Assembly: GCA_021815405.1 (NCBI GenBank)
Contig: JAKAGV010000006.1
Span: forward strand, 1 to 64,000
Source of the DNA: Bacteroidota bacterium
GTDB taxonomy: Bacteria; Bacteroidota; Ignavibacteria; Ignavibacteriales; Ignavibacteriaceae
DNA: 64,000 nt
Reading direction: 5' to 3'
Both the position numbers and the translations under genes were made by a program. Shown here piece after piece: positions 1 to 64,000 of the stretch (within the stretch, counting starts at the first letter, position 1; each line of letters starts with the position of its first letter). Under the pieces are notes generated by a model. The model was given only the letters and a program-made list of their open reading frames with translations, was not told the origin of the DNA and ran no database searches.

Positions 1-111
1 GATGCTAAGTTATATGATAAAACAACAAAGAATACCTTCTCTATACGTTCCGAGTTAAATCAAAACTCCCAGGATGTTGTTCATAAAATCGATATTGCTT
101 TGTCATACTAA
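1..111 (+). CDS. C-terminal end of an upstream protein (partial)
   Basis: The first 37 codons are open in frame 1 from the window edge to a TAA at 109-111, giving the last 36 residues of a protein whose start lies outside the window. The tail is polar and ends in alternating hydrophobic residues with a terminal tyrosine (IDIALSY). That pattern is typical of the last strand of an outer-membrane beta-barrel, where an aromatic C-terminal residue acts in BAM recognition. The assignment as a barrel is an inference from this short end only. It precedes a second small outer-membrane-like gene on the same strand. Confidence 0.5.
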   Translation, partial: DAKLYDKTTKNTFSIRSELNQNSQDVVHKIDIALSY

Positions 112-184
112 TTGGCAGAAGTCAGGATTATTTCCCAGGAAGATTTAATTTCGTATTTTTAATTATGTCATTTCAATTTAGATA

Positions 185-772
185 ATGAAGAAACTTTTAT
201 TACTCATTTTACTTATATCCGGCATATCACTTGCTCAAAGAGGACCGGTGGATGAAGCACGCGGCGTATTTATCGCGTTTGGTGTTGGACCACGGCTTCC
301 GATAAATTATTTCGCCAACTCAACAGATCTTGGTTCCGGATTTAATATTGAGTTGTCATATACCGACGATGAATATTTACCCTTTTTTATCTTCGCCAAA
401 ATCGGCTTCGATCAATTTCCGGGATCACAGGATTATTATGAAGAGACAGACTACTCTAATTACTCAACCGACATGCTTCCGGTAAGTCTGGGAGTACGAT
501 ATTATTTTAAACCACTCGTTGAGAATATAGTTTTATTTATGCCAATAGTTGAAGTCTCTGCCAATTATGCTTATTTCCAGAAGCTTCATCAATTTAAGAT
601 TGCCACCGGCAAAAGTAATTACCTTGAAGATATTTCTAAGTTTGGGTTCAGCGCTGGTGCCGGTCTTTCAATGTTCATGATGGAGATAGTTGCATCTTAC
701 AATTTTTATCAAACTAACCAATTTTTATCTGTTGATTTAAAGGTTAGACTTCCTCTTTACATAAATTTATAA
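185..772 (+). CDS. Small secreted outer-membrane beta-barrel-like protein
   Basis: The 195-residue product begins with a clear signal peptide (two Lys, then a Leu/Ile-rich core ending near residue 18 in SLAQ), so it is exported. The mature part has alternating hydrophobic and polar stretches, many Tyr/Phe, and a G-x-G start (GVGPRLPINYF), the look of a small 8-stranded barrel. It ends in a hydrophobic strand (VRLPLYINL). I do not recognise a named family. The start codon is the only ATG compatible with the signal peptide. It lies 13 bp upstream of the enoyl-CoA hydratase gene and may be co-transcribed with it. Confidence 0.6.
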   Translation: MKKLLLLILLISGISLAQRGPVDEARGVFIAFGVGPRLPINYFANSTDLGSGFNIELSYTDDEYLPFFIFAKIGFDQFPGSQDYYEETDYSNYSTDMLPVSLGVRYYFKPLVENIVLFMPIVEVSANYAYFQKLHQFKIATGKSNYLEDISKFGFSAGAGLSMFMMEIVASYNFYQTNQFLSVDLKVRLPLYINL

Positions 773-785
773 GAAAGGAAAATTT

Positions 786-1568
786 ATGGAATATAAAAAT
801 TTGCTAGTTGAATTTTCAGGACAGATTGCAGTTGTTACAATTAACCGTGCGGATAAACTTAACGCACTGAATATAGAAACAATTCATGAGCTAAAAGAAG
901 TTTTTACTTCTCTTCAATCAAATGATGAAGCGGCGGCAATAATATTAACAGGCAGCGGTGAGAAAGCATTTGCAGCCGGAGCTGATATTTCCGAATTGAA
1001 CAAGCTCGATGTTATCAGCGGAAAAAAATTTTCAGAAGATGGTCAACAAGTTTTTAGTTTAATTGAAGTTATGGAGAAACCGGTTATTGCTGCAGTAAAC
1101 GGTTTTGCACTTGGCGGCGGCTGCGAGCTTGCTCTTGCATGTCATATTCGTGTGTGTTCAGATAATGCGTTGTTCGGACAGCCGGAAGTCGGATTAGGAT
1201 TAATACCTGGATACGGCGGCACACAAAGATTAGCTCGGCTGATAAATCCGGGCAGAGCAATGGAGATCATCTTAACAGGTAATATGATAGATGCCAATGA
1301 AGCTCTCAGAATTGGATTGGTTAATCATGTTTATTCTCAAACTGAATTACTTCCTAAAGCAAAAGAGATGGCAAACAAAATTATCTCCAGATCGCGAAGC
1401 GCAATAAGGCTTGCAATAAAATCGGTCAATGCCGTAAGTGAAATGTCTCTGCAAGAAGGATTGAATTACGAGGCAAGCATGTTCGGATTAAGCTGCGGAA
1501 ATTTCGATTACAAAGAAGGGACTTCAGCTTTTCTTGAAAAAAGGAAACCTGTCTTCAAAGATAAATAA
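786..1568 (+). CDS. Enoyl-CoA hydratase/isomerase (crotonase family)
   Basis: The 260-residue cytoplasmic enzyme has normal crotonase length and hydrates trans-2-enoyl-CoA in fatty-acid or related acyl-CoA breakdown. The CoA-binding oxyanion-hole segment AFAAGADISEL (about residues 61-71) and the GFALGGGCELALA block (106-118) are intact. Both catalytic glutamates of true hydratases are present: Glu114 in GGGCEL and Glu134 in GQPEVGLGLIPGYGGTQRL. This favours hydratase over isomerase activity. An AAGGAAA ribosome-binding site lies just upstream of the ATG. The exact substrate, for example crotonyl-CoA, cannot be read from the sequence. Confidence 0.93.
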   Translation: MEYKNLLVEFSGQIAVVTINRADKLNALNIETIHELKEVFTSLQSNDEAAAIILTGSGEKAFAAGADISELNKLDVISGKKFSEDGQQVFSLIEVMEKPVIAAVNGFALGGGCELALACHIRVCSDNALFGQPEVGLGLIPGYGGTQRLARLINPGRAMEIILTGNMIDANEALRIGLVNHVYSQTELLPKAKEMANKIISRSRSAIRLAIKSVNAVSEMSLQEGLNYEASMFGLSCGNFDYKEGTSAFLEKRKPVFKDK

Positions 1569-1579
1569 TAATCGATTTT

Positions 1580-1587
1580 TACTTTTG
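1580..1587 (+). promoter_or_regulatory. Bacteroidota-type -7 promoter element (TAnnTTTG)
   Basis: TACTTTTG matches the TAnnTTTG element used by the Bacteroidota housekeeping sigma factor. It lies inside a 12-mer, TTTTTACTTTTG, that recurs upstream of the lipoprotein gene near 46.7 kb. The following ATG is only 9 bp downstream, so a transcript from here would be nearly leaderless. No convincing -33 TTTG was identified. Confidence 0.35.
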
Positions 1588-1595
1588 TAAAATAA

Positions 1596-2633
1596 ATGGA
1601 TTCAATTTCTCTTAAAAAAAGAATCGCACAAATATTGTTTGCGCTCGCTGTATTAGTTTTGGCGGCTAATGTTGCTGTTTCAAAGCTTCTTAAAAATTCA
1701 AATACCGGCAGCATTAAAGACGATAACGCAAAGCTTATAAATGAAACTTTCTTAAAAGATCTTAATGACTTTGGACTTCAAAAAGATTGGATCAAGAGCA
1801 GCTCAAATAGAAATTACCAAAATAATTTTTATACGTACGATATTCGAATTCCTAAGGACTTACCAATTCCGGTTGTTTTGTCGGAAATTTACAGTTCATT
1901 TTATTTTTCCGGTATTTCACTTAAGTGTTTAGAAAAAGTAATCGGCGGAAAGACACAATTAAATATTTACCTTGATAAAAAACTTAAATTAACCGCCGAG
2001 ATGGATTACGATAAAAGCATAAGGAGGAATGCCGGAAATTTAGGAATAATAGTTTACGGGTTGGACCAATTAAGTTCAAATAATGCCGAAGATATTATTA
2101 AATTTCCACAATCTTTTGTGGCAGCAATTTTACCTTCTAAAACAGCTTCGCAGTTAGCTGCAAATCTTGCCAGCAATAGGAAACAATATGCGATTCTGCT
2201 TAATGACAATATCAAGGATCTCGAATTCCAGTTGAGCAAAAATTTTTCGGATTACAGGTTGAAGACTGTCGTAAGTTCAATCATCGGCGCTTTCCCGGAT
2301 GCTGCATTTTTTATTATCGACGACAATTCAAGCTTATATTCTTCACCTGCTTACAGCATAATTAAAAGTGCATTCTTAAAAAGAAATATAAAGCTGATTC
2401 ACGAAAGCGCCCAGCCGTTTGTAACAACAGGAAATGACAGTCAAGTAAAGAGAAGCTTTAGGGAAATGGTTTCCGCCACCCACCTTGGTGATAATAAAAT
2501 TTTAAGTTTAACTGCCGATGATTTTAAATTACTTGAACCGGAAATCTTCAACTTGATTAAAATTGGCTACAAGTTTGTAAACCCAACTTTAATAATGAAG
2601 CCAGGTTCGAAAGATATTCCCCTCAATCCTTAA
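1596..2633 (+). CDS. Membrane-anchored protein resembling a catalytically degenerate divergent polysaccharide deacetylase (YibQ-like)
   Basis: The 345-residue product has an N-terminal hydrophobic anchor (about residues 10-28) followed by an exported domain. Residues about 148-345 follow the order of the divergent polysaccharide deacetylase family. A first strand (LGIIVYGLDQL) stands where the family has its IVIDD strand, then FVAAILPSKTASQLAANLA resembles the family's T.SILPF.PHS.ELA. After that come a helix-loop with AFPDAAFFIIDD, a KRNIKLIHES strand, and a closing GYKFVNPTLIM. The metal-binding Asp-Asp and His residues of active enzymes are absent. This is pattern matching by eye. The function is unknown, and a structural or regulatory envelope role is possible. 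Confidence 0.4.
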   Translation: MDSISLKKRIAQILFALAVLVLAANVAVSKLLKNSNTGSIKDDNAKLINETFLKDLNDFGLQKDWIKSSSNRNYQNNFYTYDIRIPKDLPIPVVLSEIYSSFYFSGISLKCLEKVIGGKTQLNIYLDKKLKLTAEMDYDKSIRRNAGNLGIIVYGLDQLSSNNAEDIIKFPQSFVAAILPSKTASQLAANLASNRKQYAILLNDNIKDLEFQLSKNFSDYRLKTVVSSIIGAFPDAAFFIIDDNSSLYSSPAYSIIKSAFLKRNIKLIHESAQPFVTTGNDSQVKRSFREMVSATHLGDNKILSLTADDFKLLEPEIFNLIKIGYKFVNPTLIMKPGSKDIPLNP

Positions 2634-2708
2634 AAGTAACCTTCATGGTCACTAAATTATAAGACACAGATAATTTTAAAATAAAAATTTAATCAGCGAT
2701 CTTGAAGA

Positions 2709-4088
2709 TTACTTCGTTACTTTATTTTTTAACTCGCCGTTAATATCGGCTTCAACAATCTCTCCGTCAAAACTCTTGAATTGTTCTAACAGCTTTGATT
2801 TATCTCCAACTATAACGGTTACAGTTTTTTCCGGCTGGACATATTTTTTAGCCGCATTATTAATATCATCAATTTCTAATGAGTTAATCTCTTCTATATA
2901 ATTATTGAAATAATCCTCTGGCAATGAATGAATTACCATTCCGATTAAATTTGAAGCTATCTGTTTGTTGGTCTCAAAGTTTGAAGGAAATTTTCTTATG
3001 ATAGAAGACTTAGCAAATCCCAATTCTTCAGAAGTTACACCTTTCTGGATTCCATTCAACTCATTAAAGATTTCCTGTAAAGCATTTGCCGTATTTTCTA
3101 ACCCAACAGAAGTTGACACATAAAAATAAGAGGACTCCTTAAAGTAATTAAACCTCGAATGAGCGCCGTAAGTATATCCTTTTCTTTCTCGGAGGTTTAG
3201 GTTTATCCGGCTTGTAAATTGTCCGCCTAGAATTGTATTGAGAATTAATTTTGAATAATAATCCTCTTCATTCCTTTTAGATGCGAGATGACCAATTCTT
3301 ATTTCGCTTTGAACGGTATTCTTTTTATCAACCAGAAAAATTTTTCTATGCTGAGTGGTATATGGAAAAGCAAAGATATTTGAAACATTTTCCGGTTTCC
3401 AATTGATAAAATACAAATTCAATTTACTTTGAAGTTCTTCTTTTGAAATATCACCGACAACTATAAGAGTTGAGTTATTGGGATGTAAATAGTCTGCGCG
3501 AAATTTTCTAATATCATCAATGGAAATATTCTTTACCGTGCCTTCATAACCCACCACCGGAAAAGCATATGGATTAACTTTGTCGAACAGTCTGAACTGA
3601 AAGACAATATCTGCAATTTCATCAGGCTCATCCTGCTGCTGCAGTATTCGGGTAATCATTTTCCTTTGCTCTCTCAGAAAATCCTTTTCATCAAGATGAG
3701 GCTGTAAAATTACCGTTGAGAACAATTCAAGTGATTTATCAAAATTCTCTTTTAGCGTTTGTAGAGAGAAGTACAAATTATCTTCTGAGCTCGAAATACT
3801 AAAGTGAGTACCGAGCGAATCAAACTCATCGCTTAGCTGAAGCGAGTCATATTTTCCGGCTCCTTCATCAATTACCATTGAAAATAAGTTTGACAAACCC
3901 TTCTTTCCTTCGGGGTCAAAGCTGCTTCCACCGTTAACCAGCAGGTTTAATTGTAAAATAGGTAGTTTATCTTTTTGAATGAAATATACTTCCATTCCGT
4001 TTTCAAGATTGAATTTATCAATCTTCGGCAGTGAAAATTTTACTTCATCCGATGGCTGTGGTTTAATGGAATGATCTACAGATTTCAT
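2709..4088 (-). CDS. M16 family peptidase-like protein, inactive (non-zinc) subunit
   Basis: The 459-residue protein has the two-domain M16 (pitrilysin/processing peptidase) fold signature. In the position of the zinc motif it reads GLSNLFSMVIDEG, so the HxxEH pair is lost. The substrate-binding C-terminal segment, RERKGYTYGAHSRF (about residues 303-316), is retained. This is the pattern of the non-catalytic partner in bacterial M16 heterodimers. It starts 2 bp after the stop of the active partner, so the two are translated from one mRNA. No signal peptide is visible, which suggests a cytoplasmic complex. Confidence 0.88.
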   Translation of the reverse strand: MKSVDHSIKPQPSDEVKFSLPKIDKFNLENGMEVYFIQKDKLPILQLNLLVNGGSSFDPEGKKGLSNLFSMVIDEGAGKYDSLQLSDEFDSLGTHFSISSSEDNLYFSLQTLKENFDKSLELFSTVILQPHLDEKDFLREQRKMITRILQQQDEPDEIADIVFQFRLFDKVNPYAFPVVGYEGTVKNISIDDIRKFRADYLHPNNSTLIVVGDISKEELQSKLNLYFINWKPENVSNIFAFPYTTQHRKIFLVDKKNTVQSEIRIGHLASKRNEEDYYSKLILNTILGGQFTSRINLNLRERKGYTYGAHSRFNYFKESSYFYVSTSVGLENTANALQEIFNELNGIQKGVTSEELGFAKSSIIRKFPSNFETNKQIASNLIGMVIHSLPEDYFNNYIEEINSLEIDDINNAAKKYVQPEKTVTVIVGDKSKLLEQFKSFDGEIVEADINGELKNKVTK

Positions 4089-4090
4089 TA

Positions 4091-5374
4091 CTACTTGCCT
4101 TCCTTATTTTCATTATCGTTCTTTGGAATTATTTGAAGCTCGACATAAGGCACTGAAAAATACTTTGTAGCCGATTTAATTTTATCATTGTCCACCTCTT
4201 CATACCGCTTCAAATCGAAATTGAATGAGTTCGGCTCTTTTAGAAAAAAGTTGTAAGAGTTTATCTGGTCGGCAAGCGAGTCAAGGTTCTGAAGTGAATA
4301 AATAAAATTAGATTTAATTCCATTCTTCGATTTTAGTAATTCCTTCTCGGATACTCCATCATTCTTTATTGCTTTTAATTCTTTCAGTATTTCAGATTTA
4401 AGAGAATCTAATTTAACACCTGGTTTAGCAGTTGCTGTTATGGTAAAGAATCCGCCAAGCCTCCCGGAAAATTGGAAGGCGCTGACATCCTGTGCAACTT
4501 CTTTTTCAAAAACTAAATTTTTATAAAGCCGGGAGCTTTTAGAACCTGTAAGAATATCCGATAAAATATCAAGCGAAGCATCGTCATCGCCGTAAGCTTT
4601 ATCGGAATGCCAACTTAGATATATTCTCTCAAGTTGAACATTGTCTTCATGAATGATGTAAATATTATCCTTCAACTGCGGCGGTATAGCTTGCAATGAA
4701 TTTGCATTACCATTTGACTCTATGCCGCTAAAATATTTTTCAACAAGTTCTTTTGTCCTGGCAGTTTCAAAATCTCCTGCAACAACAAGTACAGCATTTG
4801 ATGGAGAGTAATAAGTCTTAAAAAAGCTTGAAACATCCTCAAGCGTGTAACTTGAGATGTCTTCAAGCGAACCGATTGTTGACCAGCTGTATGGATGTCC
4901 TTCAGGATATAAATTTGATATAATAAGTTCCCAGGCTAATCCATAAGGCTGATTGTCATACCGTTCAAGCCTCTCGTTTGATACAACGTTTTGCTGGTTG
5001 TCAAGCTTTTCTTGTGTTAACGCCGGAATAAAGCTTCCCATTCTATCCGATTCCAGCCAGAGAATTAATTCCAAGAAATTTGATGGAACTTTTTCAAAAT
5101 AGTTAGTCCGGTCAAAGCTAGTTGATCCATTTAAACTGCCGCCGGCTTCTTGGATATATCTGAAATGCATTTCCTTCGGAACATTTGCCGAGCCTTGGAA
5201 CATCATATGTTCAAAGAGATGTGCAATTCCGGTCTTACCTTTGCTTTCATTTGCTGAACCGACTTTGTACCAGATATTGGCTGCCACAAGCGGAATGCTG
5301 TTATCTTTATAAAGAATAACTTCCAACCCGTTTTTCAATTTATATTTTTCGTAGTCGATGTTTAGTATGTCCAT
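4091..5374 (-). CDS. M16 family zinc metallopeptidase, active subunit
   Basis: The 427-residue protein carries the inverted zinc motif HxxEH in TGIAHLFEHMMFQG (His52, Glu55 catalytic, His56). A downstream acidic region (NVVSNERLERYDNQPYG) is where the family supplies the third zinc ligand. It degrades or processes unfolded peptides. No signal peptide is seen at the N-terminus (MDILNIDYEKYKLKNG). It is the promoter-proximal gene of a two-gene unit with the inactive M16 subunit. Complementary losses (active site here, R/Y substrate segment strongest in the partner) suggest an obligate heterodimer. Confidence 0.92.
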   Translation of the reverse strand: MDILNIDYEKYKLKNGLEVILYKDNSIPLVAANIWYKVGSANESKGKTGIAHLFEHMMFQGSANVPKEMHFRYIQEAGGSLNGSTSFDRTNYFEKVPSNFLELILWLESDRMGSFIPALTQEKLDNQQNVVSNERLERYDNQPYGLAWELIISNLYPEGHPYSWSTIGSLEDISSYTLEDVSSFFKTYYSPSNAVLVVAGDFETARTKELVEKYFSGIESNGNANSLQAIPPQLKDNIYIIHEDNVQLERIYLSWHSDKAYGDDDASLDILSDILTGSKSSRLYKNLVFEKEVAQDVSAFQFSGRLGGFFTITATAKPGVKLDSLKSEILKELKAIKNDGVSEKELLKSKNGIKSNFIYSLQNLDSLADQINSYNFFLKEPNSFNFDLKRYEEVDNDKIKSATKYFSVPYVELQIIPKNDNENKEGK

Positions 5375-5437
5375 AATTCAATTTCATCTTTTGTTTTAGT
5401 TCACGTAATCTTACTCTAATGTTGTCTGAGAGTTCCA

Positions 5438-5557
5438 CTGTCAGAACAAACCTGCATGCAGTTATGCTGCAATTTTGATAATATTCATGTCATTTGCAGA
5501 ATATAACTCTAAGCTTTGCTTTGTTCGACAGTATAACTGTCAAACAACTGCATAACT
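5438..5557. repeat. Nested inverted repeats in the M16/lepB intergenic region
   Basis: Several palindromes lie within 120 bp. CTGTCAGAACAAA (5438-5450) is the inverse of TTTGTTCGACAG (5520-5531) apart from one missing base. CTGCATGCAG (5452-5461) is a perfect palindrome. GACAG/CTGTC form a hairpin with loop TATAA (5527-5541). AGTTATGC (5460-5467) is inverted as GCATAACT (5550-5557). No ORF lies inside. It may be a degenerate miniature element or the 5' control region of the M16 genes. Confidence 0.5.
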
Positions 5558-5572
5558 TAAGTTATTAAATCA

Positions 5573-5599
5573 AAAGGGCAGGAATTTTTCCCGCCCTTC
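5573..5599 (-). terminator. Intrinsic terminator of gatB-lepB
   Basis: AAGGGC and GCCCTT arms plus an inner GGAA/TTCC pair form a hairpin with one internal mismatch, 32 bp after the lepB stop. On the minus strand it is followed by TTTTGATTT, a suitable U-rich tail. Confidence 0.7.
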
Positions 5600-5630
5600 A
5601 AAACAATTTTAAACTAATCAATCTGAAATT

Positions 5631-6572
5631 TCAATGCAGAAGCAATAGAATTCTATCAGGTCTTATCGAACCGATCAATCTAAATAAATCCGTAAACGGA
5701 ATGTCGCGGTTCCATGAGAATAAAGTAATGAAAGCTTCGCCTTCAACCATATCTCTTGGAACGAAGCCCCAGTAGCGGCTGTCAAGGCTGTCATCGCGGT
5801 TATCGCCCATCATGAAATAATAATTTTTTTTGAAAGTATATGAAGTAACCGGTTTGCCTTCAATTGTAACAACTCCGTTTGATACAGCAACCACTCTTTT
5901 TCCGAACTCTCGGTCGATAGTTATTGCCCACTGCTCAACATTGTTTGCATCTAACTTTATTGTATATCCTTTCTTCGGTACAATTAACGGACCGTAGTTG
6001 TCAGCATTCCAAGGCATTCCTTCAGGAAAAATTCTAGGATCAGCTTCGCCTCGCGGTTCAGCAAACGGCTCCATATAATTTATAAAAGTCGGAATCCAGA
6101 ATTGTTTGTGGTTTACGTAAACGACTTTATTTATAACCTGAATCGTATCGCCCGGAAGACCGATGCAACGCTTTACATAATTAACGCCAAGCGGATCAGC
6201 ATGTACTTGATCTCTATTTCCCGGAAACTCAAACACAACTATGTCTTTTCTGTGAGGATCTTTGAACGCCGGAAATCTGAAATGCGGTATTTCAATCTGA
6301 GTAAACGGAATATACTTTGGCGATTCAGATCCGTAAATAAATTTATTTACCAGTACAAAATCACCAACGAGTATTGTGTCTTCCATAGAACCGGTTGGTA
6401 TCCTGGTGTTTTGTATTATAAAAGTTATAATAAAGAATGCCGCTATGCCGGCAAATATCAGTGATTGTATAAAATCCTTAGCTTTTTCTTTTGGTGTTTT
6501 TACTTTATCCTTTTTTAATTCTTCTTCGGTTTTTACTCCAAAAAATTTTTTAAAGCCGCTTTTGAATGACAA
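5631..6572 (-). CDS. lepB: Signal peptidase I
   Basis: This is a 313-residue S26 membrane serine protease that removes signal peptides from exported preproteins. A cytoplasmic Lys-rich N-tail is followed by one membrane segment (about 34-53). The catalytic Ser62 sits in RIPTGSMEDTILVGD (box B) and the catalytic Lys134 in NYVKRCIGLPGD (box D). GDNRDDSLDSRYWGFVP supplies box E. The chain is longer than minimal Gram-positive enzymes because of an insert between the catalytic Lys region and box E (about residues 145-220), common in Gram-negative LepB. It lies 12 bp after gatB and shares its transcript. Confidence 0.96.
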   Translation of the reverse strand: MSFKSGFKKFFGVKTEEELKKDKVKTPKEKAKDFIQSLIFAGIAAFFIITFIIQNTRIPTGSMEDTILVGDFVLVNKFIYGSESPKYIPFTQIEIPHFRFPAFKDPHRKDIVVFEFPGNRDQVHADPLGVNYVKRCIGLPGDTIQVINKVVYVNHKQFWIPTFINYMEPFAEPRGEADPRIFPEGMPWNADNYGPLIVPKKGYTIKLDANNVEQWAITIDREFGKRVVAVSNGVVTIEGKPVTSYTFKKNYYFMMGDNRDDSLDSRYWGFVPRDMVEGEAFITLFSWNRDIPFTDLFRLIGSIRPDRILLLLH

Positions 6573-6584
6573 TTTTGTCTCCGA

Positions 6585-8024
6585 TTATTTATGGTTTAAT
6601 TTTTCTCTTAATATTTCATTAACAACTTTTGGATTTGCTTTGCCTTTGGTTTCCTTCATTACCTGCCCGACAAAAAATCCAAACACCTTTTCCTCACCAC
6701 TTTGAAATTGTTTTATCTGGTTAGGACTATTTGTAAGAATCTTCTCAATTATCTTTTCTATTTCAGATGTATCGGTAATCTGAACTAAATTTTTCTCTTT
6801 GACGATTTGTGAAGGCTTTTTGTTCTCCTTCAACATTACCGGAAAGATTTCCTTGGCAATCTTCCCGCTGATTGTTCCTTCTTTTATGAGATTTATCAGC
6901 TCGCCAAGATTTTCCGGTGTAATTGCAAAATCTTTTATATCGATCTTCTCTTCGTTGATTACTTTTAGAACGTCAGTCATTATCCAGTTGCTTGCTGATT
7001 TATAATCATCGGAAACAGTTACAACATTCTCGTAATAATCAGCTATTGATTTTGTCTGAGTTAAAATCTCGGCGTCATATTTTGGTAGTTTAAATTTCGA
7101 GATCAATCTCTCTTTTCTTACTTCAGGAAGCTCAGGCATCTGTTTCGCAATTTCTTCTTTCCAATCATTATTAACTATTACCGGCATTAAATCCGGATCT
7201 GGAAAATAACGGTAATCGTGTGCTTCTTCTTTGCCTCTCATGGAAGATGCTTCGTTTAAATCTGCATCCCATAGCAATGTTTCCTGTATAACTTTTCCGC
7301 CGTCTTCAATTAAATCTATCTGTCGCTCAATTTCAAAGTTGATTGCTCTTTCCACATTTCGGAATGAGTTCATGTTTTTAATTTCAGTCTTTGTTCCGAA
7401 TTTCTTTTCACCTTTCAATCTGACAGAAACGTTCGCATCGCAGCGCAGTGAGCCTTCTTCCATATTTCCATCGCAAATTCCAAGATACTGAACTAATTGC
7501 TTAATTTTTGTAAGATATAAAACAGCTTCTTCGCCTGTTCTTATATCAGGTTCGCTTACGATTTCCATTAGCGGTACACCGCATCGGTTTACATCAACCA
7601 GCGTATTATACGATTGATCATGGATTAATTTTCCGGCATCCTCTTCCATATGGATTCTTGTTATGCCGATTTTCTTTGTCGATTCATCTTTGAAGACAAT
7701 ATTTACAAAGCCGTGCTCGCAAATAGGCTCTTCATATTGAGAAATCTGGTAACCTTTAGGAAGATCAGGATAGAAATAATTTTTCCGCGCAAAGACAGAT
7801 TTTTCATTTATCGTGCAGTTGGTTGCAAGCCCCATTAAAACCGTATACTCAACAACCTTTTTATTTAGAACCGGCAAAACACCCGGATGACCGAGACAAA
7901 CCGGGCAAACATTACTATTTGGTGAGCTTCCAAACTTTGTTGAACATCCGCAAAATGCTTTTGATTCAGTAAGCAGTTGTGCATGCACTTCTAAACCTAT
8001 TACTGCCTCGTATTTCTCTTTCAT
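6585..8024 (-). CDS. gatB: Aspartyl/glutamyl-tRNA amidotransferase subunit B
   Basis: The 479-residue GatB has normal family length. With GatA and GatC it converts Glu-tRNA(Gln), and often Asp-tRNA(Asn), into the correct amide-charged tRNA. The N-terminal signature [10 protein letters not shown], the zinc-type CGCSTKFG...[11 protein letters not shown] cysteines (about residues 25-46), the [20 protein letters not shown] block and [17 protein letters not shown] are all visible. The C-terminal YqeY-like tail is present, ending near VNEILREKL. gatA and gatC are not in the window. The first gene of a two-gene unit with lepB. Confidence 0.97.
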
Positions 8025-8256
8025 CTCTCTGATTTTTGATTTTTAGTGTTCAAATATAATTAAGAAATGCGTCATATCTAAGGATTGAATTTTTATACTT
8101 CGGACATCCTTATAAGACTAATTTTTTTTAATTCATCTGACTAAAATATATATCCACTTAAAAAAACAAGTAAATAATTATCCACAGGTAATTTCGATAC
8201 ACCCCTATGGATTAAATCAGATACAAACTTTAAAATTGAAATAAGAATGAGACTAT

Positions 8257-10533
8257 TTAAAATTCAGCACTTATACCAATAGAAGGCAAGATTCCAATTG
8301 ATTTTGATTCATCAAGAGAGTTGGTCCTATAATCCCAGCTTATACTTGCAACATTTCTATGGTTATAAATATTTTGAATATCTATATAAGTTATTAACGC
8401 CCAGTTTTTAAGATTCCAGCGTTTATCAACTCTTAAATCCAATGAATGTAAAAGCGGGAATCTGCTTGTATTATAATTTGCAGCATTTTGCAATCCGTAG
8501 CTGTTAAATGGCGTGTAAGGATTGCCGGTAGCAAATCTAAACTTAAATGAAGCTTCCCATTCTTTATTAAATATGTAACCGCCGCTTAAATTGAGTATCC
8601 ACGTCTGATCATAACTGCCTAAACTTTGAACTCCATTCAACGGAGTAAAAACTGTCCGGCTGTATGTTAAACTGAAGATTCCGTAATAAGGAATTTCCGA
8701 ATCCTTTTTTTGAACAGATAGCTCTATCCCTTTTGCATTCCCGAATCCCTTACTTACCAGAGGGTCAAATCCGAAAGAGGCAAAATTATCCTGACTTCCG
8801 CCGAAACCCCCGCCGGTATTAGCCAGAACCAAATACGGTCTGCTTATACTGGCTGGATAGTCTTTATATTTTTTATAGAAGGATTCAAGCTTTATCCTTG
8901 TATCCTCACGAAGTATAAGCTGATATCCAAGAATATATTGATCGACAAGTATCGCCTTAAGATTTTTATTTCCAGGATTAGCAGCAAGCCAAATATATGA
9001 AGGGCTTTGCCTGTACATGCCGATACTAAAATTTACATTTGAGATATCACCTATATTATACTTTGCAGAAAAACGGGGACTAACATAAAACTTGTCATTT
9101 ATTTCGTTGTAATAATCTCCTCTTATGCCAAAGTTAAAATTAAACCTATCTAATAATTGCAAAGAATATTCGGAATATAATCCGAATGAAGTATATGTCT
9201 TTCTTGTATTAATTGAAGCCGGTAACAAAGTATCGCCGAATGAAGTTATGAAAAAAGGTAGTTTAATTTTTGCAGTGAAATCATTTAAGTCTGCAGTGCC
9301 GCCAAAATCAAGTTCAGATGATTTTGAAAGCTTAACAACAGCATCAACTTTTAATTCATTGTATCCTTCACCGGATTTATCTGTAAAAAAAGGATTGAGC
9401 AAAGTATCGTTCTGGTATTGATCATAGTTCGTGTAGTTTCTGCTTAATCTTACATTATAAAATCCATTATCGAATAAATGCTGAAATGAAATGCCGGCAA
9501 GATAATTATTCTGGTTGCTTCCTAATATTTGGGAATTTTGATAACGGTTATCAGAAGTTGAGTTATTGAAATTAACATAATCTAATGCACCTAAAAAGAT
9601 AATTGATAATTGATTTTTAGAATCAATATTAAAAGTTGCTTTTGAAAGTGCATCATAATATTCGGGGACAAAATTAAATCCCGCTGCATTAAAAATAAAA
9701 TCCAGATAACTTCTTCGTAAAGAGAAGATGAAACTGCTGTTTTGTGTAATCGGACCTTCAAGATCAAGTCCGAATTCCGAAGCTGATATAGTAGCCTTTC
9801 CACCTAATCTATCGGTTCTGCCGTTCCGTAAATCAATTGAAAGAACAGATGAAAGTTTATTACCGAAATTAACCGGAAATCCTCCGGAGGAAAAACTTGT
9901 TTCGCGAACAAAATCAAGATTGATATAACTAATAGGTCCGCCGGTTGCGCCTTGAGTCCCAAAGTGGTTTATATTAGGAACTACAAAGCCATCGACAAGA
10001 TATAAGTTTTCGGAAGGAGCTCCGCCTCGAACTACTAAATCATTCCTTCCCGCGCTGGCTTGTGCTACTCCAGGCAAAACCGACAAAGCTCTAACAACAT
10101 CTTCAAATCCCCCCGGCGATCTTCTTATTTCCTCATAATTAAGATTTGTAAGACTATTGAACTCATCCGGACTTTTTTGAAAATAATCGGATCTAACTGT
10201 TACTCCCTCCAAAGAAATTGGCTGCTCTGAAATTTGAAATAATAAATTAGCAGCCTTTACATAGTTGACTTCAACATCAGTTTTTGTTTCACTTTTATAT
10301 CCGACAGCTGATGCTCTTACTTGATAAGACCCATTTTCGAGACCATTAATTACAAATTCACCATTTGAATCTGAGACCGCGCCGATGGACTTACCAACAA
10401 TCGTAATATTAACTCCCGGTAATGGTGTTAAAGTAATTTTATCAATTACCTTTCCGCTTATTGTCCCTTTGTTTTGAGTAAATGCAGAAGTTACAAATAA
10501 CAGAGTTAAAATGAGGACTTTAATTACTTTCAT
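8257..10533 (-). CDS. TonB-dependent outer-membrane receptor with carboxypeptidase-regulatory N-domain
   Basis: The 758-residue protein has a signal peptide (about 1-19), then a CarboxypepD_reg-like beta-sandwich (about 22-105, GTISGKVIDKITLTPLPGVNITI). The plug domain follows (about 120-240, with DVVRALSVLPGVAQASAGRNDLVVRGGAPSENLYLVDG read in part), then a 22-strand barrel ending in a terminal Phe. Such receptors import large or scarce ligands using TonB energy. No SusD partner lies next to it and the ligand is unknown. A long leader with a possible three-way-junction fold precedes it, which may point to regulated expression. Confidence 0.93.
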   Translation of the reverse strand: MKVIKVLILTLLFVTSAFTQNKGTISGKVIDKITLTPLPGVNITIVGKSIGAVSDSNGEFVINGLENGSYQVRASAVGYKSETKTDVEVNYVKAANLLFQISEQPISLEGVTVRSDYFQKSPDEFNSLTNLNYEEIRRSPGGFEDVVRALSVLPGVAQASAGRNDLVVRGGAPSENLYLVDGFVVPNINHFGTQGATGGPISYINLDFVRETSFSSGGFPVNFGNKLSSVLSIDLRNGRTDRLGGKATISASEFGLDLEGPITQNSSFIFSLRRSYLDFIFNAAGFNFVPEYYDALSKATFNIDSKNQLSIIFLGALDYVNFNNSTSDNRYQNSQILGSNQNNYLAGISFQHLFDNGFYNVRLSRNYTNYDQYQNDTLLNPFFTDKSGEGYNELKVDAVVKLSKSSELDFGGTADLNDFTAKIKLPFFITSFGDTLLPASINTRKTYTSFGLYSEYSLQLLDRFNFNFGIRGDYYNEINDKFYVSPRFSAKYNIGDISNVNFSIGMYRQSPSYIWLAANPGNKNLKAILVDQYILGYQLILREDTRIKLESFYKKYKDYPASISRPYLVLANTGGGFGGSQDNFASFGFDPLVSKGFGNAKGIELSVQKKDSEIPYYGIFSLTYSRTVFTPLNGVQSLGSYDQTWILNLSGGYIFNKEWEASFKFRFATGNPYTPFNSYGLQNAANYNTSRFPLLHSLDLRVDKRWNLKNWALITYIDIQNIYNHRNVASISWDYRTNSLDESKSIGILPSIGISAEF

Positions 10534-10626
10534 ATCATTAAAAATTTTAATTGATAACAGATGACTTAAATGATTCCCGAGCCCTTATTAAGAAAAATTT
10601 CTTAAACTAAATATTTATAAATAATC

Positions 10627-10725
10627 ACTCACGTTAAGTAGCTCTTTTGATTAATGGTATATTAGAATTTATTCCATTGCTCCATCATTCCAATAAACCA
10701 GGAATGATGTATGCGTAAGGTGAGT
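10627..10725 (-). ncRNA. Possible structured leader RNA (three-way junction) of the TonB receptor
   Basis: Three nested stems can be drawn. The outer ACTCAC/GTGAGT pairs 10627-10632 with 10720-10725. The inner hairpins are AATGG/CCATT (10653-10657 with 10674-10678) and a perfect 9-bp CATCATTCC/GGAATGATG (10683-10691 with 10701-10709, 9-nt loop). The layout of one closing stem around two hairpins is like small riboswitch aptamers. It lies about 95 bp upstream of the receptor start. I recognise no known riboswitch core. A mobile-element remnant is the alternative. The call rests on base pairing by eye. Confidence 0.3.
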
Positions 10726-10923
10726 TAATCATATCCTTTTACTAATACAAAAAAATTGTACTCAAAAATAAAAATTATTTAACTTCAAGTGTGGGGGAAA
10801 AATAACCAATTTAATCTTAATAAATAAATAATTTCCATTTTCTTAAAATACTTTGAGTTGAATACAAAAAGCATTTTTTAAGTTGGAAATTTTTCGTGTT
10901 ATTGTTTTGTAGTAACATAGAAA

Positions 10924-10953
10924 AAGGAGTGCCGTATGCAGTCGACACTCCTT
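10924..10953 (-). terminator. Intrinsic terminator of the flagellar operon (second hairpin)
   Basis: A perfect 8-bp stem, AAGGAGTG/CACTCCTT (10924-10931 with 10946-10953), is followed on the minus strand by a run of T (CCTTTTTC). This is the classic Rho-independent layout. Confidence 0.75.
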
Positions 10954-10982
10954 CTATTTGAGGGATCGTGAGAGTATCTATT

Positions 10983-11015
10983 AGACACCCAATGTTTCCA
11001 AAACATTGAGTGTCT
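10983..11015 (-). terminator. Hairpin directly after flgE (first of two; member of a repeated hairpin family)
   Basis: The stem pairs 10983-10997 with 11001-11015. Outer arms are AGACACCCA/TGAGTGTCT on the plus strand with a single C/A mismatch that becomes a G-U pair in minus-strand RNA. It begins 8 bp after the flgE stop and lacks a strong T-run. The same outer arms recur at 54093-54123. Confidence 0.6.
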
Positions 11016-11023
11016 GGGTCTAA

Positions 11024-12694
11024 TTATCTAATTAAGTTCGTTATATCCTGAAGCAATTGATCGGAAGTAGTAACTACCTTTGCATTCGCCTCAAAACCTC
11101 TCTGCGAGACTATCATATTCGTGAACTCCTGCGATAAATCAACATTAGATTGTTCCAGCGCGCCGGATTGAATTGTAGTTGCCGAGTTTTCTCCGGGAGT
11201 GTCAATCCTCGGATCTCCCGAATTTGCGGCTACAGAATACATGTTGCTGCCTGCGCTAACAAGTGCATTCGGATTTGTAAACGTTGCAACCATTACCTGA
11301 GCTAACGTTCTCGAATTACCGTTTGAGAATACACCAACAACATTTCCATATTGATCAATGTTTATGTTCGTCAAAGTGGCTGAAGCTGAACCGTCCTGGT
11401 TTAATGCTGCCAATTGCGAAGTAAGTGAAGTTTGAGTAATACCCGCAGTACCCGAGCCAAAGTTCAAGTTTATGTTTTGAGTTTCTGCACCATTACCCGG
11501 ATTATATGTTATCTGTGGAACAGGAGGAACGCCAGGAACTGTCGTACCGCCTTGTGTAATAGTTTGTATCTGACCATTGGAATCAAAAGACACTGTACCG
11601 CTGGTTGCACCGTTAAAGCTTCCTCCGTCAGTTGAAGGCACGGAAACTTTCCAATTCCAAGTGCTACCGTAAGCATGATCGAATTGTACGCTTAATGTGT
11701 GTGCATTTCCCAATGAATCGTAAATGCTGACAGATCCTATTACAGGAGCTTCTGTATTGCCCTGGTTAACCACTGCAGGTATGCTTGATGATGTAGTTGC
11801 AGTTGAAGATTGAGTGATTTTAGAAAAATCCAGGCTGAACGAAATATTGCCGTTTGTACTTGCTATTGTAACAGGGGAATTTGTACAGTTGCCTGAAGTA
11901 TTAAACGTTAATGCACTTAGTGCCGGAGTTGCAGTTGGCTGCGTTGCCAAAGGATTTCCGCCTGAATCTAATACTTGAAAACTTGGAGTCCATGTGCCGG
12001 CGTTTTGAGTATAGCTTACATTGAGAGTATATTTTGTACCATCTTTGCCGATGATTGGAATTGAAGTCGGTGCAGCAGGAGCTGTATAAGGCGCGCTTCC
12101 GGCTAAACTGTCTTCAAGATTAACTGTGTTAGTTGCAATAGTTGGTGAACTGCTCTGTAAGTTTCCTCCCCAGGATATGTTCTGTGTCTTAATAGCCGGC
12201 AGCTTTAAATTTTTATCTACAACAATGTCTTGAATAGCAGTACCCTGAGGGATTTGACCAAGACCATTTGCAACTTTTCCTTGTACAACAGCACCGTTCT
12301 GCGGATCGACTAGCTTTCCGTCAGAATCAAATTCAAATGCGCCTGCTCGCGAATAAAAATTCTGTCCGTTAGAATTAAGAATGAACATACCTGGACCTTG
12401 TAAAGCTAAGTCCGTTGTTATACCGGTTGTTTGAAATGTTCCCTGGTTCCAGTTCCTGTCTATGGAATTTACTTTCATTCCTAAGCCGATCTGGAAACTG
12501 TTCGTACCGCCCGTTGAATCGGTAGGATTGGTACCGGATTTAATCAGTTGGTTGAATGTATCGCTGAAAGTAACCCTTGAGCTTTTGAAACCGATAGTAT
12601 CGACGTTGGCAATGTTGTTGCCTATTACGTCCATCATCGATTGAAGATTTTGTAAACCGGATACACCGGAAAAAAGTGAATTGAGAAGTGCCAT
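11024..12694 (-). CDS. flgE: Flagellar hook protein FlgE
   Basis: This 556-residue axial protein polymerises into the hook joining basal body and filament. The conserved N-terminal rod/hook signature is at residues about 5-45 (SLFSGVSGLQNLQ, then IGNNIANVDTIGFK). The C-terminal coiled coil reads GALEQSNVDLSQEFTNMIV and closes with LLQDITNLIR. The middle is rich in Thr, Ser, Asn and Gly, as expected for the exposed D1/D2 domains. No Sec signal peptide is present because export is by the flagellar type III system. A strong AGGAGG precedes the ATG. It is the last gene of the operon and has a structured 5' leader. Confidence 0.95.
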   Translation of the reverse strand: MALLNSLFSGVSGLQNLQSMMDVIGNNIANVDTIGFKSSRVTFSDTFNQLIKSGTNPTDSTGGTNSFQIGLGMKVNSIDRNWNQGTFQTTGITTDLALQGPGMFILNSNGQNFYSRAGAFEFDSDGKLVDPQNGAVVQGKVANGLGQIPQGTAIQDIVVDKNLKLPAIKTQNISWGGNLQSSSPTIATNTVNLEDSLAGSAPYTAPAAPTSIPIIGKDGTKYTLNVSYTQNAGTWTPSFQVLDSGGNPLATQPTATPALSALTFNTSGNCTNSPVTIASTNGNISFSLDFSKITQSSTATTSSSIPAVVNQGNTEAPVIGSVSIYDSLGNAHTLSVQFDHAYGSTWNWKVSVPSTDGGSFNGATSGTVSFDSNGQIQTITQGGTTVPGVPPVPQITYNPGNGAETQNINLNFGSGTAGITQTSLTSQLAALNQDGSASATLTNINIDQYGNVVGVFSNGNSRTLAQVMVATFTNPNALVSAGSNMYSVAANSGDPRIDTPGENSATTIQSGALEQSNVDLSQEFTNMIVSQRGFEANAKVVTTSDQLLQDITNLIR

Positions 12695-12723
12695 TGTAAC
12701 CTCCTATGGATTTATCTAAATTT

Positions 12724-12777
12724 GATCCTGCGTCAGTCAGTCGGCAGAATCCAGAGCGTCCTAAAAGGTCCCGCTCT
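12724..12777 (-). promoter_or_regulatory. Tandem hairpins in the flgE leader
   Basis: Two adjacent stems lie 30-83 bp upstream of the flgE ATG. AGAGCG/CGCTCT pairs 12753-12758 with 12772-12777 and has an inner CCT/AGG. GATCCTGC/GCAGAATC pairs 12724-12731 with 12744-12751 and contains one pair that is G-U in the minus-strand RNA. The second loop carries a repeated GACTGACTGA. They could control flgE translation or act as an internal processing or attenuation site. No known riboswitch core is recognised. Confidence 0.4.
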
Positions 12778-12830
12778 ATTGTTAATTAATTATTTAATAC
12801 TAAAATCTGTTACACAAAGAACTCTTTAAT

Positions 12831-13205
12831 TTAAGCGAATACTACGCTGTCAATATTAGTAAATACATTTTCATTGCTTTCTCCAACCGGCATAGCAGTA
12901 ACCACTGTACGGTTCGGTATATTTACAATGAATGCAGTATCATTCATCATTACAAGTGAATCTTTAGAGCCTTTCTGCTCAGCCTTGTTTACAGCATCCT
13001 GGATCTTATTCAAATCCTGATCGCCTAATTGAATGTTTCTGCTCTCCAATCTCTTCAAAGCATGGTTTGAGAACTTTACTTTATCAAGCTCCTGCTCAAA
13101 GATTGAACTGAAACTTTCTGATCCGTTTTGAACCTTATTGGCAGTAAGGTCATTGCTGTGAGTAATCGGAATAAACGGTACGCTTATTCCATTTATCTCA
13201 GCCAT
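12831..13205 (-). CDS. Flagellar operon protein (TIGR02530-like)
   Basis: The 124-residue protein matches the small family regularly found between flgD and flgE. Its core is SNHALKRLESRNIQLGDQDLNKIQDAVNKAEQKG followed by SLVMMNDTAFIVNIPNRTVVTAM (described in parts). The open frame extends 21 codons further upstream to 13268, but the internal ATG at 13205 has GGAGG at good spacing and falls 1 bp after the flgD stop, so I use it. The role is not firmly established. Its place in the operon suggests a hook-assembly accessory or export-related factor. No signal peptide or membrane segment is present. Confidence 0.85.
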   Translation of the reverse strand: MAEINGISVPFIPITHSNDLTANKVQNGSESFSSIFEQELDKVKFSNHALKRLESRNIQLGDQDLNKIQDAVNKAEQKGSKDSLVMMNDTAFIVNIPNRTVVTAMPVGESNENVFTNIDSVVFA

Positions 13206-13206
13206 T

Positions 13207-13899
13207 TTAATTGCCTCCATTCGCATTAAGAATTTCAGAAATATCCGACAACTGATAATCTGCGCCATCTACAGTTAAAGTTGTGCTGCCAGTGCTGGAG
13301 AATTTCACTCCGTCTACTGTACCTACTTTGAAAAGATTAGCTGTCATATCGCTTCCGTCGGAACCTTTTGCTGTTACACTAAATGTATATTTACCGTTTG
13401 GTAATTTATTACCATTATTATCGGTAAAATCCCAGGAAAGTTTATTGTCGCCTGAAGTCGTAGGCATATTGCTGAATGTCTTTACAACGTTTCCATTGGA
13501 ATCCGTAACATTTATTGTCACCGAGGATGCCGTACCGGGAAGATTATATCCTAATTCAACCGAGTTTTGACCGTTGTTTTGAAGATCGCCTCCGCTGACT
13601 TCTACTTCTTTGCCAATCAATGTTGCAGAGAGAGTATTGTTAATCGATTGAGTTAATGCATAATTTGCGTTAATACTGGTTGTCATGGAATCGTTCAAGT
13701 TTTGAAGCTGCTCGAGTGAGCTGAACTGAGCAAGCTGTGCAGCAAACTGAGTCCCGTCCATCGGGCTCATCGGATCCTGGTTTTTCATCTGAGCAATCAA
13801 CAGATTCATAAAATCATTCTTAGTCATTGTTGTACTGCCGCTGCTTTGGTTTGTAGTATCCGTCGTGCTGTTTACTACGTTTGTTACTCCATCTACCAT
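13207..13899 (-). CDS. flgD: Flagellar hook assembly (cap) protein FlgD
   Basis: This 230-residue scaffold caps the growing hook and allows FlgE subunits to polymerise. The N-terminal FlgD signature MTKNDFMNLLIAQMKNQDPM (about 24-43) is followed by DGTQFAAQLAQFSSLEQLQNLN (about 48-69). The C-terminal half is the FlgD Ig-like/tudor region with the FSWDFTDNNGN-type motif (here LSWDFTDNNGNKLPNGKYTF). No Sec signal is present, as expected for a type III export substrate. It starts 11 bp after the fliK stop. Confidence 0.94.
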   Translation of the reverse strand: MVDGVTNVVNSTTDTTNQSSGSTTMTKNDFMNLLIAQMKNQDPMSPMDGTQFAAQLAQFSSLEQLQNLNDSMTTSINANYALTQSINNTLSATLIGKEVEVSGGDLQNNGQNSVELGYNLPGTASSVTINVTDSNGNVVKTFSNMPTTSGDNKLSWDFTDNNGNKLPNGKYTFSVTAKGSDGSDMTANLFKVGTVDGVKFSSTGSTTLTVDGADYQLSDISEILNANGGN

Positions 13900-13910
13900 G
13901 GTAATTTCTC

Positions 13911-16394
13911 CTAAGCTAAATATTCGTAAGTGTTATATCCCAGGCTTTTAGTTGAATAAGATTCTTGATTATCTTCTTCCTGCACCTTGATATTTTGATA
14001 ATTTAATTTCTTCTTTAGATTAAAAAATTTGTTTTGCCTCTGCTCTCCACCGGAAAGATTTACAGTAAATGAATTCAACTGCATACCGTTTTGGTTGAGC
14101 GACTGCTTAAGATCATTTACATTATTCTGAACTGCCTGCTTTACGGTTTCATTGTCTACCTCTATGTGAGCATGCACTGAATTTGAAGTAACATCCAGCG
14201 TAACTTTTACTTTGCCAAGACTCTCCGGCGCAAGCTGAAGAACTGCACTCTTTGTATCTCCTTTTGTCATCAAACTCTTAATCTCATTAATTGCTTCAGA
14301 AAGTTTATATGTCTTCGGAAGTTCATTGTTAGGTAATTTATCATTAATGACCATTTCCCTGACCGAATTAGGCATTTCAGCAGTACTATTTTGATTAAGG
14401 ACTGAGAAAGACAGATCAGCTTTTTTTACTTGTGTTCCCTGGTTCTCTTTACTACTGTTATCAGAAGCTTTGTTATCAGTGTTATTAAAAGATGAACCTG
14501 ATTGATTTTTGTTGAATTCGCTAACCTTTCTGCTTTCTGAAGTCAATTCAGTAATATTAATTGTTTCAGATTTTGAATTTGCATCCTTGCTTTCATTTAT
14601 CGTTTCATTTGAATGGTTTAAATTCAAAAAGATTTGTTTGCTTTGTTCAAAGCTCTCACTTTTACTTGTGTTCAAGGAAGAATCAGGATTCAGTATATCT
14701 GCTGCAGATTTATTTTTAAAGGATAAATTTTCAATTTCTTTTTTCTGATCGGGTGCATTTACCGAATTCTGTTGATTGGGATTCTTAATCTCTAATTTGA
14801 ATTTTATATCACTGTTCGGATTTTCCGCAATGAACTTTTTTAGATTCTGAATATTATTATTTGTAGAATAAGTATCCTTAACTTGATCATCTTTAGCAGT
14901 CCTCGAAACAGAGATGAAAAACTTATTCGCAGTAGATTTGGTGTTATTTTTATTGATTTCAGATATAGGAATATTTTTATCCGTTTCTGCAAATGGCGGC
15001 ATGTTCATTTGAGTTTTCAATGAAGAAAAGCTCTGCACTGAACCATCCTTAGCAGCTTTAGGAACTGAATTAATAAACTCATCTGGTCTAGAATAGTTTT
15101 TAGTAGTACCGGTTGTTTGAATATCTTTCAGCGTTTCGGTACTTAGGTGTTCATTGAGTTGATTTTTTGTATTTGAAGATGAAATATCCGTCCGATTGGA
15201 AAACTTATTATCCTGCAATTTAGTTTGTGTTTTATTAGTAGTTTCCGAATTAACTAAATCTTTTGCATTCAAATCTACTGACTGGAGATCAGGATAATTT
15301 ACTCCTTCTATTCCCGCCTCTTCCGATGATATTTTATTCGGTATCGACTTGGTAATTAATTCTGAATTCGAATCTTGATTATAAGTTACTTTTAATGAAG
15401 ATGGGGAATTCTTAGTTACAACACTTGCATCCGGTATTTCTGCAAGCTTCGAAGAATTCCCGGATGGCAATACTTCAATAATCTTATTCTTAACTTGTCC
15501 TGCAGAAGTTGAGTTTTTGCTTTCAGTTTTATCTTTAATTACCGGAAAAAATAAGTTTGAGTTATTGGAAATGTCCGCATTCTTATCAATCTCACTTACT
15601 GAAGTAATTATTTTTCCATTCCCGCTTCGATTAGCTGCATCTGCAACAGTACTTGCAATTTCCAGTTTAACTGAATTTCCGTTTGCAGTTAATTCCAGAT
15701 GGATGCTATTGTTTGATTGAAGCATACCGGACAATAAATTAGAGATGTTTAGAGCCGCTTCGGAATTCTTAGTACTTTTCTTATCCTCGCTGTTAGTAGT
15801 ATTTTGATCATTAGATTTATTACTGCTTATTGCTTGATCGATTTTCTGAAAAAGATTTTTAATATCACTAGGAGTTACCTGAGTCGTAACAGATTTATTC
15901 AGTTCTATAGATTTTGGTTTTATTCCGAGTTTTGCAAACAACGCAGAAAGCTGATTTATGATACTTTCAATCCCTGTACCATCAACAGATTTGCTGGTAA
16001 TATCCTGTAAATTTGCTGCTTTGTTTTCCGGACTTGTTCCGCTTATAGGCTTTGAACTTGCCGTTGTAAAAAATGAAACTGGAAATTGAACATCACTTCC
16101 ATTAAGATTAGCGGTAAGATTGTTATCCTTGCTTTGAGCACTCTCCGCCAATGTTATGAACATCCGGTATTTAAAATTATCATCTATCGACAGGTAACTT
16201 GGAGTATTATCATTCACATCGCTTAAAGCTGTTTGCTGTTCATCCGGCAAATTTTCATTTACTATTCTAATTATATCTGAGAATAAGTATGAAGAATTAT
16301 TTAAATTCATTTGCTTCTGAACAAAGCTTGTAGATGTTTTTACAGATGGATCTGTAGTGCTTACCGGCTGTATGAACAATGGATTAAACTGCAT
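13911..16394 (-). CDS. fliK: Flagellar hook-length control protein (FliK-like)
   Basis: At 827 residues this is a long member of the family that measures hook length and switches export specificity. Residues about 150-680 are low-complexity, very rich in Ser, Asn, Lys and Thr, as in the disordered ruler part. The conserved C-terminal Flg_hook domain is at about 700-785. Its key segment is LQLAPESLGKVKVTLDV, then AHIEVDNETVKQAVQNNV and LKQSLNQNGMQLNSFTVNLSGG (in parts). A basic tail follows. The ATG follows the motE stop directly. Ruler length often tracks hook length, so a long hook is possible. Confidence 0.88.
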   Translation of the reverse strand: MQFNPLFIQPVSTTDPSVKTSTSFVQKQMNLNNSSYLFSDIIRIVNENLPDEQQTALSDVNDNTPSYLSIDDNFKYRMFITLAESAQSKDNNLTANLNGSDVQFPVSFFTTASSKPISGTSPENKAANLQDITSKSVDGTGIESIINQLSALFAKLGIKPKSIELNKSVTTQVTPSDIKNLFQKIDQAISSNKSNDQNTTNSEDKKSTKNSEAALNISNLLSGMLQSNNSIHLELTANGNSVKLEIASTVADAANRSGNGKIITSVSEIDKNADISNNSNLFFPVIKDKTESKNSTSAGQVKNKIIEVLPSGNSSKLAEIPDASVVTKNSPSSLKVTYNQDSNSELITKSIPNKISSEEAGIEGVNYPDLQSVDLNAKDLVNSETTNKTQTKLQDNKFSNRTDISSSNTKNQLNEHLSTETLKDIQTTGTTKNYSRPDEFINSVPKAAKDGSVQSFSSLKTQMNMPPFAETDKNIPISEINKNNTKSTANKFFISVSRTAKDDQVKDTYSTNNNIQNLKKFIAENPNSDIKFKLEIKNPNQQNSVNAPDQKKEIENLSFKNKSAADILNPDSSLNTSKSESFEQSKQIFLNLNHSNETINESKDANSKSETINITELTSESRKVSEFNKNQSGSSFNNTDNKASDNSSKENQGTQVKKADLSFSVLNQNSTAEMPNSVREMVINDKLPNNELPKTYKLSEAINEIKSLMTKGDTKSAVLQLAPESLGKVKVTLDVTSNSVHAHIEVDNETVKQAVQNNVNDLKQSLNQNGMQLNSFTVNLSGGEQRQNKFFNLKKKLNYQNIKVQEEDNQESYSTKSLGYNTYEYLA

Positions 16395-17000
16395 TTATTT
16401 CGCTCTTGTAATTCTATTTGCTGTATCAGGATTTAGATCAGATAGTATTTCTGCAGCTTTCTTCTGCCGCATCGAGTAAATAATATCTCTCGCTACATTA
16501 TCGGAATAACCCTGAATTATTTTAGCGGCTTTCTGTGCATCCATCGATTCGTATAACTTCGCAGTTTGCTTTATCCACTGATTATAACTACTATCCTGCT
16601 TTACGGTTTGAGCAGCATTAACTTGTGAAGTATCTTTTTTCACATCTTGTTCAATTTTAGCATTAATATCTTTTAAGGCAATTTTAAGGCTTCTTACGCT
16701 GTCGATTAGTGAAGAATCTTGAAATGAATTTGAATAAACAGTATCCTTCGTCTTTGGTGGTAAATAGGATTTTAACGAATCAAGAACATCCCTTCTAAAA
16801 TTTCCGAATAAATAATTCTTAATCTCGGCAAATGATACATTAGTTGTATCGCTTAAAAAGTTATTGCTTTCTGATTGTTTAATCGGTGTAAAGTCAAACT
16901 TAAATATGTCTTTGTACATACTGTTTAAGCGGACAATTGCACCTGTGGTAAGTAAAAACACAATCAAGAACGACACTATATAAATTAACTTAGCCTTCAC
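16395..17000 (-). CDS. MotE-like flagellar protein with MgtE-N domain
   Basis: The 201-residue protein has one N-terminal membrane segment (LIYIVSFLIVFLLTTGAIV), a periplasmic linker and coiled coil. Its C-terminal MgtE-N-type repeat block reads AKLYESMDAQKAAKIIQGY then MRQKKAAEILSDLNPDTANRI. This is the architecture of MotE, a chaperone-like factor for stator or motor assembly. The open frame reaches an ATG at 17036, but that start overlaps fliJ by 47 bp with no ribosome-binding site. The GTG at 17000 follows AGGAAA at proper spacing and is preferred. Function is inferred from family and position. Confidence 0.75.
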   Translation of the reverse strand: MKAKLIYIVSFLIVFLLTTGAIVRLNSMYKDIFKFDFTPIKQSESNNFLSDTTNVSFAEIKNYLFGNFRRDVLDSLKSYLPPKTKDTVYSNSFQDSSLIDSVRSLKIALKDINAKIEQDVKKDTSQVNAAQTVKQDSSYNQWIKQTAKLYESMDAQKAAKIIQGYSDNVARDIIYSMRQKKAAEILSDLNPDTANRITRAK

Positions 17001-17433
17001 TTTGTTTCCTGACAAACTTTTGTGTTGCAAGCTCATCGATAAATTTTAATTCAGCCCGGTTCTGTTCTTTATCAAAATTTTCATGATAAGATTCTTCCAG
17101 CGAATTAAATATTTTATGCTCTTTACTCTTTTGAATAAGCTCGTCTAATTTCGCTTTCTTCTTAACCTCCAGAGCCTGGATATTATTCATAACTTTCATT
17201 TTCTGCTTGCTTAGGTACATTTCATAATTTTTCTTGAACTTTATTTCAGCTACAGTAATCTCCTTCTTTATCGCACTCCTGCGGCTACGGATTTCTTTTT
17301 CCGCAATTTGATTATATTCCTTTTGCTGCTTTTCTATTTCAAGCTCAATTTCAGAAACTTCCTTTTGAGCTTTTTTCTCTAACGCTTCTTTTACTTTCTT
17401 AATCGACTCAAACTTGTATATAAACTTTGCCAT
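16990..17433 (-). CDS. fliJ: Flagellar export chaperone/ATPase stalk protein FliJ
   Basis: The 147-residue, almost wholly alpha-helical protein is rich in Lys and Glu and has continuous coiled-coil heptads (FESIKKVKEALEKKAQKEV onward), the hallmark of FliJ. It inserts into the FliI hexamer like the gamma subunit of F-ATPase and links the ATPase to the export gate. Identification rests on size, composition and its position between fliI and the motE-like gene, since FliJ sequences diverge strongly. Its ATG directly follows the fliI stop. Confidence 0.85.
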   Translation of the reverse strand: MAKFIYKFESIKKVKEALEKKAQKEVSEIELEIEKQQKEYNQIAEKEIRSRRSAIKKEITVAEIKFKKNYEMYLSKQKMKVMNNIQALEVKKKAKLDELIQKSKEHKIFNSLEESYHENFDKEQNRAELKFIDELATQKFVRKQSEG

Positions 17434-18768
17434 TTAGTACCCCAGCGGTTTCTCAATAATTTCATTTAACCGGTTTATCGATTCCTCGAATAATGCCTTT
17501 TCATTCATATCCTGTTTTAAAAAGCTGCGGAGAAATTTTATTTTCGATAACGCATGATCAATCTGCGGATTGCTGCCTTTTACGTATGCGCCAATATTTA
17601 TCAAATCCTCGGCTTCATTGTACGTTGCAAGTATTTCATTAAAGATGGCGGCTCTCTTTCGATGATCCTTCGTTACAACATCCGGCATTACTCTACTTAC
17701 ACTCTGAAGCGGATCGACTGCAGGGAACTGACCTTTGTTTGCAAGCTTTCTGGATAAAACAACATGCCCATCCAGTATTGAACGAGCTGCATCGGCAATC
17801 GGTTCAGTCATGTCATCGCCGTCTACAAGCACTGTATAAAATCCTGTAATTGATCCTTTGTCAGTATTGCCCGCACGTTCCAGAAGCTTTGGAAGAATAG
17901 CAAACACCGAAGGAGTGTATCCTTTCGTTGTAGGTGGCTCACCGATAGTTAATCCAATCTCTCTTTGAGCCATTGCAAATCTTGTAACCGAGTCCATCAT
18001 AAGAACTACGTCCATTCCTCGGTCTCTAAAGTATTCTGCAATAGTAGTACCGATAAATGCACCTTTCATTCTTACTAAGGCAGACTTATCACTTGTTGCA
18101 ACAATTACAACTGACTTCTTCAATCCTTCTTCACCAAGATCTTTCTCAATAAACTCTCTTACTTCTCTTCCTCTTTCTCCTATTAAAGTAATAACATTTA
18201 TATCCGCATTCGTATTTCGGGCTATCATTCCCATCGTAACGCTTTTACCGACGCCGCTGCCTGCAAATATTCCAATTCGCTGTCCTTTGCCAACAGACAG
18301 CAAACCATCGATCGATCTTACACCGGTCTGAAGCGCTGAATCAATTCTTTTTCTTCTTAATGGATTTGGCGGTTCATTATAAACCGGAACGTAAGATGAG
18401 CAAACCAAATCGCCTTTGCCGTCAATTGGATTTCCTAATCCGTCAATTACTCTTCCTAAAAGATTCTCTCCAACTCCTATTAGAAAGCTTTTACCAGAGG
18501 CAATTATTTCACATGAAGGAGAAATTTTATGGACTTCCCCCAATGCAATGGAAAGAACTTTTCCATCCTTAAAACCAACTACCTCAGATTTGCATACTTC
18601 GTTCCCGTCTCTATCCAATACCGAACAAATTTCTCCCAAGGAAACATTTGGACCGGCAGATACTATAACAAGACCGATTACATCAGTAACCTTTCCGTTT
18701 ACTTTGATTGGATCGGCTCGTTCAATCAATCTTTTATGCTTTTTCAATATTTCGTATGCAAGTTCCAT
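17434..18768 (-). CDS. fliI: Flagellum-specific ATPase FliI
   Basis: This 444-residue hexameric ATPase of the flagellar type III export apparatus is homologous to F1-beta. Walker A is GSGVGKS (residues 170-176) and Walker B is in DVVLMMDSVTRFA. The T3SS-ATPase signature GEPPTTKGYTPSVF is intact, as is GERGREVREFI. It loosens chaperone-substrate complexes and supports export driven by proton motive force. The ATG directly abuts the fliH stop, so the two, which form a complex, are likely translationally coupled. Confidence 0.97.
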   Translation of the reverse strand: MELAYEILKKHKRLIERADPIKVNGKVTDVIGLVIVSAGPNVSLGEICSVLDRDGNEVCKSEVVGFKDGKVLSIALGEVHKISPSCEIIASGKSFLIGVGENLLGRVIDGLGNPIDGKGDLVCSSYVPVYNEPPNPLRRKRIDSALQTGVRSIDGLLSVGKGQRIGIFAGSGVGKSVTMGMIARNTNADINVITLIGERGREVREFIEKDLGEEGLKKSVVIVATSDKSALVRMKGAFIGTTIAEYFRDRGMDVVLMMDSVTRFAMAQREIGLTIGEPPTTKGYTPSVFAILPKLLERAGNTDKGSITGFYTVLVDGDDMTEPIADAARSILDGHVVLSRKLANKGQFPAVDPLQSVSRVMPDVVTKDHRKRAAIFNEILATYNEAEDLINIGAYVKGSNPQIDHALSKIKFLRSFLKQDMNEKALFEESINRLNEIIEKPLGY

Positions 18769-19398
18769 TTAGGATTCTTCCGAATAAATATTTGCCTCAA
18801 GAAATTTTTTCAGCTCATTAAACTGAGAAGATATTCTTGCGTCTACATTGCCAATCTCTGTCTCGATAAAACATCCGCCCGGCTCTATCCTTTCGTCAGA
18901 TTCAAATTGAATTTTAGACAATGACGAATCGAACTGCCGATTCTCATCTCCGCTATTCAATACTGAAAGATCTCCCGGATTAAGCTTCACCAGAACTTTA
19001 TTACTGCCAATTACTCTTTTTATCGCTTCACTTAAAGTATCGTTAATTATGGTTTGTTCCGAAATTTCTCTTCTTACAATTTTTTCGGCAACAAAAATTG
19101 CCAGGTCGATAACAACTTTTTCAAAAACTTCTCCATAACCGGATATTGTTTTATCCAGAGATGAAATTATTTTGTCAACATCCGAAAACTTCTTCATCAG
19201 CCGGTCATTATAATCTTTTTCAAGCTTTTCACCAGCTGACTTTTGACCTTCGCTATATCCTCTCTCATAAGATTGCTGGAGCTGCCGCTGAAAGAAAACT
19301 TCTTCTCTTTCCGTTTCAATCCCCGAACTCTCTAAAGGGTTTTTTAATTGGACGTTAAGATTTTTCGACCTGGTTCCGACTTTAATTACGCTAGACAT
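18769..19398 (-). CDS. fliH: Flagellar assembly protein FliH
   Basis: The 209-residue protein acts as the FliI regulator and peripheral stalk of the export ATPase. The N-terminal half is charged and coiled (QQSYERGYSEGQKSAGEKL). The C-terminal half has the FliH/HrpE/V-ATPase-E fold markers, with FVAEKIVRREIS followed by VLVKLNPGDLSVL and PGGCFIETEIGNVDARI. The start overlaps the fliG stop by 8 bp (ATGTCTAG), which points to coupled translation. It is recognised from domain pattern plus position between fliG and fliI. Confidence 0.9.
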   Translation of the reverse strand: MSSVIKVGTRSKNLNVQLKNPLESSGIETEREEVFFQRQLQQSYERGYSEGQKSAGEKLEKDYNDRLMKKFSDVDKIISSLDKTISGYGEVFEKVVIDLAIFVAEKIVRREISEQTIINDTLSEAIKRVIGSNKVLVKLNPGDLSVLNSGDENRQFDSSLSKIQFESDERIEPGGCFIETEIGNVDARISSQFNELKKFLEANIYSEES

Positions 19399-20416
19399 AA
19401 ATTTCGTCCGAACCTCCGCGCATGTTTAGCGCAATCTCACCGCTTTCCTCAAGCGCTTTGATTAAGTCAATTATCTTCGCTTGTGCAGCTTCAACTTCTT
19501 TTAACTTAACCATGCCCATATATTGAAGCTCTTCTTTTAAAAGATCAGAAGCTCTTTCTGACATGTTTGCAAATATTTTTTGCCTTAACTTGTCGTCTGC
19601 AATTTTTAATGAAAGTGCGAGGTCCTTCCTATCAACTTCACGCAGAATTTTCTGTATATCTTTATCCTGAATATTTACTATATCATCAAACAGGAACATT
19701 AATCGCTTTACTTCACCGGCAACATCGGCATCCTTTTGTTCTAAACCGGTTAAAATTTCTTTACTTAAGCTGACGTTTGTTCTGTTTAAGATAGCAGCAA
19801 GGCTTTTTGTTCCGCCGATCTTGCTTAAAGATTGACTCATGCTGAAGCCCGCCATATCATCAACCACTTTCTCAATTTGCTTTAATGTCTGAGGAGAAAT
19901 TTTTCCGAGCGTGGCAATCCTGAAAACTACATCGCTTCTAAGCGGCTCCTGCAGCTCTTTCAACGCTGATGCTGTCTGATCCGGATGAAGATGTGAAAGA
20001 ATTAAAGCTATCGTCTGCGGATGCTCTTTGCTTAAGAAGCTTATCAATTGCGCAGAATCTGCTTTTTTCAAAACATCAAAGCCGCGCAAAGTAGTTAGGT
20101 TCTTAACCTTCTCGATAATTTCTACTGCTCTGTTTATGCCGAAAGATTTTTCCAGTACCGCACGTGCATATTCAAGTCCTCCTTCAAGAACATATTCACG
20201 AGCTGTAACCATGCCATAAAATTCTTCCATTACCGCATCAACAGTCTGCGACGGAATATTTCTTACTTTGGATATTTCTGTCGAGATCATCTCAATTTCA
20301 GCTGCATCAAGATGCTTAAAGACTTCTGCTGCGTTCTCAACATTAAGCGCAATCATGAGCAGAGCAGCCTTTTGAACTCCGGTAACATCAACTGTTTTAA
20401 TTTCTCTTGGAGGCAT
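19391..20416 (-). CDS. fliG: Flagellar motor switch protein FliG
   Basis: This 341-residue rotor protein joins the MS-ring to FliM/FliN and receives torque from the stator. The N-terminal domain begins TGVQKAALLMIALNVENAAEVFKHL. The middle domain holds the EHPQTIALILSHL motif (about 120-140). The C-terminal torque domain reads FDDIVNIQDKDIQKILREVDRKDLALSLK with the charged helix around residue 285, then a long helix (LQYMGMVKLKEVEAAQAKI). All three domains are complete. It lies 8 bp after fliF, its binding partner. Confidence 0.96.
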   Translation of the reverse strand: MPPREIKTVDVTGVQKAALLMIALNVENAAEVFKHLDAAEIEMISTEISKVRNIPSQTVDAVMEEFYGMVTAREYVLEGGLEYARAVLEKSFGINRAVEIIEKVKNLTTLRGFDVLKKADSAQLISFLSKEHPQTIALILSHLHPDQTASALKELQEPLRSDVVFRIATLGKISPQTLKQIEKVVDDMAGFSMSQSLSKIGGTKSLAAILNRTNVSLSKEILTGLEQKDADVAGEVKRLMFLFDDIVNIQDKDIQKILREVDRKDLALSLKIADDKLRQKIFANMSERASDLLKEELQYMGMVKLKEVEAAQAKIIDLIKALEESGEIALNMRGGSDEIYV

Positions 20417-20424
20417 ATTATACC

Positions 20425-22020
20425 TTAAAATTCATCCTCATGCAGCCATGCGTTAATTAACTTAGCCGCTTCAACAGGATTTTTAGAAACATAGTTGGAA
20501 ATCTTCTCCTGTTGATTTCTCTTTTTAACAGCCTCTTCCGATATTTCATCTTCAATATCTCCAATCGGAAGCATCGGTTTTTTTAATCTGGTATTAATCT
20601 GTGGAACTTGTTCGGTACGAGGCAGTTCGGGTCTGGCATAACTGTCTAATGCAAGCTCGCCATTATTGAATGTACCAATTACTATTTTTTCAGACTTCAA
20701 TCTCTTCATCAAACTTTTAAGAAGAAAAATTGATGCCGCTACTGCAAGCACCATCAAAATTGGATTTGTCCATTTATCCATATTATCCAAAGGATTCGGC
20801 TTTACCACCGGCTCATCATCAATTTCTTTTGTCTCAAATGGAATATCAACTAATGAAAACTGATCGTTCCGTGTCGGATCAACACCAACTGCATTTTTAA
20901 CTATTGCTTCCAACTTATTCAACTGATCTTTTGGGCGAGGCTCAAATACTGTTTCCACTTTGCCTCCCTTTTTTACTTCCTTTGAAATATCATTTATGAC
21001 TGCCGCAACACTTAAACGGTTGATATTACCGGTACCTTGGACTACCTTTTCAATTGTCTTATTTATATCATAGTTGGTAGTATTGTTCTCACTTACCTGT
21101 GCAGTTGAATCGCCAAGGTTCTTTCCGTTGTTTGAAGTCTTAACATCCTGCTCGCTAATTGCAACCTGCGAGTTAGGGTCATAGGTTTCCATAGTTTTTT
21201 CAACCTGATCGAAATTTAAATCAGCATTTACTTCAACCATTGAATTTCCATAGCCGACAACGTTATCCAGTATCGCTTGCGCCTTCTGCGCCAAATACTT
21301 CTCTACAGATTTCTTTATTTCATATTGTTTGGAACTCGAAGCCGAAAGCGGATCTCCATCATCTTCACTTGAAAGCAGCTTACCTTGAGTATCAATCAAA
21401 GTTACCTTCCCCGGAGTCAATCCTTCAACACTTGCAGAAACAAGATTCGTTATTGCAGTAATGTTACCTCTGGTTAATTGATAATTGTCTCTTAACTTTA
21501 AAACTACCGCAGCCGTTGTAGGTTTCTGCTCATCTTTAAAAACTGATTTCTGAGGCACAACGATATGAACTCTCGCTCCTTCAACTCCGTCAAGCTCCAT
21601 TATTGATTTTGCAAGTTCGCCTTCAAGCGCACGTTTATAATCGAGCTTTTGCATAAAGTCAGACATGCCCATTGTGTTCTTATCAAAAATTTCATACCCA
21701 ACAACGCCGGAACTAGGAATTCCTTTGCCGGCTAATGTTATTCGCTCCTCATATACTTTGTCTTTAGGAACCTTTATTGTTCCACCATTATCTGTAATCT
21801 CGTAAGGAATTTTTTGTGTACTCAGCTGATTTATAACTTTTGAAGCGTCTTCCTCCGACAGATTTGAAAACAACGGAGTATAGTTTGGCTGATTCATAAA
21901 AACTAATAATACTCCAAGCAGCAAAGCAGTAGCTGCTACAGCGCCTCCAATTACAAGCTTTTGCTGAAGCGTTAGCTTGTTGAAGATATTGAGAATTGCA
22001 CCGAACGGATTTTCTTTCAT
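20425..22020 (-). CDS. fliF: Flagellar MS-ring protein FliF
   Basis: This 531-residue inner-membrane protein forms the MS-ring. Two membrane segments lie at about 22-43 and 434-452. Between them are the YscJ/FliF ring-building domains, with NQPNYTPLFSNLSEEDA then ERITLAGKGIP and RALEGELAKSIMELDGVEGARVHIV (in parts). The C-terminal end, AAKLINAWLHEDEF, is the conserved FliG-binding tail. Length is near that of the usual family (about 530-570). fliE lies 5 bp upstream. Confidence 0.97.
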   Translation of the reverse strand: MKENPFGAILNIFNKLTLQQKLVIGGAVAATALLLGVLLVFMNQPNYTPLFSNLSEEDASKVINQLSTQKIPYEITDNGGTIKVPKDKVYEERITLAGKGIPSSGVVGYEIFDKNTMGMSDFMQKLDYKRALEGELAKSIMELDGVEGARVHIVVPQKSVFKDEQKPTTAAVVLKLRDNYQLTRGNITAITNLVSASVEGLTPGKVTLIDTQGKLLSSEDDGDPLSASSSKQYEIKKSVEKYLAQKAQAILDNVVGYGNSMVEVNADLNFDQVEKTMETYDPNSQVAISEQDVKTSNNGKNLGDSTAQVSENNTTNYDINKTIEKVVQGTGNINRLSVAAVINDISKEVKKGGKVETVFEPRPKDQLNKLEAIVKNAVGVDPTRNDQFSLVDIPFETKEIDDEPVVKPNPLDNMDKWTNPILMVLAVAASIFLLKSLMKRLKSEKIVIGTFNNGELALDSYARPELPRTEQVPQINTRLKKPMLPIGDIEDEISEEAVKKRNQQEKISNYVSKNPVEAAKLINAWLHEDEF

Positions 22021-22025
22021 TTATT

Positions 22026-22316
22026 TCAGACTTGAATTTGTGTTAATTGAGTGTACATGTCTAAAGCTTTATTTCGAATTTCCATAAGCAGATCGAGGCT
22101 TGTTTGAGCCTTCTCTCCTGCAATCATTACATCCTGGATCTGGACTTTGCCGCCTTCAATATATTGTTGTGTCATCTTATCGGCATTAAGCTGGCTTTGA
22201 TTTACATCGCCAATAAAGTCCGTCAGAATATTCCCAAAACTATCTTTACCGGTGTTGTTTATCTTTGCACCGGTTTCTATATTCGGAACAATTTTACTAA
22301 TTGAATTGATCGTCAT
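22026..22316 (-). CDS. fliE: Flagellar hook-basal body complex protein FliE
   Basis: The 96-residue protein adapts the MS-ring to the rod and is exported early by the flagellar apparatus. The characteristic C-terminal pair of helices is present: LNADKMTQQYIEGGKVQIQDVMIAGEKAQTSLDLLMEIRNK (given in parts), ending in MYTQLTQIQV. Size and place between flgC and fliF match the standard flgBC-fliE order, except for one small extra ORF. Confidence 0.93.
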   Translation of the reverse strand: MTINSISKIVPNIETGAKINNTGKDSFGNILTDFIGDVNQSQLNADKMTQQYIEGGKVQIQDVMIAGEKAQTSLDLLMEIRNKALDMYTQLTQIQV

Positions 22317-22317
22317 C

Positions 22318-22605
22318 TTAACCTCTTCTATCGATTAATGAACCTAATTTTACTCCTGATAATTTTCCGCTTCTTTCATAAAAATGATAATCTGCAACTT
22401 CTGTTTTGTTCTGCGGGTAAAGCTTCGCAAAAAAATCTTTTTCTTCAGGAAGAAGATTTTCCTTAGCTTGTGCTGTTTTGCTGTTTGCCTGTGAAGCATT
22501 GACTTCAGGTTTTTCTGCGGCGGTTTGTCTTACCTTTGTCTGTTTGCCAGCATTAGTAATAGTGTTTGGAGAATAGTTGCCTATTGCATTCATTCCGATT
22601 CCCAT
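22318..22605 (-). CDS. Small conserved-looking protein of the flagellar operon, function unknown
   Basis: The 95-residue protein is inserted between flgC and fliE, 2 bp from each neighbour, so it is part of the operon and probably a real gene. The first 50 residues are polar, Ala/Lys/Asn-rich and probably disordered. The C-terminal half looks folded: EEKDFFAKLYPQNKTEV then YHFYERSGKLSGVKLGSLIDRRG (in parts). No signal peptide, membrane segment or cysteine is present. I do not recognise the family. The position among rod genes suggests a rod or export accessory protein. Confidence 0.75.
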   Translation of the reverse strand: MGIGMNAIGNYSPNTITNAGKQTKVRQTAAEKPEVNASQANSKTAQAKENLLPEEKDFFAKLYPQNKTEVADYHFYERSGKLSGVKLGSLIDRRG

Positions 22606-22607
22606 GT

Positions 22608-23108
22608 TTAAATCTCCAGAGAATCTTTAGCCATTTGTTTGGAAGAATTTAGCGCAGTCAAATTTGCCTCATAACTGCGTGAGGCTGATATCATATCTAC
22701 CATTTCCGTAACAATATTCACATTCGATTGCTGAACATATCCCTTGGCATTTGCATTTGGATTATCAGGCTCATAGACTTCATCTCCCGGAGTCCGGTCG
22801 GTAACTTCCTTAGAAGTATCAACAGGTAAATTGCTATTCATTCCAGGCTGCAAAATTTCAGGCGAAGAAATCTGTCCCGGTTCAGTAACTTTTAACTGAA
22901 GCGTGCTGGTTTCGGAAACAAGATCATTTGCAAAAGGATTTTGAGATGCAGTTACTTCCAGATATTTTCTTTGATACGGCTGACCGTCTGCTGTTCTAGT
23001 TACATCTGCATTGGCAATGTTTTCTGCAATGATATTCATCCTTTTTCTCTGGATGCTTAATCCTTGAGCACTTACATCAAAACCTGGGAATGTTGGCCCT
23101 ATCTTCAT
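22608..23108 (-). CDS. flgC: Flagellar basal-body rod protein FlgC
   Basis: This 166-residue proximal rod subunit has the N-terminal axial motif FDVSAQGLSIQRKRMNIIAENIANADVTR (seen around residues 9-37). The C-terminal motif is YVQQSNVNIVTEMVDMISASRSYEANL, closing with KQMAKDSLEI. It is slightly longer than typical FlgC because of a loop around 90-125. The start overlaps flgB by 4 bp. Confidence 0.95.
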   Translation of the reverse strand: MKIGPTFPGFDVSAQGLSIQRKRMNIIAENIANADVTRTADGQPYQRKYLEVTASQNPFANDLVSETSTLQLKVTEPGQISSPEILQPGMNSNLPVDTSKEVTDRTPGDEVYEPDNPNANAKGYVQQSNVNIVTEMVDMISASRSYEANLTALNSSKQMAKDSLEI

Positions 23109-23503
23109 GCTGCACCTCCGCCTTTAATAACATTTTGAATTGTTTTGAAATAACTTGAAATTTTTGTCGAAGCAAACTTAAAGTTCAAATAATTTTCAGC
23201 TAAGTCCGCCATCTCTTTGTCTATATCAACATTATTAACACCGGAAACATTATCCTTGCTGTGGTCGGTAACGATTTTAAAATCCGGTACATCACCGTTA
23301 TATTCACCGGAAGTTATAAAATGGCGTTCGTCGTTTGTTTTCAATTGCGTATTCATATTCTCAGATAGTAAATCTTTAAAGACGACATCTTTCCTCTGGT
23401 AATTTTCAGTACCGATGTTTGCAATATTCTCGCTGATAACTTTATTCCTTTCGGCACAGTAACCGGCGAAGTTTTCAAGCAGCTTAATTGTAGAGACTGA
23501 CAT
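23105..23503 (-). CDS. flgB: Flagellar basal-body rod protein FlgB
   Basis: This 132-residue proximal rod subunit is the first gene of the flagellar operon. The N-terminal axial motif LENFAGYCAERNKVISENIANIGTENYQRKDVVF (read in parts at about 9-42) is clear. The C-terminal part carries NNVDIDKEMADLAENYLNFKFA. An AGGTAAG ribosome-binding site precedes the ATG. A weak sigma-54-like element lies about 30 bp further upstream. Confidence 0.94.
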   Translation of the reverse strand: MSVSTIKLLENFAGYCAERNKVISENIANIGTENYQRKDVVFKDLLSENMNTQLKTNDERHFITSGEYNGDVPDFKIVTDHSKDNVSGVNNVDIDKEMADLAENYLNFKFASTKISSYFKTIQNVIKGGGAA

Positions 23504-23871
23504 TTACTTACCTAAACTTTTTCGTGTGAAGGTTCAAAATAAATGCCATTTGAAAAGATTAAATGCGGCGTTGTTTGGCTTAAATATTTTTCTTTGATTG
23601 GCTAATTATGAGCACTTGTAAATTATTGCACACGCAAAGAACTGATTTTTAATTTATTTGAGATGAATGTGAAGCTTGATTAGGAAGCCTAGTAATATTT
23701 TTCACAATTACAATTATCATTTGATTTTTCCTGGTACGTATGCTTGAATTTCGGAATATTTAAACCATGAAGTCCATACTGAAATTCAGTTATTTCAAAT
23801 TTTAACTTTATATTATTTGAAGAGGAAATCCCTTTTGATTTTCAATTTTCAGTAGACAATTCTTGTTAGTC
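23504..23871. other. Intergenic region between chemotaxis and flagellar operons
   Basis: This 368-bp gene-free, AT-rich stretch separates the last chemotaxis gene from flgB on the same strand. Apart from the weak sigma-54-like element next to flgB, I see no strong hairpin, repeat or ORF. There is no clear terminator after the 81-residue gene, so read-through into flgB is possible. Confidence 0.6.
23531..23548 (-). promoter_or_regulatory. Weak sigma-54-like promoter candidate for flgB
   Basis: On the minus strand TGGCAT-N5-TTGA matches the -24 GG element and the spacing of RpoN promoters, with A in place of C at -12. The inferred start point would give a leader of about 20-25 nt before flgB. 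RpoN control of rod/hook genes is common in other phyla, but no RpoN gene is seen here. Confidence 0.25.
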
Positions 23872-24117
23872 TTAAGAGTCGGAATAATCTAAAATAATTG
23901 ATTTTGTTTGTCCGCAAGAGCAAACAAATTTTATTTCTTTTATTGAATCGTTGGCATCTTTCTTAAGAATCACTTTAACACCGTCATGGCTTTCTTCTTC
24001 AATAGCGACTTTTGTTTTGCCAACCATCTCAGCCTTAGAAGCTTTAATAAAATTTCCTTTTTGATTTGGTGAAAGTGAATACTCTCTGAACAACGGTTCA
24101 TCAAAACTATCTTTCAT
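23872..24117 (-). CDS. Small cytoplasmic protein with CxC motif, function unknown
   Basis: The 81-residue protein is the last gene of the chemotaxis operon, 1 bp after cheB. An N-terminal half with mixed charge (DEPLFREYSLSPNQKGNF) is followed by a predicted beta-rich end, VKVILKKDANDSIKEIKFVCSCGQTKSIILDY (in parts). The single CSCG motif resembles half of a zinc knuckle, so a dimer could bind metal. No signal peptide or membrane segment is present. I do not recognise it. Its position suggests a motility or chemotaxis accessory role. Confidence 0.7.
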   Translation of the reverse strand: MKDSFDEPLFREYSLSPNQKGNFIKASKAEMVGKTKVAIEEESHDGVKVILKKDANDSIKEIKFVCSCGQTKSIILDYSDS

Positions 24118-24118
24118 A

Positions 24119-25189
24119 TTAAAATGCCTTATTTATTATTTCCGGAATCTTTTCAAGCGGTGCAACTACATCAGCCAAGCCTGAATCAACAATCGCCTTC
24201 GGCATACCGTAAACAACACATGAACTTTCTTCCTGTGCGATACAGCTTCCGCCTAAATTTTTTAAATTTCTTATGCCTTCTAAGCCATCTTTTCCCATGC
24301 CTGTCATTATTATGCCCAGTGTTTGTTTGCCATACACTTCCACTACAGAATCAATCATAACATCAACGGAAGGACAATGCAAAGTATTTGATGGCTCTTT
24401 AGAAATTTTTATATAAACGCTACTAGAATGATTTCTTTCTGTTTTCATGTGAAAGCCGCCTGGCGCTATATAAACCACGCCGTTCCTTACGGCTTCGTTG
24501 TCTTCTGCTTCTTTTACTTCAAGCTCGCTTAAACTATTCAACCTATCTGCAAGTGATTTTGTAAATTTTGGCGGCATATGTTGAACAATAAACAACGGCA
24601 CGTTTATTCTTTTAGAAAGTAATGGAATTACTTTTTGAAGGGAAAACGGTCCACCCGTAGAAATTCCAAGTGCCACTGACTTATAATTTAGTTTCGGCAG
24701 ATTATTTATAATAACATTCTTGGTCTCCGATGGAGTTTTATTTAAACCTAATGATTGAACTCGTCTAAGCCTGTCTCTAATTGCTCGCTGCTTAACTATC
24801 TCTTTGATCTTACTAATCAGATCATCTTTGATATTAATAATATTTACATTTATGTAAGAAAGCTCTTTAGGTATAAAATCAACTGCACCATACTCCAGAG
24901 CTTTTAATGTTACTTCAGCGCCTTCGGTTGTAAGCGAGCTTACCATGAGAACAGAAGTAGGGCAATCCTTCATAATTTTTTGCAGCGCAGTTAATCCATC
25001 CATCCGCGGCATTTCTATATCGAGCGTTACAATATCAGGACGTAAGGATTTAACCATATTATATCCTTCTTCGCCGTCCTTAGCCTGACCAATTACTTTT
25101 ATACTTGAATCACTTTCAAGCATAATAGAAATTGATTTTCGCATGAATGCCGAATCGTCTACAACTACTGCTGTTATTGTTCTGATCAA
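24119..25189 (-). CDS. cheB: Chemotaxis response regulator protein-glutamate methylesterase CheB
   Basis: The 356-residue enzyme removes methyl groups from chemoreceptors and can deamidate them. The receiver domain (1-120) has acidic Asp11/Asp12 and phosphoacceptor Asp57 in TLDIEMP. The methylesterase domain (about 160-356) keeps the catalytic triad: Ser in ALGISTGGP, His in VQHMPPKF and Asp in GIIMTGMGKDGLEG. The start overlaps cheA by 4 bp (ATGA), so it is coupled to the kinase that phosphorylates it. Confidence 0.97.
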   Translation of the reverse strand: MIRTITAVVVDDSAFMRKSISIMLESDSSIKVIGQAKDGEEGYNMVKSLRPDIVTLDIEMPRMDGLTALQKIMKDCPTSVLMVSSLTTEGAEVTLKALEYGAVDFIPKELSYINVNIINIKDDLISKIKEIVKQRAIRDRLRRVQSLGLNKTPSETKNVIINNLPKLNYKSVALGISTGGPFSLQKVIPLLSKRINVPLFIVQHMPPKFTKSLADRLNSLSELEVKEAEDNEAVRNGVVYIAPGGFHMKTERNHSSSVYIKISKEPSNTLHCPSVDVMIDSVVEVYGKQTLGIIMTGMGKDGLEGIRNLKNLGGSCIAQEESSCVVYGMPKAIVDSGLADVVAPLEKIPEIINKAF

Positions 25190-27018
25190 TTTTCTGCTAT
25201 CTTATTTAAGAGTTCGCTAATGTCAAGGATCATAACTACGGTACCATCTCCCATTATTGTTGAGCCTGCAATACCGGTAATATTTCCAAGATAACTTCCT
25301 AAAGATTTTATAACTACTTCCTTCTGACCGCAAAGCTCATCTACTTTTATTCCAAATCTTTTTTCCGCAAGTCCGACAACAACAACATACTGCCATGCAC
25401 TTCTCTCCTTGCCATTGTTATTACCGTAAAGTACATTATCAATTCCAACCAATGGAATGACGTTGTCTCTTCTCCTTATGGCTTCGTGATTGTTGATCTT
25501 GCTAATGTCTTTCACGTTCACTCGAAGTGCTTCTATTACTGAGTTCAATGGTATGACGACAGTTTCTGAATTTACTTTTACAATCATTCCCTGAATTATT
25601 GCAAGTGTTAACGGCAGCTTGATTATGAATTTTGTTCCTTTTCCAACCACAGATTCAATACTGATTATGCCGCGAAGTTTGGCTACATTTGTTTTAACAA
25701 CATCCAAACCAACTCCTCTGCCGGAAACATTTGTTACCTTTTCTGCAGTTGAAAAACCTGGCAGAAATATTAGATTATATGCCTCGGTTTTAGAAAGCTC
25801 TTTAGCACGCTCACGAGTTATCAAACCTTTGGAAATAGCCTTTTCTTTTATGAATTCAGTATCTATTCCTTTTCCGTCATCTTCAATTGTAATTACAATC
25901 TGGTTGCCTTCCTGTTCTGCCGACAGTATTACCATACCAGAAGGATTTTTCCCTTCCTGTTCTCTTTTTTCAGGAAGTTCTATACCATGATCAACTGAAT
26001 TTCTTATAAGATGGACCAGCGGATCATTAATCTCTTCAATTAATGTTTTGTCAAGCTCGGTATCTTCGCCTTTGAGAATAAGATTAACTTCCTTTTTTGT
26101 TTCTCTTGCAAGATCCCTTACCAATCTCGGATAACGATTGAAGACTTTACCAATCTTTACCATTCTCGTCTTCATTACAACAAGCTGGAGCTCGTTAGTC
26201 ATCAGGTCGATTTGCTTTGTTGCGTCGCTAAGATCCCGCGATATCTTTGAGCCTTCATATTCAAGTCCGACTTCCGAATTTACCTGCGCAAGCCGATTAC
26301 GCCCAAGTACAAGTTCTGAAGCTATATTTAAAAGCTCATCAAGTCTTTCTACATCTACTCTTATTGAGTTTTCTGATTTTTTAGCAGAAGCTTGTTTGGT
26401 CTCTTCTTTAATTGCTTTTTGATTTTGTTCCTCTAATTCTTTTAAAGGCTGGCTGCCGGCGTTTGAACTGCTTTTATCTACTATTTCAATTGATGATGAT
26501 TCATTTTCATTTTTATTTTCTACTGATACAGCTTCAACAACTGCTTTAACTTTTACGCTGACATCTTTAGCATCTTCATCTTTGCCGTTAATGCCTTTTT
26601 CAATATTTTCAATAAGCTTGTTTAGCTGCTCTACTGTTTGATCTACTGAAACATTTTCGCTTAACTCAGTCTCGATAGAAACCAGTATTTCTTTTATCTT
26701 ATCATAAGCTGCAAGTATTCCATCCATCAATTCAGTATTCAGAAGGACTTCTCCCTTCCTAAGTTTGTTCAGAATATCTTCGCAGCGATGCGTTACTTTT
26801 GTAAGTTTATCAAGCCCTAAAAATCCTGAAGTTCCTTTAATTGTATGGAACGATCTAAAAACTTCATTTAGAAGTTCCATGTCATCCGGTCTGTTCTCAA
26901 GCTCAATTAAATTTAAATCGAGCTTCTCAAGGATCTCTTTCGTCTCAACTATAAAGCTGTCGACGATCTCCTTCATTTCCGGATCGCTCAACATTGAATA
27001 TGTACTTTCTTCGCTCAT
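25186..27018 (-). CDS. cheA: Chemotaxis histidine kinase CheA
   Basis: This 610-residue kinase couples receptors to CheY and CheB. The Hpt (P1) domain covers about 10-115 with phosphoacceptor His58 in RSFHTIKGTSGFL. Residues about 140-225 are a polar, low-complexity linker with no recognisable P2 CheY-docking domain. P3 dimerisation starts near DVERLDELLNIASELVLGRN. The P4 ATPase has HLIRNSVDHGIE (N box), EDDGKGID and GRGVGLDVVK. The C-terminal P5 CheW-like domain ends near residue 605. No separate cheW lies in the window. Confidence 0.96.
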   Translation of the reverse strand: MSEESTYSMLSDPEMKEIVDSFIVETKEILEKLDLNLIELENRPDDMELLNEVFRSFHTIKGTSGFLGLDKLTKVTHRCEDILNKLRKGEVLLNTELMDGILAAYDKIKEILVSIETELSENVSVDQTVEQLNKLIENIEKGINGKDEDAKDVSVKVKAVVEAVSVENKNENESSSIEIVDKSSSNAGSQPLKELEEQNQKAIKEETKQASAKKSENSIRVDVERLDELLNIASELVLGRNRLAQVNSEVGLEYEGSKISRDLSDATKQIDLMTNELQLVVMKTRMVKIGKVFNRYPRLVRDLARETKKEVNLILKGEDTELDKTLIEEINDPLVHLIRNSVDHGIELPEKREQEGKNPSGMVILSAEQEGNQIVITIEDDGKGIDTEFIKEKAISKGLITRERAKELSKTEAYNLIFLPGFSTAEKVTNVSGRGVGLDVVKTNVAKLRGIISIESVVGKGTKFIIKLPLTLAIIQGMIVKVNSETVVIPLNSVIEALRVNVKDISKINNHEAIRRRDNVIPLVGIDNVLYGNNNGKERSAWQYVVVVGLAEKRFGIKVDELCGQKEVVIKSLGSYLGNITGIAGSTIMGDGTVVMILDISELLNKIAEN

Positions 27019-27020
27019 CT

Positions 27021-27779
27021 TTAAGAGAATAATTTATCTATTTCGTCTTGAGTTGCTTTTGCATTAATACTGTTGATAAGTTCATCCGCAACATCTTGCC
27101 TTTCAGTTGATTTTGTATAAACGGCATCAGGATCAAAAGTAGCTTTTTCGGGTATGTCCAGTTTAACATTATCGACCGAATTAAGTTCGGTTTCATCAAG
27201 GTGTACTATCAATGAGGATAATCTCATCCTAACTGATTCAATTAGATGATTAACTGCTGCAAGCTGCTGCGAGGTAATATCCTGAACCTGAAGTGAAAGT
27301 GTAATCTTATAAACGTCGTTTCTTATCTTTCCGAAGACTTCCTCTATGGCGGGGATAGTTGAAGAAAATACATCAAGCGATTCATATTGTTTAATAAGTT
27401 TATCAGCAGCAGATGAAGATGGGATTAGCTTCTTTATCTCTTCCCATGACTTATTCTTTTCATCTTCCTTAGATTTAATATCGTGAATGTATTTATCCAC
27501 CTTCTCAACGTCCAAAGAAATGGAATCAACAACATCCAGTATTTCAGTCGTAGCTAATTCAGTCTGGCTGGAAACATTATTAATCTGATCCTTAGCTCTC
27601 GGAATTTTATTAGTTGTATCTGAAATAGAAGTGTTTATATCTTCAAGAAGCGGAACAGTCTCCTTCATAAAATCAATTAGGCTCTGGATTATCGGAATAA
27701 GTTTCTGACCATAACGAAAGACTATTTTCAGATCGTTAAGCCTTTCAAACAAATCGCTCATACTTGATATTTGTTTCAT
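27021..27779 (-). CDS. cheZ: CheZ-like CheY-P phosphatase
   Basis: The 252-residue helical protein lies immediately upstream of cheA, 2 bp apart. A long coiled coil carries LQVQDITSQQLAAVNHLIE, the CheZ catalytic motif with Asp167 and Gln171 at the same four-residue spacing as Asp143/Gln147 of enteric CheZ. The extreme C-terminus, ATQDEIDKLFS, resembles the CheY-binding tail of CheZ (and the FliM N-peptide). It should speed CheY-P dephosphorylation. The N-terminal third is divergent. The identification comes from motifs and operon place. Confidence 0.82.
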   Translation of the reverse strand: MKQISSMSDLFERLNDLKIVFRYGQKLIPIIQSLIDFMKETVPLLEDINTSISDTTNKIPRAKDQINNVSSQTELATTEILDVVDSISLDVEKVDKYIHDIKSKEDEKNKSWEEIKKLIPSSSAADKLIKQYESLDVFSSTIPAIEEVFGKIRNDVYKITLSLQVQDITSQQLAAVNHLIESVRMRLSSLIVHLDETELNSVDNVKLDIPEKATFDPDAVYTKSTERQDVADELINSINAKATQDEIDKLFS

Positions 27780-27791
27780 TTTTATCTCGTT

Positions 27792-28166
27792 TTATACGTT
27801 TACTATTTGATCTATTTTTTCTTTAAGAATTTGCGGTGTAAACGGCTTAACAATATAATTATTTACACGAGCATTAAGCGCTTCAATAATATCCTCTTTT
27901 ACGCCGCGGGTTGTAACCATTAAAATCCAAAGTTTCGACAGCTTTTCATCGCCGCGAATTGATTTGACAAGCTCCAGACCGGATACATTAGGCATGTTCC
28001 AATCTGTAATTACAAAGTTGATGGAGTTATCAGCAGAAAGTTTATCCAATGCTTCGCGTCCGTCTCCGGCTTCAACAAAATTATCGTAACTTAGATTCTT
28101 AAGTGAATTAATTACTATTCGTCTCATTGTAACGGAATCATCAACAACTAAAAATTTTAAATTCAT
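27792..28166 (-). CDS. cheY: Chemotaxis response regulator CheY (copy 2)
   Basis: This 124-residue single-domain receiver has Asp9/Asp10, phosphoacceptor Asp55 in ITDWNMPN, a switch Thr in MVTTRG and Lys in YIVKPFTP, all the residues of a working CheY. The DWNMP signature is the one most typical of motor-binding CheY, so this copy is the better candidate for acting on FliM. It lies 12 bp upstream of the cheZ-like gene. Confidence 0.92.
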   Translation of the reverse strand: MNLKFLVVDDSVTMRRIVINSLKNLSYDNFVEAGDGREALDKLSADNSINFVITDWNMPNVSGLELVKSIRGDEKLSKLWILMVTTRGVKEDIIEALNARVNNYIVKPFTPQILKEKIDQIVNV

Positions 28167-28176
28167 GTATAAGTCC

Positions 28177-28542
28177 TTAATTTAAATATTTTGAAACTTC
28201 GTATGCTATTCGTTTAGGATCGAACGGTTTAATAAGATAAGAATTAGCACCGCAATCCATTCCGCGCTGTATTTCTTCGCTTCCCGCAAGAGAAGATAAA
28301 ATGATGATCGGAATATCTCTATAATCTTCATTGTTCCTGATTGCTTTAATTAATTCAAATCCGTCGAGGTTCGGCATATTCAAGTCTGTGATTACAAGGT
28401 TTACCTTTTCTGACGGAAGCTTTTCCAATGCTTCCATTCCATCACATGCCGGAACGATATCGAATCCCTTCATCGTTAAGGCAAATGAAACAAATTTTCT
28501 GATTGACGGCGAATCATCTGCCACCAAAATCACTTTTTTCAT
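28177..28542 (-). CDS. CheY-like response regulator (copy 1)
   Basis: This 121-residue single receiver domain has Asp9/Asp10, phosphoacceptor Asp53 in ITDLNMPN, Ser in ILSSLAG at the switch position and Lys in YLIKPFDP. It differs from the second copy in the DLNMP signature and Ser for Thr, so it may serve as a phosphate sink or act on another target rather than the motor. It lies 10 bp upstream of copy 2 and just after cheR. Confidence 0.9.
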   Translation of the reverse strand: MKKVILVADDSPSIRKFVSFALTMKGFDIVPACDGMEALEKLPSEKVNLVITDLNMPNLDGFELIKAIRNNEDYRDIPIIILSSLAGSEEIQRGMDCGANSYLIKPFDPKRIAYEVSKYLN

Positions 28543-28551
28543 TTTACTTGA

Positions 28552-29451
28552 TCACTCCTTTTTATATCCAATGGTTTTGGGGAAGCTGACAATTGTAAAG
28601 GCTTTCGATATCATATGCAGCGTTTCGGCATATCCTATAAAAAGATAACCGCCCTTATTCAATGAATTATATAAATTAGAAACAACTTTAACTTTAGCTT
28701 TCATATCAAAATAAATTAATACGTTTGCACAAAATATTATGTCGAAGTTAACCATCGACCTCATATCAAAATCTTCGTAAAGATTTAATAACTTGAACGA
28801 CACATTTTTCTTAACCGCGGGATCTATCTCAAAAACATTTCCCTTCTGTTTAAAATATTTTTTAAGATAGTATCCGGGTGTATTCCGGATGGAATATTCT
28901 TTGAACAAACCGCTCTTAGCGGCTTCAATAACCATATTGTTTATGTCGGTACCAATAATTTCAACTTCAAGATCAGGATATTTTGGCTTCAATAAATCGG
29001 CTATTATAATCCCGATAGAATAAGCTTCTTCGCCCGAAGAGGACGCTGCGCTCCATATTCTTATTTTCACTTTGCCGGTTTTACGTTTTGCGGCAACTAA
29101 TTCGGGGATTACCGTTGTTACCAAAGCATCAAGCTGAGGCGGATTTCTAAAGAAAAAAGTTTCATTTATAGTTATCGCTTCATACAAGTATTTCTTCTCA
29201 TCTTCGCGGGTACGGTTGTATTTTAAATAATCGAGATATTCCTCGTAAGATTCCAGGCCGAGATGATTCATGCGCTTTAATAGCCGGCTTTCAAGCAAAT
29301 ATTTCTTATTATCCTGAAAATAAATTCCGCAGCTTGAATAAATTAATTCTCTGAATTTTTCAAAGGACAAATCTGACAGCTTTAAGTCAAATGCAGTTCT
29401 TACCGGAACCGCTTCCGTCTGCGATAGAATAGTATTCGGATATTGAGCCAT
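28552..29451 (-). CDS. cheR: Chemotaxis protein methyltransferase CheR
   Basis: This 299-residue SAM-dependent methyltransferase adds methyl groups to receptor glutamates. The N-terminal helical domain (about 28-100, FEKFRELIYSSCGIYFQDNKKYLLESRL in parts) is followed by TINETFFFRNP. The Rossmann SAM site is IRIWSAASSSGEEAYSIGI, then the IIGTDI acidic loop and NFDIIFCANVLIYFD. The ATG overlaps the stop of the HEAT-repeat gene as TAATG, indicating tight coupling. Confidence 0.96.
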   Translation of the reverse strand: MAQYPNTILSQTEAVPVRTAFDLKLSDLSFEKFRELIYSSCGIYFQDNKKYLLESRLLKRMNHLGLESYEEYLDYLKYNRTREDEKKYLYEAITINETFFFRNPPQLDALVTTVIPELVAAKRKTGKVKIRIWSAASSSGEEAYSIGIIIADLLKPKYPDLEVEIIGTDINNMVIEAAKSGLFKEYSIRNTPGYYLKKYFKQKGNVFEIDPAVKKNVSFKLLNLYEDFDMRSMVNFDIIFCANVLIYFDMKAKVKVVSNLYNSLNKGGYLFIGYAETLHMISKAFTIVSFPKTIGYKKE

Positions 29452-30860
29452 TATTTATTATCTGTTTTCGTTTCTAATTTTACAGCCGATCTCTGCGATA
29501 AAATATATTTCGCTCTTTCGTTCACCATCTCTTCAGCATCATCAGTTAATTTTTTCAATGCCGTATTTGCTTCAATAGAATTGACTTCACTCAATATTTC
29601 CAACAGCTTCAGCCTATTCCATAAATTATCATCTTCAACCATTTTATCAATAAATAACATAGCCGTTCCTTGATCGATTGTAAATAAAAGCTCAACTGCT
29701 AAACGCCTTGCTTCTTCATCTGGGTTATCGAGACACTTTGCAAAAGCATCCGAAAGATTACGTATCTGGATATTCGAAAGCATTTTTACAAATATTTCTC
29801 TGTTCCCTTCTGTAAATTCTTTTACAAGTTCCAACAGACTTCTAATATTTCCGCTCCTGTTATCTACAGTATCCGGAAGCGCCAAAAAAAGTATTTGCGG
29901 ATGCGAAAATATTTTTGGTTTAACTATCTCATCAAGCTCTGCACTAGTGCCGTATACTTTAATGCAAGTCAAGATTGTTTCTTCATCATCAAATGCGGTT
30001 ATTAAGTTTACAGCCGAGTTCATATATTTCTCGTGACCGCAATTTACTGTTTGAAGTAAGGCATTCTTCATTTTTTCGTCATAAGGAATATCAAGGCTGT
30101 ATTTTTCCTTCAGTTTATAAATTGAATTTACAATTGGCCAAACTATAGGTCCAGATGTATTTTCAAGCTCAGAAACTAAAAAGAAAAACGATTCCTCATC
30201 ACCCACAGCGCCAAGGCTCTCAATCATAGAAAATTTTGTAAGCTCGTCTTCCTCGTCATATCTTGATGTAATAAAATTGAGCGCTTTTTTTGTCCCTATT
30301 TTACCAAGAGCTTCAATAATTGTAGGCTTAAACAATTCATTTCGTTCATAGAATTGAAGCAGATTGTCCAGCGATTCTACACAGCTTAAACTGCCAAGTG
30401 CCTCAACACATGCGAGGACTACATTATCATTCTTGCAAGTGTTCATTACTTCTAAAATATGCTGTGATGGTTTTTTATCGCCGATTAATCCGAGGACATC
30501 AATCAGAAATTTTTTATCGTCGTCGTTTCCGCTGTCAATATATTCCAGCATTGCATCTACGGCTCTGCTACCAATCTTAATCAGAATTTCTCCGGCTAAA
30601 TTTCGTGTGGCAATACTTGGTGAAGAAATATATTTTACAAGAAACTTAGGTATCCATGGGTTGGGATTGTAGCTTAGCGTCATATCAACAGCGTTTCGAA
30701 CGCCTTTATCCCGGTCTTCAACAAGCTCACATAACAACTCGGTAGTTTCATCGTCAAGTTCCTCTTCCATAAACGACGCAACTGCTGCGCTCCTTTCGGA
30801 AGGATCCTCAGATTTCAGAAGCTTCTTGGAGTCGATTTCTAAATTTTCAGCCCTAGCCAT
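29451..30860 (-). CDS. HEAT-repeat protein heading the chemotaxis operon
   Basis: The 469-residue cytoplasmic protein is built of about 12 alpha-helical HEAT/PBS-lyase-type repeats. Typical pieces are ERSAAVASFMEEELDDET, DRDKGVRNAVDMTLSYN, ASLGAVGDEE-like turns and a final ANTALKKLTDDAEEMVNERA. No signal peptide, membrane segment or enzyme motif is present. It is the first gene of the che operon and its stop overlaps the cheR start, so it is made with the chemotaxis enzymes. HEAT solenoids bind other proteins. An adaptor or scaffold role for the receptor-kinase array is an inference. Confidence 0.85.
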   Translation of the reverse strand: MARAENLEIDSKKLLKSEDPSERSAAVASFMEEELDDETTELLCELVEDRDKGVRNAVDMTLSYNPNPWIPKFLVKYISSPSIATRNLAGEILIKIGSRAVDAMLEYIDSGNDDDKKFLIDVLGLIGDKKPSQHILEVMNTCKNDNVVLACVEALGSLSCVESLDNLLQFYERNELFKPTIIEALGKIGTKKALNFITSRYDEEDELTKFSMIESLGAVGDEESFFFLVSELENTSGPIVWPIVNSIYKLKEKYSLDIPYDEKMKNALLQTVNCGHEKYMNSAVNLITAFDDEETILTCIKVYGTSAELDEIVKPKIFSHPQILFLALPDTVDNRSGNIRSLLELVKEFTEGNREIFVKMLSNIQIRNLSDAFAKCLDNPDEEARRLAVELLFTIDQGTAMLFIDKMVEDDNLWNRLKLLEILSEVNSIEANTALKKLTDDAEEMVNERAKYILSQRSAVKLETKTDNK

Positions 30861-30917
30861 TGATTAAACCTTGTTAATTTGATTTTTAACTCGTTTACTT
30901 TTCAATTCCGATATTTA

Positions 30918-30944
30918 TTATCGTAATTTTTAAAATTCTATTTA
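30918..30944 (-). promoter_or_regulatory. FliA (sigma-28) type promoter candidate of the chemotaxis operon
   Basis: On the minus strand TAAA-N15-TACGATAA matches the flagellar sigma-28 consensus TAAA-N15-GCCGATAA with an exact 15-bp spacer and 6 of 8 bases in the -10 box. A start point about 7 bp downstream would leave a leader of about 50 nt before the HEAT-repeat gene. Confidence 0.45.
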
Positions 30945-31150
30945 GGAGTTTAAATTATTTCCTTAGATTAAATAGATTAAAATCAATTTAAGTGCCGATG
31001 GGAAAGAATAACATTGCATTAGTTTTTCATCTTTAGATAATTCTTATTTGAATAATATTAACCAGATGAAAAATGTTGGACACCTTAGTCAGGTAAATTG
31101 AAAATAATCCTAAGCTCGTTCTAGAATAAATAAAAGAATAATTTGGTAGT

Positions 31151-31549
31151 TCACTTAGCTGTTAAATACGGGCTGTATTTTTTATCTGTGCCTTTTATAT
31201 GCTCAATTAACCAATCTTTAAGAAATACCAACACCTCATTAGACATAAATAATGAACCCGATGCAAATTGCTCACTGAACTCCACAACTTTTTTTGTTAA
31301 GGCATCATGTTCACTTTTATGCTGCTGGTAGCCGGGAAAATTTTTCTGCCTCATTAATTCCTCTTCGGCAGAGAAATGATACTTAGTATAATTGATTAAT
31401 TCGTTCAGAATCACTCCCAGCTTTTCTTTGCCTTTTCCTTCCTTCATTGCATTATGAAGTTCATTTATTAAATCAACGAGCTTTTTATGCTGATTATCTA
31501 ATCCATTTACTTTTACACTCAGGTCTTCAGACCAATTAATTAACGCCAT
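31151..31549 (-). CDS. Bacteriohemerythrin
   Basis: The 132-residue four-helix protein holds a non-heme diiron oxygen-binding site. All seven expected ligands are visible: His21 (DNQHK), His58 and Glu62 (YHFSAEEE), His77 and His81 (HKSEH), and His117 and Asp122 (WLIEHIKGTD). It is stand-alone, not fused to a receptor, so it is more likely an oxygen store, carrier or scavenger in the cytoplasm. It lies 142 bp downstream of the chemoreceptor gene on the same strand, and an oxygen-related link to the receptor is only suggested by that context. Confidence 0.95.
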   Translation of the reverse strand: MALINWSEDLSVKVNGLDNQHKKLVDLINELHNAMKEGKGKEKLGVILNELINYTKYHFSAEEELMRQKNFPGYQQHKSEHDALTKKVVEFSEQFASGSLFMSNEVLVFLKDWLIEHIKGTDKKYSPYLTAK

Positions 31550-31691
31550 TTTTATTACCTTTATATTAAATAGTTTGAGCTAACATTACTTCTTCAGCTT
31601 GAGCATACTTGAAATTGAGCCGGAACCCGCAGATAAATTTAGACTTTCACTTTAAAGACATATTATTAAAGTTTAAAGTCACTTACCTGTT

Positions 31692-33782
31692 TCAATTATA
31701 ACTTTCCTGGTACTTGACGACTTTACCGTTTCCTTTTGACAAACTTGAATCAACACTTATCTTGAAATGGCTTATTAGTTTTTCCAACTTTTGAGTTAAA
31801 TTGCTCAAGTCCTCAGCAGACCTGGCGATTTGTTGAGAGCCTGCTGCGCTTTGCTGAGTTACACTGCTAATCGATTCAATATTCTTGCTAATTTGTTCTG
31901 CGGAAACTGATTGCTCTTCACTTGCAGCAGCTACTTGTGCAGCTACATCTGTTACCTTCTGCGACTCTTCAATAATTTCTTTCAACACTTCACCTGCTTT
32001 ATCTGCAAGCTCTTTGCCCTTGTCTACTTCTGTCTTTCCTAACTTCATGGAATTAACAGCTTCAATTGTTACTTTCTGAATCTGTTTTATCATATCAGCA
32101 ATTTCCTTTGTAGCTTTAGTTGTACGCTCGGCAAGTTTTCTTACTTCATCAGCTACAACTGCAAAGCCTCTACCCTGCTCGCCTGCACGAGCAGCTTCAA
32201 TAGCTGCATTTAAAGCAAGCAGATTGGTCTGGTCCGCAATATCATCAATTACCTGAATTATTTCACCGATTGCATCACTATTTTTGCCAAGAGTTTCAAC
32301 CGTTTCAGCAGATTTTTTTACAACGTCGGCAATTCGTATCATACCTTTTATAGTATCTTCAACTACACTGCCTCCGCGTTTTGCTTTTTCGCCGGAGCTT
32401 CGAGCAGTGTCTGCTGCAATTGAAGCATTTTTAGTATTATCCATAATAGTCTTTGTCATCTGCTCGATGGACCGAGCTACTTCAGTAGTCTGTTGTGTCT
32501 GTTCACCCGCTCCCGCAGCTAATTCTTCAACACTTGAGGAAATTTCGTTCGAAGCACTTGCAGTTGCAAGTACGGCTTCGTTGACTTTTTGAAGCGCAGC
32601 AGAAAGCGATTCATTTACAATATTTATATTGTTCTTTATCAACTGATGATCGCCTTTGTAATCGCCGGTTACTTTTTCGGTAAAGTTTCCATCAGCCATC
32701 ACTTTCAGTATTTCGGATGACTCATTTATAGGCGCCACAATAGCATCTAATATTGAGTTTATTCCTTCTATCAACTTACCCCATTCGCCTTCAAATTTAG
32801 AAGCATTTCCGCGCACCTTAAGGTTGCCTTCTTCATTTGATTTTATGAGAATGTCAGCTTCTGCAAGCAATTCCTTAATCGTATCTGCTTCCTTGTTAAA
32901 GGAAATTGCAAGTGCATCTTTATCTGAAGCGAGCTCGACTTTATTAATTACTCCAGATGCAATAGATTCGGCTGCACGTATTTTGTCTTTCTGAGCTTTC
33001 TGAAGATCCTTTAGCATTGCTGCCAGCTCACCGACTTCATCTTTTGAGTTGTTGTTTATATCAACCTCATAATTGCCGAGAGCGAATTCTTTCACTATAT
33101 CTTTCAATTTGTTTATCGGTTTGGTAATTGCAGGTGCAAGATAAAAGACACAGAAGAGTAACGTAATCAAACCGAAAATTGCCGTAACAATTGTAAAGAT
33201 CATTGATGCGGTGACAGAGCTCTTTGTTGATCTGTCTAACTCTTCTGCTTTATCATTAAGTTGTTTATGAATATCTTGAAATTTCTTTAGCAGTTTAACG
33301 CCGACTTGCTCTCCGGATGAAGTAGCAATATCTGAAGCCATATCATAAGTATGCGTTGCAGATGCACTTATTATTGCGTCGGCAACAAGGCTTTTGTAAT
33401 CACTCCAGATAGATTTAGCTTCAGTCATTTTTTTCTTCATGCCAGCATCTAAATTGCTTTTTAAAAGCAAATTAATCGTACTGTCGCTTTCAGCCTTCAA
33501 ATGATTGTACTCATTGTAATTATCGTTAAACTTGGATGCAAAAGCAGGCATGGAGAGCTGCATCATTAAAAATTGTGTTCTTTGAAAATTCAGATAAACG
33601 TTGTTAATCTGGTTTTGTGGAGTTAGATATTCTTTGAAGATCTGATCTTTCAAAGTCAGCATTTTATTTAGCTGCATAAATCCAACGAAGGCAATGATAC
33701 AAGAAATTAATGCAAGAAAGGCATAACCACCTTGTATTTTTCTAACAAATTTAATATTTGCAAACCACTTCAACTTCTTCAC
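31692..33782 (-). CDS. Methyl-accepting chemotaxis protein
   Basis: This 696-residue receptor has a membrane segment at about 18-37, a periplasmic four-helix-type sensor domain (about 40-190), and a second membrane segment at about 194-217. HAMP follows from 218, with a second HAMP-like coiled region around 320-385. A long cytoplasmic signalling coil has the hairpin tip [21 protein letters not shown] near residue 514-533. Methylation-type Gln/Glu pairs flank the tip. It lacks a C-terminal NWETF tether for CheR/CheB. It is 35 bp after the TonB-domain gene and probably shares its FliA-type promoter. Confidence 0.95.
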
Positions 33783-33817
33783 CGTAAAATTTATTAATAA
33801 GATATCACCTTAGCATT

Positions 33818-34195
33818 TTAATTTATCTGGAAACTAATGGGAAGCGACAGCTTAACTTTTACCGGTTGCCCATTGTTTTTTCCTGGAGTAAATTTAGTTT
33901 GCTTTACACCTTCAACTGCAGCTTCATCGCAGCCACCTCCAATGCCTTTCAAAACCTTAACATCGTTAACATTGCCTTTTTCATCAATATAGATAAGCAA
34001 ATAAACTTTTCCGGAAATACCAGCTTGTTTAGCAATACTAGGATAAGTAATATGTTTATAAATTGCTGCAAGACCGCCTATCGGTTCCGGCATTACTTGT
34101 GCAAAAGCGAGATATGGATCTGCCTGCGCATTAGTTTTTGGTATAAAAACAAAAAAAATAGAAATAAATAAAAATGTGTAAGTCAATTTTGACAT
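33818..34195 (-). CDS. Secreted TonB C-terminal domain protein
   Basis: The 125-residue product has a signal peptide (about 1-23, ending TNAQA) followed directly by a TonB C-terminal fold. That fold reads EPIGGLAAIYKHITYPSIAKQAGISGKVYLLIYIDEKG (in parts) and ends KLSLPISFQIN. Unlike true TonB it has no inner-membrane anchor or proline-rich spacer, so it should be a free periplasmic protein and cannot transduce proton motive force alone. It is the first gene in front of the chemoreceptor. A role in ligand presentation or envelope interaction is speculative. Confidence 0.82.
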   Translation of the reverse strand: MSKLTYTFLFISIFFVFIPKTNAQADPYLAFAQVMPEPIGGLAAIYKHITYPSIAKQAGISGKVYLLIYIDEKGNVNDVKVLKGIGGGCDEAAVEGVKQTKFTPGKNNGQPVKVKLSLPISFQIN

Positions 34196-34239
34196 TTTAA
34201 TCTCTGCTCCGTAAAAACTTTTTTCTCTGGTTAACTACA

Positions 34240-34266
34240 TTATCGGAACTTAGATGAAATAGTTAA
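34240..34266 (-). promoter_or_regulatory. FliA (sigma-28) type promoter candidate of the TonB-domain/chemoreceptor unit
   Basis: On the minus strand TTAA-N15-TCCGATAA matches the sigma-28 consensus TAAA-N15-GCCGATAA at 3 of 4 and 7 of 8 bases with an exact 15-bp spacer. It lies 45 bp upstream of the TonB-domain gene. Confidence 0.5.
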
Positions 34267-34478
34267 TACCTAAGCATTAATGAAATGATTAAAAAACCAA
34301 TTCTATTTTAATTATTAGCAGTTAAATTAGGTTTACTAAGAAATGAATATTGAAGTTAAAAAGTGTTGAAATTGAAAAAGTAAAATACAAAGCATAGTAG
34401 TTAAAATTCTAAGTTCAATAAATTAACTACATTATAAAATTTATTACTGATTCCCTTCTATCCAGTTTCTTTAAAATA

Positions 34479-34506
34479 ATTAAAGCAACCGAACAGCTGC
34501 TTTAAT
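34479..34506 (-). terminator. Terminator of the deoxyhypusine-synthase-like gene
   Basis: A perfect 9-bp stem, ATTAAAGCA/TGCTTTAAT, with a 10-nt loop is followed on the minus strand by a T-rich tail (TATTTTAAAG). It lies about 31 bp after the stop. Confidence 0.65.
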
Positions 34507-34536
34507 GAAAATTCATAAAAAAGAGGATTGAGAAGT

Positions 34537-35580
34537 TTAAGCTAAAGTATTTGCCGTCTCAAAAATTTTTGTAAATTCTCTAGGCTTTCTTTCCTTCCAG
34601 GCACCTTTGTTATAAGCGTAACCGGCAATCAGCGGCATAGCAATGGTTGCTTCTGAATAAACCATCTGCTCAAAGGTGGTTTCAACTTTTCCCCATGAGC
34701 TAGCTTCTTTTAAAGTTGAGCTTGAAAGAGCACCATCTCTAACGTCTGCTACCGTAATTTGGACGGCGTACTTGTGCATTGGAGCGTCTTCTTTCAAAAT
34801 ATCTGCTGCAACAACTATATCTTGAGTAAAGTTTTTCGGCACACCGCCGCCAATCATAAATATTCCTGTTTCTTTTGAGTTTAATTTGATTTTTGTAAGC
34901 TCAAGAAAATCTTTAGCGGAATCTATTGAGACATGATTATCCGGATGACTTGTTTGATGCATAATAAAACCAAATCCGGCAGAACAATCAGAGAATGCCG
35001 GGACAAAAATCGGAACATTCTTTTTATAAGCAGCATATATTACCGAATCTTCAACTTTAGGACCACCGTTTTCGTCAAGATATTTTCCAAACTCACGGAG
35101 AAGTTCGCGGGAAGAATACGGTTTCGGTTCAAGGCTGTTAAAAATCTTTGCGGTTGTCTCGTCGCAAATGCGAAGCTCATCTTCATCAATGTATGTATCG
35201 TAAATTCGATCTATATGAAGTTCGCGCAAGAGATTATCATCGCTGAATGGAGTCCCTTTATAATGTTTGAAGCCAAGCGCCTCGAAGAAATCCTGATCAA
35301 CCATTACGGCACCTGTGGAAACAATCGCATCAACCATATTATTCATAACCATATCATAAACAACACGTTTTAATCCAGCGCTGAACAAACTGCCGGCAAG
35401 TGTTAAAATAACACCACAGTCCTTATCCCGAAGCATCTTATCATAAATCATTGCTGCCCTGCTTAAATCCCTTGCAGAGAAAGCCATTTTATCCATTGCA
35501 TCAACTACCGGTACCACATTATATTTTTTAATGTCAAAATGCTCAATTGTTTCTTTCAGAAAATCTTTTTTGCTTGCCAT
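34537..35580 (-). CDS. Deoxyhypusine synthase-like protein
   Basis: The 347-residue cytoplasmic enzyme belongs to the deoxyhypusine synthase family, which uses NAD and spermidine to form an enzyme-aminobutyl intermediate. NAD-site features are LTLAGSLFSAGLKRVV, IVSTGAVMVDQDFFEALG and IFMIGGGVPKNF. The segment KEASSWGKVE carries Lys298 at the place of the catalytic lysine of human DHS (SWGK). Bacteria generally lack eIF5A, the usual substrate. Bacterial homologues may act in polyamine chemistry, for example homospermidine synthesis, so the substrate is uncertain. A GGAG ribosome-binding site precedes the ATG. It is apparently monocistronic. Confidence 0.88.
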   Translation of the reverse strand: MASKKDFLKETIEHFDIKKYNVVPVVDAMDKMAFSARDLSRAAMIYDKMLRDKDCGVILTLAGSLFSAGLKRVVYDMVMNNMVDAIVSTGAVMVDQDFFEALGFKHYKGTPFSDDNLLRELHIDRIYDTYIDEDELRICDETTAKIFNSLEPKPYSSRELLREFGKYLDENGGPKVEDSVIYAAYKKNVPIFVPAFSDCSAGFGFIMHQTSHPDNHVSIDSAKDFLELTKIKLNSKETGIFMIGGGVPKNFTQDIVVAADILKEDAPMHKYAVQITVADVRDGALSSSTLKEASSWGKVETTFEQMVYSEATIAMPLIAGYAYNKGAWKERKPREFTKIFETANTLA

Positions 35581-35691
35581 GTCAAACTCCTTAATTTATT
35601 CGTGTTGCTTAAAATATAATTAAATGATGAAATCCGAAAATTATTTTTGTTATGCCTTTATTAATTGTGCGTTAAAATTTTTAATTTTATT

Positions 35692-36729
35692 TTAGAAAAA
35701 GACTTTTGCAATTCTCAAAACACCCTGTTTCCATGGTACACGGTGAGAAACACCACTCTTATTCCTGAACTCTTCTTTATGTTCAACGTACCATTTATAA
35801 TTTCTTACTAAGGCTTCTTTATTCGAATATTGCGGCTTATAACCTAAAATTTTTTCTGCCTTTTCGATAGAAACAAAAGAATCTTTTGATGCTGTTTCAT
35901 AAACCCATTTGTAAAGCGGAGAAAGCTTAAGGGCTTCAAGAATGCGGAGTGTAAAGATAATCGGCAGTTCCGGCAATCCAACAATTTTTTTACCGTAACC
36001 GGCATAATCCAGTACTGCTTGGTAATCTTCCTTCATAGTTGTAAATTCTTTTGCGCCTATGTTGAATGTATCATTTGCTTTTTCAGCATTAACAGTAGCG
36101 CAGAGATAAATCGCATCACAAAGATCTTCAACATCAAGAAGCTGATAACGGTTGTTCCCGTTTCCGATCATCGGGAAACCTTTACCGTCATACGCCCAAT
36201 CATAAAGTAAATCAAAAACGCCAAGTCGTTCCGGACCGACGAAAGATTTTGGTCTAATGATTGGCACACACATCCCTTTTTTTCTATACTTAATGCATTC
36301 TTCCTCAGCAAGAATTTTCGATTTACCATACGGTCCAACACCGTCAAGTTTATCGTTTTCAAATAAAGGATGATGATCAGGAATTCCGTAAACAGCTGTG
36401 GAAGAAATATGAATGAATCTTTTTACTTTATTCTTTTCAGCTGAAGCAAGCAGATTTTTTGTACCATCAATGTCGGTAGAATAAATATCTTCCGGTTTAT
36501 ATAATGGAAGAGCAGCAGCAGTATGAATAACCACGTCAATTCCGCTCAGTGATTTTTCAACTAACTCTTTATCACGAATATCGCCCGTTATGATATTTAT
36601 TTTGTCATTCATATCGGGATAATCGAATTTCACAATGTCAAAAGAATAAACCTCATTTCCCCGTGCCTTAAGATATCTTACCAGATTTATTCCCAAAAAT
36701 CCGGCTCCGCCGGTTATTAAAATTTTCAT
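35692..36729 (-). CDS. NAD-dependent epimerase/dehydratase (extended SDR)
   Basis: The 345-residue extended short-chain dehydrogenase/reductase opens with the Rossmann motif [14 protein letters not shown] (residues 7-20). The acidic NAD-selecting DIV follows, then the ISSTAVYG strand and the catalytic Tyr-x-x-x-Lys in [12 protein letters not shown]. The [15 protein letters not shown] segment is typical of nucleotide-sugar epimerases or 3-beta-hydroxysteroid dehydrogenase-like members. The substrate cannot be named. It has its own Bacteroidota-type promoter and an AAGGTG ribosome-binding site. Confidence 0.88.
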
Positions 36730-36765
36730 TTCACCTTTTGAAAAATGTAATCAAATTTGATATGC

Positions 36766-36797
36766 CAAAATTAAAACTTTTGCCGGTGGTGTCCAAG
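36766..36797 (-). promoter_or_regulatory. Bacteroidota-type promoter of the epimerase gene
   Basis: On the minus strand CTTG-N20-TAATTTTG agrees with the Bacteroidota consensus TTTG-N19-21-TAnnTTTG. It sits about 37 bp upstream of the epimerase ATG and downstream of the PBP1A hairpin. Confidence 0.5.
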
Positions 36798-36828
36798 TTT
36801 TTTCCTTAGATATAATTGCATATATTCA

Positions 36829-36858
36829 TTGTGTTGAAGTAAAATTTCTTCAACACAA
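36829..36858 (-). terminator. Hairpin terminator after the PBP1A gene
   Basis: A perfect 11-bp stem, TTGTGTTGAAG/CTTCAACACAA, with an 8-nt loop starts 10 bp after the PBP1A stop. There is no long T-run, so it may act as an mRNA 3' end or a weak terminator. Confidence 0.6.
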
Positions 36859-36867
36859 ATAAGAACT

Positions 36868-39147
36868 TTACCAACCGGAATCTTCGGGTCCAGTTTCTTT
36901 TTTAATAGTTTTTCCTCCACCGTGTATCTGGCATTTAGGAGGAATATTCTTTGCGTTCACAATATCCCGTACAACAACGGGACATGCGCTGGTTGCAGTC
37001 CGTGTATCTCCCATATCCATTGTTGCCTTGCAGAAAGCTACAGTATCTATACCGGGAGCCATCTGAAAATATTTTAATGGAAGATTTAATTGCTTATAAG
37101 TATCTTCCATAAACATTGCCCAGATTGGAAGAGCAGCAACTGCTCCTTGCCCGTACGTGCCTGTAAATTTCACACGGTGATCATCAAAACCAACCCACAC
37201 TCCTGCTACTAACTGCGGAGTAAAACCAACAAACCAGGCATCAGAAAAAGCCTGCGTTGTACCGGTTTTGCCTGCACACGGATATTGGAAATATCTTCTT
37301 ACTCCTGCGCCGGTTCCATAATTAACCACGCTTTCCATCATGCTTGTCATAATAGATGCTGTTTGAGGAGAAATTGCTTCCCTATATTCCGGGACAAACT
37401 TTGCTATGGTAATCCCATATCTATCTTCAATTTTTAATATAGAAATTGGATCAACATGAATTCCGTTGTTTGCAAATGTACCGTAAGCCGATGTCATTTC
37501 GAGTGGAGAAACGTCGGACGTACCTAAAGCAATTGAAGGCACTGGATCCAATGGTGATTCAATTCCCATCCGGTGAGCATATTTTACTACCTGAGCCGGC
37601 GGGGCTATATTGCTGATAGTCAATCTGCCGGCAATAACATTTATCGAATGAGCCAAAGCATCTCGCAGCGTCATATAACCGCCGTAGTCATTTTCAAAAT
37701 TGTCAGGCGACCATCCATTGTAATTAAATTTTTGATCAAGTAAAGTGTAAGCCGGAAAATATCCGTTATCTATTGCAACTGTATATGTAAACGGTTTAAA
37801 CGAAGAACCTGCTTGACGCCTAATTCCAACTACGTGGTTTAATCCTCTTCCAAATCTAATATTCTCACCACCAACCATTGCTCTTATTTGTCCATTCGAA
37901 GGATCGATAACCACAAATCCATCCTGAATGGTAGTAACAGCTTTCTTTACTGAATCTATAAACGCCGGATCATACTTCAGATCATTATAAACTTGCGCTT
38001 TTGCTTCAGGTGTTGAAGCTAGATTATATTGATGACTGTCTCTTATTGCTCTATCTAATACACTGGCTAAAAGATCTTTATGTTTGTTCCAGTTCCAATC
38101 TTTATCAAACCGTTTCTGGAAATCATCAAGGTGCTTTTTCGCGACATCGTTGGCAATCTTCTGCATCCTCAAATCCAATGAGGTGTAGATATTCAATCCG
38201 TCTCGATAAAGGTCGTAACCGTATTTATCAGCCATTGCTACCATCTGCTGGCGGACATATTCAATAAAATACGGGGCAATGGTTTTGTTGTCTTCAATTT
38301 CTTTTGATGTTATATCGATCGGCTCATTTTTTAGCTTATCATAAGCCGCCTTGCTAAGCATATGGTTATCTACCATGTTGTACATTACAAGGTTTCTTCT
38401 TTCCAGAGCATGTTGCGGGTGTCTTATAGGATCATAATAAGAAGGAGCCCTTAACATTGCGACAAACAGTGCACACTCCGGCAGTGTAAGATCTTTTCCT
38501 TTTTTGTTAAAATAAATTCTTGCAGCGGATTCAATGCCGTAAGCCCCTCTTCCGAAATTTGAAACATTCAGGTATAATTGAAGTATTTCCTTCTTGGTAA
38601 AGGTCCTTTCAATCTGTACTGCTGTAATCCACTCACGGATTTTCCTTGTAATAGTCTGGAAGAAGGTTTCATCTTTTACTTTGAAATGATAAAGGTTCTT
38701 GGCAAGCTGTTGAGTAATTGTGCTAGCGCCTTCATGATGGAAAAGGAAAACGTCTTTTATTAAAGCCTTGATCACGCGAGGAATATCGACCCCCCAGTGA
38801 GAATAAAAGTCCCTATCTTCGGTTGAGATAAGTGCTTCAGACATGTATGTCGGAAGGCTGTCTATATTAGTTTCTATTCTATTCTGAATTGAGATCGTAC
38901 CTATCAACTCCCCATTAATATCATAAACCTTGCTTGCAAGCTGAGGGCGGGGATTCTCTAATTGTTCAAGCGACGGAAGTCCGCTAAAAACATACCAGCC
39001 GAAACCGATAGCGAAGATTAGAATAATTCCGCCTATTATTAAATTTCTCTTCCTTCTGTCTTTACTGGAAGTTTTCTTCTTAGCGCGTGCTGCAGCATCA
39101 CTAAAATATTGACTGAATTCAAAATTCTTATTTCTATTTTTTGCCAT
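36868..39147 (-). CDS. Penicillin-binding protein 1A (glycosyltransferase/transpeptidase)
   Basis: This 759-residue class A PBP polymerises and cross-links peptidoglycan. A Lys/Arg-rich cytoplasmic tail precedes one membrane segment (about 49-70). The GT51 domain holds the EDRDFYSHWGVD catalytic Glu block, GASTITQQLAKNLY and KKEILQLYLN. The transpeptidase domain holds the active-site SxxK in RRQAGSSFKPFTY, SxN in HSINV and KTG in CAGKTGTTQAFSDAWF. The chain ends with a cysteine-containing tail (CKATMD, SACPVVV, PPKCQIHGG). It starts 1 bp after the LpxH-like gene. Confidence 0.95.
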   Translation of the reverse strand: MAKNRNKNFEFSQYFSDAAARAKKKTSSKDRRKRNLIIGGIILIFAIGFGWYVFSGLPSLEQLENPRPQLASKVYDINGELIGTISIQNRIETNIDSLPTYMSEALISTEDRDFYSHWGVDIPRVIKALIKDVFLFHHEGASTITQQLAKNLYHFKVKDETFFQTITRKIREWITAVQIERTFTKKEILQLYLNVSNFGRGAYGIESAARIYFNKKGKDLTLPECALFVAMLRAPSYYDPIRHPQHALERRNLVMYNMVDNHMLSKAAYDKLKNEPIDITSKEIEDNKTIAPYFIEYVRQQMVAMADKYGYDLYRDGLNIYTSLDLRMQKIANDVAKKHLDDFQKRFDKDWNWNKHKDLLASVLDRAIRDSHQYNLASTPEAKAQVYNDLKYDPAFIDSVKKAVTTIQDGFVVIDPSNGQIRAMVGGENIRFGRGLNHVVGIRRQAGSSFKPFTYTVAIDNGYFPAYTLLDQKFNYNGWSPDNFENDYGGYMTLRDALAHSINVIAGRLTISNIAPPAQVVKYAHRMGIESPLDPVPSIALGTSDVSPLEMTSAYGTFANNGIHVDPISILKIEDRYGITIAKFVPEYREAISPQTASIMTSMMESVVNYGTGAGVRRYFQYPCAGKTGTTQAFSDAWFVGFTPQLVAGVWVGFDDHRVKFTGTYGQGAVAALPIWAMFMEDTYKQLNLPLKYFQMAPGIDTVAFCKATMDMGDTRTATSACPVVVRDIVNAKNIPPKCQIHGGGKTIKKETGPEDSGW

Positions 39148-39148
39148 C

Positions 39149-39916
39149 TTATTTACATTCCTGTTTGATGCCAGATTGATTTACCGGCATTCTAGATAAC
39201 TCAACTATTTCAAACTTATCGCCGTTAAACATTCCGTAACAAGGTTCGTCAAGCCATGAACCAAGATTAATATAATATCCATTCTTATATTTTAAATAAC
39301 ATTTTTTATGTAGATGTCCGAATAAAACAAAATCGAAACCTTCATCTATTTTAGATTTAGCAGTATCAAATAATCCGTCTTCTTTGCCATAGTCTTTCTT
39401 AGTTGTATAATCACGGCTTCTGCGGCTTGTGCCGCTGGCAATTGACACTCCAATGTCCGGATGTAGCCATGAATAAAGAAATTGAATTGCTTTATTCCTT
39501 AAAACTTTTTTCAAAATATTGTAGCCGATGTCGTTTTTAACAAGACCATCGCCATGCCCGATGAAAAACCTTTTATTGTTAAGCGTAACATCAATTGGAT
39601 CTTCATGCATAACGGCACCTATTTCATTTGAAAAGAAATCGCGGTGCATAAAATCGTGGTTGCCGATAAAATAATGAATCTTTACATTCTTTTCGGCTAA
39701 ATCTTGCAATGCTGTCAGTGTTCTGAAAAAACCTTTCTGATACACTCTCCTATATTCAAACCAATAATCGAATAGGTCGCCTACAATAAAAAGCTCCGTG
39801 CAATTTTCCTGCGCAAAATTTAGAAACTTGACTAAAGAAAGCTCTTTATTCTTTTCGATTTGCTTCGATTGAAGTCCGAGATGTACATCGGAAATAAACA
39901 GATAAGTTTCGCTCAA
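39149..39916 (-). CDS. lpxH: UDP-2,3-diacylglucosamine pyrophosphatase-like metallophosphoesterase
   Basis: The 255-residue calcineurin-like phosphoesterase has all metal motifs: FISDVHLG (Asp10, His12), GDLFDYWFEYR, GNHDFMHRD, GHGDG and FGHLHKK. The DYWFE/FRRVY-type segment and length fit the LpxH family, which makes lipid X in lipid A synthesis on the inner membrane face. A specific substrate is not proven from sequence. It is co-transcribed with the PBP1A gene, a pairing that fits envelope growth. Confidence 0.82.
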   Translation of the reverse strand: MSETYLFISDVHLGLQSKQIEKNKELSLVKFLNFAQENCTELFIVGDLFDYWFEYRRVYQKGFFRTLTALQDLAEKNVKIHYFIGNHDFMHRDFFSNEIGAVMHEDPIDVTLNNKRFFIGHGDGLVKNDIGYNILKKVLRNKAIQFLYSWLHPDIGVSIASGTSRRSRDYTTKKDYGKEDGLFDTAKSKIDEGFDFVLFGHLHKKCYLKYKNGYYINLGSWLDEPCYGMFNGDKFEIVELSRMPVNQSGIKQECK

Positions 39917-39974
39917 ATTGATATGCAGTTTATTATAAAAAAATTTTCGGTATTCAAAATATAAGAATAAATTT

Positions 39975-41693
39975 TTATTCGGCGCTATTCTTTTCTAACT
40001 GGATTTTTGCAAGCAGCCAGTTATTGGGATCGAGCGAAATTCCAACCGGTTCTTTATCAAATTCAATTTTTATTTGTTTTTGACGGCTGTCTATTTGAAA
40101 TGTTTTAACCGTATTTGTACGGTCATTAAATTGGAACTTCACATCAAGGGGAAATTTATAAACTTTATATTCATTCTGAACTTGTTTAAGATTTATTTTA
40201 ACTTGATATAAGCCGTTTTCTTTGACTACATTCCAGTTGTAATTCAATTCGATAATACCGGTGCCTTCAAACACCCATTGATTAAAGAAATAATTTAAGT
40301 TTTTACCGGAAACCTCTTCACACTCATTTTCAAAGTCACTCGTTGATGCATTTTTATATTTGTACTTCTGGTAATAGTTCCGTAAAATTTTGAAGAATGC
40401 TGAATCTCCGACTTCATGACGAAGCATGTGAAGGACCCAAGCACCTTTGTTATAAACAGTGATGCCAAATAAGTCTGCCGGATTATAAACTGTACCAGGG
40501 AAGTCATCCTGGAATTTGCTCATCATGTTAGATTGAAGTGCGCCGGGACCGCCTAAATGCTCCGCCCAAAGCGCTTCGCAGTACGATGCAAATCCTTCAT
40601 TTAGCCAGATATCTTTCCATGTCATTGGTCCCACTGCATCACCAAACCAATGATGTGAAAGTTCATGAGCATAAACATCAGTAAAGAATTGTTTGCCTCC
40701 GATAAAATTGGAACCGATAGCCGTTACTGTCTGGGTTTCCATTGCACCGAGAGGCCATAGAATTTCGGCTATACCGTATTTTTCTTTTATGAAAGGATAT
40801 TCCCCGAATGTCTTTGCAAAGAAGTTCATAAGATCCAGGTTAACACTGAAATCCTTTTTTGCATTTTCCAGTTGGTTGGGAAATGCATAGTATTCGATTG
40901 ACATCGTATCGGCTTTATTTTGAGAGATATATTTCTGCGAAAAATTTTTATAGTCCGAAGAGTAAAGACAAATCAGGTAAGTTGAAATAGGATAAATGGA
41001 TTTCCAGTAATAAGTTCTCCGGGAACCATTGGTCGTTACACTTATCAGCTTACCATTAGAAACTGAAACCTCATTAGAATCATTTGTAATTTTAATATCG
41101 AGAAGTGCTTTGTCGGAAGGAATATCATTGCATGGGAAAAATGTTGAAGCATAATTCGGCTCACTTAAATTATAAACACATGACTGCCCGTTTATTTCTC
41201 CGAAAACGAAAGAAGAAAGCCCGGCTCTTTTAGGCGTTCCCTCATAAACAACATGAACTTCAAAAGTATCGCTGGAAACCGCCGAAAGCGGTATCGAAAG
41301 TGTTGTCCCCTTATCCGAATAAGTTGCAATTCTACCATTAAGCTCAAGACTGGAAATTTTCATGTTATCATAAAAATTAAGATTGATATTTTTCAAATTT
41401 GGGTCAAGAAGTAAGCCGGTAATTGTTACATCGCCTTTCAGCAGTTTCTTTTCTGGATAAAGATCAAAATTAAGATAATAATGAAGCACATTTATTTTGT
41501 ACTGGCTACTCGATATATATCCAGCCGGAACATTTTCTTGGGAATATACATCATTTGATTGATAAGCACTGTTCAAATTTTCCTGATTAGGGAAAGTCAT
41601 TGCACTTGCTTTACCTGCTGATTCTGGCTTCCACCCAATTATAAGCAATGAAATTGAAAGGAGGAATAAAATAATTCTTAAAGATCTAAACAT
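39975..41693 (-). CDS. M1 family aminopeptidase, exported
   Basis: The 572-residue zinc metallopeptidase has an N-terminal signal or anchor (ILFLLSISLLIIGW) and an N-terminal beta domain. The catalytic domain contains the exopeptidase-type GAMETQT motif, HELSHHWFGD (HExxH; Glu catalytic) and the third zinc ligand in WLNEGFASYCE. It ends shortly after the catalytic/C-terminal beta part, without a T9SS sorting domain. The paralogue at 58426-60426 carries one. A Bacteroidota-type promoter lies about 100 bp upstream. Confidence 0.92.
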   Translation of the reverse strand: MFRSLRIILFLLSISLLIIGWKPESAGKASAMTFPNQENLNSAYQSNDVYSQENVPAGYISSSQYKINVLHYYLNFDLYPEKKLLKGDVTITGLLLDPNLKNINLNFYDNMKISSLELNGRIATYSDKGTTLSIPLSAVSSDTFEVHVVYEGTPKRAGLSSFVFGEINGQSCVYNLSEPNYASTFFPCNDIPSDKALLDIKITNDSNEVSVSNGKLISVTTNGSRRTYYWKSIYPISTYLICLYSSDYKNFSQKYISQNKADTMSIEYYAFPNQLENAKKDFSVNLDLMNFFAKTFGEYPFIKEKYGIAEILWPLGAMETQTVTAIGSNFIGGKQFFTDVYAHELSHHWFGDAVGPMTWKDIWLNEGFASYCEALWAEHLGGPGALQSNMMSKFQDDFPGTVYNPADLFGITVYNKGAWVLHMLRHEVGDSAFFKILRNYYQKYKYKNASTSDFENECEEVSGKNLNYFFNQWVFEGTGIIELNYNWNVVKENGLYQVKINLKQVQNEYKVYKFPLDVKFQFNDRTNTVKTFQIDSRQKQIKIEFDKEPVGISLDPNNWLLAKIQLEKNSAE

Positions 41694-41794
41694 TTTTAAT
41701 AAGTTATATAATTTTAATTACGCTGCATTCTTAATTTTACCAACTAGTAAACCGGATTAAGAATTGTCCTTTAAGTATCAGTTAATATAAAGCA

Positions 41795-41827
41795 CAAAAT
41801 TAACATGAAGAACAATTGCCAAACAAA
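41795..41827 (-). promoter_or_regulatory. Bacteroidota-type promoter of the M1 peptidase gene
   Basis: On the minus strand TAATTTTG is preceded by TTTG at either 17 or 21 bp, the latter within the Bacteroidota TTTG-N19-21-TAnnTTTG rule. It lies in the divergent region shared with glgC. Confidence 0.4.
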
Positions 41828-41867
41828 TCATAATTGTATATATTGAAAATATATTTTAGGAGAGGTT

Positions 41868-43112
41868 ATGATTTTGCCGGGTTCGTCAATTCTTAGAGAG
41901 ACAGTAACAATGATCCTTGCAGGCGGTCAGGGTGAAAGGTTGTATCCGCTTACTGCTTACCGAAGCAAACCATCGGTTCCTTTCGGCGGTAAATACCGCA
42001 TTATTGATTTCGCATTATCAAACTGTTTAAACTCCGGTTTAAGACGGGTTTATGTTTTGGTTCAATACAAATCAGACTCATTGAATCAACATCTTCTTGA
42101 AGCATGGAGTATATTTAATCCGGAGTTAGGTGAATTTATCTATTCTATTCCGCCCCAAAGAAAATTTAACAATGACTGGTATCTAGGAACTTCAAATGCA
42201 ATTTATCAAAATATTAATTTGTTCAACGATAACAAAAGTGTAAACTGGGTTCTGCTGCTCAGCGGCGATCATATTTATAAAATGGATTACATGAAGATGC
42301 TTCAATATCATGTAGATCTAAAAGCAGATCTTTCTATTTCTTGTATAGAAGTTCCCAAAGATGAAGCCAGCAGATTTGGTATTGTTGGCGTGGATGAATC
42401 TTATAACGTGGACTCTTTCATTGAAAAGCCTGCAAATCCTCCTGAAATACCGGATAAGCCCGGATACAGTTTCGTTAATATGGGTATCTATGCATTTAAT
42501 GCAAACTCGCTTAGAGAGGTGTTCAAAGAAATGGAAGAACAAAATCTCAAAGCAAATGATTTTGGTAAAGATGTAATCCCATACATGGTTAAATCAAAAA
42601 GAAGCGTTAAAGCATATAAATTTTTTGATGAGAACAAGAAAACAAAATCATACTGGAAAGATATAGGAACGATTGACAGCTACTTTGATGCCAGCATGGA
42701 TTTAATAGCTGTTACGCCGGAGTTTAATTTATATGATTCTTCTTGGCCGATGAGAACTTATCAATATCAATTCCCACCCGCAAAAACAGTATCGCATGAA
42801 GGAGAACGTGTTGGACGTACATTGAATTCGTTAATATGTGACGGCTCCATAGTTTCAGGCGGTTTGGTTGAAAGATCACTACTTGGACCGAATGTAAAGG
42901 TAAACAGCTTTTCCTACGTTACTGATTCAATCATTATGAATAACTGCAATATTGGTAGACATGCAAGAATACGCCGCGCAATTTTGGATAAGAACGTAAA
43001 TGTTCCTGAAGGCTATGAAATCGGTTTTGATATTGAAAGCGACAGAAAGAAATTTACTGTAACCAACAGTGGAATAGTTGTAATTGGTAAGAATCAAATT
43101 CTGCCGGGTTAG
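41868..43112 (+). CDS. glgC: Glucose-1-phosphate adenylyltransferase
   Basis: This 414-residue enzyme makes ADP-glucose, the committed step of glycogen synthesis. The nucleotidyltransferase start LAGGQGERLYPLTAYRSKPSVPFGGKYRIIDF (in parts, about 17-48) is present, with the HLLEAW and SGDHIYKMDY substrate motifs, the FIEKP glucose-1-phosphate site, and a C-terminal left-handed beta-helix (SIVSGGLVERSLLGPNVKVN in parts). Length is near the usual 410-430. GGAGAGG precedes the ATG. No other glycogen genes adjoin it. Confidence 0.96.
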   Translation: MILPGSSILRETVTMILAGGQGERLYPLTAYRSKPSVPFGGKYRIIDFALSNCLNSGLRRVYVLVQYKSDSLNQHLLEAWSIFNPELGEFIYSIPPQRKFNNDWYLGTSNAIYQNINLFNDNKSVNWVLLLSGDHIYKMDYMKMLQYHVDLKADLSISCIEVPKDEASRFGIVGVDESYNVDSFIEKPANPPEIPDKPGYSFVNMGIYAFNANSLREVFKEMEEQNLKANDFGKDVIPYMVKSKRSVKAYKFFDENKKTKSYWKDIGTIDSYFDASMDLIAVTPEFNLYDSSWPMRTYQYQFPPAKTVSHEGERVGRTLNSLICDGSIVSGGLVERSLLGPNVKVNSFSYVTDSIIMNNCNIGRHARIRRAILDKNVNVPEGYEIGFDIESDRKKFTVTNSGIVVIGKNQILPG

Positions 43113-43170
43113 CTCAGTGCTAATAAAAACACAAATTAATTTAATTGAGGTTTAGTGTATAAAGGTACTC

Positions 43171-43201
43171 GGGGATATAACAAACGATCTTTCGTAGCCC
43201 C
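43171..43201 (+). terminator. Weak hairpin between glgC and uvrC
   Basis: GGGG/CCCC (43171-43174 with 43198-43201) encloses an ACGA/TCGT hairpin and is followed by ATTGCTCTTTTT. It could end the glgC transcript. The outer stem is short. Confidence 0.35.
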
Positions 43202-43303
43202 ATTGCTCTTTTTAATTTAATAGTATCCTTGTTTAATTTCACTTTTTCTTGGAATAATTTCATTTAATTTGATATTTGTTATTGGAAAAATTGTGGATAA
43301 GAA

Positions 43304-45127
43304 ATGAATTCGGTATTAGAATCTAAGCTTCAGAATCTGCCTGATAAATCAGGCGTATACCAATTCAAAAACGACAAAGGGAAAATTATTTATGTCGGGA
43401 AAGCCATCAATTTAAAGAACCGCGTTAGAAGTTACTTTCATAACAGTGTTGACTCACCAAAAACTTTAGCCCTGGTAAGCAAGATAAACGATCTTGAAAT
43501 TATTGTAACCGATAACGAGGTAGAAGCACTCGTTCTTGAAAACAATTTAATCAAAGAATACAAACCTCGTTATAATGTAAATCTTAAAGACGATAAATCA
43601 TATCCTTTTATTCGAGTAACGAAAGAAATGTATCCGCAAATCTTTCCTACTAGAACCATCGTCCGTGACGGCTCAAAATATTTCGGTCCATACACGGATG
43701 TAAAGAATATGAAGTCCTCTCTGAGAATGATAAAACAGATCTTCAAAATTAGAAGCTGTAAACTTAAGATTGATGAAGATGCAATTACTAAGAAGAAATA
43801 TAAAATTTGTCTTGACTTTCATATTCATAAGTGCGATGGACCTTGTGAAGGCTTAATTTCAGCCGAAGCTTACAATGAAAGAGTAAACAGTGTAATTAAA
43901 GTATTAAAGGGAAAAACTGATGAACTGATAAAAGAGTTGAAGGAAAGTATGCAGAAAGCAGTTGATGCTCTTGAGTACGAACTAGCTGCTGATATGCGGG
44001 ATAAGATAAACCAGCTTGAAGCAATTTCATCTAAACAAAAAATTGTCAGCGATGACTTCGAGGACCGTGACATCATCTCAATTGCATGTGAAGGCAGAGA
44101 CTCAGCTTGTTCAGTATTCAATATAAGAAGCGGGAAACTTATTGCTAAAAAACAATTAAAACTCAGCATAGAAGAAAATGCCGAAGATGCTGAAATATAT
44201 TCTGCTGCAATAAATTTTTATTACGGAGAGTTTGTTGATATTCCGGATGAGATTGTTATTGAAACTGAACTTCCGGATACAGAAGCTCTTACTAAATGGC
44301 TTTCTCAGCGGGCTGATAAACCAGTAAAAATAACAATACCAAAACGCGGCAGTCTGAATTCTCTGGTTAAAATGTGCAAAGAGAATGCATTCTTCCAACT
44401 AAAAGAAATCCAAATTCAAAAAATGAAAAAGGAAGGTCGAGTTCCATATGCAGTGGCAGCACTTCAACGCGACCTCAGGCTAAATAAGCTTCCGAGAAAA
44501 ATTGAATGCTTCGATATCTCGAATCTCCAGGGGACGGATACGGTTGCCAGCATGGTTGTTTTTGAGGACGGCAAGCCTAAAAAATCTGAGTACAGAAAAT
44601 TTATAATTAAAGAAGTTGAAGGTCCGGATGATTTCTCAAGTATGCGGGAAGTAATTAAAAGAAGATATTCAAAGTTACTTGAAGAGAATGGAGTGTTGCC
44701 GGATTTAATAATGGTCGACGGCGGCAAAGGACAGCTTTCAAGCGCAGTAGAAATTCTTAACAGCCTTGATATAAAAAAATATAATATTATCGGACTTGCT
44801 AAGCGGCTAGAGGAAGTTTTCTTTCCCGGACAATCAGATCCAGCATCTGTTCCTAAAACCTCTTCAGGATTAAAGCTTTTGCAGCAGGTAAGAGATGAAG
44901 CTCATCGTTTCGCAATTACATTCCATAGAACGCGAAGAAGCAAGCGTACTATACAGACGGAACTTACAGGAATAAAAGGCATTGGTCCCGCTGCTGCTAA
45001 TTTACTGCTTAAAGAATTAGGCAGCGTTTCAGCAGTCAAAAATTCTAATCCTGAGCAGCTTGAAAAAATTGTTGGAAAGAAAAAGGCAGAGATTATTCTT
45101 CATTATTTTGAGGAGAATAAAAATTAA
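43304..45127 (+). CDS. uvrC: Excinuclease ABC subunit C
   Basis: This 607-residue nucleotide-excision-repair nuclease makes the 3' and 5' incisions in the UvrB-DNA complex. The GIY-YIG domain (about 14-95) shows SGVYQFKNDKGKIIYVGKA and LKNRVRSYF. The UVR segment lies near 200-235 (DALEYELAADMRDKINQL). The RNase H-like domain carries ECFDISNLQGTDTVASMVVF and DLIMVDGGKGQL with catalytic Asp residues. Helix-hairpin-helix ends follow (LTGIKGIGPAAANLLLKELG). Complete and of usual length. It is followed 23 bp later by the L,D-transpeptidase gene. Confidence 0.97.
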   Translation: MNSVLESKLQNLPDKSGVYQFKNDKGKIIYVGKAINLKNRVRSYFHNSVDSPKTLALVSKINDLEIIVTDNEVEALVLENNLIKEYKPRYNVNLKDDKSYPFIRVTKEMYPQIFPTRTIVRDGSKYFGPYTDVKNMKSSLRMIKQIFKIRSCKLKIDEDAITKKKYKICLDFHIHKCDGPCEGLISAEAYNERVNSVIKVLKGKTDELIKELKESMQKAVDALEYELAADMRDKINQLEAISSKQKIVSDDFEDRDIISIACEGRDSACSVFNIRSGKLIAKKQLKLSIEENAEDAEIYSAAINFYYGEFVDIPDEIVIETELPDTEALTKWLSQRADKPVKITIPKRGSLNSLVKMCKENAFFQLKEIQIQKMKKEGRVPYAVAALQRDLRLNKLPRKIECFDISNLQGTDTVASMVVFEDGKPKKSEYRKFIIKEVEGPDDFSSMREVIKRRYSKLLEENGVLPDLIMVDGGKGQLSSAVEILNSLDIKKYNIIGLAKRLEEVFFPGQSDPASVPKTSSGLKLLQQVRDEAHRFAITFHRTRRSKRTIQTELTGIKGIGPAAANLLLKELGSVSAVKNSNPEQLEKIVGKKKAEIILHYFEENKN

Positions 45128-45150
45128 AAATATGAAAGGGCGATAACAAA

Positions 45151-45945
45151 ATGAACTTAAATAAGGGATTAACTATTTTATTTTTTTTCTTTACTCTTCA
45201 ATCAGTGTTTTGTAATGACAGAAGCATAAACGATTCTTCAAATACAATGGATTTTTCTCATCTCCGGGATACCATTTTTACTCTTCATCCTTACTATATT
45301 GAATTAAATTTGACTACACAGACCGGATATTTACATTCAAGGGAAGGATGGACAAAATCTTTTGGTTTCTCAAGCGGGACTGACAAACTTGAAGACGGAA
45401 TTAATACTAAGGAAGGATTATTTGTTATCCAGGCTAAACTTCCCAAATGGTACTCGCGTCAATTCGACAGCACTCTTATGCTCAACTGGATGGGATTTAA
45501 TTTAGGAATTGGTTTTCATGCTTTAAAAACTTCAGGATATTACAGATACCTCGGGAAGCGAAAAAGCTCTCACGGCTGCGTTCGAATATCGAGGGCTACA
45601 GCAAAAGAACTCTATAACATAATCGACATCGGCACTCCTGTGTTGGTGGATAACGGAAACAGCGCTGTTGTTGTAGCTTTCGCCGATTCAACAAAAAAAT
45701 TTTTATCTTTCACCTATAAAGAAGTTTATAGAAGTATTTTAAATCGCCTTAAACAAATTTATTCAGGAAGATATTTTTTAAGCAATCACCCTGATATTTT
45801 AATTGATATATCTAATGTGCATCATAACGGACTGCCAATTGGAAATTCAAAAAAAATATTGAAGCGGCAAGCAATCAAATCTATGTCAGATTTTGTTGCG
45901 TCCATTATCCAGCAGCCCAAATGTATGATGATTAAGAAGCAATGA
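45151..45945 (+). CDS. L,D-transpeptidase (YkuD domain), exported
   Basis: The 264-residue protein has a signal peptide (about 1-21, ending SVFC). The YkuD domain makes 3-3 cross-links in peptidoglycan or attaches proteins to it. The catalytic Cys sits in KRKSSHGCVRISRATAKELYN (SHGCxR, about residues 142-148), preceded by the conserved GFHALKTSGYY histidine. A C-terminal extension of about 85 residues follows the domain, with no motif I recognise. It lies 16 bp upstream of a small outer-membrane protein gene. Confidence 0.9.
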   Translation: MNLNKGLTILFFFFTLQSVFCNDRSINDSSNTMDFSHLRDTIFTLHPYYIELNLTTQTGYLHSREGWTKSFGFSSGTDKLEDGINTKEGLFVIQAKLPKWYSRQFDSTLMLNWMGFNLGIGFHALKTSGYYRYLGKRKSSHGCVRISRATAKELYNIIDIGTPVLVDNGNSAVVVAFADSTKKFLSFTYKEVYRSILNRLKQIYSGRYFLSNHPDILIDISNVHHNGLPIGNSKKILKRQAIKSMSDFVASIIQQPKCMMIKKQ

Positions 45946-45961
45946 GAAAGAAAAATCAGCT

Positions 45962-46567
45962 ATGAAAAAAATAATTATTTTTTCCTTGTTATGTGCTATT
46001 CCTTCGTTTGCACAGGTCAATTTCGAAGTCTATACAGGAGCTAACTTCCCCATTGGAAATAAATCATTTTCAAATTTCTTATCTATTAATTATTATCCAG
46101 GTATCAATTTAGGAGTTGCTGCAGACTATTCATTTCTAAACATGTTTGCGGTTTCTCCTTTTGCAGAATACACGTATTATTTTTTTAAGAGTTATAATTC
46201 CGGTACTCCCGGATTTTCCCAAGGTAATTTGGTCTCCGCATCAGGAACAAACACACAATTTTATAAACTAGGGATTAATGTAAAATACTTCCCAAGCTTT
46301 TTAACATTATCTCACGGTTATCTTCTCACAGGATTTACATGGAATGGAGTAAACGCAGGAAGCATCAATATAAATTGGAATGATCCGAATAAAGGTAACA
46401 CTCAAACTTCCGATCAATTAGATAATAAACACTACATTGTTCAAAACTTAGGGATCGGAATGGGAATTGCAAAATTTAAATCCTTTATGGTAATGATTGA
46501 AGGGATAATAAGCACAAATTATTCTGATAGGTATCTTGGTTCAGTGAATTTGGGTTTTTATTTCTAA
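45962..46567 (+). CDS. Small outer-membrane beta-barrel-like protein
   Basis: The 201-residue product has a signal peptide (about 1-18, CAIPSFAQ) and a mature part with alternating hydrophobic strands and many aromatic residues. The first strand is FEVYTGANFPIGN and the last SDRYLGSVNLGFYF, ending in Phe as barrels do. It resembles an 8-stranded OmpA/OmpX-like barrel, but no specific family is recognised. It directly follows the L,D-transpeptidase gene, so both may serve the cell envelope. Confidence 0.6.
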   Translation: MKKIIIFSLLCAIPSFAQVNFEVYTGANFPIGNKSFSNFLSINYYPGINLGVAADYSFLNMFAVSPFAEYTYYFFKSYNSGTPGFSQGNLVSASGTNTQFYKLGINVKYFPSFLTLSHGYLLTGFTWNGVNAGSININWNDPNKGNTQTSDQLDNKHYIVQNLGIGMGIAKFKSFMVMIEGIISTNYSDRYLGSVNLGFYF

Positions 46568-46654
46568 GCAATTCATTCACTTATTCAAGAAAAAATATTG
46601 ACGACGACAGTTCAGCTTGGAAAATCTGCTTTAGAAATTTCCGCTTTTATTTTT

Positions 46655-46662
46655 TACTTTTG
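46655..46662 (+). promoter_or_regulatory. Bacteroidota-type -7 element of the lipoprotein gene
   Basis: TACTTTTG matches TAnnTTTG and lies 22 bp upstream of the chosen ATG, within the same 12-mer TTTTTACTTTTG seen before the gene at 1596. Confidence 0.35.
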
Positions 46663-46684
46663 CATAACATTAAAAAGAATGCTG

Positions 46685-47875
46685 ATGAAACAAAAGATAA
46701 TTTTTATTATTACAATAATTGGTCTTTTCTTTTCCGGCTGCAGGCTTCTTAACCAACCCAAGCCTCTTACTCCAAATTATAACTCCGCCTCGATAGCTAA
46801 ATTAATTATAAAAGCTGTAAACGGTGATACGCTTTCAAATAAAATGCTTGGATACTTTACAGATTTAAGCTTACCGGTTATGAATAATTACAATTCGCTC
46901 TCTGTTGACAGTATGACAATTAGAAATAAAAAATTTTATCTTGTACTGGTTAGCTTCCCAAATCCAATCTATAATCGTTTTGCGATTTATGATTCTGCAC
47001 TCAACCTCTATCTAAAAGATAAATCGCTGAATGGTTATGTTAAAGATACTGTTATTAAAATAAACAAAAAGAAATTTGTAAAAGTATCCGAAAATTTTCT
47101 AACAAGAGATATTTTAACTTTAAATAGACTTTCTCTTTACGAGGTAAATGATACTTCAGCAAGATTGATCTTCAGAGCTTTTACTCAATTGATTGAGCCA
47201 AAAGCGGAGTACAATCAGCGGATTACCGATTTTTCGGATGACAGAATTATAACTAATCTGAGTAGTAATGTAGATTCTCCAATTTCAAATAAGTCTGACG
47301 TTTTTATCTATGACTATTCTAAATTGAAATATTTAAGCCCTAATAATATTTTCGATAACTTTGTGAAGGAACAAATTGATAATCTAAATAATAAAGTCGA
47401 GCAGCCAGAAATAAAGGATACAAGCACCTTCTATTCTTCAGTTGGAATTGATATTAATTTGGATACAATTAAGACAACTGGCAATACAAAAGATTCTCAA
47501 GGATACACTTTAACATTGCCGGATAATAACTGGAAGGTTCTCCATGACTTTACGATTACCGATCTTGTAAAAAAAGATTTTAAAGGCACTCGTTATGTAA
47601 ATGATATTATCGGCGCAAATATTTCGGTTATACTAATTCCTCCGGAGGATTCCACAGAAATGTTTGAGAATTATCCCCTGAAGAATATTTCCAAAGGGAA
47701 ATACTTAGTAAGATATTCTGATAAGATAAAGTCCAGAAAAGATTTCATCCAGTACTTTGAACTCTCTTGCGGCGCGAAGAAATATATTTTAATCCTTCGG
47801 GCATCAAAATATACGTATGGTGAGTTTAAATCGATGTACCAGGATATTATTAATTCATTTTCAATCGATTGCTGA
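46685..47875 (+). CDS. Lipoprotein of unknown function
   Basis: The 396-residue product starts with a lipoprotein signal (KQKIIFIITIIGLFFSGC), with lipobox FSGC placing the lipidated Cys near residue 19. The open frame extends upstream to a TTG at 46598, but that would bury the signal peptide and cross the promoter-like element, so the ATG at 46685 is used (46679 is an in-frame alternative). The mature part is Asn/Lys/Ser-rich with a folded C-terminal third (GYTLTLPDNNWKVLHDF onward). No family is recognised. Confidence 0.7.
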   Translation: MKQKIIFIITIIGLFFSGCRLLNQPKPLTPNYNSASIAKLIIKAVNGDTLSNKMLGYFTDLSLPVMNNYNSLSVDSMTIRNKKFYLVLVSFPNPIYNRFAIYDSALNLYLKDKSLNGYVKDTVIKINKKKFVKVSENFLTRDILTLNRLSLYEVNDTSARLIFRAFTQLIEPKAEYNQRITDFSDDRIITNLSSNVDSPISNKSDVFIYDYSKLKYLSPNNIFDNFVKEQIDNLNNKVEQPEIKDTSTFYSSVGIDINLDTIKTTGNTKDSQGYTLTLPDNNWKVLHDFTITDLVKKDFKGTRYVNDIIGANISVILIPPEDSTEMFENYPLKNISKGKYLVRYSDKIKSRKDFIQYFELSCGAKKYILILRASKYTYGEFKSMYQDIINSFSIDC

Positions 47876-47959
47876 ATTTATTCACTTAAAACGGGGAAAA
47901 TTTATTAAATTTGTTTTACAAATTTGTTTACCATTATCATCCAGTAATTTTTTAGTAAT

Positions 47960-48442
47960 ATGAATATATATTTGATTCGCCATGGAGACGCAGAGAAAGC
48001 TGTCATTGGTAAAAAGGATTTTGATAGAGAGTTGACTTCCTCGGGTATAGCTAAAATGAGAAATGCAGTAGCTTCATGGAAGAACTTAATTGAAAAACTT
48101 GATTGCATCTATTCTTCCCCTCTTAAAAGAACACTTCAAACAGCGGAGATCGTAGCTGAAGAGTATGAAAATAAGAGCAAAATAATAGTTGATAAAAAAT
48201 TATCACCTGGCTGTAAAGCGGAAAGCATTGTCGAGATTGCAAACACGGAAGGCAGAGAAGATATTGCTTTTGTCGGTCATCAGCCGGACTTGTCGGAAAT
48301 TTTATCTGATCTCATTTCTAACAAAGGTGCTTATATAGAATTCAAGAAGGGAGCCATCGCCAAAGTGGTTTTCGGAAATAAAGCTCATTTGTCCAATGGA
48401 ACCCTTGAATTTTTAATCCCAACATCGGCTTTTAAGAAATAA
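47960..48442 (+). CDS. sixA: Phosphohistidine phosphatase SixA-like
   Basis: The 160-residue histidine-phosphatase-superfamily protein has the RHG motif in MNIYLIRHGDAEKA (His8 nucleophile), YSSPLKRTLQTAEI in the middle and the second catalytic His in IAFVGHQPDLSEIL. Size and the DAE/HQP signatures fit SixA, which dephosphorylates histidine phosphotransfer proteins. A role in tuning a phosphorelay here is inferred. A TTTG-N18-TAATTTTT element directly upstream is a weak promoter candidate. Confidence 0.9.
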   Translation: MNIYLIRHGDAEKAVIGKKDFDRELTSSGIAKMRNAVASWKNLIEKLDCIYSSPLKRTLQTAEIVAEEYENKSKIIVDKKLSPGCKAESIVEIANTEGREDIAFVGHQPDLSEILSDLISNKGAYIEFKKGAIAKVVFGNKAHLSNGTLEFLIPTSAFKK

Positions 48443-48531
<89 letters not shown>

Positions 48532-48935
48532 AATTATATGCCTCTCTTCTTAAGTTGAGGGATGCAAAGATCACTATTTTTTAATACAATTTCAACTCAT
48601 GTCTTAAGATATTTCTAAGTCCTTAACTCAGTTTTTCTGAATTCTTGATTATTGACTGAAGTTATGCAATTATCTTGCTGAACTTTTTTCAGCATTTAAA
48701 AACAGCTTAAAAATAAAGATTTAGAAACAAGTTCTGAATGATATGTGAACCACTTTATTTACTTTGCATGACTTCAGTTATTGATTATAAGATAACGATA
48801 CACGGACAATTCTTAACCTTGCTCGGATTAGTTCTCGCAAGATTAAGGCAAAATTTTAGAATGATACTCAATGCTTGTTGATTTAATTCAGAATCCTAAC
48901 AAGTCGGAGAATTACTGAATTAAGAAATTTTTGGG
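48532..48935. other. Gene-free region upstream of the SRP RNA gene
   Basis: These 404 bp between the SRP RNA gene and the next minus-strand gene hold an imperfect inverted repeat. GACTGAAGTTATGCAA (48654-48669) faces TTGCATGACTTCAGTT (48764-48779), 14 of 16 matching, about 94 bp apart. The SRP RNA promoter must lie just above 48531. I see no ORF of note. Confidence 0.55.
48654..48779. repeat. Imperfect inverted repeat pair
   Basis: Two 16-bp arms match 14 of 16 in inverted orientation with a 94-bp AT-rich spacer. One arm contains AAGTTATGCA, also found (on the minus strand) in the inverted-repeat region near 5.55 kb. It could be a small non-autonomous element remnant. Confidence 0.4.
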
Positions 48936-49811
48936 TCAGTACGGACGTGTTTGACGATGGTTTCTTGTATTGACGTAAAGACTATCCTTAGTATCCCAAA
49001 TAAAACCAATAGAATCAGCAGCATAAATTCTATCTGGAAGGTCATAATAAAGATACTCATAATAGTCGGGATACTTATCGTTATTTATGTTGGCGAGTGT
49101 CCTTTGGAAATCAATTCCTTTGTCGGTCATCAAAAGATGCGGCATTTGAGTAAGACCATTTATTAGGAAATAATTATAATCGACATGACCAATTCCCCGG
49201 GCATAATGAAAATCTACTTTTATATAAGGACATCCATCATAAGCCCATTTTTCCAAAACCATGTAGTTGAAGCCGCCATGATCCGGAATAGGTGCCTGCC
49301 AAACAGGATTAAAAGTCTCATTTTCGCATTGGAAAAGTGTAAGATAGAAAAATGCAGTACCTAGTTTTGTGCTATCTAGATTTATGAAACTCTGATCATA
49401 ACCAACGACATTTTTAGGTTCGACTAACCTCTCTCCGGGCTTAGATCTTACAATGACTGCAAAAACATAAAGACTATCCTTTTGATGCAAATATAGAACT
49501 GCAGGTTTGGGAACGTTATAGGTTAAAGTCTTATCAAAATCTACTATGTAAGTGCCCTGAGGATAATTGGCTAACACGTAAGAAACTAATGACAGGGTAT
49601 CATAAGGATTTCTATTTCCTGCCTGCTGCTCTTTAACATGCAGGTTGTATTGCTGGATTGATGCATCCTTTTCCGGGGAATAAGCAACCTCCTCACCCGC
49701 CCCTTGAACAGCAACCTCACTTTTCTTCTTATTGCAAGTATAAAAAACAATCGCGAGAACCGCTATTACTATTACGGATAGAAGAATCAGATAAACAACA
49801 AATCTCTTCAT
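48936..49811 (-). CDS. Membrane-anchored exported protein of unknown function
   Basis: The 291-residue product has one N-terminal hydrophobic segment (VVYLILLSVIVIAVLAIVFY, about 4-24) followed by CNKKK, so it is anchored to the inner membrane and faces the periplasm (or is a lipoprotein with a poor lipobox). The rest is rich in aromatic residues and Asp (YNLHVKEQQAGNRNPYDTL, WAYDGCPYIKVDFHYARG), suggesting a beta-rich fold. No family or catalytic motif is recognised. It stands alone. Confidence 0.65.
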   Translation of the reverse strand: MKRFVVYLILLSVIVIAVLAIVFYTCNKKKSEVAVQGAGEEVAYSPEKDASIQQYNLHVKEQQAGNRNPYDTLSLVSYVLANYPQGTYIVDFDKTLTYNVPKPAVLYLHQKDSLYVFAVIVRSKPGERLVEPKNVVGYDQSFINLDSTKLGTAFFYLTLFQCENETFNPVWQAPIPDHGGFNYMVLEKWAYDGCPYIKVDFHYARGIGHVDYNYFLINGLTQMPHLLMTDKGIDFQRTLANINNDKYPDYYEYLYYDLPDRIYAADSIGFIWDTKDSLYVNTRNHRQTRPY

Positions 49812-50001
49812 GCCAATGTCTTTTAAAATCTAAATACGCAAAATGAATAAATAAGCCAGATCGTAAACTCAACTATTATGCCGTTATTATTCTTTTGCAA
49901 CCTTGTAAAGCTGTTTGAAAATTGACAGAAACTTGCAATTATAGTTTAGACTAAGTTACCTAATCTTAATTTTCAATTATCAATCTTAGAATAGTACAAA
50001 A

Positions 50002-51366
50002 CTATTTTGAGTACTTAGCAAAGAATAATACGGAACTGAGAATACCTAGTCTAAAGTGATTCAAATTAAAATGTTCATTTGGAGAATGCAGATTCTCGCT
50101 GTCTAAACCTAAACCCATCAAAACTACTGGGGCTTTGAGATTTTTGGAAAACGAAGTAACAATTGGAATCGAACCGCCGTCTCTTACATAAACTATTTTT
50201 TTGCCAAATGCTTCCTCCATAGCCTTTGAGGCAGCAATAGTGGCAGGATTATCTAATGGTGTTAAGACGGGGTAAGCACTATGTAAGTTTCGTACTTCAA
50301 CTTTGACTGATTTGGGAGCTATTTCTTTAATATATTTTGTAAATAACCGCGAAATTTTCTTTGGATCCTGGTTGGGTACTAGACGCATACTTATTTTTGC
50401 CATTGCCTTAGATGCAATAACTGTCTTTGCCCCTTTCGAAGTAAAACCGCCAAATATTCCATTACAATCAAGAGTAGGACGAGTCCAAACTCTTTCTAGG
50501 GTCGAATATCCTTTTTCACCTTGAAGCATTTTAACGCCTGCTTCGGTAGCAAATCTTTTTTCGGAAAATTTTAGCCTTTTAAAATTATCTTTTTCTTTTT
50601 GAGTCGTTTTTAGAACATCATCATAAAAATGAGGAATAGTAACTCTTCCGTTTTTGTCATGAAGTTTCGTTATCATTTCTGCAAGGATATTTATAGGATT
50701 TCCAACAGCACCACCAAACGTACCGGAATGTAAATCTTTTCCGGGTCCTGTAACTTCAACTTCCATGTAAGAAAGACCGCGAAGTCCATAAGTCAAAGTA
50801 GGAATTCCTGGACTAAATAATGCCGTATCGGAAATTAAAACTGCATCGCATTTCAGAAGTTCTGTGTTGATTTTAATAAAAGCTTCAAGATTTCCGCTGC
50901 CAATCTCTTCTTCACCTTCAATTATGAACTTGATATTAAGCGGGAGGCTGCCTTCAATTTTAAAAAAAGCTTCAACGCTTTTAATATGCATAAACATTTG
51001 ACCTTTATCGTCTGTAGCTCCCCGGGCAAAAATGTTTCCGCCTTTAATTACTGGCTCAAACGGCGGATTGTCCCATAATTCAATAGGATCTACAGGTTGG
51101 ACATCATAATGACCGTAAATTAATACTGTTGGTTTGCCAGGCGCACCGAGCCATTCTCCATATACGAGCGGATGACCTTCGGTCTGAAAAATTTCTACAC
51201 GATTCATTCCGGCATTGCGCAATTTGTCTGCAATGAGCTTTGCACAACGATTAATATCATCTTTATTTTCAGGTAAAGCGCTAATGCTTGGAATTCTAAG
51301 AAGGTCTTTTAATTCTTCAATGTATGCCTCCTGGTTATTTTGAATGTAGTCAAGAATTTCCTGCAA
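50002..51366 (-). CDS. M20 family dipeptidase
   Basis: The 454-residue cytoplasmic zinc peptidase has the metal sites VLIYGHYDVQPVD (His and Asp), RGATDDKGQ (bridging Asp), EGEEEIGSGN (catalytic Glu pair) and the late GLGLDSENLHSPNEHF (His). The dimerisation lid domain occupies about 190-310. The pattern is that of broad dipeptidases in the ArgE/DapE/CPG2 group. The start codon is TTG at 51366, supported by an AGGAG six bases upstream. No in-frame ATG gives a better start. Confidence 0.92.
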   Translation of the reverse strand: MQEILDYIQNNQEAYIEELKDLLRIPSISALPENKDDINRCAKLIADKLRNAGMNRVEIFQTEGHPLVYGEWLGAPGKPTVLIYGHYDVQPVDPIELWDNPPFEPVIKGGNIFARGATDDKGQMFMHIKSVEAFFKIEGSLPLNIKFIIEGEEEIGSGNLEAFIKINTELLKCDAVLISDTALFSPGIPTLTYGLRGLSYMEVEVTGPGKDLHSGTFGGAVGNPINILAEMITKLHDKNGRVTIPHFYDDVLKTTQKEKDNFKRLKFSEKRFATEAGVKMLQGEKGYSTLERVWTRPTLDCNGIFGGFTSKGAKTVIASKAMAKISMRLVPNQDPKKISRLFTKYIKEIAPKSVKVEVRNLHSAYPVLTPLDNPATIAASKAMEEAFGKKIVYVRDGGSIPIVTSFSKNLKAPVVLMGLGLDSENLHSPNEHFNLNHFRLGILSSVLFFAKYSK

Positions 51367-51628
51367 TTTTAACTCCTAAAATTTATTTGAAAAAATTTTT
51401 TATTCTTATTTAAATAGTTGAAAATTCGCACTTATAAATAATTAGAAATTCAGATTATCTTTCCCGTTCCAATTCAAATCTTTTCTGTTTTCTCTCATTA
51501 AAGAATCATGCTTGTAACTTAAGAAAATAGTTCATTAAATGGTAACGTTTTCAGTAAATAATTTTTTGAAAATAAAAACATGACAAGATTGGTTTGTTAA
51601 ACTTTTTCAGCTTTTATATATTGACAGC

Positions 51629-53005
51629 ATGATTTTATCATTGTATATACTCCGGAATCATACAATTCCATTCGTATTTTCAGCCATAACATTGATGTGC
51701 ATTTTCCTTCTTCAATTTTTGATGAAGTTCGCAGACAGGTTGGTTGGGAAAGGTTTGGATACTTGGATAATTATCAAACTGATTACTTTTAACTTAGCCT
51801 GGATGGTGGTACTTGTCATTCCGATGGCAGTGTTGATCGCAACTCTTATGGCTTTCGGCAACATGTCGCAGAATAATGAAATTACAGTAATGAAATCTGC
51901 AGGTACAAGTTTGTACAGACTAATGCTTGCCCCATTCATTGCAAGTATAATAGTTGGTTACCTTCTTTTTGTTTTTAATGATGATGTACTGCCGGATGCT
52001 AATCATGCTGCCAAGCTTTTAATGGAAGATATTTCCCGCCAGAAGCCGACGCTTACTCTTGAACCGGGCGTATTTTCACAGGAGGTTAATAATTATGCTA
52101 TTCTTGCTAAAAGCATCAGTAAGAATTCCGGAATGCTGAAAGATGTTGTCATATATAATTATTCGGATCCAACCAAGCTGGATATTGTAACTGCACAAGA
52201 TGGAAAAATTTATTTTTCTAAAGATCAGACTAAGCTAATAATGGATTTATGGAACGGTGAGATCCATGAATCAAGTTATACACAACCGGATATGTACCGT
52301 AAACTTATATTTAAGAAACACCGCATAGCCATGAATGCTGATCAGTTTTCTTTTCAACAGTCTGCGCCAGGAGGACCGCGTGGAGACCGCGAACTGGACA
52401 CAAAAGCTATGCTGATAATTGCCGACAGTCTGAATAAAATCCGTGAGGTTTCAGCGTCAAGTATCAAAAAGGAAACTTACCAATATCTTCTTGCAGACAG
52501 TATGAGTCCGTTTGGTTCAGTACCACAGTACAAAATTAACAGACCGGATTTAATATACAGTAGAGCTCTTGAAAAAATCCAAACTGCAGAGAATATTGTA
52601 CTTGCAAACTACCGCACCGAAGAATCATATCAGGACCAAGTAAATTCTTACATGGTCGAAGTCCATAAAAAGTTTGCTTTGCCCGTTGCCTGTATTGTTT
52701 TTATTTTAATCGGAGCGCCGCTTGGTGTAATGGTAAGAAAAGGAGGATTCGGAGTTGCCGCAAGCATTAGCCTTTTCTTCTTTGTCATCTACTGGGCATT
52801 CTTAATCATTGGCGAAAAGTTTGCCGATAGAAATATTATTTCTCCGTTCTGGGGAATGTGGTCAGCAAATATCTTATTAAGCATTATCGGAATTCTACTA
52901 ACTACCAAAACCGTACAGGAAACAGTGATCTTAAACTTTAATTTCATTAAGAAACTAATACCTAAGCAATGGAGATCTGTACAGGAAGAGGCTGCTGAAG
53001 AGTAA
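51629..53005 (+). CDS. LptF/LptG-type lipopolysaccharide export permease (first copy)
   Basis: The 458-residue inner-membrane protein of the YjgP/YjgQ family has three N-terminal membrane segments (first about 10-35) with LRNHTIPFVFSAITLMCIF at the start. A large periplasmic beta-jellyroll-like domain (about 125-340) follows, then three C-terminal segments (with the conserved KFALPVACIVFILIGAPLG). With LptB and the second permease it extracts lipopolysaccharide for transport. The periplasmic part is about 95 residues longer than in its partner. The stop abuts the next ATG. Confidence 0.9.
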   Translation: MILSLYILRNHTIPFVFSAITLMCIFLLQFLMKFADRLVGKGLDTWIIIKLITFNLAWMVVLVIPMAVLIATLMAFGNMSQNNEITVMKSAGTSLYRLMLAPFIASIIVGYLLFVFNDDVLPDANHAAKLLMEDISRQKPTLTLEPGVFSQEVNNYAILAKSISKNSGMLKDVVIYNYSDPTKLDIVTAQDGKIYFSKDQTKLIMDLWNGEIHESSYTQPDMYRKLIFKKHRIAMNADQFSFQQSAPGGPRGDRELDTKAMLIIADSLNKIREVSASSIKKETYQYLLADSMSPFGSVPQYKINRPDLIYSRALEKIQTAENIVLANYRTEESYQDQVNSYMVEVHKKFALPVACIVFILIGAPLGVMVRKGGFGVAASISLFFFVIYWAFLIIGEKFADRNIISPFWGMWSANILLSIIGILLTTKTVQETVILNFNFIKKLIPKQWRSVQEEAAEE

Positions 53006-54088
53006 ATGAAAACTATCGATAGGTATTTAATAAAGCAGTTCCTGCAGACTATCTTTTTCGGTATATTCGCTTTCACTCTGATTTTTGTCGTTATCAACAT
53101 GGTAGACAATATCGGCAGCTTTCTAGATCAAAATGTTCCGTTTGGTATCATTCTTCATTATTACATTGTCTTTACTCCGGATATTATAAAACTAATGACG
53201 CCGGTATCGGTTTTATTTGCCGCACTATTTACTGCAGGCAAGGCTGCAAACCTTAGCGAGCTTACAGCAATTAAAGCAAGCGGAGTAAGCTTGTACAGAT
53301 TTATGACTCCTTTTCTAATCACGGCTTTTGTCATAAGCATTCTTTCTATCTACTTTGCCGGTTATGTTGTACCGGAAGCAAATCAGGATAAAGAAGAAAT
53401 TGAAATGAAATATTTAAATTCAGGTTACAATTATATAGGCAGCAATATAATTTTCCAGGATTCGCAGACGAGAATTGTCAGCATTTCCTTTTTTGATACT
53501 CCGAGAAATCAAGCAGTTAGAACCAGCATAGAACAATTTGCTAAAGATGATCCTACAAGAATGGTATCTCGTATTGATGCTAAAGATATGGTTTTTGATA
53601 CCACTTCTCATATCTGGATTGCATATGACGGACTAGAAAGAACGTTTAACCAATCAGGTCAGACAGTTACTTATTTTTCTAAAAAGGATTTGAAATATTT
53701 AAATTTCACTCCATCAGATCTATCCGAAAAACAGCAGAAACCTGAAAACATGAACTTAACTCAATTAAGAAAATTAATTAAATCTCAGGAGAAAGCCGGA
53801 AACGATCCAACTAGTTCTTTAATAGAATATTACTCAAGATTTTCTTTTCCGCTTTCAAGTTTAATTGTTGTATTCTTCGGTTTGCCTATTTCTGCAAACA
53901 AAAGAAGGGGCGGATTAGCTGTTCAAGTTGGATTAAATATTCTTGTTACGTTTATTTATTTGGTTTTTATGCAAGTAAGTCTTGCATTTGGAAAGAACGG
54001 CGCATTAAGTCCGCTTCTTACGGCATGGTCAGCTAATTTAATTTTTCTTGCGGCAGCATTAATAAACCTTCCGAAAGTACAGCAGTAA
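53006..54088 (+). CDS. LptF/LptG-type lipopolysaccharide export permease (second copy)
   Basis: The 360-residue partner permease starts with DRYLIKQFLQTIFFGIFAFTL. It has membrane segments near 15-35, 50-80 and 95-120, a shorter periplasmic domain, and C-terminal segments containing SRFSFPLSSLIVVFFGLPIS. The N-terminal signature is more like LptG, so this is probably LptG and the upstream gene LptF. The ATG directly follows the upstream TAA, which implies coupled 1:1 synthesis. Confidence 0.9.
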   Translation: MKTIDRYLIKQFLQTIFFGIFAFTLIFVVINMVDNIGSFLDQNVPFGIILHYYIVFTPDIIKLMTPVSVLFAALFTAGKAANLSELTAIKASGVSLYRFMTPFLITAFVISILSIYFAGYVVPEANQDKEEIEMKYLNSGYNYIGSNIIFQDSQTRIVSISFFDTPRNQAVRTSIEQFAKDDPTRMVSRIDAKDMVFDTTSHIWIAYDGLERTFNQSGQTVTYFSKKDLKYLNFTPSDLSEKQQKPENMNLTQLRKLIKSQEKAGNDPTSSLIEYYSRFSFPLSSLIVVFFGLPISANKRRGGLAVQVGLNILVTFIYLVFMQVSLAFGKNGALSPLLTAWSANLIFLAAALINLPKVQQ

Positions 54089-54091
54089 AAT

Positions 54092-54124
54092 AAGACACCC
54101 ACTTCAAATATAAGTGAGTGTCTT
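54092..54124 (-). terminator. Hairpin between the convergent permease and barrel genes
   Basis: AAGACACCCACTT pairs with AAGTGAGTGTCTT with one C/A mismatch that is a G-U pair in minus-strand RNA, plus a 7-nt loop. It lies 3 bp after the permease stop and 10 bp after the minus-strand stop at 54135, so it may end both transcripts. The outer arms equal those of the hairpin at 10983-11015. Confidence 0.7.
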
Positions 54125-54134
54125 TAAATTCTAA

Positions 54135-55577
54135 TTAAAACTTCCAGCGGGAATCGAATGAAAAGGAAATGTACTTTGCGGAATTAGGTGCAACAAAATC
54201 TTGGAAGTCAGTAGTACCAAGATTGAATTCCACAACACCGGCATCAATTCCTAAACCGGCAGCCCAGTGGAAGCCATACAATCCGCCGAAAGAAAATCCG
54301 GTTCTAATGTAAGGTATCCAGTCCATCGGCTTCCATTCAGCACCGAGAGAAACTCTTGTCTTTGTAGAGTTGCCAGGCTGATCATTAAAGCCCTGGTTAA
54401 TATCCAAAGCGAGCAGCAAAGTACCTGGAAAGCTTGAAGCACCAAAATCAAATTTGTATGCAGCGCCAATTCTTAATGCAGTCGGCAGACTTGTAGTAAA
54501 GCTGCTTACGCTGTCGCTTTGTCCTTTAAATTTATCTTTCAAAGAATCCCGCTGCGACTGGCTTGTAATATCCGTAATAGTATATTGCCCGGTAGAAGTA
54601 GTTAAGGCTGCATTTTTATCCCAGTTAATACTTCCAAAATCCGTAACAGCTAAAGCAAATTTCCAGGTATCACCAATGCTTGCATTTAAACCTAAGTCAA
54701 AGCCCATACCTGTACCGGCAGGAGTTGGAAACGGACTAAAATTAGAATTATTATTTGAATTAGTTGAATCGTTTGAATTATTAGAACTATTAGCGTAATT
54801 ATACTTAACATTAAAATTATCAGAGAATGCCGATTGAATGCTATAATTAGTACTAAAAGTAATGTCATCGTTGGCAGAATTGGTAGTGATGGAATTACCG
54901 GTTGTCTGCATGCTCTGGGCAAAAGCGAAGCCTTGTACATACTTAATTGTAAGACCGGCAGCAAGACTTGTAAAAATACTCTGGAAATCCGTAGGAAGCT
55001 CTCTTGCATAGGATAAAGAATAATCTCTTATCCACCATGCATTAATTTTAGCATCGTCAAAATTATAATTTGAACCGAGAGGATTACCGCTTGTAGCAAG
55101 CTGAGAAAGCTGTTGCGGTACGGTAACATCGCCGGCAACGACATCATTAATTCCAATTCCGAAAGCACCGATAGACTTTCCTAAATTTAATTCGAAAGAA
55201 AAAATATTTAAGGAAACATTGGCAAGAATTAATCCGCCTCCGGAAAAGAGGGAGTTCAATCTTTGTTTGTCAGCGTCCGATAGAACCATCGTACTGTCGG
55301 TAAAGAAGTAATTAATATCATTTAAGGAAATAAAATTTGTACCTGTTCTTAAAGTAACATAAGGAATAGGCAGAACGGTTGAAAAATTAACTGCATCGGA
55401 AGTGTTTACTAAATTTGCCGGATTGATGCCTATCGAGAACACTCCTTGAGAAATTGCATTAGAAGTTTTTGCCATACTAGCGCTTCGTGCATCTAAAGCA
55501 CCAAGCGAGCCAAATTGAGCAAAGACTGAAACCGAACCTAATAAAACTAATGAAATTAAAATTTTGATATTTTTCAT
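54135..55577 (-). CDS. Outer-membrane beta-barrel protein of unknown role (PorV/DUF5723-like)
   Basis: The 480-residue product has a signal peptide (about 1-20, SVSVFAQ). It has a start typical of PorV/FadL-like barrels of Bacteroidota (LGALDARSASMAKTSNAISQGVFSIGINPANL in parts) and ends in an aromatic residue (SFSFDSRWKF). A Ser/Asn-repeat loop (NSSNNSNDSTNSNNNSNFS) lies around residue 262-282, probably surface exposed. AGGAGAGG precedes the ATG. It follows a lipoprotein gene by 13 bp, so the two may form an outer-membrane complex. Confidence 0.7.
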   Translation of the reverse strand: MKNIKILISLVLLGSVSVFAQFGSLGALDARSASMAKTSNAISQGVFSIGINPANLVNTSDAVNFSTVLPIPYVTLRTGTNFISLNDINYFFTDSTMVLSDADKQRLNSLFSGGGLILANVSLNIFSFELNLGKSIGAFGIGINDVVAGDVTVPQQLSQLATSGNPLGSNYNFDDAKINAWWIRDYSLSYARELPTDFQSIFTSLAAGLTIKYVQGFAFAQSMQTTGNSITTNSANDDITFSTNYSIQSAFSDNFNVKYNYANSSNNSNDSTNSNNNSNFSPFPTPAGTGMGFDLGLNASIGDTWKFALAVTDFGSINWDKNAALTTSTGQYTITDITSQSQRDSLKDKFKGQSDSVSSFTTSLPTALRIGAAYKFDFGASSFPGTLLLALDINQGFNDQPGNSTKTRVSLGAEWKPMDWIPYIRTGFSFGGLYGFHWAAGLGIDAGVVEFNLGTTDFQDFVAPNSAKYISFSFDSRWKF

Positions 55578-55590
55578 TTTTCTTCCTCTC

Positions 55591-57162
55591 CTATTTTATA
55601 TTATTATTGCTTACTCTGAACTTAACACCGCCGAACACTTGAATTTGAATTTGATCGTCCGGTCGGATTGCAACACGAGTAGGAGAGTTTGGAGTTTGGA
55701 TACTTACCGTATAGATTGCATATTGAGCATGTGAAAGCAAATCAGTCTGAGTCGAATCTAATTGAACTTTAAGACTCGTTACTCCTTCCGAAGTAACATT
55801 CCCGTTCTGATCAACATTTGCAGGACTTACCGTGAAGGTTGAGTTTGAAGTTATATTATTCGTTAAAGTAAATAATGGATGGTATAATGAATCTACAAGC
55901 TTAACAACCATTGAAGCATTCAGCGGAATACCATTCTGAACGTTGATGGATAAGAAGGCTGACTGAGAATCTCTTATTTTAGATCTATCATTATCTGATA
56001 AGTCACCCATGTTAGTTGTATCTGTAGTAGATGAATTATTTATTGCCAGATAACTTGTTGTAGAAAAGCTTGCAGTAAATTTAACAGAATCACCTGAAGC
56101 AACAGTACCGCTTTGATTGTTAGGATTCATATAATAAACTGCGGAAACTTCTACACTATCCGGCAAATAGCTAATAAAATCAGTAATATTTTTACTGTTC
56201 AAAGAATTAAAATCAAAATGTTTGTCTGTACCGCTGAAGATAAATGTCTTAGCACTGTCGGGAATATCAAGATACATTGGAGCGGTTCCATCATTTCTTA
56301 TTCCTATAATTGTTAAGCTGTCAACTTCAATCTGGAAAGGATTATTATTGGTAGCAGCCGGAATATATTTTGCATCGAGATAGAGATTCGCATCTTTTAA
56401 CTGCACCTTACCTCTGTAGTCTTTTGCATTGCCGATATTCAAGGCAAATGTACTTGATTTTTCGCCGAGCCTCTTTTTAGGAATTATCCCGGTAGCAGTA
56501 CTGAAATAGAAATCACTAGCCGTAAGGTTTACTCCAATTGTTGCTGGCAGGGTTGATGATGCATCAAGAATTACTTGGAGGCTGTTGCTGAAAAAAGAAG
56601 GTTGATTTGGCGGTAAATTATAATCTGCACCGGCAAAATCAACTGTATTTGAAACTGTGCCCAGTGCGCCTATTTGAATTGTCTTAGAGAATGTATTCCC
56701 ATTAATTGAAATTCCGGGAATGGAAAATGAAACTGTGACAGTCTGTGCAGAAGGATTTGAGAAACTATAAGATAAATTACCGCTGCTGAAAACGGCTTTG
56801 TTTATAGTAACACCTCCCGGAAATTGTACGTAAATTGTCTTGGATCCAGCACCGGTTATAACATTATCGTTAGTGCTTTCATTTCCAATAGCCTGTACAA
56901 ATGTAGAAACATCCTTGGATATTGAATATTCATCAGATTGAATTAAATAAATATCATTGGGAGTGCCTGAATCCTGGACTGAAATATAATTTTGCTTCTT
57001 GATAATATCATTTAAGCTATAGCTTCTATTTACAATGGGAATATTAAGATCAACATCCCATTGCGGCATTACCAGATTTTTAGGTATATCCAGACAGCCG
57101 GACATAAATAAAGTTAGCAAGAATAAAATAGGAAGACTAAAGTAGTAAACGGTTTTGGACAT
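55591..57162 (-). CDS. Large lipoprotein of unknown function paired with the barrel gene
   Basis: The 523-residue product has a lipoprotein signal with lipobox FMSGC (Cys23). The mature chain is beta-rich and Ser/Thr/Asn-rich, starting PQWDVDLNIPIVNRSYSLNDI, with repeated Ig-like strand patterns (VTVSFSIPGISINGNTFSKTI in parts). No family with a known function is recognised. AGGAGG precedes the ATG. The outer-membrane barrel gene follows 13 bp downstream, so a shared role at the cell surface is likely. Confidence 0.75.
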   Translation of the reverse strand: MSKTVYYFSLPILFLLTLFMSGCLDIPKNLVMPQWDVDLNIPIVNRSYSLNDIIKKQNYISVQDSGTPNDIYLIQSDEYSISKDVSTFVQAIGNESTNDNVITGAGSKTIYVQFPGGVTINKAVFSSGNLSYSFSNPSAQTVTVSFSIPGISINGNTFSKTIQIGALGTVSNTVDFAGADYNLPPNQPSFFSNSLQVILDASSTLPATIGVNLTASDFYFSTATGIIPKKRLGEKSSTFALNIGNAKDYRGKVQLKDANLYLDAKYIPAATNNNPFQIEVDSLTIIGIRNDGTAPMYLDIPDSAKTFIFSGTDKHFDFNSLNSKNITDFISYLPDSVEVSAVYYMNPNNQSGTVASGDSVKFTASFSTTSYLAINNSSTTDTTNMGDLSDNDRSKIRDSQSAFLSINVQNGIPLNASMVVKLVDSLYHPLFTLTNNITSNSTFTVSPANVDQNGNVTSEGVTSLKVQLDSTQTDLLSHAQYAIYTVSIQTPNSPTRVAIRPDDQIQIQVFGGVKFRVSNNNIK

Positions 57163-57205
57163 GAAACCTCCTGTTTAATATGATTATCCTGATATTCTTA
57201 GTTGA

Positions 57206-57238
57206 TTATGATGCGGCTGAATAACAGCCGCATCATAA
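57206..57238 (-). terminator. Strong hairpin after the T9SS-tagged protein gene
   Basis: A perfect 14-bp stem, TTATGATGCGGCTG/CAGCCGCATCATAA, with a 5-nt loop lies 10 bp after the stop at 57249. On the plus strand it is followed by TTTTTT. On the minus strand the tail is only moderately T-rich. Confidence 0.7.
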
Positions 57239-57248
57239 AATTTTTTAT

Positions 57249-58184
57249 TTATTTCATATAGAGCATTTTACGGGATAAAGTTAAACCATTCGCTTTCAAC
57301 TCATATATGTATAAGCCGGAAGATAGGTTATCAGGACTAAATGTCACATTGTGTACTCCCGCTGAACTCAAACCATTTACAAGTGTAGCAACTTTTACTC
57401 CTAAAATATTATAAACGTTCAATTGAACAAACGATCTCACAGGTAAATCATATTCAATATTTGTAGAAGGATTGAATGGGTTTGGATAATTCTGTTTTAA
57501 TTCAAAGTTAGAAGGTATGTTCTTAGCTGCAGGTTGGCTTTCAACACCGGTAACAGAACTTTGAGTTGAGCCAACTATATGCGAAAAGTGGCTAATCTCT
57601 GCAGTAACACTCGAAGCACTGTCATAAGTGGTTATCCCCGTTAAATCAAAACCAGTTGATACCTCATAGACAAATTTGAGTGCAGAATTAATATCAATTC
57701 CGGTTTTGGAAATAAATGAGTTAAAGTCAGCAGACTTATTTAATCTAAGTATAGCATAAGTACCGGAATTAAGATTGAATGGTTCCGGCAGCAAATTGCC
57801 GTTAAAATCGTAAACAGCAAAGTTTACATCAAAAAAGAAATCAGCACCAAAATTAGGGTCATAATTTCCGCTAGAAAGATCTATATCTGATATGTCAAAA
57901 ATTATTGAGATATTTTGATTCAGAGAACCCTGTTGAAAATAAAATTCACTACCGACCAAAGCATTGTAAAGCCCTTGTGCAACAGCATAATTCCCGGTGA
58001 GGATAGCCGGCTTAATAGTATAAACTTGTCCCTCACTTATCGTATCTGAATAAATAGAAACTGCTCCCACATTGGTTGCCTGTGCAAAGAATTGTATAGC
58101 AATTTTATGAGAAGTTTGCGCTTGTATCCGGGAAAATGAGAATGCAAACAAAACAGCAAAAAAGTAGTAAAACATTTTCTTCAT
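57249..58184 (-). CDS. Secreted protein with type IX secretion sorting domain
   Basis: The 311-residue product has a signal peptide (about 1-22) and a beta-rich domain of unknown function (about 25-205). The C-terminal type A sorting domain (about 227-311) reads FELKQNYPNPFNPSTNIEYDL, then VQLNVYNILGVKVATLVNG, then SSGLYIYELKANG, ending SRKMLYMK (in parts). This tag directs export across the outer membrane by the T9SS and anchoring or release at the surface. The N-terminal domain is not recognised. Confidence 0.88.
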   Translation of the reverse strand: MKKMFYYFFAVLFAFSFSRIQAQTSHKIAIQFFAQATNVGAVSIYSDTISEGQVYTIKPAILTGNYAVAQGLYNALVGSEFYFQQGSLNQNISIIFDISDIDLSSGNYDPNFGADFFFDVNFAVYDFNGNLLPEPFNLNSGTYAILRLNKSADFNSFISKTGIDINSALKFVYEVSTGFDLTGITTYDSASSVTAEISHFSHIVGSTQSSVTGVESQPAAKNIPSNFELKQNYPNPFNPSTNIEYDLPVRSFVQLNVYNILGVKVATLVNGLSSAGVHNVTFSPDNLSSGLYIYELKANGLTLSRKMLYMK

Positions 58185-58209
58185 ATAGAGCCCTCATAAT
58201 AATTATTAA

Positions 58210-58236
58210 ACATATAATACATATAATACATATAAG
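58210..58236. repeat. Short tandem repeat, 9-bp unit x3
   Basis: ACATATAAT is repeated three times (the last unit ending in G) just upstream of the T9SS-tagged protein gene. This AT-rich array could vary in length by slippage and lies in the promoter region of that gene. Confidence 0.7.
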
Positions 58237-58341
58237 CTAGCAATAATCAAGATAGAGTTTAATTAGGAAGAAGTGAAAAATCATTAAATATCGGCATATA
58301 TGGAGTTATTTAACAAAAACTTTCTTGAAATTCGCGCGCTG

Positions 58342-58363
58342 AAAAAATAACTCTTAAGTTATT
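58342..58363 (-). terminator. Intrinsic terminator of the T9SS-tagged M1 peptidase gene
   Basis: AATAACT/AGTTATT form a 7-bp stem with a 4-nt loop, followed on the minus strand by TTTTTT. It lies about 63 bp after the stop. Confidence 0.65.
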
Positions 58364-58425
58364 AATTTCATAATCGAAAATGTCCAGAATTATTTTAGTC
58401 ACTTTAATCTTTAAATCACAGAAAG

Positions 58426-60426
58426 TTACTTTATGAGTATCATTTTTTTTGATGATTTATAATTCCCGGCAGTTAATGAATATATATATACCCCGCTTGC
58501 AAATTCATTCAAATTATTCTCCGGAGGAAATGTTACCGTGTAATTTCCTGCTGATTGCTTTTTATTTACCAAAACTGCAACCTGCCTTCCTAATAGGTCG
58601 TATACAACCAACTTAACGGGAATATAACCTTTTTCCTGTACGGCAATAGAATAACTAATCTTAGTTGTTGGATTAAAAGGATTGGGATAATTTTGATCTA
58701 AAGAAAAATAAGTCGGCTTAGTAAAGTCAATAGAATCAAGTAAACTAAGATTTTTCAATATCAAATTATTGGGGTCAAAAGTAATATAGAGTGGTTTGTT
58801 TTTTACTGTTAAAGGAAATTGTTGCGATTGAGCATTATTGAAAATATATAATGTAGTATCACCAGCTTCCGTAGTAACCTGAATTTCTATAGGCATGGTA
58901 AAGAAGGTTGGGTTAAAGCCGGTGGTTTGATTAACATCCAACAAAATTTTATACAAATTATTTCCAAGCGATTCAAAATTCCAATCAACATTATACGTAG
59001 GGATACCTTCACCATAAATCCATTCATTAAAAAAATAACTTAAACTGGAACCGAATACTTCTTCGGCGATTTTTTCAAAATCTTGAGTTGTGGCAACGCC
59101 GTAAGCTAAACCGGGAGCCGAATTATATGTTCTTAAAATTTTAAAGAAAGTTGAATCGCCTACTATACCTCTAAGCATATGGAGTACAACGGCACCTTTT
59201 GCGTAAGATCTGTCATAATCAAAAATATTATTGACATCAGAAATATTGGTTAAATAAATAGAACCTTTCGCAGCTTTCGCATTTTTCATATCATTCGATA
59301 TCATCTGATTGTAAACACCTTTGCCCTGTGTAGCTTCAAAATAAACTGCTTCCGAATAAGTAGCAAAGCCTTCATTAAGCCAGATGTCATTCCAGTCGGC
59401 GCAAGTTACTTTATCTCCAAACCATTGATGAGCCAGTTCGTGGGCTTCAAGATCTTCATCAAAGCTTCCTAACGAAGTACAAGTTTGATGTTCCATTCCC
59501 CCGCCCCATCCGAATTGAGCTTCACCGTATTTCTCACGTAGGAATGGATATTGCCCGTAACGCTCAGAGAAGATTTTGATCATGTTAGGTACTTTACTTA
59601 TGCCGTCCATTGCCAGACTGTCATCTTCAGGATAAACAAAATACATAATCGGCATTGAATCAGCAGCAGCATATTTATAATAATTTGTATGCTGGATATA
59701 ATTCGAAACTGCGATAGAAATTAAGTACTGAGATATCGGATAACTGTTATGCCATTTATAAGTTTTGGTTCCATTTCCGTTATCGATAACTTGCATAAGT
59801 AATCCGTTTGAAGCTGCGATCAGATTACTGTCGCATGTAACCCAAACATCCGATGAATCGGCTTTATCTGCCGGAGTATCTTTACATGGAAACCAATCGC
59901 TGGCACCATAAGGCTCGCTCAAACTCCAAATTGCAGGATAACCATCATGACTGCCGAATTCAAAACTGCCGAATCCGCTTGAGCCTGGTGTACCTTCATA
60001 ATAAACAGTAACAGAAAATGATTCTCCATAATTTAATGTTGAGTCAAAGGTAATAAACAGCTTTGCGTTCGAGTGTGTATATGCAAGCTGTTTCCCATTT
60101 GAAGTAACTGAATCAACATTTAGTGGATTTTGAAGATCAAGGAAAAATGTTTTTAATTCAGCAGATTTACATTTTGCACTAACAGTTACCACTCCGATTA
60201 AATAATGATTGGAATATTGAAGCTTCAAATCTAATTTATAGTAAGTCACATCAATTGTCGAATCTCCGGGATATTCAACCGAAGAAATTTTTTTAAGTGC
60301 TTTGTACTGCTTCTCTTCAGCCTTAACTAAGGCTTCCTTTGAGCTTTGAGCAAATGATAAATTCTGAAATAAAGACTGAATAATCAAAGCAATAATAAAA
60401 ATTCCATGAATCTTAAATTTTTTCAA
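58426..60426 (-). CDS. M1 family aminopeptidase with type IX sorting domain
   Basis: The 666-residue protein has a signal peptide (about 1-26), an N-terminal beta domain, and a catalytic domain with GGMEHQT, HELAHQWFGDK (HExxH) and WLNEGFATYSEA (third zinc ligand). A C-terminal T9SS sorting domain (about 577-666) shows FSLDQNYPNPFNPTTKISYS, LVVYDLLGRQVAVLVN and ASGVYIYSLTAGNYKSSKKM (in parts). It should act at or outside the cell surface on peptides. It is a paralogue of the untagged M1 enzyme at 39975-41693. Confidence 0.94.
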   Translation of the reverse strand: MKKFKIHGIFIIALIIQSLFQNLSFAQSSKEALVKAEEKQYKALKKISSVEYPGDSTIDVTYYKLDLKLQYSNHYLIGVVTVSAKCKSAELKTFFLDLQNPLNVDSVTSNGKQLAYTHSNAKLFITFDSTLNYGESFSVTVYYEGTPGSSGFGSFEFGSHDGYPAIWSLSEPYGASDWFPCKDTPADKADSSDVWVTCDSNLIAASNGLLMQVIDNGNGTKTYKWHNSYPISQYLISIAVSNYIQHTNYYKYAAADSMPIMYFVYPEDDSLAMDGISKVPNMIKIFSERYGQYPFLREKYGEAQFGWGGGMEHQTCTSLGSFDEDLEAHELAHQWFGDKVTCADWNDIWLNEGFATYSEAVYFEATQGKGVYNQMISNDMKNAKAAKGSIYLTNISDVNNIFDYDRSYAKGAVVLHMLRGIVGDSTFFKILRTYNSAPGLAYGVATTQDFEKIAEEVFGSSLSYFFNEWIYGEGIPTYNVDWNFESLGNNLYKILLDVNQTTGFNPTFFTMPIEIQVTTEAGDTTLYIFNNAQSQQFPLTVKNKPLYITFDPNNLILKNLSLLDSIDFTKPTYFSLDQNYPNPFNPTTKISYSIAVQEKGYIPVKLVVYDLLGRQVAVLVNKKQSAGNYTVTFPPENNLNEFASGVYIYSLTAGNYKSSKKMILIK

Positions 60427-60448
60427 CTTGGTTCCTTCTAAAAAAGCT

Positions 60449-63400
60449 TCAACTTAATTCTTGAATTCTACAAATAGGTCGGAAATTGCAGTACCGGCAA
60501 ACTATATTTTCTCGGTCTTTTAATGTTGACAGATTAAATTTCCCTTCAGTAATTTCTTTGACATACTTCTTAATCATATCAAGACAAATTTCAATCAATT
60601 CCTTGTATGCATTAGTCAGTTTTTCGTCGTCAGGTTTTGATCGGGCAGTAAGCTGACTTATTAAATGTTCTCCGAAATCTTCGTCCGAAAATTTAAGTGA
60701 ATAAATGACAGCACCGGCAGGCTCATATTCTAAGTTTAACTGCGCCTTAATCATTTCTTTTGCTGCGTAAAGATAAAGCGGCAGCTGCAATGAAATTCCA
60801 TTAAGCAATTCGGAAGCCTTAGGCTTTTTCCCGCTGAGCTTATAATCAATAATTTTATATTTATTACCTTTCTCATCAATATCAATGCGATCAATTTTAC
60901 CGCTTACCTTAATCGAATCAACACTAATTTTAACCGGTGTTATCGATCCTTCATCTTGAACCTTTCCGAAACCGGTTTCAAATAATTCCGGGATGAAACC
61001 ATCAGAATTATTTTTCTCTTCAAGAAGAAATTTATAAAGAATTGTTTTTTTTCTATCGCCGTTAATCCCCAATATTTTTTCTTTTTCAAAAAATGTTAAT
61101 GGAGAATGAAAGTTTGCTTCTTCCACAAGTTTCTCTGCAATTTCAAAAATTAAATTCTCAGAAAAAATAAATTGCTTATCATCGGCATCTGCAAGCACGA
61201 TTCCCTTTTTTCTTATTTCTTTATAAAATTTGTATAGAATAGAATGAAGAAGGCTGCCCATTTCAAGCGCCTCAATGTCTTCAGTTGGTTCTTCAGGAAG
61301 CTCAAGCTTTAGAATGCGCTCAGCAAAATATTTGTATGGACACTTTGCATAAGTTTCCAACTGGGATATTGAATATTCATTCAATTCAAGTTCATCAAGT
61401 GACTTTTTGAGTGGTTCGTTTAAAGTTTCCTTCAAGTGACCCGAAAATTCAGAACCGCCGAATGGATTCTCCTGACGAAGCTTATTGATTTCTATTGCTC
61501 TCTTAATTCCGTCAATATCAATTCCATTTTCAACTAGATTAAAGTCAGGCAAAAGATTTTTAAAATTATTTCTCCCTAGATTTATTAGCAGCTCTTCTTT
61601 TGAATAAATTGAATCCGAATAATTTTTTTCTTTCTTCACTTTAATTAGAAATATTTCTTCGAACTCATTTAAGAAACTCGATTCGACTAACTCTTTTTTT
61701 TCTTCCCGAAACGGAAAAGTAAAATAGAGATGCTTCTCCCAGGCACAAAGTGATTGATAAAATCTGTATCGCTCTTCTGTCTGATGATTTCTTTCATTTT
61801 TAGAATATGATCCCGAAAAAAATATTTCGGGTGCGTATCTTGTCGGCAAGTCACCATCACACAAACCTGAAATAAATAGATAATCGAATTTCAAACCGCG
61901 TATTTCATTTAGAGTCGTTACCTGAACTCCGTATCCAGGTTTCTCTTTAATATTGAATCTTGAAGAAGAAACCGCTGTGCGAATGTTATTCAAATAAAAT
62001 GATAAAGGATGCGTTTTATTTTCACCGAACTCAAGTGTAAACAACTCGAAGATCTCTTCAACCAAATCTAAAAAAGTTGTTAAGCCTTTTACGTTTTCTT
62101 CAGGTGAGGACGCATTGTCATTTATCATCCTTTCGGGCACCCTTAACGAATAAATCAAATTCTGAAGAGTTATAAAGAATTCTTCGAGCGTCATTGATTT
62201 ATTAAAAGGAGAAAGAATCTTAGATATCTGTTTTATATCTGCCAACGCCTTCTTGAAGATTATTTTATCTTTAATTTTATAGTCGTCGCCATTTTCTTCA
62301 AGCTTATCAAGTTTCTCTATTGCATCTTCTAGAGTATTATTCCAATTATCGAAACCGGAAATAATTTTTAAATTGACTGAAGTTTTCAAAAGATTAGAAG
62401 CATCAACTTCAGTCAATTCCAGAAATCCGCCGCTCAATGCGCGGAAAATATTTTTATAATAAAAATCGTTTTCAAGTATTTCCAAAAAATTAATTATAGA
62501 AATTACAGGCGAAGAAGAATCAAGTGGAATTCTATCAGTCAGGTTAAATGGCAGACCGAATAGCGGAAAAATGTCTCGGATTAAAGGAGAATATTTTTGG
62601 ATTAAATTAAAAGCTACGCAAATCCGGTGAGGCTCAACTTTCTTTTCAATAATTAATTCTTTTATCTCCTTAGCAATCAATCTAACCTCAATCTCGCGGG
62701 TAGAAGCGGAAATCTTTGTTAAAGAATTTTCGAAAGTGTTCTCTTTCTTACCGGATTTTTTTTTGAAAAGATTTTCTCTTGTTATAGTCTGAAACTTATT
62801 TTGAACTGCAGCAGAGATATCTTTTATCGGTGAAAATCCCTTTTTAATAAGCTTACCATAACACTTTTCCAAATGAGAAAAAATCATCTCGTTAAAGTTG
62901 TAATAATCAAACAACACAAAAAGCTCGCAGCCTTTTGTTTCCGAAGCTGAATTGATTATTTCAATCTCCGGTGATGTAAATTCATCAAAGCCATTAATAA
63001 TTATCAAGGCAGCATCAGGATAAAGTTTTCTAAAATTCTTTTCAAATGCCCCCTGAGACAGCGAATTTAGCTCGCTGTAAATATCTCCGACCTCTTTTAC
63101 ATTCAGCTTTGAGCATTTCGATTGATAATTTTCATAAACATTTGCAATGTCTTCAGCTTTAATTTTTTCCGAGCCGGTTAAATTCTCAGATTCCAATCTA
63201 AGAAGAGACGGGGTAATTCCCTGCCGTTTATATTCTGAAATTACATCCCTAATTCTCTCCAGCGTTCCATGAGGTATATCGTTTTTGTAAACAGAAAAGT
63301 AATTCGGCTTAGTTTCTTTAAAACTTTGTTTTAGTAAAACAGAAGAGGCAGCTTCGCTCAATGTTCTTAAGGATGAATTTGCATCTGCGAAAAGAATGTT

Positions 63401-63604
63401 TGTTGCAAATGATGCAATAGTTTCAAGATTTATTTTGCCTGCTGTCTGTTGAGGTGCATTCGAAATTATCTCTCTTTTTAATGATCGAATTTTTCTATTT
63501 GTAGGCACAACCAGGACAAACTCATTAAGTTTACCGGATTTTATTTTTTCATCCAGCAGTGCATCCAGGTCAATCGATCCAACTTTACTTTTTGTAAGAA
63601 TCAT
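60449..63604 (-). CDS. AddB-like PD-(D/E)XK nuclease with Fe-S cluster
   Basis: The 1051-residue protein resembles the AddB subunit of the AddAB recombination nuclease. The N-terminal helicase-like part begins FVLVVPTNRKIRSLKREI without a Walker A GxGKS/T motif. Late motifs are VTTLNEIRGLKFDYLFISGL. The C-terminal RecB-type nuclease has MGSLLHSILYKFY, VSGKIDRIDID and YKIIDYKLSGKK. Four cysteines for an Fe-S cluster are visible, one in YAKCPYKYFAE and three in CRYCNFRPIC. The TTG at 63616 is also open, but the ATG at 63604 is preferred. No addA is adjacent. Confidence 0.85.
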   Translation of the reverse strand: MILTKSKVGSIDLDALLDEKIKSGKLNEFVLVVPTNRKIRSLKREIISNAPQQTAGKINLETIASFATNILFADANSSLRTLSEAASSVLLKQSFKETKPNYFSVYKNDIPHGTLERIRDVISEYKRQGITPSLLRLESENLTGSEKIKAEDIANVYENYQSKCSKLNVKEVGDIYSELNSLSQGAFEKNFRKLYPDAALIIINGFDEFTSPEIEIINSASETKGCELFVLFDYYNFNEMIFSHLEKCYGKLIKKGFSPIKDISAAVQNKFQTITRENLFKKKSGKKENTFENSLTKISASTREIEVRLIAKEIKELIIEKKVEPHRICVAFNLIQKYSPLIRDIFPLFGLPFNLTDRIPLDSSSPVISIINFLEILENDFYYKNIFRALSGGFLELTEVDASNLLKTSVNLKIISGFDNWNNTLEDAIEKLDKLEENGDDYKIKDKIIFKKALADIKQISKILSPFNKSMTLEEFFITLQNLIYSLRVPERMINDNASSPEENVKGLTTFLDLVEEIFELFTLEFGENKTHPLSFYLNNIRTAVSSSRFNIKEKPGYGVQVTTLNEIRGLKFDYLFISGLCDGDLPTRYAPEIFFSGSYSKNERNHQTEERYRFYQSLCAWEKHLYFTFPFREEKKELVESSFLNEFEEIFLIKVKKEKNYSDSIYSKEELLINLGRNNFKNLLPDFNLVENGIDIDGIKRAIEINKLRQENPFGGSEFSGHLKETLNEPLKKSLDELELNEYSISQLETYAKCPYKYFAERILKLELPEEPTEDIEALEMGSLLHSILYKFYKEIRKKGIVLADADDKQFIFSENLIFEIAEKLVEEANFHSPLTFFEKEKILGINGDRKKTILYKFLLEEKNNSDGFIPELFETGFGKVQDEGSITPVKISVDSIKVSGKIDRIDIDEKGNKYKIIDYKLSGKKPKASELLNGISLQLPLYLYAAKEMIKAQLNLEYEPAGAVIYSLKFSDEDFGEHLISQLTARSKPDDEKLTNAYKELIEICLDMIKKYVKEITEGKFNLSTLKDRENIVCRYCNFRPICRIQELS

Positions 63605-64000
63605 TTCGACTTTCAATCATCAAATTTCGATAAGACTTCCTGATGCTTTCGTACTGATCAAGTTTCAATAATTTAATTATTTCGTAATATCTTTTCTTTG
63701 CATCTAATTTACTATTCAATACTAAGGTTTCAAGTTCCAAAAAATTTCCTAAGCCTTTCACCGAATCTAAATGGACTCGTGTATTATCGTACATAAAAAG
63801 CTGCCTTTTCTTTTCAACGACTGCTTCAGTCTTAAAAATTATATTGAAGAACTTCTCAGCATTTCCATTTGCAATTTGAAGAACTTCATAATTGGAAAAA
63901 CGGTCGCTTCCCTTTTCATCTCTCAAATATTTTATAATGCTTTGTTCGCCATTCTCTAATCGAAGCTTAAGGAGTTCACCGTGGTTTTTGTAATAAACAT
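63585..64000 (-). CDS. CYTH-domain protein (partial, start outside window)
   Basis: The frame is open without a stop from 63585 to the window edge, so the gene is cut at its 5' end and about 138 residues are visible. The visible part reads KNHGELLKLRLENGEQSI, then KYLRDEKGSDRFSNYE and LFMYDNTRVHLDSVKGLG with FLELETLV. These are the charged beta strands of a CYTH (class IV adenylate cyclase/thiamine triphosphatase-like) tunnel fold. Many bacterial members hydrolyse triphosphates; the activity here is unknown. Its end overlaps the start of the AddB-like gene, so both share a transcript. Confidence 0.8.
   Translation of the reverse strand, partial: VYYKNHGELLKLRLENGEQSIIKYLRDEKGSDRFSNYEVLQIANGNAEKFFNIIFKTEAVVEKKRQLFMYDNTRVHLDSVKGLGNFLELETLVLNSKLDAKKRYYEIIKLLKLDQYESIRKSYRNLMIESRNDSYKK

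Follow-up and report, generated by a model that had tools for sequence, protein, structure and literature searches.

The classical che operon of the E. coli type comprises cheR, cheB, cheY, cheZ and cheA, and we know of no HEAT gene in it, nor of a second CheY of the kind referred to below as CheY1. Textbook accounts of chemotaxis treat CheR as unregulated, and additional CheYs as phosphate sinks or alternative switch proteins. Cpc7 and CheY7 of the Che7 system of Myxococcus xanthus were reportedly described by Darnell et al. in 2014. Cpc7 is a HEAT protein which, according to a review, interacts with the single-domain CheY7 (PMC11514114). OE2401F, a HEAT_PBS protein of Halobacterium, has CheD and CheF as interaction partners, and cells from which it is deleted no longer switch (PMC2666748). 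FrzF is a CheR-type protein whose TPR solenoid controls which receptor sites get methylated (PMC2535941).

Here, we relate to these systems a HEAT gene found in a window of Ignavibacteria DNA, the window being the whole stretch of 64,000 nucleotides that was analysed. As with Cpc7, a HEAT protein is found in a che gene cluster, and the two are likened by description and repeat type, both being HEAT solenoids tied to a che system with a single-domain CheY. Cpc7 and CheY7 nevertheless represent one system in one organism, which governs development (PMC11514114, PMC9040617), whereas in much of the class Ignavibacteria the HEAT gene belongs to the core of the main che operon and is followed by cheR. 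Like OE2401F, which is required for taxis in the archaeon (PMC2666748), it is a HEAT_PBS-type protein encoded in a che region, but OE2401F works with CheD and the archaeal CheF, and the Ignavibacteria protein outlives the loss of the flagellar switch. No match to the CheF/DUF439 family occurred among the nine operon and flank proteins scanned. The CheR-TPR proteins FrzF and WspC likewise associate an alpha-solenoid with a CheR, but by fusion of TPR repeats (PMC2535941, PMC3447774), while HEAT is a separate protein. No fusion of HEAT to cheR was found: in the window they are separate reading frames, and at three other loci (L149, L155, L194) HEAT stands without an adjoining cheR. The operon shares cheR, cheB, cheY, cheZ and cheA with the E. 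coli type, which is without HEAT and without the CheY1-type second CheY. In view of Cpc7/CheY7 and OE2401F, that a CheY may have a HEAT partner is no new idea. New as far as we searched are core membership in the main che operon across much of a class, the tie to CheY1 and survival without flagella; literature searches returned no recognised description of a che HEAT gene in Ignavibacteria. HEAT is a core chemotaxis component missing from the standard parts list for Ignavibacteria, and its pairing with CheY1 in this large, poorly studied group points to an extra, little-known branch of chemotaxis signalling.

The HEAT gene and its operon in the window

The operon reads HEAT-cheR-cheY1-cheY2-cheZ-cheA-cheB on the minus strand, with the following members.

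29451..30860, minus strand: HEAT-repeat solenoid protein of 469 aa, gene 1 of the che operon (open reading frame, profile matches, AlphaFold2)
28552..29451, minus strand: cheR (PF01739, E 1.3e-52, with PF03705), its start overlapping the HEAT stop (TAATG)
28177..28542, minus strand: CheY1, the first single-domain response regulator and phyletic partner of HEAT (PF00072; co-occurrence)
27792..28166, minus strand: CheY2, a canonical CheY-like regulator (PRK10610, 138.9 bits, under the model's own cut-off of 189)
27021..27779, minus strand: diverged CheZ (PF04344, 35.2 bits, cut-off 30.7)
25186..27018, minus strand: cheA, with Hpt, dimerisation, HATPase and CheW-like domains (profile matches)
24119..25189, minus strand: cheB, with receiver and methylesterase (profile matches)

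The frames after cheB we take, from their translations, to be flgB, flgC and fliF. For the CheZ frame (27021-27779), the NCBIfam CheZ models score far under their cut-offs although the Pfam CheZ model passes. Upstream of HEAT, at 31151-33782 on the same strand, lie bacteriohemerythrin and MCP genes, which are likewise upstream of HEAT in eight of the nine other HEAT genomes of the genus, the ninth contig being short.

An earlier note, made from the sequence alone, had placed a HEAT gene at 29451-30860; the reading frame holds, with its strand corrected to minus, since it runs from an ATG at 30860 down to 29451, and frame 1 of the plus strand at the locus is full of stops. Its description as a 469-residue HEAT-repeat protein without an enzyme motif is borne out. 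HEAT_2 (PF13646) matches four stretches (88.7 bits, E 3e-25, curated cut-off 27.7) and HEAT_PBS (PF03130) also passes (23.3 bits, cut-off 20.9); PF02985 (HEAT) stays at 16.7 bits under its cut-off of 23.5, and no enzyme family rose above cut-off in the profile scan. By NCBIfam equivalog cut-offs, identity with the phycobilisome proteins NblB, CpcE or CpcF was not found (NblB 71.3 bits versus 300, CpcF 23.4 versus 220). AlphaFold2, run on 76 sequences (the window HEAT and related loci), models a solenoid of helices only (mean pLDDT 92.9, pTM 0.81), and the Foldseek matches listed from the PDB are designed alphaReps, other engineered proteins and general armadillo/HEAT scaffolds. Conserved residues are spread along the protein, and an alignment of 28 HEAT sequences has 33 invariant columns, mostly within the N-terminal half. 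A sigma-70 scan 5′ of HEAT gave four matches, about chance level (shuffle mean 2.3, sd 1.5).

The TAATG overlap of the HEAT stop with the cheR start, read earlier as translational coupling, is exact in the window. By the nearest downstream ATG, however, HEAT and cheR overlap in only 3 of 28 orthologues (L001, L003, L004) and are separated by gaps in the rest; coupling of this kind is thus a local detail. Two relatives, L012 and L011 (one operon with L039), have flgB/flgC immediately upstream of HEAT in divergent orientation, which supports HEAT as the operon's first gene. The cluster indeed lacks cheW, as the earlier note had remarked, but the scaffold role that it drew from this absence does not follow, because a stand-alone CheW-domain frame (179 aa) lies elsewhere in the same genome, on contig C23 at 216375-216785. 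HEAT as a replacement for CheW was rejected on the same ground. Asp10, Asp53, Ser84 and Lys105 of CheY1, to which we assign roles by presumed equivalence to CheY, are invariant in a 38-row alignment (A2), and judged by these residues CheY1 looks able to be phosphorylated.

Linkage of HEAT to cheR

HEAT was found in 28 of the 41 nearest genomes, one copy each, and chemotactic Ignavibacteria usually have one orthologue per genome. A scan of named species contigs returned 95 HEAT relatives, and we retained the best 80; the contig titles read Ignavibacteria, Melioribacter, Stygiobacter, Bacteroidetes/Bacteroidota, Chlorobi or simply 'bacterium'. Among these best 80 of 95, cheR directly follows HEAT in 76 contigs, and the other four contigs end less than 450 nt from HEAT. 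In the stretches from the nearest genomes cheR follows HEAT in 27 of 27, which adds little because 24 of them have a HEAT already present among the 80. A scan of the phylum gave HEAT matches in 59 of 395 genomes. An automatic rule placed cheR next to HEAT in 42 of 53 further stretches, three of which share their HEAT with the 80; the remaining 11 are orphans (L149, L150, L194), a relocated HEAT (L155), a split operon (L157), unrelated proteins (L171, L172) and HEAT-less stretches (L199, L202, L206, L207). In L157 cheR does follow HEAT, but its match begins late and was missed by the rule. The unrelated pair (genomes G334 and G244; 899 and 927 aa) are generic HEAT proteins, near which no che gene matched, and were dropped as orthologues. 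The earlier note's proposed check, whether homologues keep a conserved che linkage, thus comes out in its favour: linkage to cheR is the rule among true orthologues, with few exceptions.

Seven HEAT genomes lie outside the class (families f23, f33 and f44). Their order is HEAT-cheR-cheY1-cheY2-cheZ-cheA, plus cheB where the stretch reaches, with cheZ not separately called in L166 and L162 ending inside cheA. The che operons outside the class (L154, L163-L167) branch among Ignavibacteria operons beside family f8, which may mean inter-class transfer. As a separate observation, the gene directly upstream of HEAT in L168 (10072-11499) is presumably a sigma-54-type response regulator, and receiver frames of similar length occupy that place in other stretches of family f11.

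HEAT and CheY1 across the class

We searched 217 class genomes for HEAT (A3), CheY1 (A2), FliM (PF02154) and the CheA dimerisation domain (PF02895), and after thresholds counted HEAT in 76, CheY1 in 74, FliM in 77 and flagellar-type CheA in 76. HEAT and CheY1 occur together in 74 genomes, HEAT alone in 2, CheY1 alone in none at the threshold used, and neither in 141. HEAT and flagellar-type CheA share 72 genomes and are apart in 4 and 4; HEAT and FliM share 65, with 11 genomes having HEAT without FliM and 12 FliM without HEAT. Among the 89 genomes having any of the four, phi with HEAT was 0.92 for CheY1, 0.64 for CheA and -0.07 for FliM, values which, like the counts, ignore descent and include some fragmented genomes. 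HEAT matches were kept at 217 bits or more, and those at 60-78 bits (G531, G438, G535, G334, G540) were dropped, as were weaker second matches in genomes already counted. CheY1 was kept at 158 bits or more; the CheY1-like matches dropped at 120-136 bits were second matches in G270, G369, G251, G454, G449 and G493 and the sole match of G184, which if counted would make CheY1-alone 1 rather than 0. Flagellar-type CheA was kept at 58 bits or more, leaving out G338, G438, G184, G274, G353, G020 and G531 at less than 56 bits. In G184 and the six genomes with dropped second matches, the CheY1-like regulator is on the same contig as a second-type CheA; that of G184 (131-136 bits) adjoins this CheA, with no HEAT (L191).

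G089 and G278, the genomes with HEAT alone, gave no match to CheA, and their HEAT lies near flgB/flgC and other regulators. Their congener G502 has an orphan HEAT (L194) as well as a che-operon HEAT with CheY1 beside it (L195). The HEAT proteins of G089 and G278 look like the orphan paralogue, being 42% identical to the orphan copy versus 29-31% to the che copy. Orphan paralogues of this genus (g49; L149, L150, L194) have response regulators, a hybrid kinase and flgB/flgC as neighbours, and no cheR. Two further genomes have HEAT and no flagellar-type CheA: in G373 the contig end cuts the operon after cheY2 (L176), and G338 has only HEAT-cheR-cheY1 in a 19.5-kb stretch (L168), its CheY1, with a changed acidic pocket, being left out of A2. 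The trio HEAT-CheR-CheY1 is retained in two split operons, L157 (the rest on L186) and L168. In G061, HEAT has moved out of the operon (L155) and CheY1 has been left in it (L185). By its distribution, HEAT is tied to one component, the operon's first CheY, rather than to the array in general.

Absences point the same way, as all seven HEAT-less operons of the same che type are also without CheY1, although cheR normally separates HEAT and cheY1. They are those of G469 (L202), G196 (L177), G389 and G533 (L178, L206), G175 (L183), and G057 and G104 (L181, L182); CheY1 was searched genome-wide in the class only, and for G175, G057 and G104 its absence refers to the operon stretch, that of HEAT to the genome. 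CheA clusters of other types (L179, L180, L184, L189, L190, L191, L193, L207) were left out of this count. A tree of 55 operons was built from five joined Che proteins. In it, HEAT-less G469, set against its congeners G436 and G458 (L203, L204), lies within its genus together with congeners that have HEAT (support 1.000), G196 has HEAT-bearing G061 as its sister (support 0.996), G175 is beside the HEAT-bearing families f23, f33 and f44, f20 (G389, G533) branches at the base of a clade with HEAT, and a long branch leads to f29 (G057, G104). We take this to reflect three or four joint losses of HEAT and CheY1; f29 may never have had either. No operon of the same type was seen with one of the two lost and the other kept, bar the relocation in G061. 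Joint presence and absence across the class, also without flagella, offers a genetic test of what the additional CheY does. In L202, two genes, which we take to be CheW-like and DUF342-like, precede the place where the congeners of G469 have HEAT (11424-13245).

Among the 76 HEAT genomes, 11, all with HEAT, CheY1 and CheA, have no FliM match at a completeness of 90-100%, and a FliG search found none in these 11 versus 7 of 7 FliM-bearing genomes. Since they keep HEAT and CheY1 without detectable FliM or FliG, HEAT is not only a flagellar-switch adaptor. One of them, G286 (L146), keeps HEAT, CheR and CheY1, while nothing in its operon matches CheY2 and its CheZ frame is reduced to 112 aa. PilT-family matches are strong in eight of the 11 (five over the cut-off, three at 310-314 bits versus 319.1) and missing or negligible in three; as PilT does not track HEAT in these genomes, a type IV pilus output was rejected. 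FliM-less members of family f4 (L145, L147, L198, L200, L201) have two tandem CheZ-like frames.

Partners and possible roles of HEAT

Partial correlations of tree distances were calculated for the seven proteins of 92 complete operons (91 distinct). The textbook pairs CheY2-CheZ (0.45) and CheA-CheB (0.45) were recovered, together with HEAT-CheR (0.43; 0.38-0.47 with clades left out) and CheR-CheY1 (0.42; 0.34-0.57), all four being at least 0.34 whichever clade is omitted. HEAT-CheB (0.27; 0.21-0.56) and HEAT-CheA compete with HEAT-CheR, HEAT-CheA at 0.41 being unstable (0.02 to 0.47 with one clade left out). The picture is similar in 45 de-replicated operons (HEAT-CheR 0.50, CheR-CheY1 0.36, HEAT-CheA 0.37). 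Gene order may contribute, because the four strong pairs are operon neighbours; the neighbouring pairs CheY1-CheY2 (0.04) and CheZ-CheA (0.03) are without signal. For HEAT-CheY1 the correlation is about zero (0.01), and a direct, specific interface is therefore not supported by the tree-distance test. That CheR comes under less constraint once HEAT and CheY1 are lost was considered and rejected for want of a consistent pattern: CheR is not more diverged in G469 and G196, is 3-8 points more so in f20 (G389, G533), where CheZ is also partly lower, and in G175 divergence is raised in each of the five proteins, most of all in CheR and CheB.

The direct results are the linkage, the joint presence and absence, and the persistence of the pair where FliM/FliG and, in one operon, CheY2 are missing. 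On this comparative evidence, we give about even chances to HEAT being a dedicated scaffold or partner of CheY1 that acts on the signalling or adaptation side. Cpc7 with CheY7 (PMC11514114) and the solenoid-controlled CheR-type FrzF (PMC2535941) serve as precedents. Apart from the near-zero HEAT-CheY1 correlation, the relocated HEAT of G061, the pair kept in G338 without a flagellar-type CheA, and the CheY1-like regulator of G184 without HEAT count against it. CheA would phosphorylate CheY1, as the intact phosphorylation site and the operon place suggest, and the HEAT solenoid would bind CheY1, probably in its phosphorylated form, and present it to a target. This target would most likely be on the signalling side, because the pair is kept in genomes without a detectable flagellar switch. 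CheR would be the best candidate, because the trio is kept in two broken-up operons and the divergences of HEAT and CheY1 each track that of CheR. HEAT and CheY1 would then give CheR phosphorylation-dependent control, as CheB has via its own receiver domain. A trio with CheR in the middle is possible, as a hypothesis and not a finding, because there is no consistent CheR release and gene order may add to the signal. In its full form, the proposal has CheA-phosphorylated CheY1 on HEAT tuning CheR within a methyltransferase complex controlled by phosphorylation, both in Ignavibacteria and in certain other lineages of the Bacteroidota phylum; so stated, it is tentative and rather unlikely. If true, CheR as well as CheB, and with them both arms of receptor adaptation, would be under kinase feedback.

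HEAT might instead be an effector that carries phosphorylated CheY1 to a target outside the chemotaxis core, in another motility or cell process, which we consider unlikely, if by no means far-fetched. The joint presence with CheY1 would be the same, HEAT is kept in the 11 genomes without FliM/FliG matches, orphan HEAT paralogues stand beside other regulators, and Cpc7/CheY7 in Myxococcus sets a precedent (PMC11514114). Yet HEAT and CheR remain together, PilT, as one candidate organelle, does not track HEAT, and an unsystematic look outside the operon brought up no further conserved partner. As an adaptor, HEAT might link CheY to the flagellar switch, on the model of OE2401F and CheF in haloarchaea. 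This would suit the proximity of the che operon, and of the orphan paralogue, to flgB/flgC, and deletion of OE2401F abolishes switching (PMC2666748). Such an adaptor is improbable here, with no FliM match in 11 of the 76 HEAT genomes, FliG matches in none of the 11, and 12 FliM genomes without HEAT.

Of the earlier suggestion of a scaffold or adaptor for the array, the scaffold or adaptor part stays likely, but the array in general is not singled out, since 4 of the 76 class genomes with flagellar-type CheA are without HEAT and the array therefore does not need it. A structural scaffold of the receptor array or of CheA could draw on the linkage to cheA and on the HEAT-CheA correlation in both operon sets, but this correlation collapses when one clade is left out, CheW is present elsewhere in the genome, and the four CheA genomes without HEAT are all without CheY1 too; we give this scaffold little credence. 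A dedicated partner of CheY1 is also to be weighed against a bystander carried in the operon. HEAT proteins are common, and one copy has been relocated (L155), but a bystander is very hard to credit, given the conserved residues along the protein, the near-fixed linkage and the joint absence with cheY1, which is not HEAT's neighbour.
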